Of a DNA stretch of 64,000 nucleotides, positions 1-64,000 are shown in pieces. The position numbers and the translations under genes are program-made. The stretch is from contig NW_026516804.1 in NCBI RefSeq assembly GCF_025766255.1, forward strand, positions 1 through 64,000, in the 5' to 3' direction. This DNA comes from Zychaea mexicana (Eukaryota > Mucoromycota > Mucoromycetes > Mucorales > Lichtheimiaceae). Numbering within the stretch: position 1 is the first letter of the stretch; the number at the start of each line of letters is the position of its first letter. The notes below the pieces were generated by a model. It had not been told where the DNA came from. It did not search any database and saw nothing but the letters and a program-made list of their open reading frames with translations.

Positions 1-232
1 ATTGTTTACCTTGAGTGTATAAAGTATCTGTGCTTTAAAAACAAACTGGACCCTTTACACTATTTACATCTACTACATCTACTCTTTCTCCTACCTATAT
101 CTAAATACCCTTTATTCAAACACTTATACACATATACAACTACATCTCTATACATAAAACAAACTATTATTAGGTATTCTTTTAAAGGAGAGTTAAGTAT
201 AAAAGTTAAGATACTAACTAGTTTATAATAGT

Positions 233-1850
233 ATGCCAATCTACAATAATATCCCTACACCTACTGAGCCTTACTTCTTAAATACTGAGGCTTGTATTCA
301 GTATCTCTATGAAGAAGACAGTCTTTACCGTAGTATGAAGTGCCTTAACTGTGACCGAGATATGCCTCTTTCTTGGTCTAGAGGAGCAAATGGCACTTTC
401 CAATGTACTAGCTGTAATTTGGAGCGGACTATCCAGACTCATTCCTTTTTTCAACACCAGAATGTACCTCCACATGTTGTCTTATAAATTGGTTCAGAGT
501 TATTAATCAATACTAGTGCTACTAATACTATTAATAAGACTAAACTAACTTGGGAGACAGTTCGCCTGTTCGCCAGATAAGATATGATTACTTTCAACTA
601 ATCATTGAAGATATGGAGAGTATATTTGCAGGTATGTATATTTCTCTTTCTACTTTAATTATTGTATTTTATCACTAATAATAATATAGGTGAACCAATT
701 GGTGGCCCAGGAATTATTGTGGAGATCGACGAATCGAAGTTTGGCAAAAGAAAGCCATCTGCCAATGGTATTAGTAGCCACGTTGAAGGTGTTTAGGTTT
801 GGGGGGCAGTAGAACGTACATAAGAAAGATGTATCATAATGGTGAATGTAGACTGGTGCAACCACCCTACATTAGAGCACTTGATCCAAAAGTATATCCT
901 TCCTGGATCAATCATTTACTCTGATGGATAGGCAGCCTATAATACCCAACGATTAGAGAGGATGGGTTATACCCATCATATGGTGAACCATGAGCTATAT
1001 TTTGTTATTCCTGGTACACAGATCCATACCAACACTATTGAAGGTAACTCTTGAAAAAATATTCTCCTTTTATATAATATCTAATACTCTCTTTTAGGCA
1101 ATTGGGGTGGGATAAAGCAGCTCATTACCCGGAACTATAGAACTAAAAAGCTAGTCAAAAAGCAGCTTTTTTGGTTTATTTGGCAAAGGCAGTTTGCTGA
1201 TGATCTATGGAATCATTTTCTCTATGTTATAAGGGATTCATATTTCATAGATCCTAGTGATCAGCAGCTACCTTTTGAACCTTTCTCTGAAGTACCAGTA
1301 GAAGAAGGAGAAGATCTGGACCAAGGAGAGATGTCTTCATTCCTTAGAAATTATTAATTTCCAGAAATCAACTAGTTAATTTCTAAAGTTTAACTACCTA
1401 ATTTCTAGAAATTAATAATTTCAAAGAAATGAAGACGTCTCTCAAGAGGAGGGTAATATAGACCCTCTTAACCTTGAAGAGGAAAGAGAAGAAGAAGAAG
1501 AAGATCAACAGCAATAAGAACAGCAAAATAGGGCCCTTCTTAATCTGCAAAGACAAAGGGTCCTACAGCATATAGAGCGTCGAGATGAAAGGAGACGGCA
1601 GCAAGAGCAGCAACAATAATAAGAACGTGAGCAACAACAACAACGTCATAGACAGCAACAACGCCAGTCACAACAGCAGTCTGAGCAGTAAGAGCAAAGG
1701 CAACAGCAATAACACTTACAGATACAGCAGCTTTTACAGCAACAACAACAGCAAATAACACAGCTGCAATCTAAATTAGAGCAAAAAGACCAATAGGTCC
1801 AACAACAGCAACAGCTCTTACAGCAGCAATGGCAGTGCATCATTAGCTGT
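233..1850 (+). pseudogene. Merlin (ISXO2/IS1016-type) transposase, decayed
   Basis: A zinc ribbon of CxxC...CxxC type lies near positions 340-420. The ISXO2-like DDE core follows: VEIDESKFGK near 720 (first Asp), IIYSDG..AAYN near 915 (second Asp) and NTIEGNWGGIK near 1035-1115 (Glu). Two short introns restore the frame, 632-689 and 1044-1097, both GT...TAG/AG. In-frame TAG codons stand at 794-796 (Gln expected) and 929-931 (Trp expected). After the core comes an acidic stretch, and from about 1490 a long Q-rich tail. Within that tail several TAA/TAG codons sit between CAA/CAG codons. The family cuts and pastes DNA in the nucleus; this copy cannot make a full protein. The family call is firm, but the exact ends of the element were not found. 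Confidence 0.8.
1328..1445. repeat. Near-perfect palindrome (foldback/MITE-like insert)
   Basis: The left arm reads GATGTCTTCATT..., and its complement ends the segment as ...AATGAAGACGTC. Both arms continue through ATTATTAATTTC, giving arms of about 45 bases around a short AT-rich centre. It interrupts the C-terminal part of the Merlin reading frame, which resumes after it. This suggests a small palindromic insertion rather than part of the transposase gene. Confidence 0.6.
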
Positions 1851-2640
1851 TCTTCCTGCTGGCTTGTTTGACGCTACAAACACAACCTCCCTACCATCTG
1901 TGCCGTCTTCCCCTCGCCGCACCGACCTGGACCTCAACTCAGAGCCCGACGAATATGGTTGGGTCTCCATGGATAATGACTCATTTATTAACGTTCATAC
2001 TGGTATCATCGTGGATCGCCATCTATTTGACGAAGAAGCTTGAACATTTCCTCATATGTATTACCCTCACGTTGTACCAAAAGAAGCGGTTAAAAAAATA
2101 CTAAATATCGCTATCAACGATTCTTGTTCCAACACTTATTTCATTTAACTATAAAATTGACACTTGATCAGAATTGCTCATTTAGATTCGTTTCAGGGGG
2201 GAGAGGACAGTACAGTACTGTTCTTTGATAAAGGTCTGTTCACTCCGGTTTTCTTGATTTCTCAGCTAAATCAGCTGTATATACAACAGCATCAGCAACA
2301 AGCATAATAAGTACAACAAGTACAACAAATAAGTAATAATAATATTATTACTATTATTAGTGATGAGGATGAAAATAGTAGTAATGAGGAAGTTAATATA
2401 GAAGATTAGCCTTATTTTCCTTCCCTTCTTCACTCTTTTTCTCTACTTTTATTCCTTCCTCCTTTTCATTCTCTCTCTACTTATGCTACCTTGCAAACCC
2501 TTTTCTATCTTATCTATTCTATATTTTACTCTTATATAAATATCACTCTATTATTTCTATCTTACATATATTCATAGTAACATAAAAATAAGTAACAAAT
2601 TTTTTTACAAATCTGGCCTCCTCTCTAGCTGAGATTATTG
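1851..2640. other. Unassigned stretch with short coding-like remnants
   Basis: A short + strand open stretch near 1858-2043 reads like a normal protein segment (Ser/Pro/Asp rich, including EPDEYGWVSMDND), then stops at TGA. Near 2260-2410 a second Q-rich stretch ends in an acidic run (SDEDENSSNEE) before TAG. These may be further tails of the Merlin gene or of another repeat. I recognise no family. Confidence 0.25.
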
Positions 2641-2721
2641 CTTATATATGACTCTATATGTAATTTTTTTTCCCACACTCTAGAAACATTTAGGTAAGCT
2701 AGAAATGAGGTTTATACTTAT

Positions 2722-2792
2722 TGGTTGCTGAGGGATTGGAACTATTGATCTTCTGGGTCTAAAGCTGATGCCTTAACCACTTTCGCACCTAC
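2722..2792 (-). tRNA. tRNA-like sequence (degenerate tRNA or SINE head)
   Basis: On the - strand the 71-nt segment has an A-box-like GTGGTTAAGGC and a B-box-like GTTCCAATCC. It ends in CCA, and 5 of 7 acceptor-stem positions can pair. The GTGGTTAAGGC style is that of Ser/Leu tRNAs, but there is no long variable arm and the anticodon stem pairs poorly. It is more likely a tRNA pseudogene or tRNA-derived SINE than a working tRNA. Confidence 0.3.
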
Positions 2793-2929
2793 CTTTCTAT
2801 ATATGGTAGTCGAGGAAAAACAGTCACTTTTCGAGGGAAAGCAGTCACACCGGGTAAATTCTTACAGTCACCTACAAGTTCGATGTTGGGGCCTAAACAT
2901 TAAACACCTAAAGACTTCGTGACATGGGT

Positions 2930-4305
2930 CTCAGTATATTATTGTGTGTATCGACTACTTTACTAAATGGGCAGTAGCAAAGGCAGTATGCTATACCAAC
3001 GCCACAGAAGTTGCAGCCTTTTTATACGAGGATATTATTTGCAAATTTGGAATCCCTTCGTCATTGATCCATGATAGATGAAAACCTCTAGTAAATGGAC
3101 TCATGGAAGAAGTACAAAAGGTTTGGGGATTTATAGTCAAAAAGATTAGTCCTTTTGTCGCATTAGTTAATGGAGAGGTCGAACGTCTGAACAAAACAAT
3201 TGGTTTAATCCTGCGAAAACTTCCACTGAAAGAACGTGATGACTAGTGCACATATTTACCTGCAGCTTTATTCTCATACAACACGATCCATCAGGCTTCC
3301 ACACAAAAAAGTCCATTCGCCATATTATATGGAGTAGATCCCAATACACCTTTCGATAGACTAATGGACGAATCTATGTGCACCAATGTCGATCTTGACT
3401 GGACACCTGAACAGATTGCACAATGCATGAAGATACAACTTCACAAGTTACGTCAAATTAGACAACAAGCCGCGGCCACGATTAAGATATCTCAGGAAAA
3501 TCAGAAGAAAACCATTGACAAGAAGGTGCTAGCTAAACGCAACCACCTATTGCAACCACCATTTAGTGTCGGCGACGTTGTCCTTGTATATAACAATGCA
3601 ATAGAAACATCTTGGAGTGGAAAACTCGAACTCAAATGGCTGGGACCTTATATTGTCCATCAAGTTAATAACAAAAATGGTTATCAGCTTTAAACCTTAC
3701 AAGGAGACATGCTACGCGGAGTATTTCACGGCAACAGATTGTGTATATCTAAGTTGCCAGATGTCCACTTTAGACCTACACTCACTGCCTCTCCACTAGT
3801 CAACCAGTCTCTGACCCTCATAGACTATAACACAGCGCAACAAGCCAGCGACATGGCCAATACCACGCCTCTCGCTGTAAACACACCTGACGATTGTATG
3901 GAAGACTCTTCTGCTGCGACCACCTTCGACATCCAGCAGGTGCTGGCGTTTTTGGGAGCCCCCCTAGATGACATCTTGCCAGCAGATCTGGTACAGATGA
4001 TTCGACAATTAGCAGAATGGGAAGAGGCCAGAATTCGACTACCTGCACATAGAATCAAGACGGCTGAAACACTATATTAAGTAATCCAGAATAGTCTGCA
4101 TTTACGCAATAAATGCGCTAATGCACAAAACCGCTATAAAAACTTACGTGACATTTACCAACTCAATGACTTAACAACAACACAACTGGCATCAGGCAAG
4201 AGTTTTCGTAATCTACTGAATAAGCATTTTCCAGAAGATGACACAAATCCCTACAAACGACATAAACTCAACAACGAGCCATCGCCCCACCTCTTTATAT
4301 CATAG
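2930..4305 (+). pseudogene. Ty3/gypsy integrase and pol C-terminus, decayed
   Basis: The integrase core is recognisable: CIDYFTKWAVAKAV near 2950 (first Asp), SLIHDR near 3062 where the second Asp stands, and VNGEVERLNKT near 3168 (Glu). It is followed by the usual SYNT...SPF..LYG region and a C-terminal LKWLGPYIVHQVN...MLRGVFHGNRL module near 3630-3740. In-frame stops lie near 3079 (TGA), at 3244-3246 (TAG at an expected Trp), 3691-3693 (TAA at an expected Gln) and 4078-4080 (TAA at an expected Gln). The frame then runs on to about 4305. RT and RNase H are missing upstream, so this is a 3' fragment of a retrotransposon polyprotein. Confidence 0.8.
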
Positions 4306-4429
4306 TCGTCAACATCACTATACATATAATAGAAGATAATCAATAACACAAAACAAAATAAGACAAAACAAAAAAAATAAAAAATAAAATAAAATAAAAT
4401 TAACATCATATACACTTTCAAACTCGTCA

Positions 4430-4728
4430 CTTGATCAACAAGTTATCAAGCTATAACAACCTGTCAAAGTGCCCCACAAAGCTTATTTGAAGCTGGTGGC
4501 ACAAATTCATCGAGCTACTCCAACCCCGCAAGTGCATGAAGGTGCACAATCCTTTCAAACCTCGATAACCCGACAAGTGTAAAAACATTTCACACATCAC
4601 TACCATGAAGGTGCAAAATCACTTCACACTTCATTCGAGTCACTATTAATCTAAAGTATAAATACCCCGGAATCTATGAATGAAACCAAAGAGAATACAA
4701 TACCTAGACCACACTAAACAGCCTTAAC
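4430..4728 (+). promoter_or_regulatory. LTR-like leader with TATA box
   Basis: This non-coding stretch lies between the Ty3/gypsy pol fragment and the next ORF. It has short recurring motifs (GAAGGTGCA.AAT, TTTCACAC) and a TATA-box-like TATAAATA near 4657, about 70 bases before the ATG at 4729. Its position suggests an LTR or LTR remnant. I did not find a second copy of good similarity to prove it. Confidence 0.35.
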
Positions 4729-5352
4729 ATGTCCCTCTTGTCGTCACCCTACAAACCTATAACTCCGGACTTTTCAGGCATGTTCCCGGATGCGATCTTG
4801 GTTAACAGCACCCCTGCCTGGGTTCATGGCGAACCTACACCACACTCACTCGACACGACACTAGATACAACAAACAACACCCAACAACCGGCTCTGCAGC
4901 AATATCCCTCGCCCTGGGGAGGCAATACCGATGCACCTGGTCCTCGCTTGGTCCTAAACAACAATGGATAAGTCGAGTATCGTTCAGTTGACCTGGAATT
5001 TGTACTACCCACATTGGGTCCAGAAGCTCAGAACCGCCGAGCCGAGATGGGCCTTTACTACGATCTCATATATGATTGCGTGTCACTACACCTCTGGCAG
5101 CAACAGCTAAAGGAGGATCTCGACGCCAACTGCTGCTTACTAGCAAATCGTATCGCACACCGTCTAGCCACAGTACTGTCAAGAATTCCGAGCAACCTAG
5201 AATGCCAAGGAGCCATCCGCGTGTATCTTAAACAACACATACATGACACCTACATTACCGGTGATTCCAAGCTCCACGCTCTTATACATAGTTACTACAA
5301 TACCTTGTCATCTACAAATACGTTTCCTTTCGCCCGGGACGTGCGTCCTTAA
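4729..5352 (+). pseudogene. Gag-like ORF of unknown family, one stop
   Basis: This ORF of about 207 codons is interrupted only by TAA at 4969-4971, where the flanking residues (NNNG / VEYRSVD) suggest Gln was encoded. The N-terminal half is Pro/Thr rich. The C-terminal half is predicted helical, with many Leu and Cys and no zinc knuckle. It follows an LTR-like leader and lies downstream of pol, so it is either the gag of an adjacent element or an extra ORF in env position. No known domain was recognised. Its function is not assigned. Confidence 0.45.
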
Positions 5353-5701
5353 CGGGCCCAGGATATGTAACCTACCTTATTGTCCTCAATACATTCGTAT
5401 CAATAAATGGGCTCTTCCCCTTAGTATTGGCTTTGTAATCTACTTGTATCACTATCTGTCAGTTTACTCTCTATCATTTTCATCACAGACTTGGTGTAAC
5501 TATGAGTGAAAATTTATCTCACACCTGTAACAATACACTTAGAGCATCTCCAACGCTCGTTCTAAAATTTTCCTAAAATGGAACGCCGCTATCCTAGCAG
5601 GACCATAGAATTGGCATGGTTTTTCCAACGGTCGCGCTATTCTAAAACTGGCTATTTGAATTTACTGCTCTGCTCTTTCTACTTCAACCACTCATTTCAC
5701 A

Positions 5702-7078
5702 ATGTCAAGCCAAAATATTCGCAACCTAAAACAAATGTTCGATGAAAACATCAAGGAAGAACGCCAACGTCAGCGCAGAGTTGAGCGTCTTCAGAGAATC
5801 TTTGCAGCTGATGACCAAGACGACGATCAAGTGAGAAAACCCAGAAAAGGCTCTGTTCCTGGTCATCTCGTCATTAACCGCGATCGCGTTGGAAGTCATT
5901 GGCGTTTATACAATGACTATTTTGGCGACAATCCTATTTACCCGGAATACAAGTTCCGTACTCGTTTTCGCATGAGTCGTCGGCTTTTCAAACGGATCGT
6001 AAGCGAATTGGAGCAGAAAGATGCCTTCTTTCCACAGAAGTACGACGCGGCTCATACGCCTGGATTGACACCGCTGCAGAAAGCGACGGCAGCAATTCGC
6101 CAACTGGCATATGGCGTATCTGCCGATGCGACCGACGAATATGTTCGCCTAGGTGCAAGCACTGTTCTTGAGTGCTTAAAGCGCTTCTGCTTGGCAATCA
6201 GCCGCATCTTTGGTGACGAATACCTGTGCTCACCAAACGAGGATGATATCAAGCAGCTTCTTGATATGGCGGAAAAACGCGGATTCCCTGGCATGCTCGG
6301 TTCCTTGGACTGCATGCATTGGGAATGGAAGAACTGTCCTGCCAGATGGAAAGGACAATATCAAGGCAAGGAGAAGAAAGCTACAGTAATCCTTGAGGCT
6401 GTAGCAGACTTCGAAACATAGATCTGGCACGCGTTCTTCGGTCTCCCGGGTACGCTGAATGACATCAATGTCTTGCAGCGTTCCCCCATCTTCGATGATC
6501 TGGCGTCTGATGTTACGTCGCCCGTCAACTTTTCTGTCAATGGCCACAACTACACCAAAGGCTATTATTTAGTTGATGGTATTTACCCGCCGTGGGCTAC
6601 GTTTATAGATTCAATCACGCATCCGATTGAGAAGAAAAAAAAGGTAAATTTTAACAATGCATATGGAGAGCAGCAACTCTAACTACTTATATAGTTGTTT
6701 GCCTGTATGCAAGAAGCGTATCGTAAGGATGTCGAACGTGCCTTTGAGATCTTGCAAAGTAGATTTGCTGTGATTCGACACCCAGCAAGACTATGGCAAC
6801 CCGACGATCTGTCAATGGTTATGCGCGCATGCATAATCTTGCATAACATGATTGTTGAAGATCAGCGCTGCAATCCAGGAGAGGATGTTGCTGATGACAA
6901 CGAAGCCGAAGTATTGCGAAGTGTTGGATCGGCGCCCATTTTGACAGTTCGCAGGGATCCAAACAACATGAGCGAATACTTAAATCGCTATGATGAGATC
7001 AAGGATGTTGCGGTCCACGATCAACTGAAGAACGACCTCGTTGAGCATTTGTGGCAGCACCAAGGCAATATGATCTAG
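5702..7078 (+). pseudogene. PIF/Harbinger DDE transposase (HARBI1-like), one stop
   Basis: Exon 1 is 5702-6643, a 51-bp GT-AG intron is 6644-6694 and exon 2 is 6695-7078, giving about 441 codons. The basic, charged N-terminus is followed by the DDE_Tnp_4 core: GFPGMLGSLDCMHWEW near 6280-6330 carries the first Asp, FGLPGTLNDINVLQRSP near 6440-6490 the NDINVL motif, and YYLVDGIYPPW near 6560-6590 the second Asp. RKDVERAFEILQSRFAVI near 6725 carries the Glu. TAG at 6419-6421 replaces the Trp that normally precedes IWHAFFG. Otherwise the gene is intact, so the loss looks recent. The start ATG lies 160 bp inside the left terminus. Confidence 0.9.
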
Positions 7079-7115
7079 TAAAACACAAAAGATATTTTTT
7101 ATTTATTGTTTTTTA

Positions 7116-8042
7116 TTACTCGTCAACTTCGTCGTCGGTAGTCTGTTGAACTTCTACGTCCTGGACAATGGCTTTTGCGATTCTGGCCTTTGCATTGGCC
7201 AAAGCCTCGCCTTTTCTCAGCGTCCAATACTCGAGTTCAGCTCCTGAGTATCTGTCGAGCTGTTCTCGCATCACTTCATCGTCGTTCATTTTCTCCTGGA
7301 GCTCGATGCGCCTGCAGCTGTTCTAGACATGCTCCTCTTCAGCCTTCGCCAATCGAGCGCGATCATCGTCCAATTTACGCTTGCACGTTCCATCCTCCTT
7401 CTCTTGCTCCTTGGCTTTCTTGCGACCGATTGGGCGCTTCACATACTCAGGTGCGCTTTGATTTGTCACATTGACATACTTGTTACTGAACTTTGGTTGC
7501 TCATGAAGCTCATTGTAACAGTGTTGAAACTTCCAAGCAGATTTTGCAGCTTTCTTATACAGCGTTACTGCGTAGTCCTTCTTCACTCCCATATATTCAT
7601 CAGTACTGGTATCGTATCGTTTATGAAAACTAGCATCCCCTAACCTCATTTTCTTCGTTGTTTCTGCTTTTATTTCGCGCAAGAGCTTTTGCAAGACAAC
7701 CGCAGTATCTAGACACCTCTCTTTGGATGGTACCCTAGCAGCTCGAGAGGGCTCCCTGCTAGTTCGTACATCCATATCTCCCCCTCTTTGAAGAAAATCT
7801 TTGTAGATAGTCTCCCACAATATTTGGAGGGGAACATCGGTGCCCTTTGACGAACGAGTGGAGGTGGCAAGCCAGGATTGACACAACCACACATCCTCTT
7901 CATTGCTCCAGCTCGGACCGCGATTACCAGCTTTTGCTGCTGCTGCTGTCGACGATTCTGCGACAACTTCGGGAACGGTGGTCGATTCGACACGAGATTC
8001 GACATTAGTGATGGGAATCGGGGCAGAAGAACTGGAAGACAT
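7116..8042 (-). pseudogene. Harbinger accessory SANT/Myb-like protein, one stop
   Basis: This ORF of about 308 codons reads toward the transposase. Residues about 40-100 (PSWSNEEDVWLCQSWL...) resemble the trihelix/SANT-like DNA-binding region of proteins that accompany PIF/Harbinger transposases. The middle holds a NAM-associated-like segment (YKKAAKSAWKFQHCYNEL). The C-terminus is a long charged helix that probably forms a coiled coil. A single TAG at 7323-7325 stands where Gln is expected, and the frame continues to TAA at 7116. In known Harbinger systems this partner binds the termini and escorts the transposase to the nucleus. That role is inferred here. Confidence 0.8.
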
Positions 8043-8267
8043 TGTTGTTGGAAAAGGAAGTGATTTATAAAGAAGAGAGAGCTTTATTTTACTGCGTACA
8101 ACAACGCGATTTTACTTTAGAAAACTTGCCCTAATTTTGGGACGCCTATTCTAAAAAATTTGACCCTTTTCTAAAATAGAATAGAAATAGGACGACCGTT
8201 GGAACTCAAAATTTTCTATTTCGGAATCCTAAAATAGAATTTGGAACGACTGTTGGAGATGCTCTTA

Positions 8268-9280
8268 CTGCGCAATACCACTCTTACTGCGAGTGCAAAA
8301 ACAACTCACACCAGGTGCAAAACCATTTCGCACTACTGCGGTACCCATTGGACCAAGCACCAATCTTCTATTAAATAGAGCATGGTATTTACGATTTCAA
8401 TCCCAGCGTAAAATCCAGATTTGGAAATTTCACTTTGTAATGACCATGCTTTTTTAACGTTGCACGTTCCTAGGAGACCTGGGTAAACTTCAACTTTGTG
8501 CCGTCTTCCTAGACTACTACCACATTGCATTTCTCAATATGCGCTCTGAAGAGGTGTGCTACTTGATTTCATCTGCCATCAACGACATTTGAGGTCTTTC
8601 TGTAAAAATCGTTGAGCATTTTCCACCGTTAGCCGGGATTCTGACAGACTGCTCTAAATGAGCTACAAATTTACTAACTATTTTTTTTCTGCACATTTCT
8701 CGACAAAGCAGTTGACCGATCATGCCTGTCACTGTCACTCGGATCGCAATGAGCCATGTCGAGTGCATTCTCGCAGTGTTTCAGTAGAATAGGCAACGCA
8801 AATTTTAACCATGTGTATTTGAATATTACTGCTGCAGCTGTTTGCTTACAAAGCTACAGATAGTTCGTTTTTGTAAAAACTTTTGCGCCTACGTTTTGTA
8901 TCTGTGGCTCGAGCACCCATCGTAGGCAGTAGGCGTTATCATAGAGAATGCACACTTAACCCTATCAACTGCAGTACTGTGTACTTACTGATTTTTTGGT
9001 GATAATGCAATTTTGCTGAAAAGATTACAAACAAACCTCCTCCAATACTCGCTATAGCTACTACCTTGCCACGATCACCTGTGCCTATGATCAACAGTTC
9101 GCCTCCACCAACTTCTCCTGCTGTCGCTGCCCCACCTTTTAGGGCTTCGGGTTTAGAGTGGGCAGCGCCCTAACAGGAGGGTCAGCGGGAGGGAACGTCC
9201 TACAAATATAATTATCAATGTCATATTAGCAAAAGCATCTCTAGATCGTAACAAATAATAGAACTTCGGGTCTTTGCTTT
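8268..9280. other. No gene seen; AT-rich repeat debris
   Basis: The first 80 bases (GTGCAAAAACAACTCACACC, GTGCAAAACCATTTCGCAC) resemble the leader at 4.5-4.65 kb, consistent with one older repeat split by the Harbinger insertion. The rest has only short random-looking ORFs on both strands. Confidence 0.4.
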
Positions 9281-9285
9281 GGTAA

Positions 9286-9460
9286 GTAAGTAGGGCGAGC
9301 AAAGCGAGCTTTGTTTAGGGTGTACGGTCACATCTTTAGTAGGTAGAGCGAACAAAGCGTGCTTATTTTAGGGTGTAACAATCACATTTTTAGTAAGTAT
9401 GATAGAGCGAACACAACGGCCTAGGTTTAGGGTGCAACAATCACACCTTTCATGATGTCC
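9286..9460 (+). repeat. About 54-bp tandem repeat, three degenerate copies
   Basis: Copies start near 9286, 9340 and 9394. Each has the pattern TAAGTA(N)GAGCGAACAAAGCG followed by TTTAGGGTGTAACAATCACA and TTTTAG. The TTTAGGGT core is telomere-like but occurs once per unit, so this is a minisatellite and not a telomere tract. Confidence 0.6.
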
Positions 9461-9794
9461 CAGAATTTCCACCTCAACAATTGCCCAATATACGTTTCAA
9501 GAGCAAGATAATTCCACCTCTAAGATTCTGACCTGTAAATTTTACGAAGAAACTGAACACGATCTGTTCAGTTGCGAGGATTGCCCGGGTATTGGACATG
9601 AATCGTCTGAGAGCTCGGAGTGCATTAGCTCGAGTAACTGACACAGTAATCAGCTACACAGTCTCAATCTGAAAGAGGTATTGCCTTTAAGCATTTTTAG
9701 TGCAGTGACGACAATGACTTCAAGACCAAAATTATAAAAAACACCATTCTCACTCCTGTCAAGCAGAACAAATTTTCAGCATTGTTTGAAGGTA

Positions 9795-9940
9795 AAAGGT
9801 AGGTGGTAGGGGGCATTGCCCCCACCCGGAATCTGGGGCAGAGCCCCAGTAAACTGGTCCCTGGAGGACAGATGCTGACACGCAGCGAAGCGGAGGGGCT
9901 CACATCGTCTGGAAGCGAAGCGGAGGGACCAGTTTATTAG
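9795..9940. repeat. Cluster of GC-rich hairpins
   Basis: In an AT-rich setting, three inverted repeats are stacked: GGGGGCATTGCCCCC near 9811, CTGGGGCAGAGCCCCAG near 9834, and a wider pair AAACTGGTCCCT (about 9850) with AGGGACCAGTTT (about 9926). The last pair encloses repeated GCGAAGCGGAGGG. The layout resembles mobile GC-rich double-hairpin elements. No ORF is associated. Confidence 0.6.
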
Positions 9941-10216
9941 ATTAAATATAGATAGTGTATTAGGATCAGTATAAATAGACCAATCTTTTGTATTGAATAA
10001 TAAACAGCTCAGTTCTTTAGCTTCTCTTTCTCTTAACTTTAGCTTTTCCCTTTCCTATCAAAAGGATTGTCTTTTGTGGCTCCAGACGTAATAACTCCTA
10101 GTTGTTGAACTCCCACACTTCTATTTCATCTCTTTTGCTTATTACTTAGCATTTCATCCACATTTATCAGCTTTTCTTATACTATCCATCCTATTAAACA
10201 GGTTTCGTAACTCTTA
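9941..10216. other. Non-coding stretch upstream of the pogo-type transposase
   Basis: AT-rich, with TATAAATA near 9972 and pyrimidine-rich runs. No reading frame or repeat is evident. It may hold the pogo element's 5' end, but no terminal repeat could be confirmed. Confidence 0.3.
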
Positions 10217-11329
10217 CACAAACTAAGACGTTACAATATTAATGAAGCAGCCTATCAGTACTATGTCGCCAAAGAGAAAGCGATGCGCAAATTTACATAC
10301 AAGGATTTACTCGATTGGATAAAAACAACATACAACCTCGAGAGTGTCCCTAATACAACAACAATCTCACTAATGATTGCAAAAAGAAAACATGAAGAAG
10401 AAAACGGCATTGATAGAAATAAAAGACATAAAGCTCGAGCAAAGTTCCCGTATGTTTAAGCTTATTGAGTACTACTTACTATTCATTTTATTGATAAGAA
10501 AACAAATAATACAATAGGAACTGGAATACGCTTTATATACATGGATAGAGCAAAGATTCTATGAGAAGATCCTAATCAACTGGGATATCATTAAAAAAGG
10601 CGGTGAAAACTTTGCAACTAAACTGCAAGTCTCAACTGAAGAGTTGACATTCTCCAATGGCTGGCAAACCCGCTTCAAGAACCGATATAACCTCAAGATC
10701 CAAAAAATAAGTGGTGAAGCCAGCTCTGCTGATGTTACACTTGCAGAAGTGAAGTTGCCTGAAATCCAACAAACGCTAGAAAAATATGCCTTAAAGGACA
10801 TTTACAACATAGACGAGACAGCTGTCTTCTACTCCAGTGCTCCTGTGTCTACAATTGCACCTGGACCATTTAAAGGGGTCTAGCAGGAAAAGTCGCGATT
10901 GACACTTGTATTGACGACCAATGCTGACAGGTCTGACAAGTGGCACCCGTGGTTCATTGGCAAGGCACAGAACCTAACCTGTTTCAACAAAGTATGCTAT
11001 ACAATAAAGTAAAAGATGATGATCAACTGCTTATTATATTTTCTATATAACAACAGGCACAGCAGAGAAAGGTTGACATCTCGAAGTACCGTGCAAATGC
11101 CAATGCTTGGATGACGCGCGATATCTTCAAAAAGTACCTTACTATGTTGGATAAATCGATGGTGTATCAGCAAAGAAAAATTGCATTGCTCTTAGACAAC
11201 TTTTCGGGCCATTTCTGCGATTACGAGCCAAAGAATGTCGAATTAGTATATTTGTCGCCAAATAAAACATCGCTTATGCAGCCTTTGGATGCTGGTATTA
11301 TCCGCAGCTTTAAGGTGCATTTCAAGTAC
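10217..11329 (+). pseudogene. pogo/Tigger-type transposase, 5' part, cut by CACTA element
   Basis: The N-terminal CENP-B/jerky-like helix-turn-helix region (RRYNINEAAYQYYVAKEK) starts here. An intron near 10450-10517 is likely, but its phase does not fit exactly, so there is a small indel or misplacement. A second intron at 10992-11056 fits exactly. The DDE_1 core shows YNIDETAVFY (first Asp, about 10810), IALLLDNFSGH (second Asp, about 11180) and TSLMQPLDAGIIRSFK (third Asp, about 11270). TAG at 10881-10883 stands where Gln is expected. Coding sequence ends abruptly at the CACTA terminus at 11330 and resumes beyond two insertions at 24237. Confidence 0.85.
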
Positions 11330-11470
11330 CACCCTGGAAAACTTATATTTAAAAGATATGCTCATATTCACAGAAATATTCACAAACTATTCGATGATTG
11401 ACTTGGTTTAAAAAATATTCGTTTCTTATGAACATATATTCAGATATTATATTTAGAGAATGAAACATGC

Positions 11471-14353
11471 TTAAGTGAATGGTTTACAGAATAAAGCGCA
11501 AATTATAATCAAGCTCGGGATCTTCGTGATCCATCGACGATCTTGACCAAAAACGTATTCTCGTTCGTTCCGCGCCTTTGTCACTCCGGCAAAGCTGACT
11601 ATGTCTTCAACATCTACGACCTTGAGCTTCGTTCCATTGATTTTACGTGGCCAAGAATCGTCGCTTCTTTCGGGGTTGGCAAATGTCGATAGCTGTACCA
11701 ATGCGAGCAGCCTATTGTTATCATCCCCAAAAGTATGGGTAAAAAAGTACTTTATATCACCGAAATATAGCTTTCGTTGGAATTCCATGTTTCGTCCCAG
11801 CCTTTGATCAATATTCACCCAAAGATGAAGGCGAACGAACGACGCATTGGCTCCACCGAATACATCACCACTGCTCTTCCAGAGCCTCCTGCCGGCCGTA
11901 ACCTTTTCTGTTGTATCAATGTACATGTCATTGTAGGAGCCTTTTTCCCATGCCCAAAAACGTCGGAGAGGTTGTTTGCATCCAAGGTCTGCCACTGTCA
12001 TCTCCTCGAATGGACCCCAAAGTTCAGGTGCCTCAGGATCATCAGATGCAGTAATGACTTCTTGCTGCTTTTCTTTGACTTCTTCCTTGTTGTTGATTCT
12101 TTGTTGGCGCCTGATAGCCAACAGGTCGATCAGAACATTACCGGCATTGGTACCAGCATCTCGCTTTGAATGGATGCGACGCTTTATTTCGCCAATTGCT
12201 CTTTTCATGGCAGAAGCTGCTAAAAATGGTAATGGCCCAAGTCGTTCGATCGTCTTGTAATGGTGCGCCAACAGATGCATGTTAATTGTATGCACATTTG
12301 GAGAGATATGACCGGACTTTGACTGTTCATACAGCCACTTGGTCCAAGAGTTTGCCGCATGTTTGAGTTCACTGATTTGATCTACACCAATTACTCGACA
12401 GAATGTATAGCGAAAAACGGTTGCCAAATCTGCCAGGGCTTATCTTGTACTAGCATCATCATAGAAATCCCAGATCGTAGTAGAAAACAAATACAAGCCA
12501 ACATGAATCCAGTCAATTGCACGGTAGAAACCACTTTGAAATGCAATGTCGCCACAATCTACACTAAACGACGATGGGGTAGACGCCCTTGATGCTCCAA
12601 TCAACATGCCGGTCTCGTTCCATGTGGCTCGTGGTAAGTACAATGGATTTCCTTCTTGCCTATATTTTCCACAGATTATCTGCCATACTTGTTTGGCTAC
12701 ACCTGCCATATTGTGCATAGGATCCATGGGAAAATAGGTGGCACCAGGAAAAACTGGGAGTTTTGAAAATGGCGTGGCTTTCTTGTGTCCTTTTGCATCA
12801 TTGATTGCTTTCTTTGAAGGGTTTGGGGCTCTTTTTTGCTTGAATGATTGGATCGACCGTACAGTAGGCTTTTCGTCTGCTTCTTTTAGTGCTGCTTCTT
12901 GGGTGGATGTGGATACTAATTTTTCATATGGCGGAAATGTCATGGTGTTGTTGATGTATTTGCCTCCGATTGTACAAAATCTGCAGCCGTAGTAATGGTG
13001 ATGAGAAGACATACACGCCATACGGGTTGATGCCGGGTAGTCGCCTCCAACGAAAAGAAGGTGTGCCTTGACATTAATAGTAGCCTGATCCACGGTTACA
13101 TCCATGCCATAATTGCAGAGTTCATGAAGCTCTTGTATGGTTGGCTCCAGGAAGCTGAAAAGATCAACTGGTTTTGCTGGACCGGGGCAGATGCAAACTT
13201 GAAGCATGTATTTGTCTTGAGTTCGGACACTTGGTGGAAAATTATATACGATGACATGCACAATGGTCATGGAATGCTGTGAGCGACGAAATGGGTTGAA
13301 GTCGTCAGTAAAAATCGCAATCCCCAGATCCATTTCACCGGTAAAGAAGGTAGGCTTTAGAATTTTATAAACGGCACTGTCCCAAAAATCCTTCATCAAG
13401 CCTTCCTCGGATACATATTCAGCGCGATACTTGAGCAGTTCGCGGGTGGCTTCATCCCGGATTAACAGCCGAAGCTGTTCTTTCAACGATAACTGGATCA
13501 TCGTCTTGCGTGCTGTTTTTCCATCAGCTTTGAATCGTGGGGTATGGCATGCTGAACATGACGTGCTTCTATCGCTCTTGGTGTACATCTTACAACCATT
13601 CTCGCATACATCATACTCAGACGGCTCAAGTGGATAACTTTTGCGTAAGACAGCACGTGCTGAATGGTAGCTGAGAAGTGGTGGGAGGACGCCCTTGATA
13701 TACTTGTTGGTTCGTTTTATAAACTTGTCAAATAGTGCCCGTGTTCCTCCATGTCGAACATGAAAACCAAACATGTCAATGCTTGCTTCTACGTTTTCTT
13801 CTTGATCGAGTTCAGCGTCGTTGCTGTTGAATCGTTGATTAAAAGCGACTTTGCTACTACTTGTATTTTCATAATGATTTTGAGGAGGCGTATTGATACT
13901 GAAAACTGATTGGAACCGACGTCTGACGCTACTGAAGTGAGCGTGCTATTTTACTGCCGCCTCTTTGACTTGAGGTGCTGGCAGTTGTTGTTTCGAGGCT
14001 GCTTACACGGGATAGCGGCTCAGGTACCGAAACATTGTCATCCGAAAATTTGTGCAGCGCTCGTCTGGCAGCTTGTGTTTGCTCTTCATGCAAAGAATTG
14101 CTGGTGGATGGTTGACTACTACTTCCTGCAGGCTGAAAGCAGAGTTAATAGGTGTCTTACCGATAGTAAAACAAATTACCTGGCTTTCAATAAAAGCAGT
14201 AAATTCATGCTCCACTTTTTTAATCGTCTTTTGAATACAAATTGCGCGATGAGCATTGTGATCGGCAGCGGTAGCCTTTCTTTCGATGCCGCAAAATGGA
14301 CATTTGAAGTTAGACTCTCTTGCTATTGCTGCTTTTTGGGGATTTTTGCTCAT
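11471..14353 (-). pseudogene. CACTA TNP2-type transposase (element A)
   Basis: A C2H2-like N-terminal finger (CPFCGIERKATAADHNAHRAIC pattern, split here) opens the gene at 14353. A likely intron lies near 14133-14180. From 13774 the long core follows. It has a Cys-rich motif (CENGCKMY...CSACHTPRF) and IFTDDFNPFRRSQHSMTIVH, in which DDFNPF matches the Asp-containing TNP2 motif. Next are CPGPAKPVDLFSFLEP, GDYPASTRMAC...YYGCRFC and FPMDPMHNMAGV (DPMH motif). One TAA at 12440-12442 stands where Gln is expected, after which the frame continues to TAA near 11471. A small frameshift is likely near 13920. The family call is good; the protein is interrupted. Confidence 0.85.
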
Positions 14354-14559
14354 GACTCTGAGGCTAGTGAGAAAGTGAATTCAAAATAAAAACTTTTTTT
14401 TTCCAAGCGCACAATGCATGAAACACTTAGGGACCGACCCGTCATTACGCCGACAACCATAAACCTAACTCGCGACAGTTAAGGGTTCCTTACGTGTACT
14501 TTTCACTTTGACACAGCCTTTAAAAGCAGAAATATCTCTTTTTCTCCTACTCCCATGAA

Positions 14560-16133
14560 ATGGCGAGTCTAGCAGCAGAAAGTGACGAAATACCTACAGG
14601 CGTGCTAGGTCTAATTTCGAGCTTTTTGAACACGGCCAGGGATATCAAACGGCGACTGAATGAAGGTTTCCTTGGAATGCAAACCGAGATCACAGAGCTT
14701 CAGGGAGCACTAGCAACCATGAGCAATAGAATTGTCGATCTCGAGTAAACCGTCGAGCATCTGAATCTTGGCGCTGCCTCTGCACAGCTTCCAACATACC
14801 CACAAAGCACGGCTATTGGTATAGAAGCTAGTCCATTTAACGGTATCCAGTTGCGCCGTGTCGTGTTGCATCCAGCAGATAACGACGGAAGATTGAGGCA
14901 GTTCTCTTGGGAGCTATACGACATCCTTGGACAGCACGTTTTGGGCAATAATACATGGGACCACTCGTATCTTACCACATTTAAGCAGAATGTCATGCCT
15001 TTTGCTGACGGGCTGGTCGATTATATGCGACAAACGGAAAACGTAGCAGTAACAGCGACATGGTCTGACTTGATGGACACCTAGCAGCACAAGGCGATTG
15101 CATTGCTCGAGGATGGTGTAGTCAACGAATACCCATTGAAAGCCTGTGCTGGATACTGTGGCGCATGGCTCATCCTTGTCAGAGCTTTTTTTATCAAGAA
15201 GATCCCTAGCCAAGCAGGAGGTACGGAATAAGCTACTTTTTTTGAATTCGTGTCCACACTTATGTTGTGTCTTGTACATACAGTAGGTCCAACAACACCA
15301 ATACCTCTAGAGAGGACAAGTATACACAGAAGTTTGCTGGAAAACTTAGAGCAATGCAATGTTTGTCTGGAGCCCGAGCTCCTTAATCAGCAGCTGACCC
15401 AAGGGTATTGATGATGCTTATACTTGTTTATAGATGCAATTGTAACTTTTAATAACACCTTTTTTTTTGTTAAAGCTCAATTGATCAGAAAAGCATCACG
15501 GAAGAAGATGAGCAGACCTGCCAAGCAAATGAAGAAGAAATCGATGATCAAAGCAGCACTAGTGACGATGATGAAGAAAATTTCTTTAACGCTGACTATG
15601 ACACTCAGGAAGATTGTGATCACGAAAGGTATGAAACCATGTAAGATATGATACATGTGATCGACTGCAATCGACTATAATCATTAATATAGATTTCCTG
15701 TATTGCATCATTACCTATCATAAGTGATATTGATGAAGACGAAGGCCCACTGTCTCTGGAGGCACAACTGACATCAAGCGAGGAGGATGAACAGGTCACA
15801 CACCTGCCAACTACTAGTGGCAAACAAGCAAGAACGAAAGGAAAGTCGCCAGCGCAGAAGCAGCCAGCGCAGCGAATAAAGCAGCTTGTCAACAAAGCAA
15901 GCATCCCCAGAAAAAAAGGTAAAGGTACAATAAGTTGCTATCCTTACATTATAATATAAGGCATAAAAGTTAAAAGAAATTCATATCACTACCCGTTCTG
16001 TAGAACGCTCTCCCGTCATTTCAGAAAAACAGGAGCGCCTTAAAAGAAATGTTCGTACAAAAAGCCCAACCCCGGTCGATCCAGTCCCCACAAAACGTAC
16101 TCGCGTCATGCGTACAGTTGCGTCAAAAATATG
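14560..16133 (+). pseudogene. CACTA element A accessory protein (TNPA-position)
   Basis: This gene is divergent from the transposase. The N-terminal 60 residues form a helix with heptad-like Leu/Ile (LNEGFLGMQTEITELQGAL), probably a coiled coil. TAA at 14746-14748 and TAG at 15082-15084 stand where Gln is expected. Several short introns follow (one probably ends in ACAG at about 15283). The later exons encode an acidic Ser/Asp/Glu stretch (SSTSDDDEEN, about 15555) and a Lys/Arg-rich C-terminus (PTKRTRVMRTV), probably a nuclear signal. There is no known domain. By position it could be the DNA-binding partner of the transposase, which is inference only. Confidence 0.55.
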
Positions 16134-16482
16134 AGCATATAATAAATAGTCTTGCAATATTCACGTTGCCCCATCCAACCCATTAAAAGCTCACTAATAA
16201 AGTAATTTTGTTCTATCTCCCATTTAAACATCGAGCGTAAAAAACCAATATATTATCGCTTTTATGATCCATGCATATGAATAATTTTTGAAAGCTATTC
16301 AATGAGATCTTATATCTATAGCCGTAAATATTCTACATTATCTCAAATGTTTAAAAAGTATTTAAAAATGTTCAGAATCCATATGCGAAAAATATTTGAA
16401 AAATGTTCTATACAGCTGCAAAATGAATATGTATATACTTGCATATTTCTAAATTTTTATTGAATATATTTTTACGAGGGTG

Positions 16483-16619
16483 TACGTTGTTGTAATAATT
16501 ATTAAAAGGTGCATTTCAAGTACGTTGTTGTAATAATTATTAAATAGGCTTTTATTATATGTAAGAGGAAATTTGAAAATAACCATTTTCTCTCTGTTGT
16601 ATTAGGAACTTGTAATATG
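16483..16619 (+). pseudogene. pogo-type transposase, middle fragment with 38-bp duplication
   Basis: Between the two CACTA elements lie 137 bp of the interrupted pogo gene. The unit AAGGTGCATTTCAAGTAC plus the 20-bp tract that follows it is present twice in tandem once element A is removed (left copy ends at 11329). An intron with acceptor GTATTAG near 16601-16607 appears to lead into the coding sequence that continues after 24236. Confidence 0.6.
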
Positions 16620-16689
16620 CACTATAGGAAAATTCTTGTGGATTTTAAATTCTTGTAAACACGAAGTAAAGTAACAAAAATTCTTGTGG

Positions 16690-16889
16690 ATTCTTGTGAA
16701 TTAAAGTAGCGATAAAGCAGTCTCACGTTCACAAAAAATCACAAAACGTTTTGTGGAATACCAAAGCGGTCACATGTTCATAAGAAAATCACAAAACGCT
16801 TTGTGGACTACCAAAGTGGTCACATGTTCACAAGAAAATCACAAAACATTTTTGTGGAATATTCATTATATAGATTTTAAAAAATAGCT
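16690..16889 (+). repeat. 50-bp tandem repeat with internal palindrome
   Basis: Copies begin at 16740, 16790 and 16840, exactly 50 bp apart, with a partial copy before them. Each contains CACAAAACGTTTTGTG or a close variant (a 16-bp palindrome) and CCAAAGYGGTCACATGTTCA. It lies about 100 bp inside the CACTA B terminus and probably forms part of its subterminal protein-binding zone. Confidence 0.7.
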
Positions 16890-18489
16890 TTATTCAATTA
16901 CATAATACTAGCTAAGGTTTATTGATTGATGGAATCTGGTCGATCATATACAAATGAAAACCACCTCTTTCTCTCTCTATATATATCACATACACTCTCG
17001 CGATATATATACAGTACGTGTATGTAGGGATCCGCATCAGAATGGAAGAATCGGAATCGAATCGAATCGGAGTCGTTAAAACCCGAGACGATTCCGATCA
17101 AGAATAGTCTCGGAATCGTCTCAGCTTTGGTTGCATAGAATCGAAGAATCAGTTCTTTTCTATATTCTATGATTTTAGTAATTTGTATAATGTAGAACAT
17201 TTACTTATATATCGCTAAAATACAGCTAAAACTAGTTCCTTTCTTTAAAGGCGACCTCCAAACTTAAGTCGTGTTTTCATTTATACCAAATAAAATATGA
17301 AAGGAAGGGGACGAGAAACAAAGAGAAAACGGTATAAAAAGAAAAAGGATAACAGGGGAAGAGAGGAAAAGAAGAGACAAAATGCTATTCTAAACGCCGA
17401 AATCGAAAGAGAGCCATGAATGCAGAAGCATTAGCCTTTGAATTGACTCTGGCTTCAATAGACTATGGGTATAGGGGAGCAAGAGGCGGTTCTGTGAGAA
17501 GCAGCGTTTAGATGGTATTGAAGTAACTGTGACGCGCATCATTACTTCTTCCCGTACAATGATACTCACAATGCATTTTTCTCTATGACCTACTACTTTA
17601 CTAGATTTAACATGGTTTCTCGACCAGTTGGATCAAGATTGTCCATTCCATCTGAGATTGCGCAATTAGGGGCCATTAAGAGAATTATCTTACTCATTCA
17701 CCCTTTGCCTTTCATGAGACACTATACACGCGTGAAGACATAGTAGCTGTGTGTATTACCGGTTGTGGTTCAGTTTCTCTAATATAATATGATATGATAT
17801 CATTGCTTCACGGTTCGTCACCGCTCACAGTGCTTTATTTCATAGCGTACTATGCCTTGCCACTCGTTACACTGCTCATTCATGACGTACTACTATGAGA
17901 TTTATGTTGCCATTTTCAATTGACCTATCGATTAAGTTTGCACAATTCGAGCATCGTGCATTTCTGTCATTTGCTTCCTCCCTTGCCTTCTATCAGACAT
18001 GAAATGCACACGCATGTGCAGCCATATATAAGATGGGTTTCCTACACTTAAAAAACGATATCTTACTCTAAATACTATCCTTCCCTATAATTTTGAAATG
18101 CAGTTTTTTTTTTTTGATAGTGGAATGTTACAGCTCTTTGGAAGTAGTTTATATATTGCTTTTTGAGCTTACTATTTGTACCAAGCATTGAAATCTTCAT
18201 TCATTACAAATAGCGTTCATATCTATTATTATATTTAGCTACATGTTGACTATAATCGAAGATACAGATTTTTTTTCTCTTTCATATAATATATCCGATT
18301 CGATTCGATTCCTCACTTGGATGATACTGATTCAATTCCCTCAAAGAATCGGTAGGAATCGTCTCGTGTATGTGTGTGTTTATATAATAATCAAACTTTA
18401 TGATACTTTAACTTACCTTTTAATTATTTTTATTTTTGTGGGGGGGAGCAGCAGCTCCAAGCCGCTTTGTCGTATGGCGTCGTTTGGTA
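16890..18489. other. CACTA B interior without recognisable gene
   Basis: AT-rich sequence with short repeats (GATTCCGA/GAATCGGAATC variants near 17040-17140 and 18295-18365, about 1.2 kb apart). No ORF with family likeness was found on either strand. Confidence 0.4.
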
Positions 18490-18735
18490 GACTGTGTGGA
18501 CTGGGTAGGGGCAGGGGCAGGAAGAAAAGCAGAAGCAGAAACAGGAAGAGAAGGAGCAGCAGAAGCAGAGACAGGAAGAGCAGCAGAGACAGGAAAAGAA
18601 GGAGCAGCAGAGACAGGAAACGAAGGAGCAGCAGAAGCAGGAAGAGAAGTAGGAAGAGAAGCAGAAGCAGGAAGAGAAGGAGCAGCAGAAGCAGGAAGAG
18701 AAGCAGAAGCAGGAAGAGCAGCAGAAGCAGAAGCC
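18490..18735 (+). repeat. Purine-only GA/GCA-rich minisatellite
   Basis: This run of about 240 bases is almost free of T on the + strand. It is built from variants of AGCAGAAGCAGGAAGAGA. All three + frames stay largely open (one Arg/Ser-rich, one Ala/Glu/Gly-rich), which follows from the composition. It is probably not coding. Such homopurine tracts can adopt triplex structure. Confidence 0.7.
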
Positions 18736-18779
18736 AGTTCTTGTTGTCCACGTGATACTTAATATATATTTGATTGTAG

Positions 18780-19473
18780 TTGCTCTAGTGTAGTAGTTAT
18801 CATACCTAGAAACTGCTCTCGACTTATTGGATCTGCTGTAGTTATTCCAGCATTCTTGGACGATGTGGCGAGCTACCCACTGGTCCTAGCAGACAGCAAA
18901 ATCAATTCCCTGCTTCTTTGCCAGGTTCATGAAAAGGCTGATAGCCCAGTTACTATCCTTGCTTTGCAGCTTAGCAAAGTAGCAGGTCGTGCTGTTGTCA
19001 GCACGATCCCGCAATCTCTTCTCCAGAACGACCACAACACGCTCCCAGATGTGCTTAATGTCTGTCTAGGCTTTGATCAAAGCACCACCTTCAAACTGGT
19101 GGTAGCCTTCAAGGAGAAGGCGCTCGACATCATCCTTATTAGCTTTCTTCGCCATCTTCCCCTTGGTATTTAGAGCCACAGGGTGGGGAATGAGGGCAAC
19201 CGTCTCAGCAAGTTCTGCTTCATCGACAACTGGCACCTCGACTAGGGATTGCGCTATTAGGATCTAGTTGAGCTTGTCCAGAATGATTGCTTGATTTGTC
19301 TCTACATTGATAAGACAATGCTCCACATGAGTGAAGACTTGGAGGAGATTGAGGTTAGTGTTGGAAGGTGTTTGGTTAGTGTTTATTTTCTTTAAAAAAA
19401 AGTTTTTGGGAAGAAGAGAAGAAAGAAAATTTTTTTTGGGAAACTTTCGCGGTAATTTAAAAGTATTTGTCAC
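18780..19473 (-). pseudogene. Decayed - strand gene in CACTA B, unknown function
   Basis: The frame starts with ATG at 19473 (MTNTFKLPRKFPKK) and reads leftward. In-frame TAG codons occur near 19264, 19069 and 18887. The flanking residues look like ordinary globular protein, for example TDIKHIWERVVVVLEKRLRD, LQSKDSNWAISLFMNLAKK and DQWVARHIVQECWNNYSR. Lys-rich N-terminal and helical C-terminal parts suggest a DNA-binding or adaptor role. No family was recognised. By position it is the counterpart of the accessory gene in element A, but the sequences are not obviously alike. Confidence 0.5.
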
Positions 19474-19914
19474 CTTAATTAACTAAGTGGCTATAACATA
19501 TCGTTCAATTGAGACTTACCTATCATTTCATACTCATCGTCCACTATCCAACCATGCCCATATATTGTTGCGATAACTGCGATAGAGAGTAATCAATAAC
19601 AATTAATTTTACTATAAACAGTAAATTAATTATGTCATTATTATTACTCTGTCAAGCTAACCGTCGATCCAGTAGGTCTAGGTTAGAGGAGGGATATGCT
19701 CATTACTATTCTGCTACTATAAGCTTTGAAATAATCATTATAAAGCATAATATATTTTAAGAATTAATATTAATCCTAAGAATCAAAAAAAAATTTATAG
19801 ATTTAAAACTTTTTTGAAAAAATAAAACCTAATAAAAATTAAAATAAATACATTTCAATTTATAAATTTTTCTTAAACTATTATATCTGTTTTATTAATG
19901 AAACCTTTTTTATT

Positions 19915-22900
19915 TTATATTATAAAGATTAGTTCCCGATGAGACCTTTAGGTCTACAAGAAAGTACAAAAACCACGTCAAAGAGCATAAGCGGGAACAG
20001 TGCCATAGCAGCAACAGTTCGCCTCCACTAGTTACTGCATTGGTGTTAGCACCCGACCTAACGAATGCCAATCCCGGTACCTTGATGGGAACCACTAATC
20101 TCGGGGTCCCTCCTGAGATCATTGCGGCTAATCGCGAAAGTGACAGCATAGACCACAAGACCAGTGACAACGAAAGCTGTGGCGAAAATAATGACGAAGG
20201 TAGCGACGTCGAAGCTATGCTTCCACTTGAGGACGCGCCAACTCGCATTAATGAGGGGATGTCGACGAAATCAATGTTTCAAATATTGAGCAGCAAGCCC
20301 AAGATAACAGATGGGATCTCGAACTATTGACGATTGTTCTTAACTACAATCTTCCGAGGGATTGTCATGACAATCTGATTAGCTTTTGCAATCACTTTAC
20401 GAAGCACTCTATCGACAGCTTCAGTAAGTAAATGAGTAATGATCAATGTATATATATGTTAAACATTTTTCGTAGGGGAAAATCGCAGCTTTGAAAACTT
20501 GTGTAGCCCATACTTGGCCAGCAAAAGGGCTGGAGATATTTGCCCTATCAAGCCGAGGAATCTGGATATGTGCGCGAACAATAGTGTTTTTTTCACTGGC
20601 AGTCAAGACAAGTGCCCAAAGTGCGAGAAGCCTTGTTATTTGGAAAGTAGGAAGTCTGCATAGGTCATGGGATATATCCCTATCTCACACCTTCTTGCAA
20701 GTTTGTTTGTCACCGCTACGAGTTGCGATACTTTAAGATTTGGCAGCAAGAGTGGAGGAGAAGAAGGCGTCACGACTGATGTTGTTGATGGGCGTGCCTT
20801 CGAGATCTGCCACCATTTTTTTGATGGAGAGTATGACATTACGCTTGGCTTGTTTGTGGACGGTTTCGTGCCATTCCGTCAAGGCCGTAATAATACAATA
20901 TCAATGACGATTGTCCACCTTATAGTCTTCACGCTTCCTCAATCCGAAAGGTATTCTAGCAACGTATAAAGGTTTAATTTGGTACTGATATAAACTGGAT
21001 ACTACTTAGATACAAACTGAAGAATATGCTCCAAGTCGCCATCATCCCTGGACCATACAAGCCCAAAGACATTCATAGCTTTTTAAAGCCTTTGATGGAT
21101 GATCTTCAGGTTTTAGGAACAATTGGAATGCGTGTGCATTGTCCTGGCATTCCTGCGCCGATACCAGTAAAAGCACATCTCATGCTTGCATCTGGAGACA
21201 TACCTGCTGTCATGGATCTTGCATGTCACTCTGGACACACTTCTTACTACAGCTGCAGAGTATATGTTATCCTTGCTACAAGTTGCATCAGTCCCAGTGG
21301 CAATGGCTAAGCCAGATATTTCGTCAGTGGAGCTCAGCTGGACCAAAGCAGAAGCAACGACGAGTATCTTAACGGAGATACGGTAAATATCTGAACATAT
21401 TGACTATGATATAGAGATACATGCGTTACTCAACAAAAAGTATACTAGCAACGCGGTTTGTATGGGACACTATTAGCAGCCTTACCGACATTCCATGGTG
21501 CATCATTTTTTGGACTTGATGAGATGCATTTAATTGGCCAGAACATTGCACACCAATTGTACAGATGGATCACGGAAGCCTATGCCAATGCACAATTACT
21601 GTTTGCCCTCAGTGATACCGCTATCAGACAGATGGGTATAGCTATATCGGAATCTGTGATGAGTCTTCCTATAGGATTAGATGGTGCATTATCAGGGAAC
21701 AGATATACGAATGTGTGCGTGTTTTCCTTTTGCATAACATATTGATATATGTACTCCTTTTAGATATCTTTACCCGTCCTGCAAGTGCACGTGCGGTTAA
21801 CTGGATTGATTTCCTGTCACTCGCTCTGCCATCGCTAGTGTTTGAGCAGTTGAATACTGTTGGATGTCAGCACATCGAGCAACTTAATAATCTGGTTATT
21901 GCGTGTGCCTTGGCTCTTTCTTGGGATATAACCGACGAGCAGCTTATTGACATGGATAAGTAAATTACACTCATTTGATTAACTACTTAACTTAACCAAC
22001 ATTTCTTTTTAGCCGCATCAATTCTTGGCATATGTTCATCTCTGGTCCCCATATGCCCAATAACATGTACACCATCTGCCACCACCTTCTGTGACATGCG
22101 CCAGATATCATTCGCATGCTCGGATCTCTCAGGTCGATTAGTGCACGTCCCATAGAAAGAGCCGTTGGTAAGTGATGTTTACATGTAGCTGTCTACTTCA
22201 TTTTTAATAGAAACTTGCAGGTGAAGCCAAAAGACAAATACAATCAAGGAAGCTTCCAGGAGTTAATGCCCAAAATGCAAATGTCAAGACTGCCATTATC
22301 AGGCTCTTGGGCAGAGTCCCTGATTTTGAGCACTCGACAATTAGTGACGACATTAAGGCGAATGACGTGTTTTATGCTGGTTGCGATGAAAACGTGGTGA
22401 ATGACTGCGATGATGAGGATGCACCAGAATTGAGAGGGCCTCGACTGAAAAGGGACGCCAGGTTGACAGATTATAGTCATCTGAGACTTAAGGCTCATCT
22501 TAAACAGTATTACAAGAGACTGCAAGCTGGCACAGAGTGGAATGAGGGAGATAGGATGATGATAGATGGCGAAGATGATGTAATGGGGCTCGACGAAGTT
22601 GGAAACGCTCTTGAAGAAAGCATAGTTGTCGCACCAAACCTTTTTGTAGACGGCACTGTCTACGAGAGTCTAGGTACTGGAAATGTGTGCAATAGGATGG
22701 CACACTTTATCTGGCTCGAACTTCCAATAGCCAAACACTACCGTTTCGCAAACAGGGAGCAAGAGACCATTTAGGGTGATTTCTTCGGCGACCTTCATCT
22801 TTCATTCGCGCACACATATCGAGGTTAGGAACTTACACTGAAAGGATACTAATCACTTTTGGAGTGTTATAGGGTAGGCAGTTTTTTAACAAAGATTATG

Positions 22901-23142
22901 GTGTTTCAGGAATAACCCGCATTCTTTGCTTGGTGGAACTGAAGCGCGACGTGAAGCTTTCTCAATGGGGTTACCCCATAGGCTCATCACGATCAAATAC
23001 AAAATGGTATGTCATAGAAGCCCAAAACATTCGAAGTTTTGCAGGTACGATCAAATCATCCATTTCAGAAAACGGTCTATATTATGTATATCCTGGATTA
23101 GTCTCTTGTTATGTGAGCCTCGGAGACATTAGAGAACTCTGA
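19915..23142 (+). pseudogene. CACTA TNP2-type transposase (element B), heavily decayed
   Basis: Pieces of the same protein type as element A occur in order, split by short introns, frameshifts and stops. They are: an acidic N-terminal part (about 20040-20330); GEYDITLGLFVDGFVPF...NNTISMTIVHLIVFTLP (about 20825-20940, the Asp motif); MLQVAIIPGPYKPKDIHSFLKP (about 21026-21090); SGDIPAVMDLACHSGHTSYYSCRV (about 21190-21260); FFGLDEMHLIGQNIAH (about 21508, DEMH in place of DPMH); WIDFLSLALPSL (about 21800); an acidic block (about 22370-22640); and a C-terminal piece ending at TGA at 23140-23142. The order and motifs match element A. The copy is older and inactive. Confidence 0.75.
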
Positions 23143-24233
23143 AATCTACAACTGACTACACGTCTACTGTATCTATCCATTTGCCCACAAAAGCATAACA
23201 AAGGTTTGCTCGATTCCCATTATTCACATGTGTTACTCTCTTTATTATTACCTTTAACCACACCCCTTTTCTTTTTCAACTTGCACGCCTTCCCACCACA
23301 AAACGTATTATCTGACTCGTGTCTCTTATATAGTTTAAATTTTCATTATCAAAGACCTAGCTCGTCGAACAGTTCATCTGTGGTCTGGAGTTTTCATATT
23401 GTTTCCTCAGCAGAGATGCTATGTTTTTCGAAATCGTTAGTACCAGTCGAAGGTATTGTTTCTGGCACTGAGGAATCGTCGACAGGAGAGTTTGCTCCAT
23501 ACAAATATGGGAAGGAGGGTGAGTATACTTGAGTGGAGCCAGATCCATTGCTGCAGGTATTTGATGGCGGTTCTCTATATATACAGCTACAAAACTTATT
23601 TACTACAGTGGCAACGAATGACAGCGTGGGATCGCTATTTACTTACCTTTGGTCGCATATAAAACGCGAAAGATCCAAATTAGAATCATAATCACCTCTC
23701 TCATATTCTTTGTTTATGGCGTCCAAAACGTCATTGCAGTGTTCTGCCAAGTTTTGGCGCGGAACGCCACGCGTAGCCTCGAGCAATGCTTTTATTCTAT
23801 TTGGATCCTGAAAGTTAAATAAAGAAGGGACTATGACAACGTTCTTCTTTGCACATACAATAAGCGCTTCCTGTTGTAATGTTGACGCAAAATCCTATTC
23901 ACGTCCAAAACTTGTTCACGGCAAACGCAAGATCGGCTGTTTGTTTCCTTAGTAGTTGTGTGCAAAGAGAACATGGCAGCAGTCAAATGAATAATAAATG
24001 TATGCAGAGCATTTCAACACAACCACTGGTTATTAAACTTAAGCTCACATCAAGAGAGTACTGTTCAATCACAAGAATCCACAAGAATCACAAAAAAAAA
24101 TTGGCGACCCAGAGCAGGCAGTGACAGACATCACAAATTTCTAAGAAATCCATAAGAACCACAAGAACGAGGCCAGCGGGGGGGTCCAAATTCACAAGAA
24201 ATCCACAAAAATTACAAGAATTTTCCTACAGTG
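23143..24233. other. Right arm of CACTA B, non-coding
   Basis: No protein of recognisable family. From about 24050 to the end there are many copies of CACAAGAATC, AAATCCACAAG and similar, the inverted counterparts of motifs near the left end. A poly-G run (GGGGGGG) sits near 24180. Confidence 0.5.
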
Positions 24234-24236
24234 ATG

Positions 24237-24667
24237 AGCATGCATATAGCAGAATTCAGGAGCGCTTGGAAAAAGGCCTGACCATTAATGACGGAAATAC
24301 ATTTCGTATTGATGTTTTGATAGCAATACAATGGTGCCACGAGGCATGGTAAAGTATTCCAGTGTCAACAATTGCAAACTGCTCCAGAAACACGAGGGTA
24401 GTAGACACAGTCATGACTAACAGTACTGACACTGGATTAGAAAATGCAGACGAAGTTGCACTTGGCCAGATCAATGATCATCTAAGCCTCATTTATGGTG
24501 CCGACAACCTTGTGAACTTCACTTTTGATGCAGATCCCACTGAGGAAACTGCAGCTGTTCATTCACTATTGTCCGATGAAGAAATTGTTAGTGCTGTTCT
24601 TAATGAAAAAGTCGCCTGTGGCGACCCTTGGCAAGGCGTTCTATACTTGATACTCCATTGTGTGTAA
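24237..24667 (+). pseudogene. pogo/Tigger-type transposase, C-terminal part
   Basis: Directly after the CACTA B target duplication the frame reads RIQERLEKGLTINDGN, FRIDVLIAIQWCHEAW and SIPVSTIANCSRNTRVVDT. This is the usual C-terminal DDE_1 pattern of pogo/Tigger/jerky transposases (L.AI.W...AW..V...TI.NCWR.T). TAA at 24350-24352 stands where Gln is expected. An acidic C-terminal tail follows and stops at TAA 24665-24667. With 10217-11329 and 16483-16619 it forms one gene split by two insertions. Confidence 0.8.
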
Positions 24668-25009
24668 TTGAACTCAGTATCACTGTCTTTATCATCAATG
24701 TCACGTGCCTCGCTTCGCTCAGCTGAATGAGCCCCCACGCTGCGCTCCAGATATCAGTGCGATGGTAGCATATGTGCTTCTCTCTCCTGCAGCACTTTTT
24801 GCATCGTTCCTTTCGTTTTTTTCACTACATCCCTATTGCAATAATGAGTACCAGAATCGCTCTTAATGAATTTTGTTTTGGTCTTGAAGTCCACTCTTCT
24901 TTAACTAGAATCCATCACAAGTACAACAATTTATAAAGCTATGAGGACTTTATCTCTTGTGGTAAAATTCAACCATATACTATAGTGTTGTCATGGCAAC
25001 GAAAAGCGT
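24668..25009. other. No gene seen
   Basis: Contains a GC-rich patch (TCGCTTCGCTCAGC...CACGCTGCGCTCC, about 24715-24755) that resembles the complement of the 9.88-9.92 kb hairpin region. This may mark the outer zones of the split pogo-type element, but terminal repeats could not be aligned with confidence. Confidence 0.3.
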
Positions 25010-25870
25010 GACAGAGAGACGGACGGCAGACAGACAGCCCAAGTTTGCCTTCGGCGCTTCTATGGCAGCTCGAATAGCACCTCATCAACCAAGGTCATGC
25101 AGCATCTGGTCAATATCCCTCCTATGAAACTCAGAGTGGCTGTTCTTCAAGCGAAATTTCTCAAGCGAAGTCATTGGTTACCTGATGATGCTTTATTATC
25201 CAAGCTCGTCCAGCGACTTTCGGTCGTCTCTACAAGCCGATACCGTCACCTGCAACACACCACATTGTGGCAACGTCTCCCTGCTACAGAGGCGCCATTT
25301 GACAAGAAAGCCTTATCACATGCTATTCACAACCTGTATACTACCGATTTTGAATCTACTCTTCTTGGCCCACGCGCTAAATTGCTCTCTGCTTGTCGTC
25401 CTACACTGGGTGTCGAACCAATCGTTTGGCTCCCGATGCAATACCACCATTGAAGTTGTCTCATACGTTGGCGTCTTGGCTGGATGCCGAATGGTCGTCC
25501 GGAGGCTATCTGCCACAATTGTTCAGATCGCCATCACCTATCTCAGGACCATGTCATCATCTGTCTGCAAGCACATGTGCGTTTACAGGTTCCTCTTGTA
25601 ATCCTGAATCCTATCTCCTTCATACTCAAATCGTTACCAAGAACTCGCCCTCGCAGCACCACCACCAAACGTTATTGGCGCTCTTGTTGGCCCCGACTCA
25701 CCAGCTTACTCCGAGACATCGATCGTTTATGCCACGAAGACAACCTATTCACTGAAGACACTGGTATTGCCACTACCCCATGCAATGACTTTTTGTTGTG
25801 GCTTGATCAAACCAATGCTGATTCACGCCTATCTCTTTCCCCTTCGCCCTCCCTCACACCCTAATTCCCT
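25010..25870 (+). pseudogene. LINE ORF2 C-terminal fragment
   Basis: Two overlapping frames, joined by a shift near 25440-25460, read like the region after RT in fungal LINEs. LRVAVLQAKFLKRSHWLPDDALL and helical segments come first. Then RWRLGWMPNGRPEAICHNCSD with HLSQDHVIICLQAH gives a CxxC...HxxxxC zinc finger of zf-RVT kind. The frame ends at TAA 25862-25864, followed by an A-rich tail (about 25890-25912) typical of LINE 3' ends. This is a 5'-truncated insertion. The family is different from the two long LINEs further right. Confidence 0.65.
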
Positions 25871-25919
25871 GTACTAGTTTTTCAAAACACAAATAAAAAA
25901 AAAAGAAAAAAGATTCCCT

Positions 25920-26839
25920 GTCCCTTGCCGCTTTGTAGCTGCAAGCTCCCGCCCCACTTTTTATCTCTCTTAACCTTTGTGCACTCTTGTAACCCTAGAT
26001 ACTCCCCTTTTTGTTTTCTCTCAAGTTCTTTATCATTTTGCTCTACATTTTCCCCCTCTGGCTCATGGGGTTTTTGTTCACCAGTCATGGCGACTGGGCT
26101 TTAGCAAGTATGCGATTGGCGAAGCGCTTATATAGCCGTTTAATAAAGATTTATAAAGTTTGAACCAGACAGCCCAAGTGATTTCAGAAGGCGATTTCAT
26201 ACTCCGTATAGAACGTTCAAAAATAGCTGATGATGATGTTGTTGACAACGGCAATGAAGATGCTAGCATGACTGTTTCATCTGAACCTGTTACATGAGTA
26301 TATAGTTTGCAAGAATAAACAAGAATGCTAGAAAAAACAATTAGTATTTTAGATGCCCCAGAACAACAAAATATCTGGAATGAGCTCAGAAAAATCTAGG
26401 ATGATCTCTGCAAAAAAGCCAGAACAAACAATTTACAATCACTAATTATTTTTAGTGATAAATCATTTATGTAATAAATATAGACCTTTATATAGAAAAC
26501 TGGAAAGTATCATTGGTTCAATTCTCAGCATCGCCGCTCTTCAGGAGAATGGAAACCACTAGCGGGAAATTGCAGGTTCTGTGTTTTGGGCTGCGAAATG
26601 CAAAATATGAGGAAACTGCAATTATATTTAGTGATGAGCGGAATTCCTCCAAAAAAAGCTACAAAAACTGAGGATCTGTAAAAAGCAGAGGTGCAAAAAA
26701 CAGGGGAGACTTCTGTTGAGCATCGCGCACAGCGTTATTGACCTCTTTATATACTTTTCCATCCTCTTATCACCCCTTTTAATCCGATCTCGCCCCCCTT
26801 CAAAATCGACAAAAGCAGTAAAACCAATTTAACGCTGAC
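25920..26839. other. No gene seen; scattered remnants
   Basis: A short + strand open segment near 26165-26300 (VISEGDFILRIERSKIADDD, ending SSEPVT) reads like the end of a real protein but matches nothing I recognise. The rest is AT-rich and unassigned. Confidence 0.3.
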
Positions 26840-26949
26840 GCGTACCATCCCCCCCTATCACATTGAAATCAGCCGTGCCACCTGAGTCACCTTCCTGTTA
26901 CAGCAGTAAACGTCGTGCACCTGACCTCGTTCTACGAGCATCTCATATT
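26840..26949 (+). pseudogene. 5' part of a LINE ORF1-like gene, interrupted by LTR element
   Basis: An open + frame (TLKSAVPPESPSCYSSKRRA...) runs up to ATATT at 26945-26949. It continues in the same frame after 31119 once the LTR element and one ATATT copy are left out. This shows the LTR element inserted into an existing coding-like sequence. Confidence 0.5.
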
Positions 26950-27413
26950 ATTGTATAGTAAAAATTGAAGACAGGCGATACGGTCTGCCAATATACAGAT
27001 GACGTGTGAGGGACATATAACATATAATACTGAACAATGGGGATGAGACAAATGAGAGGAAAGAGTCTATACCGTGAACGTATCAAGATAATTTCAATAC
27101 AAGCTTTTACGACTTAAGGCAGGATACAAATGATAGAGAGTATATGTGACTATAATAACATCCATGATATCCGTCAATATCAGAGCATCCTTATAACGAT
27201 CGGTGTGGCTTCTTTAACTATTACATTTTGCGCTCGTTCGTACACGAAACGGTTGTCTTAACGGAGACAAAAGAAGAGTAGCGGTGTAAGAGAGCATTGT
27301 TTATTTTAACATACGGGCATAGAATTTATAATGTTACTATCTGTGTGAGAGGTGCATGAATCTCAATGCTATTCGGCCCAGGGACACAAGTCACACTGTG
27401 TCGCGATGCTACA
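26950..27413 (-). repeat. 3' LTR
   Basis: 464 bp. Differs from the 5' LTR by G/T near 26967 and G/A near 27112 in an eye comparison. No strong polypurine tract lies directly inside it; the nearest purine-rich run (CACGGGGGA on the - strand) is about 25-30 bp away. Confidence 0.9.
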
Positions 27414-27567
27414 AAGAGGGCCTTGAATGCTAGCTACGGTCCCCCGTGCTAACATTCATTACAATTGCGTTTCCATTAGCAAGGAGATCATGAACATATG
27501 AAACGAGTGAATAGAACATGATGAGGAAGCTTATACAAAATTGAAAGGAAAGGTACATATAGTAACA

Positions 27568-29376
27568 CTATATGATATTGAACATGAAATTTTCGGGATA
27601 GAAGTAAAAGTTGCACGATATATAATAGAGGGGTACATAAAATATAAGCTTGAAAAGGGTGCCAAGGTTCAGTATAATTGACAGTGCATAATTGGATAGC
27701 AAAAGAATAATAATGTATGGGGAGACAACGTAATATAAATAGTATGGTTCGACGTTCTTCAAAACCCATACCACAGTTCGACTTCGTTCTGCACGTTTGC
27801 TCGCTCTCGACGGGGTTCGGCTCTTGTACAGTTTTAATCGATTGGCGTGGAATATCCCTGGAAGATTTGGATTGATGTCGAAGGGTTTTTCGGTCTTGGT
27901 AGCTGGCTCGGCTCTTGCCATGTTCATTTGTATCAAGTTGTCGTCGGCGATATTGAAATAGACTGATACATCTTTGGTCTGCGGCAATGCCTTATCAGGG
28001 TACCAGGTCAGCTCATGTAGCTGTCGCATCACTTCATCGAGATCATTGGTCGTCGGTTGTTTAGGTAACTGCATCATTTGTCGGGCAACGCCTATAACAT
28101 CGCCAGATTTTACGCCAATCGTTCTTGTCCCCTGTTGGCAATGAATAGGGTCGCCGTGTGATCTGGACCAATTTTTTGAGGGCCAGAGAACGATATTATG
28201 CTGACCATTGGGAGCTGTCTCCAGGACCAAGTGTTCGCCTGTAGCCGCTGTATCGCCATGCAAGTTTATCCTTATCGCCATAACTTCGCCTTTGTCGAGA
28301 ACCAAGTCGCTGTTCAAGGTGACAATTCGGTCTTTGCAGCCGTTGTTTCCATTGTTCTCGAGTGCCATATATGCATATACCGCATCTGTCGAGCTTGCAT
28401 CAGCTTCTTCCGTTACATTGCAACAAGGGCCTGGACCAAAACCCCAGTGAGTTGGTATGACCCATGCTTCTTGTTCAGCTGACTGTCCCGCTTCGTACTT
28501 GGGGAAAGTGATGTGATGCTGATACGGTGTGAAGCTAGCACGCGTGTGGTACAAGAAGTCATGTCCCAAGATCAATGGCGTGCTGGGATTGTCGACGATC
28601 ACAAAGCGATGATGCACCACGAAGCCTTCTTCTAGAGTGATGTCAATGTCGATCGTGCCTACAGGCAACTCCAGACTTCCTCTGCCAAAACGAATAACCC
28701 GATCAGTGGGGCGAATTTAGCTGGTGACCCGTATTTGTTGTACTAAAGCCAGTGGTAGAATTGACACATTCGCACCATAGTCGATGAGTGCTTCTATTTG
28801 TTCGCTGCTGACGATGGCACAGATGGCTTGAAGTGCACGTACTTCTTTGTTCGATGTTGTGTCGTACTTTGGAGACATAGTTGTGTCGTTCACCAACGAC
28901 GTTGTAGAGTCGGTCTTGCGTCGTGGCTGACTCTGAGGAGTCGCTCCCATAGAGCTAAGGGCTTCTTGTCGCAGTACTGGAGCGTAATATAACAACTGAG
29001 GCAAGGGTATCTGTATGTTGGTCTCCCACAATGTTTTTGCGATATCAAATTGACGGATATCTCTATGCTCGTTCATAATCAGAGGAAACTGTTGTGTGGC
29101 TTTGTGCTGTAGTGACGGTGGCGGTTTGCCTCTGGCCTTGGCCTCATCATCAGCACGCTTATAATCCGCTTTGGCGTGTCTGGCCTTTTCTAGGTTTGCT
29201 AACAATTTCTTGTATCTTTCGTCGTTGACGTGTTGTTGCGGTGTGGTTTTATCAGTGTTATGAGCGGGTTGCTGGTTTGTGGTATCCACTTCCATATGGC
29301 TTTCATGCTCCCTTTTGCGACTGCGAGTGTTGGCTGCGGGTGCATCGCCGTCGCCAGCTGCATACACCTTGTATTA
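27568..29376 (-). pseudogene. Retroviral-type aspartic protease region and pol C-terminal remnant
   Basis: This continues the gag frame. A charged linker leads to the protease: EALIDYGANVSILPLALVQQI near 28740-28800 is the active-site region, and TPLILGHDFL near 28555 is the conserved ILG..FL flap-distal motif. The expected DTG/DSG is DYG here, so activity is doubtful. In-frame TAA codons stand at 29374-29376 and 28717-28719, both where Gln is expected. After about 200 further residues of linker, the sequence jumps to NLPGIFHANRLKLYKSRTPSR near 27830-27870. This is the motif that normally ends pol, so RT through integrase have been lost. The remaining codons to 27568 are probably not part of the original protein. 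Confidence 0.75.
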
Positions 29377-29418
29377 GGTTAACAGGATTTGCTGTGGGCT
29401 GGGCCGTTGCACCTGTCT

Positions 29419-30525
29419 TTACAGACGGCCTATGCGAAAATCCGAGATCTGCTCCGGCGGATCATCCTCTCGAGTGGTCAAGACCGCTGCATCATCTCGT
29501 CGCCCGCTGTTTTGGCGCCTTAGACAATGCATGGCACTGTGATCTGAGTACGGACAAGTTAGGCAAGCAGTTCGGCATTGTCTGGCGATATGACCATTCT
29601 TATTGCAGTTATAGCAGCGTGAATGTCTGTATTGGTTAGCAGGAAGGCCTGTCACGTTGGTCTCTGGTCGCCTCAGGATCTCCTTCTGAGCCGGTGCTGT
29701 AATATAGTTTTTCATCAATGCCTCCATCTTGTCAATTGCATTTGCGAGGCTGTTATCGAATTGCTCCTGCAGATCAGCAGCGACCGCACGTTCTGATCGT
29801 TGTGATTTTGACGAGGGCTGCACTACTGCTTGGTTTACAGCAAGCTGAGTGTACGGTTGATGCTGCGAGGTTGTTCCCAACTGTTGTGTTGATGCGACAT
29901 GTGAAAGATTGCCTATGCCGACGGTATAGCGTATCGCTTCCATGTGCCTCTCAGCTGAACGCACTGCTTCTTTCAACGCAGCTATGGTTTGTGGACGTGT
30001 TCCATGCAATAGCTCGCGATATTCCATTCGTAGGCCTTCAATGACGTCTGCAATTTTATCGCTTATTTCCAGCCTTGTGCCGCACCCTTTTTTGTATCGG
30101 CTCGCCATCGCAAGCTTGTTTATTGTGTATTGTAATCCTGATTCCTGCTGCAACTGCACACGCTGGCGGTACTCCCACCGGTACCTCTCCTGCCATCGTG
30201 CTGTTAGGAATTCGTTTTTGAACTGCATGACGAAGCAATCGTTGGTATCATCATCGAATGCGGTTGTTGCTTCTAGTTGAAGATCGTGCTCGAACCAATC
30301 TTTCGCGTGCACTTGCAGTGATAGCCCGGCCATCTCAATGCGTCTTTTATCGGTTTGCCAGTTATTTGCTACGGCAGCTTCCTTAAAGCTTTGGAGAAAC
30401 TTAAGAGGGTCATCCCGATTTGGGTCTCCTGCAAACTTGGGGGCGTCCACGCGTGATGCCTCCACATGCACAATCATTTGCTTTGTTTGTTCAGCTGATG
30501 ATGTATCCCCTTGGATGTCGGACAT
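29419..30525 (-). CDS. Retrotransposon Gag with CCHC zinc knuckle
   Basis: This ORF of 368 codons starts at ATG 30525. Residues about 30-170 match the Retrotrans_gag pattern (FAGDPNRDDPLKFLQSFKEA, DWFEHDL, FKNEFLTARWQERYRWEYRQR). A Gln-rich middle and a zinc knuckle CYNCNKNGHIARQC (near 29565-29605, CX2CX4HX4C) follow, then a second incomplete Cys/His cluster. It forms the particle and binds RNA in the cytoplasm. TAA at 29419-29421 ends it. The frame then continues into the protease region, and the expected residue there is probably Gln, so Gag may originally have been fused to the protease. Confidence 0.85.
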   Translation of the reverse strand: MSDIQGDTSSAEQTKQMIVHVEASRVDAPKFAGDPNRDDPLKFLQSFKEAAVANNWQTDKRRIEMAGLSLQVHAKDWFEHDLQLEATTAFDDDTNDCFVMQFKNEFLTARWQERYRWEYRQRVQLQQESGLQYTINKLAMASRYKKGCGTRLEISDKIADVIEGLRMEYRELLHGTRPQTIAALKEAVRSAERHMEAIRYTVGIGNLSHVASTQQLGTTSQHQPYTQLAVNQAVVQPSSKSQRSERAVAADLQEQFDNSLANAIDKMEALMKNYITAPAQKEILRRPETNVTGLPANQYRHSRCYNCNKNGHIARQCRTACLTCPYSDHSAMHCLRRQNSGRRDDAAVLTTREDDPPEQISDFRIGRL

Positions 30526-30632
30526 ATTTGGGATGGTGATTGCAGACAGAGAGGTGGTATTGCAGTCGATTTTGGTTTTTTTGGTTTTTCGGTGCTGACG
30601 GTGTAGAGGCAGCGTGAGTAGTGCCTGTGCTC

Positions 30633-30645
30633 AGCTTCTCCACCA
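30633..30645 (-). promoter_or_regulatory. Primer-binding site of LTR element
   Basis: On the - strand, four bases after the 5' LTR, the sequence TGGTGGAGAAGC starts with TGG, the complement of the CCA end of a tRNA. It would pair with a tRNA ending GCTTCTCCACCA. The tRNA identity was not determined. Confidence 0.6.
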
Positions 30646-30650
30646 GTTTT

Positions 30651-31114
30651 ATTGTATAGTAAAAATTTAAGACAGGCGATACGGTCTGCCAATATACAGA
30701 TGACGTGTGAGGGACATATAACATATAATACTGAACAATGGGGATGAGACAAATGAGAGGAAAGAGTCTATACCGTGAACGTATCAAGATAATTTCAATA
30801 CAAGCTTTTACAACTTAAGGCAGGATACAAATGATAGAGAGTATATGTGACTATAATAACATCCATGATATCCGTCAATATCAGAGCATCCTTATAACGA
30901 TCGGTGTGGCTTCTTTAACTATTACATTTTGCGCTCGTTCGTACACGAAACGGTTGTCTTAACGGAGACAAAAGAAGAGTAGCGGTGTAAGAGAGCATTG
31001 TTTATTTTAACATACGGGCATAGAATTTATAATGTTACTATCTGTGTGAGAGGTGCATGAATCTCAATGCTATTCGGCCCAGGGACACAAGTCACACTGT
31101 GTCGCGATGCTACA
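30651..31114 (-). repeat. 5' LTR
   Basis: 464 bp, the upstream copy in the element's orientation. Gag starts about 125 bp downstream. It should hold the element's promoter. Confidence 0.9.
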
Positions 31115-32480
31115 ATATTCCCGTTCTAGAAAAAGTAACTCTAGACCATGAGGATCACATGGAGCACGAAACAACATCAATTACTACTATACCAGCAACC
31201 TCGCGCTCTACTCGACGCGCCCAAGAGGACCATGAACATGAACGATCCAGACCCCCCACAAGCGACCGTCACCTAGGTAGGAGCACGCGCCACAGCACAC
31301 CACCACCACCACCAGTGGACCACATACAGGCCATTTACAAAAAGCTTGAAGAACAAGTACAAGAAACCAGCGAACGGTTCCATGCTCAACATGCCCAACT
31401 TTTTAAGTTGCAAGCACAGAACGAGGAGGTACTGGTTGAAAGCCAGGTGGTACGTGCCGAAAACGGCAAGTTGCTCGCATAGCTGCAAGAAATTTTGAAC
31501 AAAAACACAGCTGTCAAGAAAGAACTTGTAGACGCACAAGCATTGATTCGAACCCTGCAGGACGAGAAAGCTGCCACAGCAACTCACTCGCAACAATCAG
31601 CAACTACTAGTAGTGTTGCCGACAGCACCAATGACGACATGGACTTCTGAGACAAACACGAAGGCCTGGCTAAATCAGCCCATGCACCTAGGAGAGTGAT
31701 TCAAACCCTTAGGCTTTCCAAGAATTCTTAAAAAAATTAAGTTTTTCTAGGTTCCACCATAACCTCAATATTTTTAGAACCAAGGTTATGGTAAGCAGAA
31801 TGGTAATGAGCATCTCCTCCTCTAGCTGAGGAATACTTGGACGAAGGCTACTAGTGACATAATCTTTGATGATATACAGAAATTAGTACACGCTTGACAG
31901 ATATATAAATAGTTAACAATTTTATTGTTAGAAAAAAAACTGTAACTATGATTATATCTTCCTAGCCAGGGCGCTCAACCACAGCCCCAGCCAGCCAGCA
32001 AAAAAAGCAACAATCTGTCCTGGGCCGCCGTTGCCCACAAAAACACCAAACAGCGCCGCTCTGTTCGCAACACCATCAAGACCCCAACAGCAGCTATGGT
32101 CACTTGGGCTGGCCGTGGTTTCCATCCCATAAATAATGAAGCTGTTCTGAGATATACATTTGTATATCTCAATAGCCCGTACTGCCAACCACAAAGCAAA
32201 GTGCGCAAATGACTCCGCATCCTCGGTATGACATAGGCCCGCATCTATGACGTGCACTTCCCTACCAAAGGAATCATGGGTCTTATGATCCACCGGTCTT
32301 TCAAACAAGAACTAACCAGATGTCTCCGTAAGGGCGGCATTAGCACTGTTGAGTTCGACCTGACTGTGCCTCCGTTATTAGGGACCTGAAACTAGAAACG
32401 CTTACTGCCACCGAGAAATCTAAGCAGGTGGCTGACATCCATCAGAGACGTATCCTCTGCACATGCTTGTAAATGCCGCA
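31115..32480 (+). pseudogene. LINE ORF1-like gene, remainder
   Basis: Downstream of the LTR element the frame reads PVLEKVTLDHEDHMEH, a Ser/Thr/Arg-rich stretch, a Pro run, then a coiled coil (IQAIYKKLEEQVQETSERF, FKLQAQNEEVLVESQ). TAG at 31480-31482 stands where Gln is expected. After a gap, a second block near 31965-32340 reads SNNLSWAAVAHKNTKQRRSV, a short fold with KGIMGLMIHRSFKQEL, and ends in stops. A coiled coil plus an RRM-like fold is typical of ORF1 of fungal LINEs. No ORF2 follows, so the copy is truncated. The assignment is moderate. Confidence 0.5.
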
Positions 32481-32624
32481 CACACACCTTGGACATACTA
32501 TTGTTACGGTGAATTTGGGGTATTCCAGGTAGTTGCGTAACGGTTTAAGTGTATGTTTTGTTGTGAGCACCAGTAATAATATCGTTTATTACAGACGGGT
32601 TGTGAAGTGATATGAGTGTAAAAT

Positions 32625-32940
32625 AAAGTAGAAATGTGTATAGTTTATGTCCAAGGGTGGAAATGATAGTGAGCTGATGTCTTGATTAAGCTCAGTGAGT
32701 AGAAATGAGGATCAGGGATGTTATGTCTGTCATTAAAGTAGAAATGTGTATGGTTTATGTCCAAGGGTGGAAATGGTAGTGAGCTGATGTCTTGATTAAG
32801 CTCAGTGAGTAGAAATGAGGATTAGGGATGTTACGTCTGTCCAAAATGAATGAGAAATAAGGATCAGGAATGCTACGTCTGTCCAAGTAAATGAGAAATA
32901 AGAGCAGGAATGTTACGTCTGGTCTTAATAGAAGAGTTTA
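32625..32940 (+). repeat. 110-bp tandem repeat plus shorter derivatives
   Basis: Two 110-bp copies start at 32625 and 32735 (AAAGTAGAAATGTGTATRG...GTGAGCTGATGTCTTGATTA), nearly identical by eye. Two shortened copies of the final part (GAGAAATAAGGATCAGGAATG, TACGTCTGTCCAA) follow to about 32920. Confidence 0.8.
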
Positions 32941-33059
32941 TTTAGCTTCAGTTACGAGCAATAAACAATATGTAAGATAAAACAAGCTGTGTTTAGGTCT
33001 TAAGTGATTGAAAACAACACTTGAAAAGTTAAGTCAAAAGTAGGAGGTAAAATTTCAAT

Positions 33060-33390
33060 GTCTTTATTCAAATAAAAATGATGGGGTATTTATATCTTTC
33101 TGGTTATTTAATAATGTCTAAGATAATTCATGCTGCGGTAGTTGTTGTTACTGCGGATGCTGCGGTAATGCTCTTATTCAACAAGCTGTTCATCGAATCT
33201 TTACAAGGTAAAGGGTTCGTTCTATTTGTAGTTGTTCCTTTTGATAATTTGGGGGTGCAAGAGAGTTGTAGAGTTGCTGCAGTTGCTGTGGTAGTTACAT
33301 ATTGTATTCTGATTGCCGCTTGGTGTGTGGTTCTTTTGTATCTTTGGTTTATTTGTTATGGGTGGTTCTCGGGGTAACACACCTCCTCGG
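33060..33390 (-). repeat. Possible LTR/3' region of the split - strand Ty3-type element
   Basis: On the - strand a purine-rich run (GGGCCCGAGGAGG) is followed by TGTGTTACCCCGAGAACC near 33378, which looks like a polypurine tract and an LTR start. AATAAA on the - strand near 33065 could be its poly(A) signal. No second LTR copy was seen, so this stays tentative. Confidence 0.3.
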
Positions 33391-33428
33391 GCCCGGAAAA
33401 AGATGGTCCCACATCGTTTAAATGCTGT

Positions 33429-33770
33429 ATAATGGATCGTAAAGTCGCTCTGTATGTGTGTCGGCGCTCCATCTATTCGTATTTTTGTAGTAATTCTTTG
33501 TGATGTTCCTTGGATCGTAAAGTCACGCTGTGTATGTGTTGGTGCTCCATCCTTTTGATTTGCTGTGTTGATTGTGTTGATCATAAAGTCGCTCTGTATG
33601 TTTCGGTGCTCCATCTGTTCGATTGTATTGGTAATTTCTGTATGAATCGTAGAGTCGCTTTGCGTATGTGTTGGCGCTCCCTTGTATTGTTGTGGATTCG
33701 GTTACGGATCGTAGAGTCACTCTGTGTGTTGGCGCTTTGTCCTTTTATTTCATTTGTCTGTGTTGATTGG
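33429..33770. repeat. Degenerate 65-80-bp tandem repeat with open - frame
   Basis: Units with GGATCGTAAAGTCGCTCTGT and GGCGCTCCATC occur near 33432, 33512, 33579, 33644 and 33706. On the - strand they encode repeated versions of DGAPTHTQxDFTI over some 100 codons (33222-33614 frame). Spacing varies by non-multiples of three in places, so protein coding is doubtful. Confidence 0.6.
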
Positions 33771-33943
33771 AAGCTACACTTTACGTATGTGTATGACTAG
33801 TTTTCCCTTTAAATGCTGTACCCAATTTGAATATTTATTTATGTGTGTATAAGATGTACTGTATATGTGTGTATGAGTGTGATACAATTGATAGATAGAT
33901 ATATGCAATGTAATAAGAATGTTTTGTGGGGGGGTTTTTTTTA

Positions 33944-34490
33944 TTATATGATTTTTTTTCTTTTTTTTTCTACATTTTTGTGGTTTACAGCAGGGTTACT
34001 ATTCTGGAGTCGTCTATTCATGCCTTCTTGGCGATTGCCAAACATGAGGCGGCAACAATCTTGACAGTATGTATTGGTGGGTATCCAAGTGAATGTGTTT
34101 TGCAGGATAATGTTTAGGATGATGGGTCTCACTTGATCCTCTGTAAAATAAGCTTGAGGCCGGACGCAGCATCTCGCTACAAGCCTGTTTGTGTGACCTA
34201 CTAATTGCATTAGCTGTTCGTTGGCGTATTCCCTCATAGCCAATAGTGTAGTGGCTTCAGAGAACTTGCAGATAAGTTCGATGTGCGTATTCAAGTCCTC
34301 TTGGACGAGACTTGCTATCCTTCCGTAGGTATTTTCAACGTTTCCCTTCATAATTGGTGGTGTTGACGATCTTTCGTTGCCTTCGTGAACATCATCTAAT
34401 TCCATTGGCTCGCAGCGCCATCCGCCTTCTTGAGTTATTGGGGTATATATTGGTTCAGGGCCCCATGGGGACCGGCCATGGTTATGATGA
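33944..34490 (-). pseudogene. Unknown retroelement-associated ORF, 3' part
   Basis: The - frame reads HNHGRSPWGPEPIYTPITQE, then MELDDVHEGNERSSTPPIMK, NVENTYGRIASLVQEDLNTH and ANEQLMQLVGHTNRLVARC, a helical, gag-like or structural protein. One TAA lies near 34485. It ends near 33944. It is cut off on its upstream side close to the left end of the Rep/transposase element. A short ORF of similar layout lies beyond the right end of that element (38155-38292). The two may be the halves of one gene split by the insertion, although the frames do not join cleanly. Confidence 0.4.
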
Positions 34491-34617
34491 TTTTAATGCA
34501 GTCTAGTAACCCTAGATGACTAATTAGCTAAAATATGTCAGGATAGCCAAACTAATTTTTATTGAAATAATTCATGCACGAATGTCTTGGCATGCATACA
34601 TTTAAATTTTTGAAAAA

Positions 34618-34640
34618 AAATAAAAATTGAATTTTTTTTT
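34618..34640 (+). repeat. Left inverted A/T tract of Rep/transposase element
   Basis: AATAAAAATTGAATTTTTTT followed by more T; its complement occurs at 38027-38050. The shared core is about 20 bases, longer than expected by chance even in AT-rich DNA, because the central TTGAA is included. Confidence 0.6.
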
Positions 34641-34732
34641 TAATATAAAAATAATACCACAGAATATAAAGCAAAATATATTTGTTATATTTTTTTAGCA
34701 CTCTAACAAAACTACCCCAACAAAAACACAAC

Positions 34733-36760
34733 ATGGACCAAATGAACCTCCTCACATTTATTGCCATTATGGCTGAATTTATTCCTATTTTAGGAATAAC
34801 ATTGACGCTCTTAATAGAAAGAGCAAAGCATCTTACTGAACATCATCAAGATGTTAGTGAAAAAACAATTGCTGACCAACTAAGGGTCGAACTCGAAAAG
34901 GACCTCAAAAAGGCTAACATAACAAAGGAAGTAAGGGACGAGAACCATACTGCAATAATGGGATGGATTAGGGCTTTTGCAAAATTCCTCAAATCCTCAA
35001 ATCCTCAATTTTCCGATGCAATGTTAGAGGGTAACACCTCTGGTGCAGATTCCTCGCAGGGCGGCAAAGAATTCCGATTCCAAAACACTAAAGGGCTGTT
35101 CACATATATTTGTAAGGACTTCCATTTAACAAAAGAACAAATCATGGAATGGTTTATAAAACATGAACGTATTGGTTATCGAATTGAAAAGGCAATTGCA
35201 TGTGACGAAATTGCACCAGAAACTGGTGAGAAACATGTTCATATATGGATACAAATGAATGAGCGGTTCGACACAAAAACAGCACGTAAATTCTTTACTA
35301 TCGATGGTGTTACTCCAAATATTAAACCAGGTGGTAATCCACAAAAGTCCATTAGCTACTGTATGAAAGGAAAAGATTATATTTGCTATAATATGGATCC
35401 AAATTATGAAGTTAAGACCAGAAAAATGCACCAACAGTTACTTGGATATCAATTAATTACGAAGCAGCTTAATATGCAGAAGGCAACTGAAATATATCCA
35501 GAATTACTATGGAAATATGATACTGTAAAATCAAATTTAAATTCTTACTTTCATGATGCAGATATGGAAAAATAACCCTGGAAATAAATTACATATGTGG
35601 TCTATGTTTAGGATTGAAACAATGTTTGGTGGTAAAAATAAGATACCACAATACTGGATTGTAGGTCCATCAAATGTAGGTAAGACATATAACATTGATG
35701 TATTAGAACAAGGTGGCCATCGAGCATATCTAATGGATAAAGAAAATGATTGGTCAGATTATAAGGATGATGATTATGATTTTATGTATAATGAAGAAAC
35801 AGGTTCTGATTTCAAATTAACATTTTTAAACCAAATGTTAGAAGGAACACAGTTAAAACTTAATGGCAAATTCACAAAGTCAATAACTAAAAAGAAAAAT
35901 ATGCCAATAATACTGAATAGTAACTATATGCCGCACATGTTATACAAAAACAAATCAGTATATGAGTTAGAGCCAACGCTCAATCGTTTATATATTATCT
36001 ATGTTGATAAGAACCGTAAAGGTCATATAATATGGAATCTATACACAATGAAGGTGAAGGATTATGAAAATAAATTCATGTATTATGAAAACATGGATAT
36101 GTATGAGGACTTATACAAAGGTGAATTCGAAAACTAATACCAAGATCAGCATACATTTATCCGTTATGCACATAATAGTGGTTAGGATGATATTAAAAAA
36201 TATACACCGATGGATAAAACAGTAGAGGAACTACAAGAATTAGCTGACACAGAAGAATATATGAAGGAACAAGAAGAAAAACATAATAGTAATAATACAC
36301 AGAACAATAAACAACATAATCCGCCTCAACAAAATAATAGAGGATGGTCAACTATAAAGGTACCATCATCAGTAGATTGTAGGCATTGGGAAGATGTGTT
36401 TAATAATATATAAAATGTGATGATGTTGTAAATGATACTACTGATTGGGAAACCCCACCAGAAGATATAGAGAAACATAAATACATAGATGTAAGTACAT
36501 CTGAATCAGAGAAAAGCAGTGACTGCAACATACCAAATAATATACCAAAACGTAAAAAGAAAAAAAGACACATTAAAAATAAACGGAGAAACAAGCAAAT
36601 AGTAGAAGAAATACAGCCAAAAGAATATTTTAAAAAGCATAAGGATATAAAAAAGGCTATAATAGATGATATAGATATAACAAAAGAAACTGACGTCAAA
36701 AATAAATCAACAGATACTAATATAAGTACAAGTATAAGCCCATATCTATTGATTGATTAA
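34733..36760 (+). pseudogene. CRESS-DNA-type replication initiator (Rep), interrupted
   Basis: ATG at 34733 has good context (ACAACATGG); an upstream in-frame ATG at 34682 lies in AT-rich leader. Residues about 5-30 form a hydrophobic segment, unusual for Rep. The HUH endonuclease follows: motif 1 LFTYICKDF (about residue 121), motif 2 KHVHIWIQM (HUH, about 166) and motif 3 ISYCMKG with catalytic Tyr and Lys (about 208). Then comes the SF3 helicase: Walker A GPSNVGKT (about 35670), Walker B-like DYDFMYNEE (about 35775) and motif C PIILNSNYM (about 35905). A one-base frame change at an A run near 35565 separates the two domains. TAA at 36135-36137 and TAG at 36183-36185 stand where Gln would fit. 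An Asn/Gln-rich and then Lys-rich tail (KRKKKKRHIKNKRR) runs to 36760 after another shift near 36405. Rep nicks and unwinds circular ssDNA genomes. Viral type is clear; activity of this copy is unlikely. Confidence 0.85.
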
Positions 36761-37961
36761 TGTTAAGCTGTAGAAATTTCTGCTGCATGTCAGCCATTTC
36801 GTTATATTCAATATTTACTTTTTGCTCATTTGAAAATACCAAGTCAAGTTTGTTTTTCTTACTTGGGAATTCAAAATCTTTTCTATACCATAATTTATGA
36901 TGTGGTTGTACCTCTATATTATACTTATTCACAAATCGCCATATATTAGTAAGAATACAAGCAACACGAAACTGAATATTATGATATCTTATATTGGTTA
37001 TTTGCAATGCTGCACGATTATTATTAATTCGTTCAAATTTAGAGCCTAACATAGAGAACTGTGCTTCTATTGCTGAACGAAATGATCTAAACTTGTTATT
37101 AGAGTATGTCTCATTGATTATTAAATTTTGTCCTCGTTCTTTTCTTATGGGATGTAAAAAATTACGATCATAAAAACTATATCCAGCATCTGTCGCATTA
37201 TCTTTAAACTTTTGTATAAATAAGTTATATCCACCATCTATTCCTAAACAATCTGCCTCACTTATTTTTTTATATAGTTTCATATTAATAAACATAGTAC
37301 CATCATTTCCGATAGCACATTTCTCAGATACTGAAACATGTGTAATTATTTCATTCATATCCTGTATAACTTGTGTACGTACAGCTAGCCCTTTTAATTT
37401 ATATGAATATAACTGTGAATGTGACTCATTTGGTTTATAATACTTAATTTTACTCTCATGTCCATCAATAAATAGTGTAACATTCTTAAAACCATCCGGA
37501 TTGTTTATTATTGCTGATAGAATGCGAATACGTGGTGATGAGAACATACTATCTAGATCTTGTTTTACCTTTTTATTCAATTCATTATAGTTAGTAATCC
37601 AGAACCGCTTATATAAATCGTAAAATGTTGCATATGGCATAACAGTATGCATATCCTTTCCTGATACACCTGATACCATATGATATAATAATGCAAGTCC
37701 TTTTCAATCTCGCAGTATGGCCCTGGATATTCAATATTTCCATATAAAACTGTAAGAAAATAAAATACAGGTATAAATTAATCTATTAAGTAATACATCC
37801 TTTATATCATTTATTGTATTATTCTTCATATCTTTAATAGCTGTTCTATGATTAAATCTATGTTGCATTTCAGGCCAAGATTTATCAAGAAAAGTCCATT
37901 TATTATCAATTAAATTTTTAATTTCAATATCGAGTTGTTCAGTATGTTGTGTTGTGTTCAT
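36717..37961 (-). CDS. DDE transposase (PIF/IS5-like fold) of the Rep element
   Basis: The main ORF, 36717-37679 (320 codons), is intact. It shows VTLFIDGHESK (first Asp, about residue 74), CLGIDGGYNLF (second Asp, about 168) and RSAIEAQFSMLGSKF (Glu, about 211), spaced like the DDE_Tnp_4/IS5 group. An upstream frame from ATG 37961 (MNTTQHTEQLDIEIKNLI) probably forms the N-terminus. It is joined by a short intron with acceptor TTCTTACAG near 37743-37751, and a one-base frame change near 37695 separates YGNIEYPGPYCEIEKD from the rest. The protein would move the element by cutting and pasting. It differs clearly from the Harbinger transposase at 5.7 kb. The family assignment rests on motifs only. 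Confidence 0.7.
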
Positions 37962-38026
37962 TTTTATTTGTTGTTATGTACTTTAAACAACCGCTCTTTT
38001 TTTTTCTCATGGGAGGCTACCAATAT

Positions 38027-38050
38027 AAATAAAAAAATTCAATTTTTATT
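38027..38050 (-). repeat. Right inverted A/T tract of Rep/transposase element
   Basis: AAAAAAATTCAATTTTTATT, the complement of the left tract at about 34619. Just outside it, CTATATTAC at 38118-38126 matches the CRESS nonanucleotide NANTATTAC at every fixed position but one. No convincing flanking stem was found. Confidence 0.6.
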
Positions 38051-38154
38051 ATTTTTATTGTAAATCAATAATTAATTCGGCCACTGATGGTTATACCAGT
38101 CATAGCAACTTTATTATCTATATTACAGCTAGTAGATTATAATTGGTTAGACAA

Positions 38155-38292
38155 CTAATAGCAGGACGCCCATCCTTCATCCAGATCGTGGACGGCCTCA
38201 GTAGGGTTGTTGTTGTAATTGGTGCTCCATGGAGCTGGAAAGTAGACCCCGTCGGTTGTGTTATTCTTGATGTTGTGGTTGTTCATGTTCAT
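38155..38292 (-). pseudogene. Short ORF 3' of Ty3 pol, unknown
   Basis: ATG at 38292 opens MNMNNHNIKNNTTDGVYFPA and ends EGWASCY before TAG at 38155-38157. It lies about 170 bases downstream of the - strand pol C-terminus and is cut near the right end of the Rep/transposase element. It may be the 5' half of the ORF seen at 33944-34490. Confidence 0.4.
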
Positions 38293-38459
38293 TGTATAGA
38301 GTTTGGTTATGTGTTTTAGTTGGAGATTGGAATATTGTTGTAGGGGGTATCCCCTTTTGTCTTCTTTTTATATATTTTTCTTTTCTTTTCTTTTTTTTTA
38401 CAGTCTTTTCTCTATGTATTTTATAATATGTTCATCTTAGAAGTGTATATTTTTTTTCT

Positions 38460-39580
38460 TTATGCATTTGCACGTTTATTTTTCAAAGTTATTGATCTAT
38501 GATGAACGTCCTCTGGTAGGTCGATAGCTACTATCTCTTTTCTTCTTTTTCTTTGTTTTTCTCTGATTTCCTGCATTTTTAGTCCTTCTCGATTTTCCTT
38601 GCTGCGGCATCGTCTGTGTTGTTTCGTCTTGGTCTGATTCTGATACATCTTCTTGTGGTGGTACTGCATCGAACTCGTCGGTAATGAGGTGCAGCTATGC
38701 CTGAGATATTGGGCTCGGTACTCGGTATCAGGTAAAGTATAAGAGCGCAATCGGTTTCAATGGTAGGGGTTCAGTAGGAATCTTCCTTGCATCGTTTTTA
38801 ATCGATAGGTACCGCATTTGTTGACCTTGTGAATCAAGAATGGTCCTTCCCATAGATCTTCTAGGCATCCTGCCCAATTTCCTTCTAAGTAATTTTAATA
38901 TACTTGAACAGTATCTCCTATTCGGAAAGGGCGTTTCAGTTCCTTGCCTTGTTGTAGTAATTTCCGTTTGATTCTCTGTTTCTGTGCCGCTTGTGCACTT
39001 TTGATTGTATCAATCGCTTCTTCTCTTATTGTATTGAGTCTTGTGATATGTTCCTCAAATAAGTCAGGTATGATCGTATCTTCGTCGCACTCATCATCCT
39101 CTTCCAGGAGATCTGCAATGTTTGTTTGTGGTTGCACGTGTCGGTCGAAAGGTGTATGTGGTTCTCGTCTATAGATCAAGTAAAATGGAGATCTCTTCGT
39201 CGTTTCTTGTCGAATACTGCGGTATGCGAATAGTAATGCAGGTAGATACATTAGCCAGTTCTTCTTTTCTTCTTTATTGAGTCTTTTCAACATGACTCCG
39301 ACCGTTCGATTATATCGTTCGACTAGTCCGTTCGCTTGTGGATGATATGGTGATGTGAGTCGATGTTCGATGCCGTATTGCTTGCAGACGGCATTTACAA
39401 GGTTGTTTTGGATAGGTAAGCCATTGTCTGAGCACAAAACACGTGGGCAGCCATGTATAGTAATGACACATTCGTAAACAAACAGAGAAACTTCTGCTGC
39501 ATTTGCCACTTGTAAGGCACGTGCTTCGACTTATTTGCTGAAAGAACAAATAGCTACAAATTCTCAAGGCTGGTCATTTG
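38460..39580 (-). pseudogene. Ty3/gypsy integrase and pol C-terminus (- strand)
   Basis: The integrase core reads VEARALQVANAAEVSLFVYE, VLCSDNGLPIQNNLV (second Asp), YHPQANGLVERYNRT (Glu), FAYRSIRQETTKRSPFYLIY and KRPFRIGDTVQVY. A C-terminal GPFLIHKVNKCGTYRLKTMQG...NRLRSY module follows. The first catalytic Asp region (..AICSFSK then stop near 39535) is mutated. In-frame stops lie at 38895-38897 (TAA) and near 38760 (TGA). Upstream pol is missing, so this is a 3' end like the + strand copy at 2.9-4.3 kb, from a related but distinct family. A Lys/Arg-rich tail runs to 38460, then an AAGAAGACAAAAGGGG polypurine-like run near 38355-38370. Confidence 0.8.
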
Positions 39581-39639
39581 TTCGCCTCTTATCCCAAGTA
39601 CCATAGTGAAACAAATTAGATAGAGAGATACTGGAGTGC

Positions 39640-39850
39640 TGCTAAGTGTATTGCAAGAAGTGAATGCGATTATACATTTTCGTCACTAAGAGATAACCTT
39701 GATAGCTTTCTAGATCAAGTCTCTTCACCTGATGCTAAGTCTCTAGAAATCCGCCATTATTACAATTGCTGCTGGCGTTATATTCGCACATACTATGATA
39801 TGAAAGCTGGAAACGATGCTTTTAAGCTTGTTGAAAAGTAGTTTACCTCG
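39640..39850 (+). pseudogene. Fragment of an unidentified transposon protein
   Basis: A + strand open stretch reads SAAKCIARSECDYTFSSLRD, DSFLDQVSSPDAKSLEIRHY, CWRYIRTYYDMKAGNDAFK and stops at TAG about 39838. It looks like a transposase C-terminal helical region (C.YTF..L, YF..CWRY...Y), but I cannot name the family. A weakly similar motif (HIDAYWRVGWF) lies near 45960 in front of the second LINE. Confidence 0.35.
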
Positions 39851-40053
39851 AAAAGAACAGAACACTTAGAAAAAATGATTAATTTGTATATCACACTAAA
39901 TAAATGAGCCAAGACGCCTAATAATTCTTTTATACTACATATAATATTCATCTCACTCAATGATGGCTCCTGCACCCTGGCGGCTATACTATTTACCAGC
40001 GGAATTTCAAAATTTCTCGATTTTTGACAGTGATGGTTTAAGTCAGTATACAC

Positions 40054-41516
40054 ATGGCTCTTCCCGATTTTACTTATGAACCGCCTGTGCATGATACGGG
40101 CACCAACCAAGAACACTCCATCTACACCTTTCAACCAACTGTGGTGACACGGGCTCGCATAGCCCGACTAGAATGAGTGTCGCTTGTTCATGCTCAGCGT
40201 CAACTAAGCACTAGTGATGAAAAAAATTGTGCTACTTCTCTTGTGTTTGGCGTGTAGGCCGTTCTCCAGGCAGTGTCATGCTTGACATCAGCCCTGTGCC
40301 AGGCTCTTTTGACAACGCCGTCGAAATACTGATGAAAGAATATCCTCTTAGCAATGGTGTCCTTACACACCGCGAAGGACAATGTGTAGTCGCTGAAATC
40401 AACCTCAGAACTGAAGAACAAAGGACCAGTGCCATCAAGCAGGGCATCGAGTTCACACCAACCATAACGATCTGTACCACTCCTGCCTTGGCAAAGAATG
40501 CCACGATCAAGAAGCTTCGCCTCACCCATCTCCTGCTACTCCACCCTTAAGATCTGGAACGCGGCTTGCAAGAAACGTTTCGTCCCTACGGTGACATCCT
40601 CGATGTCGGTATCCATTGCAATCTAAGAACGAAAGCTTACATGGGCCAAGGATTCGCCGTCCTAGATATACAGCCACTACATAATCAACAACTCCACGCC
40701 CTTAGTCATCATATTCTTTGGTGCGGCAACCAGGAAGAGTTGATCTATGCCAATTTTGATCAGATGCTGCTCCACTGCTCGCGCTGCCATGAGCCAGGGC
40801 ATGCCGTTGCTGACTGCCTACGCGCCTGACGTAACCAGAAAGGATGCTTTAAGTGGGGTGCTCAGAGCCACTATGCTGCAAGCTGCCCCACTGTGTGAAA
40901 CAGTGAGGACTGGACCCCTGGTGCCAACAAAATAAGCCGCCGCAAGACTGGTCACACGCGTGATCAAAACCCCTCGAAGGAGCTCCTGAAGTCTAAACAC
41001 GCGACTGTAAAAGGCAAGCCCGTGGAACCGACCAACCGGTTTGCTCATCTGGAAAACTTGGATACCAATGACGACAAATTAGCAACCGACGCGGAAACCA
41101 CCTAAGAAGAGGTGGTCGATTGCTCCCCCACTTTCATGCGATGAGAGTACCTTGAACAAGCACTTGACGACATCGTCATAGAATTTACGGACTATCAGAC
41201 TGATAGACTGATGATCCCAGCTGAAGAACAAGATCTAGTTTTGGAAGTCAACCCTCCTAAGGACTGGATAGATAGCATGGAACTCTCGGACACTGCCAAG
41301 GAGATCCTACAAGATGCACACTTCCCTGCAGACCTGAAACAAGTCCTGTATGTCCGACTCTCACGCCAACGAGACATCAGCCTGCAAGAATATGAACAAA
41401 GTTTACTCTCAGACAACAGCTCAGGCTCCCCTTCCGACCTAAGCACACGCATACCTACAAAATCGCAGCTCGAATGCAATCCCAGTGATGATCAACCCTC
41501 ACTCCTCTCTCAATAA
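40054..41516 (+). pseudogene. LINE 1 ORF1 (RRM-like, zinc knuckle)
   Basis: It starts MALPDFTYEPPVHDTG. Stops and shifts lie near 40174 (TGA), 40255 (TAG), 40548-40550 (TAA at a likely Gln), 40827-40829 (TGA), 41104-41106 (TAA) and 41140-41142 (TGA). RGLQETFRPYGDILDVGI and YMGQGFAVLDIQP resemble an RRM fold. CSRCHEPGHAVADC near 40776-40817 is a CCHC knuckle. The remainder is acidic and ends LLSQ. ORF1 binds the LINE RNA. It lies five bases from ORF2. Confidence 0.7.
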
Positions 41517-41521
41517 TTTTT

Positions 41522-44500
41522 ATGATAGTAAAAACCAACGATATCTCACTCGCGTCCATTAATTGCAATGGATTACTTACACCCAACAAAACACAACTCA
41601 TTCGACATATCAAACAACATCAATCACATATCATTACTATGCAAGAAACACATATATCAACACCCTCACAGAAGAACAAATTCCACCGTTATTTCAACGC
41701 AACGCAATCATTATAGACACATCATTGCAGCATCGTATCACTTAGCGCCGACCTCAATCTCACACAAATTTCAGTGTTCGATAACCCTCGACATCTTCTC
41801 GTTAAAGTCGAACACCACCAACGACTTTTTCAGCCTTTTTATATAGTTACCATCTATGCACCAGCAACGTCGCCGACCCAACAACGGCAATTTTTCACAT
41901 CCCTCTACAACTCAACCATCTTTAATCAACAACATCCCTATCCCGAACGATTGATTCTCTCTGGGGATTTCAACTTTAGCCACCAATGCTCAGGGTACCA
42001 TCTCAACGCACTGTCAGCCTGGTTCACTATGCTACACCAACACGTCATCAACTGCATCAACCATGATCCGCAAGAGACACTGCAGCCGACGTTTCGTCGA
42101 GGTGATATACGATTTTCACCATTGACTACATCTATGCCGCTTCACCAGTTGTCCAAAATATGTTAAAGACCAGGGAAGTATTGTACGTTGCCAGTTCATG
42201 GTCCGATCATGCATTATTGTCTGCAACCTTTAATTTGGGTCCCTCTCCCACCGGCAAAGGCTATTGGCGGGGCAATCCTCTGATTTTGGCTTCCAAGGAC
42301 TTCCGACATCAACTTGCAACTCAACTCACAGCTTTCTTCGCACGCAGCGACAGCACTTCAATACCGCAACAGCAATGGGAGGAACCGAAGCGTCTACTAA
42401 AGCGGCAGATGCAAGAGTATTGCTGGCAACGCATCAATAAAACAACAGCTTACCCCAAACAACTACAATCGAAATGCAACTGGTTTTTATGGTCAAATCC
42501 ACCCATCACTACACGCATATGGCTCTTAAAGATAATTGAACAACAAATATTAGCAGCACAACATGAAGTTTGCGACACCCTCACTTTACGTGCAGGAGAG
42601 CACTGGCGGGAGCAAGGTGCGAAATCTGCTGGTTACCTCAAATGAACCATACAACAACGCACGTCACAGGCCAACATTGTCACTCTACAACATCCTCACA
42701 CTGGCGACATATGTAACACAGTGGAATCGATGCATTCAGCCGTAACAGCTTTCTATGAACAGTTGTATACCCCTGACGACGTTGACGACTCAGCTATCCA
42801 ACAACTGCAGCACAACATACCATCCTCAGCACACCTCAGAACCAACAGCAAAGAAAGCTTAATCGATCCCTTCAGCATTGAAGATCTCCAAGACAGAGCT
42901 AAACGAGCCCCACACCAAAGTAGCCCTAGAACCGACGGTTTACCATATGGCATTATTTAGAGGCTCGTATTCAAATACCCGGCAGCCAAAACACTTACAT
43001 GTCAAGTATATGAAGATGCATTGAAAAATGGTCTTTTTCCTGATTCTTAGACCGAAACCTGTATCCGTCTCCTCCCAAAAAAGGGCGATCTGACTACACT
43101 CAAGAATTGGTGGCCGATCAGTCTCATCAACTGTGATGCCAAGATATACACACAGCTGCTAAATAAGCGCGTCGTGCTGGCTGCTGCACCCCTGATTAAC
43201 CCACAGCAAATGGGATTCATGCTGGGTCGCTTTATTGCAGAAAATGGCCTAGTAGCATGCCTTGTCATAGAACACGCCTCAAGCAATACGTCGTCAGCCA
43301 TTAGCCTCCTACTCGACCAGGAAAAAGCGTATGATAGGATCCATCCACAGTACTTAGTTCAAACTTTGCAACACTTTGGTTTTCCCGATCAAATTATTAA
43401 TAGCATCAACTCACTGTTTTTCAACACGCGTATACGTATCAACATTAACGGTCATCTTAGCACACCATTTGCACAATAACGCGGATTACGACAAGGAGAT
43501 CCACTGTCGCCGATCTTTTCAACCTGACTCTGGAGCCTTTGCTGCGCTCGTTACAAAGAGACGTATCATATCAAGGATATATCTTCACACCACCGAACAA
43601 TGACATTGCACCAGCCACCATGCCCACCCCCGAGCCAATTAAAACACTCGTCTACGCGGATGAGATTCTTGTTTTCCTGCAATCTCCCGAGGATTTGCGC
43701 CGGGTTTTGTACCACATGGATGTCTATCAACGCGCTTCAAATGCCAAGTTCAATTAAGAAAAGACCCAAGCAATCTCTCTAGGAGGGGCACCACAACTTC
43801 GATCGAATGCTTTGCTACACCAACATGGAATTCTGCCTTGTCACGATCGTACGCAGGCCGACCCCGTCACATATTTGGGCTATCCACTGACCTTCTCAAC
43901 AACCCAACTGAATACATTCATGAACCGGTTGCTGGAAGCGGTCAAGAACCAATGCAACATTCACTTGAGCCGCAACTTGTCTATCCGCGGCCGTGCCACC
44001 GTGCTAAACACCTTGATTTTGTCAAAACTATGGCATGTTCTGTGTATCATTGGCGCACCACTGTCAGGCTTCCACCAAAAACTGAGAAGCACCATCAGCA
44101 GCTTCCTGATGCATCGAATGTTCCCACACGTGTCCTATCAGAAACTATGTGCACCACGACACCAGGGTGGGATTGGCTTATTGGACCCCATTTTACAACA
44201 AAATGCGCTCCAGCTAAGGTGGATTCAACTGATGCTGGATGAAAGCGGTATGCTCCCACAACATATTCTATATCTGATCCATCGACTACTTGTCATCAAA
44301 AAGTAATCCGCAGACCACTGGCTGGTCTTGTTCTCTCCAGCTAGTCGTAAACAACGAGCGTATGAATCAGCATCGCCAGTTGCCTTGGTCCTTCATGCCA
44401 TTGATGTGGCTGGTTTGTCCTAGGATACACTCGACAACTTAACACCTGCAACAGCATTAGAATCACCACTCTCTGTCATCATTCAGCCATCATCCGACAA

Positions 44501-45310
44501 CCCAGCACCTAGACGACCAGGTTTCTCCAAGTAACAGGTGAAGGATTTTTCATTTTTGATCAGTCCCTTAGGTATATTCGCCTGCGCCAGCGCCAGCTTG
44601 ACGACGACGTCAGACACCCAACGCTTCTCAATCAACTCAGACACGACGTGATCCATTTCCACTATATCATTCGCCCTTTCTTTGCATGACTTCGCATTCA
44701 CAGCGCTAATGCACAAGATAGGTGTTCACATCAACCTGACTCTATCAACTTTCAACCACTAACCAACGCCATCAAAAATGACCCAGCATTCACCTTGTGG
44801 CAAACCAAGGCGTACCGACGCAAACTCACTCCAGGAACACCCATATTCCCATGTTCCACCAAAAACTAGCGTGTCTTTTGGGCCACCCCCATGGACCATG
44901 CTGCTAGAAATGTCCTCTTTCGCATCTGTCATACAGCCATACCTAATGCAGAACGACTGTTTAGTATGAACACCACCTTCCTTCCCTCTCTGGAATGCCG
45001 GCTTTGTGGTTGTCCCAACGAAACACTGGCTCACTTCTTCGTTCTATGTCCACGCAAATTTGATATATGGCAACGAGTCTGGAACCGCATCTGCCACCAT
45101 GACCTGCGCCCATCTGCCTTTCTTCATTTCATCTCCACTGGGGATCCACCGTACTCCTCTTTCACTCACACGCAACTTCTCCTCATTATCACTTATACTC
45201 TTTTGGCCATCTGGCGAGCCCACTGGGCTTTTATTTTCGCCAACACACCCTTTCTTCCTGCTAAGACTGCTGCCATAGCAGTCAAGGCAATCTTTCGATA
45301 TGTTTTCTAA
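41522..45310 (+). pseudogene. LINE 1 ORF2 (endonuclease, reverse transcriptase)
   Basis: The APE endonuclease motifs are SINCNGLL (about 41555), MQETHI (about 41640), LSGDFNFSHQ (about 41960) and SWSDHALL (about 42195). The RT region has KNWWPISLINCDAKIYTQLL (about 43105), LLLDQEKAYDRIHPQ (about 43310), QRGLRQGDPLSP-like (about 43478-43510, broken by TAA 43477-43479 and a deletion) and LVYADEILVF (about 43650). The expected YADD is YADE. A zf-RVT finger CRLCGCPNETLAHFFVLCPRK lies near 45000. Stops at 42958-42960 and 43048-43050 are TAG where Trp is expected, and the TGA near 42644 stands where Arg is expected. The copy is dead. Confidence 0.8.
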
Positions 45311-46139
45311 TTTCTTGTTATTTTTCTTCCTTCTGCTTATTACACTTTCAAGGCCGCTGTTACCTCTCTTCTGTTGAACGGGTATCAGCAAATAAAATCT
45401 GAGGGTAAAATCCTCTATACAGATAAAAAGTCAGTATGCACCATACCTTGTATGGCTAAACTCAATTTCCAAAGTTGTAACTTTTTATGGACTCTACTTT
45501 TTATGATCCTTATGAGCAAAATTACTTTTGCAGTGTATACTTTTTGTAACAACAGCTTGTCATGCTCAAATCATATACCTGTGGATTGTGTACCAAACTA
45601 TATTTATTTCTGATAAGTCACCAATGCATTCTAATAATGAAATTTAATAATATTCAATCCTACAAACAAGTTGTATTTGCGTTTTGAAGTGCAGGGAAAG
45701 AGAGGGGATGTTTTAGCGACAGTTTCAATTTACAGCTGCCATCATATTTTAGAAAGAATTCCTAGGCGCCATGATGTAAAAAAGCGCTCTGACAATCACT
45801 AGGAAAAATCCTGTACGAAATCGCCAAAGTCGTACGAACGCTACAGAAGATATTCCACGACTTACATAGCGGTCCCAGCCGCATTGGTACATTAGCATAT
45901 AAAGTAAAATATTGATTACCAATTTATTTTGATTACACTATTTTACCTATTTAGGCACATCGACGCTTATTGGCGCGTTGGGTGGTTTGCCCAACGTGAC
46001 GTAGATGGGCTCGAACGTACGTTGCGAAACCATATCAAAGAGCGCTTAAAGGTGAGAATATGCGCATATGTAGCGAGTGGTTAAACAATCTATAAATAAA
46101 ACTCAACTATTCGCTAAAAAGGGACACAAATGCGTCTTC
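45311..46139. other. Spacer between the two LINEs
   Basis: AT-rich. A possible intron-split transposase fragment lies near 45800-46055 (HIDAYWRVGWFAQRDVDGLE after a TTTAG acceptor at 45955). Otherwise nothing is recognised. Confidence 0.3.
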
Positions 46140-47802
46140 ATGGCTCTTCCCGATTCCCTTCAAAAAGTGCCTGGGGTCACTCCTGATGGTGACTCCAACC
46201 AACCCAAGGAAAATCCACCAACACATCCAAAACGAACCTATGCTCAAGCAGTTACCCAGAAACGTCCGGAAATCAGTCGAGGTCGTCTGATAACCCAGCT
46301 TAACGAATACATCCCTGAAGATGTAAAAATGACACTTGGCAGCATGGCAGCCAACAGTCAACCAATCGCATCCCATTTACTTCGTCGAGGAACGGAAGAA
46401 TACAGTGTTTTCTTTGATATGTCGACACGCTCAGTCAAAGAGGACGCGTTTTTCCGAGCAGCTTGAGAAACGTTTGAAAACTGGGATGAGGCCATAGGTC
46501 TCATCCACCATCGCGAAAAGAAACAAGTCCTGTATGAGATGACTTTTGCAGACGAGGACATCTGCAACTTAGCACTGGAAAAGGGCGTTACCGTCGGTGA
46601 TGTTCACTTCCTGGCTGTCAGATCGCTCCCTCCGGAACACGATCTCACCAAAGTACAACTCGAAAAACTGCCTACAGGCGTCAAAATGTATGAGCTGGAG
46701 GTCTTGTCGCGCCAAACACTTACCCAATTCGGACACGTGTTGCAACTTGGATTATACCGCTCTGTAGAGGGTGGTTGGTTCCAGGGTAAAAGATACGCAG
46801 TGCTCATGAAATCTAAGAACACCATCCCAGAGTCGTACAAGCCCCTCACCTACAAGGTCGACTTCGGTCTCGTGCAAGGCCGAGAACGGTCTTTTTACGC
46901 TACTTGGCAACCCATGGGTGATTACTGCCGATACTGTCACTCCCAAGACCACACTCTGTAACAATGTCCAAGCCGCGTTCAACCAGAATGCTTCAACTGT
47001 GGAATGATCGGTCACTATGCGAGAGAATGCGATCATCCACACAACGCACTCCCGCGCAAACAACCAAAGACGACGACTGGTTCAGCATCGCCAAGCAATA
47101 AAGTCGACGACAACCAGCAAAGGTCCAAAGAAGACCAAAACCCAACAATCGCATCCACCAGCTCAACATTTAAGTGATACACAATCTGATCATCGCTCTC
47201 ATAATGTTCACTCGAAGTCAGCTTTGGACAAAACGACGATTACCATTCCCAACCCGAATTGTGAACAAGAGCGTGAAAACCAGGCTCAGCTACACTCGAA
47301 GGTCAACGAGGCCACACCAAAGCAACAACCCAAAGGGAACTCAAAACGTCGAAGTTCCCAGCCTAAACATGTACCCATGGTCACCGAGGAACCGCTCAGC
47401 GACAACATGGATACCTCAGACGAAGAATTCACACCCCCAACAGACGATGAATCATCATCTCAATCATCCTCCGATGAAACTGATAAGGATGAAACAGAAG
47501 ACATGATACTCTGCTCGGACGAAGTGGATGCATTGACCCAGGATGCTACCCAACCGCTTCCGTCGGAAGCAGGAGGTTTGGTGGATTCCGCCTTCACACT
47601 TGAAGAGCACCGGAACACGTCGCCTATCAGCACACCATCGGGTGCCTCGGCCTCGAAGCACAATCCCCAGCAGCAGCAAAGTGAAGACTCAAGCGACGAC
47701 AACAAATTCGACGCCACTGAGTCAACGTCCCCCGACAGCGGTCCACAGCACGCCAACAATTTGATCAACCGGTCAATCGTCCGCGGAGACTATGGCCTCT
47801 GA
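46140..47802 (+). pseudogene. LINE 2 ORF1 (zinc knuckles, acidic tail)
   Basis: It starts MALPDSLQKVPGVTPDGDSN with ATG in the context TCTTCATGG. TGA at 46464-46466 and TAA at 46959-46961 interrupt it, the latter where Gln is expected. The middle reads like an RRM-type fold (YEMTFADEDICNLALEKGVT, VHFLAVRSLPPEHDLTKVQL). YCRYCHSQDHTL and CFNCGMIGHYARECDH (about 46990-47035) are two CCHC-like knuckles. After a frame change near 47035 the C-terminus is rich in Ser/Asp/Glu (TSDEEFTPPTDDESSSQS) and ends at TGA 47800-47802. It is the nucleic-acid-binding partner of ORF2. Confidence 0.75.
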
Positions 47803-47917
47803 TTAGATCAACCCCTCCTTTTTATATTTAAAATTTTAAAAAAGATAGGAGAGCAAAGAAGTTCAGAAACAGAGAAAACACAAAAGCAAACCAAAAAAAA
47901 AAAACAGAAACAAAAAA

Positions 47918-50900
47918 ATGACACTCACTATTGGTTCGTTAAACGTGCGACATCTTGTCAAACATGACCCACACAACCCCAACAAAACAAAACACTTCAT
48001 CTGTCATCTACGCCGTCAAGCCCTGCACCTGCTGGCACTTCAAGATACGGGCACTCATAATGATGAACACAACAAAACTTTACAACAACGGGTTCTGTGC
48101 TCGCGACAGTTCATGGAGTAAACACTGTGCCATTATCAGCTTTTCTCCCGTTGTCAACATCCAACATGTCTTTGCGTCGCAAAGCGGCCGGATATTGTTG
48201 GTGACGGTTACACACATCAATAATAAATTCCCACCGTTCAACATTATCAATTTTTACGCGCCTGCCGCCTACAGGGATCGGAAAGACTTTTATAGTCTCG
48301 AACTCCTTCCAATCCTGCAACAGCCAAATATGATTCCGCATGGTGATAGGTTGTTTATCCTTGGAGATTTCAACTATTCATATGCGCAGCGCGACTCATC
48401 ATTCATGAAAGCAGCACCAAAAGAGTGGTGCGCACACTTGAATGAAAACTTTGTCAACATGATGCTGCCGTCGGACGGATCCAATAACCTCACGACAACA
48501 TTCTACAACGGACGAGGCACATCGTCAATTGATTATATCTTTGCGTCATCATCACTCTCCCTGCTGTGCTCAGCACCCGATGTCCGCCATGTGAATAGCA
48601 ACTGGACAGATCATGCATTGATAGTGATCAGCATGCGGGCCAGTAATATCTGGCAGGGTCAAGACATATAGAGAGCCAACCCACTTATTGTCAACTCGGT
48701 ATAGTTTGAAGAAGAACTGAATTCAGCACTCTCATCGGCACATATATGAATTGCCAACATAACCTCGCCACAAGAGGCCTGGGATGAAGTCAAAAAGATT
48801 GCGAAAGAGGAATGCCGTCAATATGGACGTTATCTAGCCAAGAAAAAAGACCATCGCGAAAAACACCTACTTCGTCAACGTAATAAGATGATGCGCCATT
48901 TCAAGACAACAGGAAGTCGACCTCAGCGCCTTGTTGATATTACCGCCGAGCTCAACAGGATTCAAGAAGATCACGCTAGAATTTTAGCTATCAAAGCTAA
49001 TGTCCGCTGGAGAGAGCGTAGCGAAATATCGGCCGGCTATCTAAAACGCACAGCACAACAACGAATGGCACAAAGGAACATCCTCCAGCTAGAACATCCA
49101 GTAACAGGCATCGTAGACTCTTCGATTGATCATATGCATCAAGCAGTCTGTTCATTTTATTCACAATTATACTCACCGGAACCGACGGATGCAGCAGCTA
49201 TATCAGACCTGTTGGACCATTCACCGCCATCATGCGTGCTCTCACAAGACTCTTGCGACATCTTAACAGAAGACATGACTCTCGACGAGTTACTTGACGC
49301 AACCAAACGTGTACCGAAAGGAAGCAGTCCGGGACTAGACGGCCTGCCCTATTACATGTTGTCTACCATATTCAAACACCCGTTATATGGCAGAATGGCT
49401 GTTGATATTTACAACTCAGCTTTACATCAGGCACTATTCCAGCATCATGGTCAGACACATGTATTTATCTCATTCCGAAGAAAGGGGAGCTCTCCCAACT
49501 ACGAAACTGGCGTCCAATTGCATTGATCAACACGGACTCTAAAATATTTACCCGTATCATGAACTCAAGAATAGTCCGTGTTAGTAATGCATTAATTAAC
49601 AAGTATCAGACGGGTTTCGTGCACGGACGCTACATCGCAGACAATGGGCTTGCTGTACGACTTGCTATGGACCATGCCGCCAGCGTAAATGCCGATGACG
49701 TCGGTTTATCTTTGGATATGGAAAAAGCGTACGACCGCGTTCATCCAGAATATCTCGAATGTTGTCCTAGCAAATGGGGATTCCCAGCAAAGATCATCTC
49801 TTCTATCAAGACTCTTTTATTCGGCAGCAATCTACGAATCAACATTAACGGGTCCTTGTCTCCAGCATCTAAACAACAACGTGGCGTTCGACAAGGAGAC
49901 CCTCTCTCGCCTATTTTGTTCAATCTGGCCTTAGAGCCTTTCTTGGTCCGCATCCTCAACGATGAACAATTACACGGATATGATATATTGATGGCAGCAA
50001 GTAAAGCTCTTACCCCAGTCACACCGTCTCCAACTAAGCTATAGGTTCTAGCCTACGCCGATGACTGCTTTGTTTTCATTCATAATGAATCAGATTTGCA
50101 ACAAGTCCGCCACCACTTAGACACCTACTCCAGAGCATCAAACGCCAAGGTCAATATGGGCAAAACGCACGCCATATCGCTATCTGGCAAGTCGTCATCC
50201 ACATTGCGCTCGTGTTTGGAGGGAATGGGCATTAGATCATGGTTCGATCGACGAGCCCATCAAGCCTTGGTATATCTCGGATATCCTTTGTATCAATCGC
50301 CGCAGCAACGGGATGGCTTCCTGGACAAACTCCTAGGCAAGATCAAATCAGCCTGCAACATCCATGCGCACCGGTCACTCTCGATTCGCGGTCGAGCGAC
50401 AATTCTGAATGTGCTGATATTATCATCACTTTGGCCCGTCTTACGAGTTTGCGCGGTCCCTCAAGCATCCCAGAAGAAAGTTCGCAGCATTTGCCATGAC
50501 TTCTTGACTAAAAAGATGCTTCCCAAAGTTGCATTTCACCGACTGGCACCACCTCGCAAACAAGGGGGCCTTGCAATATTAGTCCCGGAAGCACAACAAT
50601 CAGCACTCCAGCTCAGATGGATCCAACCATGTTTACTAATGACACCAAGCAGCGATCGTTCATACATTCGTGGATAATTAATACTCAGGCAACATGGACT
50701 CCAAACCTGGACCCACATATGTGTCTCCTATTTCCCCGACTTCGGACTGCTTCAATGAGTAAACCCGTCAGCTTCTCAAATCAGCTATGCAAGGCCTTAG
50801 ACAATTTTACGGTTGACTATCAATCCCAACTCATACCGCCCGCTACAGTTCTACAACTGCACGTCCTAGATGCCATGACGCCGACACAGCGCTTGCTCAC

Positions 50901-51759
50901 CAAAACCTTAGACGTATGCTTACGACGCATCGCCAAACACAGGATCCTAATGGATGATTTATTCATCTTTGATTTAGCGAATGGCTGTTTATGGAGACGG
51001 CTCGCCACGGAATTCTTGATTTACCCGCGCCTTTTGGGTCTACTGGTTCGCTTCTTGGACTTGGGTGAGTTGGGATTCCAACCAGCGGTGTTTCAGACTT
51101 TGATCCCGAGGCATCTTCTTCACAACTCTATTGATCCCGCTATCCGTGAACATAAGGCGGTCGATCTGGGAGCATGGTGCAAGGTCCAAGATAAACAATT
51201 GACCACGATCACAGCAAAAGAACTCAGACAAGCAATCATCGACAAGTCTATACACGTCAAAGCCCGGGAAAACACGATCTTAGCACCTAGACAATGGGAT
51301 ACCTTCTGGCGATTGAAGATATCGCCAACGGCAAGAAATGTTTGGTATCGAGCGCTTCACAATAAGATTTCATGCCGTAAAACTCTACATTCAATTATGC
51401 CCTCCGAATTCACATCCGCTGTATGCCCAATTTGTAACCAAGATGAAGATGATTTGTCTCATTTCCTGTACCAATGCCCTCGCAAATGGTCGATCTGGTG
51501 CTCCGTGTGGCCCGACCTACTATTACAATCTGTTACAGAATCTGCTGTACACTATGCCATCTTTCACCTGTATTTTCCCCAAAATGCTCCCCGTCTCCCT
51601 TCAGATATAATTATCAGCTGTATATTAGAATGTCTTTGGAACGCCCACTGGCGCTTTGTTTTAAACAACTCTCCCTTCGTTCCCGATAACATTATAACGC
51701 AAATCCATTCTCTTTTGTTAACCCGCACCCAAGAAATTCTTCCTTATATCGCCAACTAG
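47918..51759 (+). pseudogene. LINE 2 ORF2 (endonuclease, reverse transcriptase)
   Basis: ATG at 47918 opens TLTIGSLNVRHLVKHD, the APE domain. ALQDTGTHN, LGDFNYSYAQRD (about 48360), SSIDYIFAS (about 48520) and NWTDHALIVI (about 48600) complete it. The RT domain has GSSPGLDGLPYYML (about 49325), LRNWRPIALINTDSKIFTRI (about 49497 after a frame change near 49450), LSLDMEKAYDRVHPEYL (about 49710), QQRGVRQGDPLSPILFNLAL (about 49878) and VLAYADDCFVF (about 50050, intact YADD). The zf-RVT finger CPICNQDEDDLSHFLYQCPRK is near 51425. Stops are 48669-48671 (TAG at Trp), about 48703 (TAG at Gln) and 50042-50044 (TAG at Gln). Frame changes lie near 48118, 49450 and 50640. Few lesions, so it is a fairly young copy. 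Confidence 0.85.
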
Positions 51760-51869
51760 TCAAACGCTACTTAGCTTCTTCTCCTCACCTCTCATATTTA
51801 ATATGCACGTGACTTGAAATAAAAACCGACGCAATAATTTGTTGCGCGCCTAAAAAAAACAAAAAAACA

Positions 51870-52564
51870 AATGCGTCTCCAAGAACTGTTTAATGGCAGC
51901 ATTGCGAATTTTATGAAGACAGTAGATGATCAGTCAGCTAATAGATTTGTGACTCTACTTTCCAGTAAGCGACAAACTGATGTAAAAAGGTGCACGACAC
52001 AGAAGTCAGCAACACAATGGTCAAGGCTTCAAGTAACTCCACACCTGTCGTCCCTGAATTTGAAGTTGAAGATCTTTTAATTTTGTAACTATTGAGCAAG
52101 CTGAAAATGACTGTCTGACAAGAGCGCCTTCACAGCCCCCTCATGCCTGACATCAACGTATGGCCCACCTCCACCGTCGTCACTTAGTATAAGTTAAGGT
52201 GCTGTGTTTTATAGCATCCTGACGCTTTTACCTACCATGTAGCCCAAGGGATCCACCCGACCAGTCGATGATACACATACAACAGATACAGCATGATCAA
52301 GCTCATGCATCATGGAAGGCCACATTAGCTGAGCGCCAACATGAAAAGTATCTTTTTTACCCACATCTGCCTGTGTATCAGCCCTTCCATATCTTCCTTT
52401 TTTTTAGCAGGTATGCGGTTGCCACCCTCCTGTAACGCTGTGTTCTAAAAAAAGTAATTACATGACAAACCAAAACAAGCGTACTATATTCATTTATTAA
52501 ATTTTTTTGAGTGTGTTTGCTGGAAATGAGTGTGAACTAACACAGACTTTAATGTACATGGGAT
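51870..52564. other. Boundary zone between repeat region and gene island
   Basis: A 69-codon + ORF (51871-52080) matches nothing recognised. The rest is intergenic DNA downstream of the malate dehydrogenase gene, with its likely poly(A) region near 52495-52510 (- strand AATAAATG...). Confidence 0.4.
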
Positions 52565-53969
52565 CTATTGGACAAAGCTGTTGCCCTTGGAGATGTTCTT
52601 CTTGAGTTCAGGAACGGCCTTGCTGATCAAATCCTTTTCGTAGTCGGAGATTTCGCCCAAGCCGTGGATCTTTTCAACACCGTCCTTACCAAGCTCGATG
52701 TTGGTGGAGAAGTATTCGACGCCCTGGTCCTTGAAAAGGTCGGACTGGACAAACGAGGGCTCAATAACATTCTTCTTGCCACCAACGGTAGCGTCGAGGA
52801 CGGAGCTGGCGAAACGGGCACCAGCGAAAGCCATGGAAAGAGTGGCGGAACCAGTGCCGTTCTTGGCCTGGACAACTTCGTCACCACCAAACTGAATACG
52901 GTGGGTCAGAGCATCAATTTCTTCCTTGGTGAACGATTCACCCAATTGCGACAAAAGAGGGACGATCGTAATACCGGAGTGACCTCCAACCACGACGCAG
53001 TTGACGTCCTTGGGGTCCTTGTTCTTGATTTCAGCAACGAAACGCGAGGCGCGGACAACGTCGAGGGTGGTGACACCATACAAACGTTTGGGGTTAAAGA
53101 CACCGGCCTTCTTCAAGGTTTCGGCAAAAATGGGGACGGTGGAGTTAACGGGGTTGGAGATGATCAAGAAGTGAGCGTTGGGGCAGTACTTGGCGGAAGC
53201 CTCGGCCAAGTCACGGACGATGGAGGCGTTGGTGTTGAACAAGTCATCACGGGTCATACCTAAAACAGGAAGCGTTACAGTAAGTCATACAGTTTCATTT
53301 AGTGATAACCATCCACATTGTCATTTAAATAGAGAGATGCTTACCGGGCTTACGGGGGACACCAGCAGGGCTAAATAAACAAGATTATAACAATTAGATT
53401 CAGCTTTTTAAATTATGCACATTCCTGGTAAGCCTTTATTTTAAGCAGTAACTTACATGATGACAACGTGAGCATCCTCAAGAGCAGCCTTCAAACCTTC
53501 GTTCTCGGCAGTGAAGCCCTTGACCTACAAAGAGAAATTCGCATTATCCCAGAGAAAAACTCTTAGTACCCTTCATACTTTCCATCCGTGTTGCTCGTCT
53601 GTCCGAAGAAAAAACTTACAACAGATTTGGTGTTGATGTGGCTAAACAAAGAGACGCGTATATTTAGTATCTATATTGCACACATACACACACACACACA
53701 CACTACTAGTAACAACACAGATAAACCTAGATTGACCTAGTAGATATGAAGGTACCGTGTATTTACCTGATATCAGCGGCAACACCGGGGGTGTTGACAA
53801 TATCGTAGAGAGAGAGCTCAGTGACATGGGGGTTCTGCTTCATGAGAAGCGAGAGAGGTTGACCGATACCACCGGCAGCACCGAGGACGGCAACCTTGGA
53901 AAGGTTAGCAGCGGAGGTGGAGAAAGCACGCTTGGAGGCAGCAGAGGCAATACGCGAAACAACGAACAT
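52565..53969 (-). CDS. Malate dehydrogenase, mitochondrial
   Basis: Five exons on the - strand: 53767-53969, 53620-53641, 53457-53524, 53345-53370 and 52565-53259. All junctions are GT-AG and in phase, giving 337 residues, which is normal for the family. The first about 25 residues are Arg/Ser/Ala rich ([20 protein letters not shown]), a mitochondrial presequence. [18 protein letters not shown] is the NAD-binding loop. [17 protein letters not shown] carries substrate-binding Arg residues. [10 protein letters not shown] is the Asn motif, [11 protein letters not shown] holds the catalytic Asp partner, and [13 protein letters not shown] the catalytic His. It interconverts malate and oxaloacetate in the TCA cycle. 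It ends in TAG, showing TAG is a true stop in this genome. The assignment is secure. Confidence 0.97.
53687..53703. repeat. CA microsatellite in malate dehydrogenase intron 1
   Basis: (CA)n run of about 8 units inside the first intron of the malate dehydrogenase gene. A GT run of similar size lies at about 55196-55216 in an intron of the next gene. Confidence 0.7.
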
Positions 53970-54235
53970 GGTTATTTTATTTTGTTGAGAAAGAAAAAGA
54001 AAGAGAAAAAGATTTCTGACCCATTCACTATTTCAGGCCCCTTGCAACTTGTTTTTTTTTTTGTATTCCAGCTCTTTTTTTGTGCGAGGCGGGGTGATGA
54101 AGTCACAGCGGCTAACAGTTCTGCCGTCCGCAGTAAGTTTCCAGTCCTGTCTCCCGTAGACTAGGAGCACTAAGCTTTTTTCTGACAGCAGCAAAAAAAA
54201 CCTGATCATTGATATTCAATCTTTGTTATATATAA

Positions 54236-55193
54236 TTATTTGGAGTAGAGTAGATCGTGATCGATGCTTGGACTGACAGCCAGGTCAGATTGTAAGGTAA
54301 GCACAGCCGCTTTCTGAGCTCGGCTAATTATTTGTTTCCATAGCATTATTGCATTGTCGGGTTCTTGTTCTTGGATGATATCAGCAAGGTGTTTTCGGAG
54401 ATTGGCCAGCAATGTCCCGACAAAACTATTATGATGATGGTTTTTTTTTTTGAGATGAGTAATTCAAAGTTCTTCCACCCCTTCTCCTTATCCTTGGATT
54501 TCTTTTTACCAGTCCCCTGCGCCTGTGACACTAATAATGCTGCTGTCGACTTGTTCCGGCTCAAAGTATTGCACGATGGCTTTGCCAGACTTGCTTGATC
54601 TTCCAGTGTACAGACAACCATCTTCGCCCAATTTGGTAATAATGTGTGGAATCATGTGAGAGAGATGAAGAGCATATGGAAGCACGCGTTGTGCCAGTGC
54701 TGGCCCTGATTTATTAAAACATCATATACACACCCCCACAAGAATTAATTATTACATGTCATTTATTACCGCGCTTGAATTTCCATCTTACCTTTCACCG
54801 TCAGAGTTGTGTGCTTATCGTCAACAAGAGTAGATGTTATCGACCTGGCTGTTTCACTCATGGCTTCTAGCTCAAAATGATTGGGTGATACGAACTTGAT
54901 TGCACCCGACGAAAGGACAGATCCGTTTTGCTCGAAAATCTTGAGCGATTTTGGCACTGATGTCGGCTCAAAGAACACTTGTATATACAATCTCAGTTAT
55001 TACCACTAAAGTAAATTTGTCGTTGAAGGTATACAGTTTGTTACCTGGGATACCAAGTTGAGCACTGGTTGCTGCGAGACGGGCCATCGTATTAGTTGCT
55101 AGGTTACCATCAAAACATACGAGTGCTGGCTTTTCCGTATGCAGGATTGTGTCTATCTAGTAGACAGCTCTAGTGACAATGCGTAGTGTGTAT

Positions 55194-55224
<31 letters not shown>

Positions 55225-55888
55225 ACCTTGGCAGAATTTAGCGCATCAAAAATATCCATATCCGCCACAGCGGCGATCAATTGCCCCGACTTGGAATGAA
55301 TCGCATTGTACACCTAATGATAAACCCAGTTTTAGCGTCGATCTTTGTTTCATATATGGCATCGTTGTTACAAATGACTATATTTCATTTAATTACAGCG
55401 GTAGGATGATCAGGTATGCATTGGACATACTGTGTAGACTACAGGACGAATGACGAAAAATAAAGCGAAGGTATCAGATAGCGATGGGATAGAAAGATAT
55501 TGAAGATATCATAGTGGTGACAATACCATGCCGATCATTTCCATGCCTTGTCGAATCGTCTGAGCAGCCAGATCATTCCCAACAGCCGAGACCAGGAACG
55601 CGGGTGTGCCTGTGCGCATAGCCGCTTCACACACATTGCGACCCACACCCCGAGTGTTTGTTTGATATGCCCGGGACTCGAAGTATGCAGCAGCGACGTG
55701 AGCTGTGTGACGCTTTTGCTAACTGTACTTGTCATGTCGAGTGCAACACCCCCAATCACAAGCACCTATGACGCAAAAGAGTGGGTGGTGAAATGAAAAC
55801 GTTAGAGCCGTATTTGTTCGAGAAAACTCACACTTCCCCCTTTTTTTCGAGTTAAGTTGACTACATTGCCAATCGCAGACTTGAGCAT
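54236..55888 (-). CDS. PfkB-family carbohydrate/nucleoside kinase (pseudouridine kinase-like), one frameshift
   Basis: Seven exons: 55832-55888, 55527-55765, 55227-55313, 55045-55156, 54792-54977, 54510-54705 and 54236-54425, giving about 355 residues. LVIGGVALDMTSTV opens the fold. HIKQTLGGVGRN-type motif 1 is near 55660-55690. VFFEPTSVPKSLKIF (about 54940) and SVTGAGDCFVGTLLANL (motif 2 with the catalytic Asp, across the 54425/54510 junction) follow. Fungal proteins of this shape act on pseudouridine; that substrate is inferred, the kinase fold is clear. Exon 2 is 239 bp, one base short of keeping phase, because the GGVGRN motif has four G where five are needed (near 55655). This is a real mutation or an assembly error in a homopolymer. 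It is head-to-tail with malate dehydrogenase, 266 bp apart. Confidence 0.85.
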
Positions 55889-56324
55889 CGTTTTTTTTAA
55901 CGCGAAAAAAATAACAAGAAAAAAAACCCTATTTTGGCTTTGCGACCTCCGACAAAGCAAGGTGCAGGAGCAGAAGTTTTACGCACAGAAGTAACAGCTC
56001 TCTGTTTTTTTACTTGTCCAACTTTCTATTAGTTGAACTCTCTCTCTCTCTCTTCTCTTTCTCATCTTCCCCTTTCCCCCCATCCCACCTCTTCCCCTCG
56101 CTTTGCCTCTCCTTCACCAGTCCCATATTGTCTTTTCAAAAAGCTTCCACATTCTATTTGCCCCAGAAAGAAGATAACCCCGCGTTTGCGAAACTTGTAG
56201 ACTCAGCGCAATTTACCCACATCTCGAACAAACGCTAAATTCCTATAAACCGTCAAACACCAAACCCATCCGAAACAGCCCACTCCAACCCAGAAAGCAT
56301 AAGCAACACTTCGTCGAAACATCA
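55889..56324. promoter_or_regulatory. Divergent promoter region, kinase / PP2A subunit
   Basis: These 436 bp separate the two divergent starts. They hold a long pyrimidine-rich tract on the + strand (CT repeats near 56038-56060, then C/T-rich to about 56125). Such tracts often lie upstream of fungal transcription starts. No TATA box is obvious. Confidence 0.5.
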
Positions 56325-57697
56325 ATGATGAAAGGGTGGAAAGGAGTTGTATCCTTTTTATTTGATATAATGCATTAACTTTACAAAAAGAAAAACGATT
56401 TCACCAGATTTCTGCTGGTCAAAAAAAAGCATCTTCTTCCTTGACTCTATACCTATGTTGTTATACTCGATTGATAGCTTTCTAGGAACAAGGCACCTGG
56501 TGCTACTCCAGTCAATGGCCATCCGAGTCCAGAGCAACAACAGCAACCGCAACAAGCACAGCCGTCATCTCCGCAACAGCCTTACTATACTACAACACCC
56601 CCTCCGCCGCCACCTTCTGTTGCCACTATCGAAACAACAGCAGCAACAACCCCTTCCTCGCCTCAGAACAGTAGCAACAACACACCATCTATTGTTGTAG
56701 TGAACGCCGAAGACGGATCTGACTCTGTAAGTAATTTGATTTTCTGTTATACTTCGTAGTCCTGTTATGGCTGTCCCCATCGTCTTTGTTTGTAGGGTGA
56801 TACTCATCTTTTTATTCCCGCTTGCTGCTGCAGCCCCAACATCAGCAACAGCATCAACAACAACAACAACAACAACAACAGCAGCAGCAGAAGCGGGCGA
56901 ACCCGCAAGTGTCGTTTATGCACCATCCAAAGTCAGGTGAACGCGATATCCCAAAGACAGGTGCACTGAACCGTTTGAAGAACGCTCCCAAGGATCAGAT
57001 CCCGATCAGCAAGGCTCCTCGTCGACAAAAGTCGTCTCGCTTCTACGTTAAAGAAAAGGTTCAACTAGAAAAAACACCTGGTTTTCATGGTAAGTTAGTG
57101 GACAAATATAGAAATGATGGTGATAAGATGGAGTGATTATGTATGTAATAAACGGCGGTGGCGGTGGCGGCTTTGTTATTGGTTATTGGTTTTTAGAGGC
57201 ACCACCCCATTTGCGACCGGACCTGTTCATCCAAAAGATCCGTCAGTGCATGGTGTGCTTTGATTTTAGCGATGCATCATCAGAGCTGCGCGAAAAGGAG
57301 ATCAAGCGGCAAACGCTGCAGGAAATTTTGGAATATGTCAACATGAACCGCGGAGTGCTTACTGAAATGGTGTACCCGGAAATCGTCAATATGGTAGGAG
57401 GAGATAGAGCAAGATAGGTACACGGTAAGGGAGATTAACCAACCTATCATCATTGTCTATAGTTTTCCATCAACCTCTTTCGTACGATACCACCTCAAGT
57501 GAATCCTGTGGGGGATGCATTTGACCCCGAGGAAGACGAGCCTGTGCTGGAACTGGCATGGCCACACTTGCAGATCGTATACGAGTTCTTCTTACGCTTC
57601 CTGGAATCGCCCGAGTTTAACATCAACTATGCAAAGAAGCACATCGATCACAAATTCATCTTACTGGTTCGTTTTTTGTTGTCTTCCCGTTATTTAC

Positions 57698-57733
<36 letters not shown>

Positions 57734-59543
57734 CGCTAATACACTTATATTTCACGGAACAGCTTCTCGAGCTATTCGACAGTGAAGATCCTCGAGAACG
57801 CGATTTCTTAAAAACAACGCTTCACCGAATATACGGCAAATTCTTAAACCTGCGTGCATTCATCCGTCGGTCGATCAACAATATCTTTTTCCAATTCATT
57901 TACGAGACCGAACGTCACAACGGTGTGGCCGAACTGCTCGAGATTTTGGGCAGTATCATTAACGGATTTGCGTTGCCACTCAAGGAAGAGCACAAGATCT
58001 TTTTGACTCGGGTTTTAGTTCCTCTGCATAAGGTCAAGTCGTTGGTCCTTTATCATCCACAGCTCGCCTACTGTGTCGTTCAATTTTTAGAAAAGGATCA
58101 GATGCTCACACATGAGGTAAAAGAAAGAGAGAGAGGGAGAGGGAGGGAGAGTATATGTGTGTGATTGACTGTAAAAAAGGGTGTCAACACAAAGGAGAGG
58201 ATAGTTAATTAATTTACATATACAAAGGTTGTCACAGGTCTGTTGCGCTATTGGCCCAAGGTTAACAGTCCCAAGGAAGTCATGTTTTTGAACGAGTTAG
58301 AGGAAATCCTCGATGTGATCGATGCCTACGAATTCCAGCGGGTCATGGTCCCTTTGTTCACTAAACTATCCCAGTGCGTCTCGAGCTCACATTTCCAGGT
58401 AATAACTAGTCGATGGGGATCCGGCAAAAGGCGGAAGGTGTCTGTATACTAAACTGGAAGGGCAATGATGCATAATTCATAATAGGTTGCTGAGCGCGCG
58501 CTGTATTATTGGAACAATGACTACGTTGTGAGTCTGATGGCAGAAAACATGGATGCCATTATGCCTATTGTTTTTCCTGCGTTGTACAAGACATCCAAGG
58601 CACATTGGAACAAGTAAGCAAATTATGTGATGAATAGTTATAATACATACCAGCAGTCACTGACCGTTGTTTGTTAGAACGATTCTCGGACTAGTCTATA
58701 CTGCGCTCAAGTTGTGCATGGATATCAACCCGGTCTTGTTTGATGAGTGTGCGAACCAATACAAGCTGCAACGTCAATTGTAAGTGAATTTCAAATTGGC
58801 AATCACGTTTCCTAGCTTATCTCACCACCCAATAAAAATGATGTAGGGAACGTAAGCGACAAAAGGAACTCGAAGACAGCTGGAAGGCACTTCATCAAAA
58901 AGTGTCCGTCATATCCGCAAATCCGCCCGATATACCGAAACCTGCATCTCCTGGTGGTGCCTTTGCATTCCCTACTCCACATCAGACAGTGGAGGACGAG
59001 CCCATGGAAGTAGAGGAAGAAGAAGACGATGATATCCTGACCGACGAAGAAACAGATGCCGAGTCTGAAAACGCGGCCGAGCATACGGATGCGATCCACC
59101 CAGACATGGTATATGTTTAAGTCTAAATTATTGTGCTCGATCCTCTCTCGTCAATAGATTACTGACGTAGAATCAAATCTACCGATATGTATAGCAACAA
59201 TTTGACAACGCTCCAGTGCAATACCAGCAATTTAGACGCAAATCGATTATACCCGTGGATGAAACGGTAAAAAGATATAAGCCTTTCATTTTGTTGAGGG
59301 GATTTATGTGGTTTCGACATTGAGACTAATATTCTGTTCTCTCTTTAGGTATTCAACGAACTTTCGCGCCACGTCAGTTTAGACGAAGTTTTGAATCAGG
59401 CGCCTGGTGCATCTTCCGCAGCTGCTGCAGCGGCAGCTGCAGCCGCCGCTTCGTCGAGTGGCACGGATGCAAGCAGTAGTAGTAGCAGTAATAACAATGG
59501 TGGACACGAGCAGATGAGTGTAGATCAAAGCGGTCCGATGTAG
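56325..59543 (+). CDS. PP2A regulatory subunit B56 (B'/Rts1-Par1 type)
   Basis: Twelve exons, all in phase: 56325-56348, 56478-56726, 56834-57089, 57197-57393, 57463-57666, 57763-58116, 58228-58398, 58486-58613, 58678-58779, 58847-59108, 59195-59266 and 59349-59543, for 737 residues. The start [20 protein letters not shown] matches the family N-terminus. A low-complexity region with Pro and a poly-Gln run (about 56855-56890) follows. The conserved HEAT-like B56 core includes [54 protein letters not shown] and [16 protein letters not shown]. The tail is acidic ([15 protein letters not shown]) with poly-Ala and Ser/Asn runs. It targets phosphatase 2A to substrates, with roles in stress, septation and cell-cycle control in fungi. 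It ends in TAG. The assignment is secure. Confidence 0.96.
57713..57733. repeat. GA microsatellite in B56 intron 5
   Basis: TATATATA followed by about ten AG units within the intron between exons 5 and 6. A second, imperfect AG-rich run lies in the next intron near 58128-58150. Confidence 0.7.
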
Positions 59544-59689
59544 AAAAAGAAAAGAATTCCCCACAAACTTCAGCAATCCCCCCTTCCCCTCCCTCCCCTC
59601 TTTTCCTTTCTTTCTTTGTTATCAAACAACTTTTTTCTCAGTAAATATATTATAAAGTGCTCTAAAAAAAGACTTTTCCAGAAAGAAGG

Positions 59690-62600
59690 TTACAACGAAG
59701 TGGAATGTTTTGCTTTTTTGAAAGATGGCAGACGGAGTCGTAATAAGCTATCATTAGGCGCCTTGCTATTATTTGCAGACGTTGGTCGAGTAAACGCTTG
59801 ATCTAATGATTGAAATATTTCATCATCGATGTAATACGCCTGGAACAACTGCTCGAGCGTATGTAACCGATCTTCCAAGTGGGCCATTCGTTCGACGTGT
59901 GTCGCTGATGACGATGTTCTCTTTAGTAGCGGGTGCACAATAGGAACGTTTTCATGCTTTTGCTGGAATTTACTGAGCAGGCCTTGAAGAAGTGATAGAC
60001 GCATCTGTCCTATCGACCACCGTTGAATAACGCCCCAAGGTGATCGTGGACGGTAACCAAATAGCCAATGTTGAGCTGTTACCAGCAAACCAAACACACC
60101 ACCCAAAACGCCAATCGCTTGAACGACAGTAAAGGCACGCTGCTCTGCCGTGATCTGGGTTGTATATCGTTCTGGAAACAAATGGAGTGAGCCTAGTGGT
60201 TGCTTGCCACCGCCGCCACCCGTCACGTATGTAGGTGGAGATGATTCTGATATCAGTTTGGAGCTGGTGATTTGGTGCCATGTAGCCGTGTCTGAGGCGT
60301 ACCCAATATAGTTCCACCATGAGTCTTCTTTTAATACAATGCGTTTGCCGAGTGCATAGCTGCCTGTGTGTACCCGGTTGGCTGTCACCAAGTGCTGTTG
60401 CTCCTGGTAATGATGGTATGTTGTTGACTCAGCTGCACGAAAGTGGCTTTCTTCATAAGGTGACGTCCATTCAAACATATCATCGCCGTCGTTTTCTTTT
60501 TTTAAATTGTAAATTTCGAGATTCGGATCATGGTCTCGGTGGTAAAGACTAATTTGAACTTGGGTTACGTTGCCGTAATAGTCGAACTTTAGATACGATC
60601 CTTCTGCTTGTCGATGAACGGGCGAAGCCAGCCGTACGGTATCAGGCGCTCGAAATAAGATGCATACTCGTTCGCGCGCTGTAGGCGGGTAGAAGGTTTG
60701 CAAGTATTGTGAACATTGCATGCCATAATCTGTAGCACACCGGACATACGGTTCTGTTTGCTGATAGTCATCAAAGCAGAATCGGACATCTATACAATAT
60801 TTTCCAAACATTCATGCGTTCAATCCCACATAAATGAATAAATAATACTTGTTATTTAACGTACCAGGTACGTAGATTGATCCATCTGTAGTTTCATCAT
60901 AGTACTGCTGATCGATGATGGGACTATGGATGATCTGTCTGGTTAGAGATAGTACGAGGTAGACCATATACGCGCCAAAAGTAAACTTTAACGCCAAGCG
61001 AGCGAACTCGGTCCATCCAGGCTCACCGGGTCTATTACGGCAAGGTGTTAAGCTCTTATGATTTTTCAACAGCTTGACAAACAAAATCGCTTTAGCTACC
61101 TGGGATCCCACAACTCATGCTTAATCGATGAGATACCTTGAAGGATAGCTTTTCGCCCTAGTCTCCACAACAACCAAATAAGAACAATCACCGCTATTAC
61201 GGCAAAGCACAATGCAATGATGACGGCAGCGCTCAGCATGGCTGCTGAAGATGCAAGTTCGTCTCCAGACCCGAGCCATGCAGTCGAAGAAGAACCAAGT
61301 GCTCCACGTGGTAACCATTCTAATGTTTCACTATCCAAAATATATAAGCCATCATGTATGGTTTGATAGCTTTGACCTATTTACGAAAATATACGGTCGG
61401 TTTCGCTTGATAAGCATATAAATTCTTTAATGTGATATGGTAATGTCTATATGTAAGGATCATACCAAGACCGTAAAGCATTTTGGTACCATCGATAAGC
61501 AGGGCAGACGCCATAGACTGTGGTAGCGGCTGGTTATTTGTAGAAGGAATTACTGCTTGCCATTCCCATGTTTTGGTGTTTAACAAAGCTGTCATTTCTT
61601 CCAAGTGCTGCTGATCTGCTGACAAGTACGTATGAAAAGGTGGAGGAACATTATCTTGACCTGTACGTACACAATACACATTATTAGAACGAGGGGGGAG
61701 AGAGACTTAATAAATTTGTTGGTTTTCTCTCACCTCCACAAATGACAATCTTATCATAAACAGCTTAAAGTGTTTAAAAGAAATGATATCAGTATGCAAC
61801 AAGAATCTAATTTTAATGTTTCGTATAACAATAAAGGGCGAATACCAAACTTGTTACTTCACTGTGGTACATTCGTGATGCAGGAACGCGTCCACCCAGA
61901 GTTTTTTCATGCCATTGGCCACTGTGAGTGTCGTATACTATTGCATTCGCAAGGTCAACCAGCTCATCATTCTGACCACACGCTTTTGCTCCACCTAAGA
62001 CTACCAACTGGCCGTTGCTTATTATTTGATTTAAATCAGTAAATTCCAAATTTGATTTGCAAGAAAAAAACGCTGCAGATCAAGCAAAACTTACCTAAGC
62101 ATGCTCATGGTATGACCATAATATCCACGACCGTCTTTGCTTGGATGATCCGCTAGAGGTGACCATTGCTGCTTAACTAGATTATATTTCCAGAATGTAG
62201 TATCTAATGCAGACGTTGTTGTTGCTGTGGTGGTGGTGGTGCCGTTTTTTTCAATGGGTTTTCCACCGTAAAGAAACAAATGCTGATAATCAACTGAAGA
62301 CACGCTAGCATGTCCAGTACGAGGAGCAGGTACCAGAGCCGTCGTTGTATGATTGTGCGCGGACGGTATTGACATCAGCTGACGAGTTTTAATAGCGTAA
62401 CTGTATATTGTAAAGGTATCATCCATGATGAAGAAGCCTTCATCTTCGATGGTGGTTTTGTCGGTGTAAAGCGTCGCTGGTAGCGTTATCACTGTCATTG
62501 TTGGTACTCGTGCCAATGCTGTGAGTTGTGGATGCTCGTTCTTGAGTGCATCATTGGTAAGTGACCAGATCATGGTGTCGCTGACAATGTAGATGGTGTC

Positions 62601-62831
62601 GTCCAAGAGAACTGATCCAAGCACTGGCCGAGCAAGTCCGATGGCACGTTGCTCCTCATGGTATTCAACAACTTTCATTTGGGATAAAAGGGAGAAAAAA
62701 GTAAGTGGGAAGGAAAAAGGAGAGCAAAAAAAGCTGTCGCATTGAGATGTTATTGAAGGTGTGCATAGTGGGTAATAAGGGGCTGGAAACCAATTGAAAG
62801 AACACCAACGCCTTTTTTGCAGTCCTTGCAT
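59690..62831 (-). CDS. Kelch-repeat membrane protein (Mucoromycota type)
   Basis: Exons: 62095 to about 62678/62831, 61858-62017, 61734-61763, 61466-61660, 61100-61376, 60865-61031 and 59690-60789. The joints after 61858 are all GT-AG and in phase except 61858/61763, which is one base off. The N-terminal half has kelch/galactose-oxidase-like blades (VLLDDTIYIVSDT, YQHLFLYGGKP, YYGHTMSML, GQLVVLGGAKA, DKIVICGG, LYILDSETLEWLPRGA). A transmembrane segment (AAVIIALCFAVIAVIVLIWLLW) is followed by WDPR/PGEPGWTEFARL, a second segment (TFGAYMVYLVLSL), a Cys-rich domain (VRFCFDDYQQ...CATDYGMQCSQY), a third segment (AIGVLGGVFGLLVTAQHWLF) and a cytoplasmic tail with a coiled coil. The function is unknown; the layout suggests a cell-surface or secretory-membrane role. 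The start is uncertain: ATG 62831 gives the longest frame and 62678 the first kelch-proximal Met. It is convergent with B56, 146 bp apart. Confidence 0.75.
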
Positions 62832-63019
62832 ACATATTGGGTCAACAGATTACATAAACAGTGAAAGTAAATTATATGGTGATCAGGGAAAGCAGCAACA
62901 GCAGTAGGTAACGCAGAAACACAAAGGCTGATGCTATCAGCACATGTCAAGTATACTTTACTGAGAAGATGTACGTGTTCTTATTTTTTAATATATTTGA
63001 AATGCTGGTATATAGCGAT

Positions 63020-63977
63020 TTAATTAAGGGGCTGATCGCCCGCTTGACCAGGAGATGAGCCAATGGAACTGGCTACAGTAGATCCTTCTGGCGCTATTTG
63101 GTTTGGAGATGTTGGTGCCAGTTTACCTGATGGAGCATTATTAGCTCCCATCGGTGACGCAGTAATACCGCTGCCGTCCGTGCTCAATCCTGGGTTAGCA
63201 CCAGTATCAATGCCATTGCTAGTTGCGCTTGTAGCAGCATCAGGATTAGCCCCGACCGATGCGTCTTTTAGGTGATTGCCGCCACTGGGTTGTGTAGGGT
63301 TTGCATCCGTGTTACTGATGCCACCATTGGGTGCCATTTCATTATCAACATTGTTATTTGCTGCTGCTGTTGAAGACCCAGGATCCTGTCCGCCTATTGA
63401 AGATCCAGGATTCTGCTGTGAGCTAGGCGCATTCTGACCTACTGGTGCTGCTGTACCGCCATTTTGAGGTGCTGCCGATGGACTTTTAAGAGCGTTTGCA
63501 TTAGGTTGCTGAGGTTGTGCTGGTGGGGCTTCAATTGCGGGTGGTGTCTGTGGATTATTGGTGTTTGTCAATGCTGGGGCTGTAGAATCTTGATCTGCTG
63601 CACCGTTTGATGCAAGCGTTGCGCCAGTATTGGCAGCACTTTGTGCAACATACAATGCCTTTTCCGTGACAGCAAAACCGAGATAATATGATCGAAAGAA
63701 GGGGCCACCGAGATACACAGTATGATCGTCAGGGCCATTGACAATCGTCGAAAAGCATGCTTCCGACTGTCCAGTGGGTATATGTTCATATTCGTTAATA
63801 TATTGTGATGCTGGTATTTGTGCATCAAGGCCTTGAGAGAACTCAACCACAAGAGACGGGAGCTTCTTTCGCCAGGCACAGGAAATTGTGTACATTCGGG
63901 TTTTTGCTTGGTACTTTGCACCAATAGCATCGTTGAGGGCGCTTGCCATAGAAGGGGGTACCATGATATACGGTGTG
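63020..63977 (-). CDS. Pepsin-type aspartic protease, C-terminal exon (partial)
   Basis: This is the last exon of a gene that continues beyond the window. It begins after a 3' splice site (TTTCTTCCAG, 63978-63987 on the - strand). TPYIMVPPSMASALNDAI is the segment that follows the second catalytic DTG in A1 proteases. CAWRKKLPSLVVEFSQ...ACFST gives the conserved disulfide pair, and VYLGGPFFRSYYLGFAVTEK matches the final ILG..FLR..Y..FD region with changes. The remaining about 180 residues are a low-complexity Pro/Gln/Asn/Ser/Gly tail, probably a glycosylated wall or membrane linker. No GPI signal is evident before TAA at 63020. The catalytic residues lie outside the window. It is a secreted protease by family; activity cannot be judged here. 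Confidence 0.75.
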
Positions 63978-64000
63978 CTGGAAGAAACCGTGCCATAGAA

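Follow-up and report, generated by a model that had tools for sequence, protein, structure and literature searches.

Among eukaryotic transposons, Helitrons and Replitrons use an HUH nickase; they are moved by the HUH enzyme itself and have no DDE transposase, and Helitrons carry an SF1-type helicase and leave no target duplication. PIF/Harbinger transposons insert at TWA-type targets, and the second gene of Harbinger elements is of the Myb/SANT type. The genomes of CRESS-DNA viruses have an ambisense two-gene layout, with the gene starts facing the junction. To our knowledge, DDE elements that move by cut and paste generally carry no replication gene themselves, and viruses of the CRESS type carry no integrase.

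A repeat of the truffle Tuber melanosporum carries a geminivirus-like Rep ORF together with two transposase ORFs (Liu et al. 2011, PMC3198968). As described there, the repeat has 37-bp terminal inverted repeats, no obvious target duplications and signs of recent amplification, and the fungal Reps are nearest to that of SsHADV-1. A fungal repeat that pairs a Rep with a transposase has thus already been published; the author of a sequence-only reading of the Zychaea mexicana locus described here was aware of no described family with this pair. Among the literature matches listed, no other precedent for the pairing was found.

The damaged copy in the window

The window is the whole 64,000-nt stretch of Z. 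mexicana DNA that we analysed. The sequence-only reading had drawn the borders of the element at 34618 and 38050 and suggested aligning copies for exact ends and target duplications. Aligned flanks of genome copies put the ends further out, at 34467 and 38170 (plus strand, 3,704 bp), with CAT directly outside either end (34464-34466 and 38171-38173). The terminal sequence is GGGGACCGGCCATG on the left (34467-34480, plus strand) and, inverted, GGCGTCCTGCTATT on the right (38157-38170, minus strand), and the two ends match imperfectly, in inverted orientation, at 9 of the first 13 positions. By the same flank alignment, most copies start GGGGAC(C/T)... and finish ...AATAG(C/T)AGGACGCC. The inverted A/T tracts that had been noted around the genes are indeed present, 34 nt each and 91% complementary (34613-34646, plus; 38023-38056, minus), but they are subterminal rather than the ends themselves, sitting 146 bp inside the left end and 114 bp inside the right. 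A comparable tract lies upstream of the second ORF in those Rep-less relatives that were read.

When the flanks were joined with one CAT, a single minus-strand frame ran across the site (MNMNNHNIKNN... to ...KKRKKII); the element therefore splits an ORF of some 200 residues (33944-34405 and 38174-38290, minus). No empty second copy of the insertion site was found in the genome. That the target was an older retroelement, as had been proposed, is plausible: an integrase-core piece (38895-39509, minus; Pfam match below cut-off) lies across the element from a Ty3-like gag with a zinc knuckle (29419-30525, minus; Pfam matches below cut-off except for the zinc knuckle). Less in keeping with this, the left part of the interrupted ORF matched no Pfam family.

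Both genes of the window copy are broken. All four motifs on which the Rep assignment was based were located (KHVHIWIQM at 35231-35257, ISYCMKG at 35351-35371, the Walker A motif GPSNVGKT at 35664-35687 and PIILNSNYM at 35904-35930), but Rep is split over two frames. Its N-terminal part with the HUH endonuclease domain (34733-35575, plus) is broken from the next frame, a separate one that holds the SF3 helicase part and ends at a stop (35553-36137, plus); the remaining, C-terminal coding region (36138-36739, plus) has its last ~35 codons deleted. Tblastn matches to Rep in the window covered 35568-36413 and 36407-36739. Convergent to Rep, as the sequence-only reading had it, is a DDE_Tnp_4 transposase frame (Pfam E 3.9e-10; 36740-37961, minus), broken into ORFs at 36717-37679 and 37731-37961 and without its chromodomain. 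The 320-codon ORF had been taken for an intact transposase, whereas uninterrupted copies encode 494 aa with a chromodomain.

Comparison with other copies placed a 366-bp deletion at 36737-36740. Mapped on the full-length copy L033, it takes about 35 C-terminal Rep codons and about 85 transposase codons, including the chromodomain. The 3' overlap of the two genes in the window exists because of this deletion; the genes do overlap in the two full-length copies checked (L017 and L033), but by only 4 nt, that is, by their two stop codons. With Rep split and both C-termini removed, the window copy is, by its reading frames, dead.

Three other features of the window were recorded. A Plant_tran (PF04827) transposase piece and a nearby ORF that is weakly NAM-associated-like (below cut-off), at 5702-6421 (plus) and 7323-8042 (minus), are what we take to be the usual Harbinger-type pair, a second DNA transposon. 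A Transposase_21 (tnp2, CACTA-like) transposase ORF occupies 12440-13774 (minus), and two 108-nt direct repeats, 96% identical, are found at 32624-32841 at a spacing of 110 bp.

Copies, variants and tandems across the genome

We searched the genome (50.3 Mb, 305 contigs) for further copies. With up to three mismatches allowed, there were 63 genome matches to the 5' end pattern and 64 to the 3' end pattern (controls, 0). For 40 of the 5' ends a 3' end lay no more than 7 kb downstream, and 21 of the resulting end-to-end copies measured 4,001-4,075 bp. Among fetched loci, an identical 3-mer stood on both sides in 14 of 21 end pairs, compared with 0, 0, 1, 0, 0, 1, 0 and 0 at control offsets 1-8, and left and right 3-mers of different loci agreed in 19 of 420 comparisons. 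After loci with shared flanks were merged, the 3-bp duplication was present at 12 of 17 sites. The duplicated target was varied (cat, att, taa, aag, tca, cta, aca, ctc, aat and atg).

Protein searches of the genome returned at least 69 Rep matches and at least 93 transposase matches, both being lower bounds, since scoring was confined to the best candidates. Grouped by place, the matches listed comprised 59 Rep loci, 56 loci with a close transposase and 25 with a distant one (46-65% identity). Pairs like that in the window, which the sequence-only reading had proposed to look for elsewhere, were common: among the matches listed, a close transposase lay convergent within 1.5 kb at 33 of the 59 Rep loci, and in 14 of these 33 the two matches ended 3-6 bp apart. 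Because the genes are colinear at 33 of the 59 listed Rep loci, the pair is not due to chance. No partner match within 1.5 kb was listed for 26 of the 59 Rep loci and 23 of the 56 close-transposase loci; they include loci at contig ends, deleted loci and examples of variant B (below). The shared ends, the 3-bp duplications and the many dispersed colinear copies support the proposal that Rep and transposase moved as a unit and make up a single mobile element.

Uninterrupted copies encode a Rep of 703 aa with HUH and SF3 domains (L032, L033) and a transposase of 494 aa with a DDE_Tnp_4 domain (Pfam E 5.3e-11, 42.8 bits against a cut-off of 24.8) and a C-terminal chromodomain (L018, L022, L038, L040). 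In 27 transposase sequences D167 and E300 were invariant and D243 nearly so. The helicase motifs of Rep are of SF3 type, and the fold search listed viral SF3 Reps. The HUH domain fold of an uninterrupted copy matched geminivirus and redondovirus Reps, the best solved folds being those of TYLCV Rep and Vientovirus FB Rep. The closeness to some proteins of Circinella minor (78% for a transposase, 54-88% for pieces of Rep) would, as far as transposon proteins can show, place the host within Mucorales; among the relatives found, named Rep relatives came from Rhizopus and Circinella only. Rep residues 1-85 (positions ~250-500 of the L033 element) existed in two sharply different versions among otherwise similar copies, with ~75% and 92-96% identity to L033, which looks like swapping of a specificity region.

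Divergence also differed between the two halves of the element. Mean pairwise distance among 21 copies was 0.066 in the Rep half and 0.026 in the transposase half, with a correlation of 0.21. Relative to L033, for example, divergence was 13.8% in Rep against 1.5% in the transposase for L038, and 4.4% against 3.4% for L032. This discordance points to exchange of cassettes between copies; by this measure the family copies are mosaics.

Two further unit types were recognised. Variant B, represented by L018 unit 1 and L039 (95% mutual identity), shares the ends of the main family, and its transposase region is 96% identical to the main-family one; other ORFs replace most of Rep, leaving Rep pieces of 25 and 30 residues only. 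Partner N, ~1.19 kb long, carries two small ORFs between related ends; Rep and transposase are both absent. Scoring 40 of 146 candidates gave at least 52 genome matches to it, of which 17 are full length. Seven single N copies had both flanks read: four showed a plain 3-bp duplication (TCA, ACA, CTA, TAC), two showed one (TTA, AAT) if the first head base was changed or lost, and the copy at C124 showed none. Because its ends are similar and it has 3-bp duplications, N is probably mobilised in trans. A MITE-like copy of 151 bp, with both ends of the Rep element, was also seen (G000:C106:28695-28845).

Units also occurred head to tail. At seven places in the genome (control, 0), the tail of one unit was followed by 15 bp and then by the head of the next; the search pattern fixed the 15-bp length, and looser inspection showed no other short spacing. 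The linker at each of the seven junctions was within one base of AATTTTAAAAATTCA, and it was not found beside single ends. It joined different unit types, namely N-A (C79, C51, C194), A-N (C53, C303), B-A (C115) and A-A' (C174). At most six of the tandems are independent, since the left flanks of C51 and C194 are similar by eye. The B-A tandem at C115 had TCA on both outer sides, which suggests that at least one tandem went in as a single insertion. It was the sole tandem of the seven with a demonstrated outer duplication: none was seen at C51 and C303, C194 was ambiguous, and at C53, C79 and C174 an outer end was truncated or out of reach. Four junctions and two ends, folded as DNA, formed no hairpins beyond those of shuffled sequences. 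These tandems are suggestive of concatemers, and would fit either rolling-circle products or circles that lose the linker at insertion, in line with the replication as a circle through Rep that the sequence-only reading had put forward as a possibility. Two results speak against it. One is the lack of hairpins at the folded junctions. The other is that the Rep-less relative L046 also forms a tandem, in which perfect direct repeats of 88 nt, 1,105 bp apart, enclose its second ORF; concatemers therefore need not come from Rep.

Two larger arrangements were noted. On G000:C79, at ~237492-241542 and 253187-257237 (L024, L023), one insertion and its right flank have been duplicated in inverted orientation, 99.6% identical over 5.4 kb. 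The breakpoint is the element 5' end, joined on one side by the linker to a truncated N unit, and the whole could be a rearrangement made by the transposase. At G000:C271:4588-6137 and 12694-14242, the distances from a tail to the next same-strand head were 1,548 and 1,547 bp, perhaps a duplicated cluster of elements.

Origin and role of Rep

We investigated whether relatives of the transposase also had a Rep nearby. Among the matches listed, none of the 25 distant-transposase loci had Rep within 6 kb, the nearest match lying 6.25 kb away (C35). With a second Rep query (P0006) 62 matches were obtained, most of them where the first search had placed Rep, the rest being a few additional pieces; in a comparison of the tables, no distant transposase had one of these matches within 6 kb. 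Three of the 25 loci were read (L046, L047 and L048). L047 and L048 keep the convergent layout, with a Cys/His-containing ORF of 162-173 aa in the Rep slot; in L046 the same kind of ORF is found in the next unit and the Rep slot holds an apparently decayed one. None of the ORFs of variant B and of L046-L048 matched a Pfam family above cut-off. A tree built from 27 transposases joined the family transposase to a Circinella sequence (P0015) with support of 1.0, and the node uniting it with the L046 group had support of 0.28. As there are distant members of the transposase family without Rep in this genome, gain of Rep by the transposon is the simpler story, and from the sequences compared Rep looks like an accessory gene that a DDE transposon acquired.

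We consider it probable that the family is a DNA transposon of ~4.05 kb, moved by its transposase, which gained Rep and kept it, Rep most likely raising the copy number. Judging from the anatomy of the copies, the transposase would recognise the short imperfect terminal inverted repeats, move the unit and insert it with a 3-bp target duplication. The CRESS-type Rep, an HUH nickase with an SF3 helicase, would have been acquired by the transposase lineage, the distant members that were read carrying a different small ORF. Rep would most likely nick the element once it is excised or circularised and replicate it, thereby raising copy number, and such replication may occasionally yield head-to-tail concatemers that can be re-inserted.

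Rep could instead be a passenger, or serve a non-replicative purpose, on a plain cut-and-paste DDE transposon, being kept for end binding, donor-site repair or escape from silencing, for example. We regard this as unlikely, but it deserves serious consideration. The slot is modular, as seen both in the Cys/His-containing ORFs of 162-175 aa in L046-L048 and in variant B, which keeps ends and transposase with most of Rep replaced. Tandem structure was found without Rep, the transposase alone explains the 3-bp duplications, and the second HUH histidine has become tyrosine in 2 of 11 alignment rows (L049, P0005). However, YxxK and Walker A were retained in every Rep alignment row with letters at those positions, and Rep is under purifying selection (dN/dS 0.16-0.18 in three pairs), a combination that fits an active nickase-helicase.

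A replicative transposon in which the two enzymes share the work is rather doubtful. There the DDE transposase would excise and insert, and Rep would multiply an extrachromosomal circle in between; the linker would be part of that circle and be lost on insertion, and N would be carried in the same concatemers, giving a two-component, virus-like episome with the life of a transposon.

We think it improbable that a CRESS-like circular element took up a transposase in place of its capsid gene and so became a transposon. Such a history would suit the CRESS-type fold of Rep and the arrangement of the two genes, which are ambisense and have their starts turned towards the junction of the ends. Yet in our searches it is the transposase that is more widespread and diverse, with 25 distant loci without Rep nearby among the matches listed, and with 95 database relatives compared with 10 for Rep (searched with Rep residues 100-480). 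L047 and L048 share the convergent layout with a different partner gene, and three viral contig scans found no relative. The suggestion that the transposase occupies a capsid position is not favoured, given the distant members of its larger family without Rep in this genome.

Two independent nested insertions, of a Rep element and a transposon adjacent by coincidence, which the sequence-only reading had named as the outcome that would undo its proposal, might be read into the 26 Rep loci and 23 close-transposase loci scored without a partner, but are contradicted for the main family by the aligned copies, in which gene order, orientation, spacing and outer ends stay the same from one dispersed site to another, each site with its own target duplications, and we give the idea almost no credence.

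Comparison with known systems

The gained-Rep transposon that we favour shares features with several known systems. Like CRESS-DNA viruses such as geminiviruses and redondoviruses, it has an HUH and SF3 Rep and two ambisense genes. Unlike them, it has no capsid gene: in L033 (4,039 bp) Rep and transposase fill all but ~260 and ~200 nt, so there is no room for a separate one. Its copies are integrated repeats with 3-bp target duplications, and its 703-aa Rep has long extra N- and C-terminal parts, which also set it apart from these viruses. The 3-bp duplication distinguishes the family from Helitrons.

With PIF/Harbinger and other DDE_Tnp_4 (IS5-like) elements the family has in common the DDE_Tnp_4 domain, the 3-bp duplication and a second gene beside the transposase. 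Unlike PIF/Harbinger, it showed no TWA-type target bias, only taa fitting among the duplications seen; its second gene is Rep in the main family and not of the Myb/SANT type; and its transposase has a C-terminal chromodomain. There was no significant BLASTP match between the family transposase and the Plant_tran transposase of the same window.

Like the Tuber melanosporum repeat as described, the Zychaea family unites a Rep ORF and a transposase ORF in one fungal repeat family and shows recent amplification. It differs from that description in that its ends are short and imperfect, it makes 3-bp duplications, it encodes a single transposase, of the DDE_Tnp_4-chromodomain kind, the named Rep relatives among those found are from Rhizopus and Circinella, and it comes with a partner element and with tandems joined by a fixed linker. 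As far as our literature search went, what is new in this family is its transposase type, its exact ends with 3-bp duplications, the evidence for selection on its Rep, a sister lineage lacking Rep, the N partner and the tandems with their linker. A family that joins both modules and has clearly been amplified offers a natural way to ask whether a replication initiator of viral type can make a cut-and-paste transposon replicative, and it bears on the exchange of modules between viruses and transposons in fungi. A second case after that of the truffle, built differently and with its exact ends, its duplications, the selection on its Rep and its Rep-less sister lineage established, makes that question testable.
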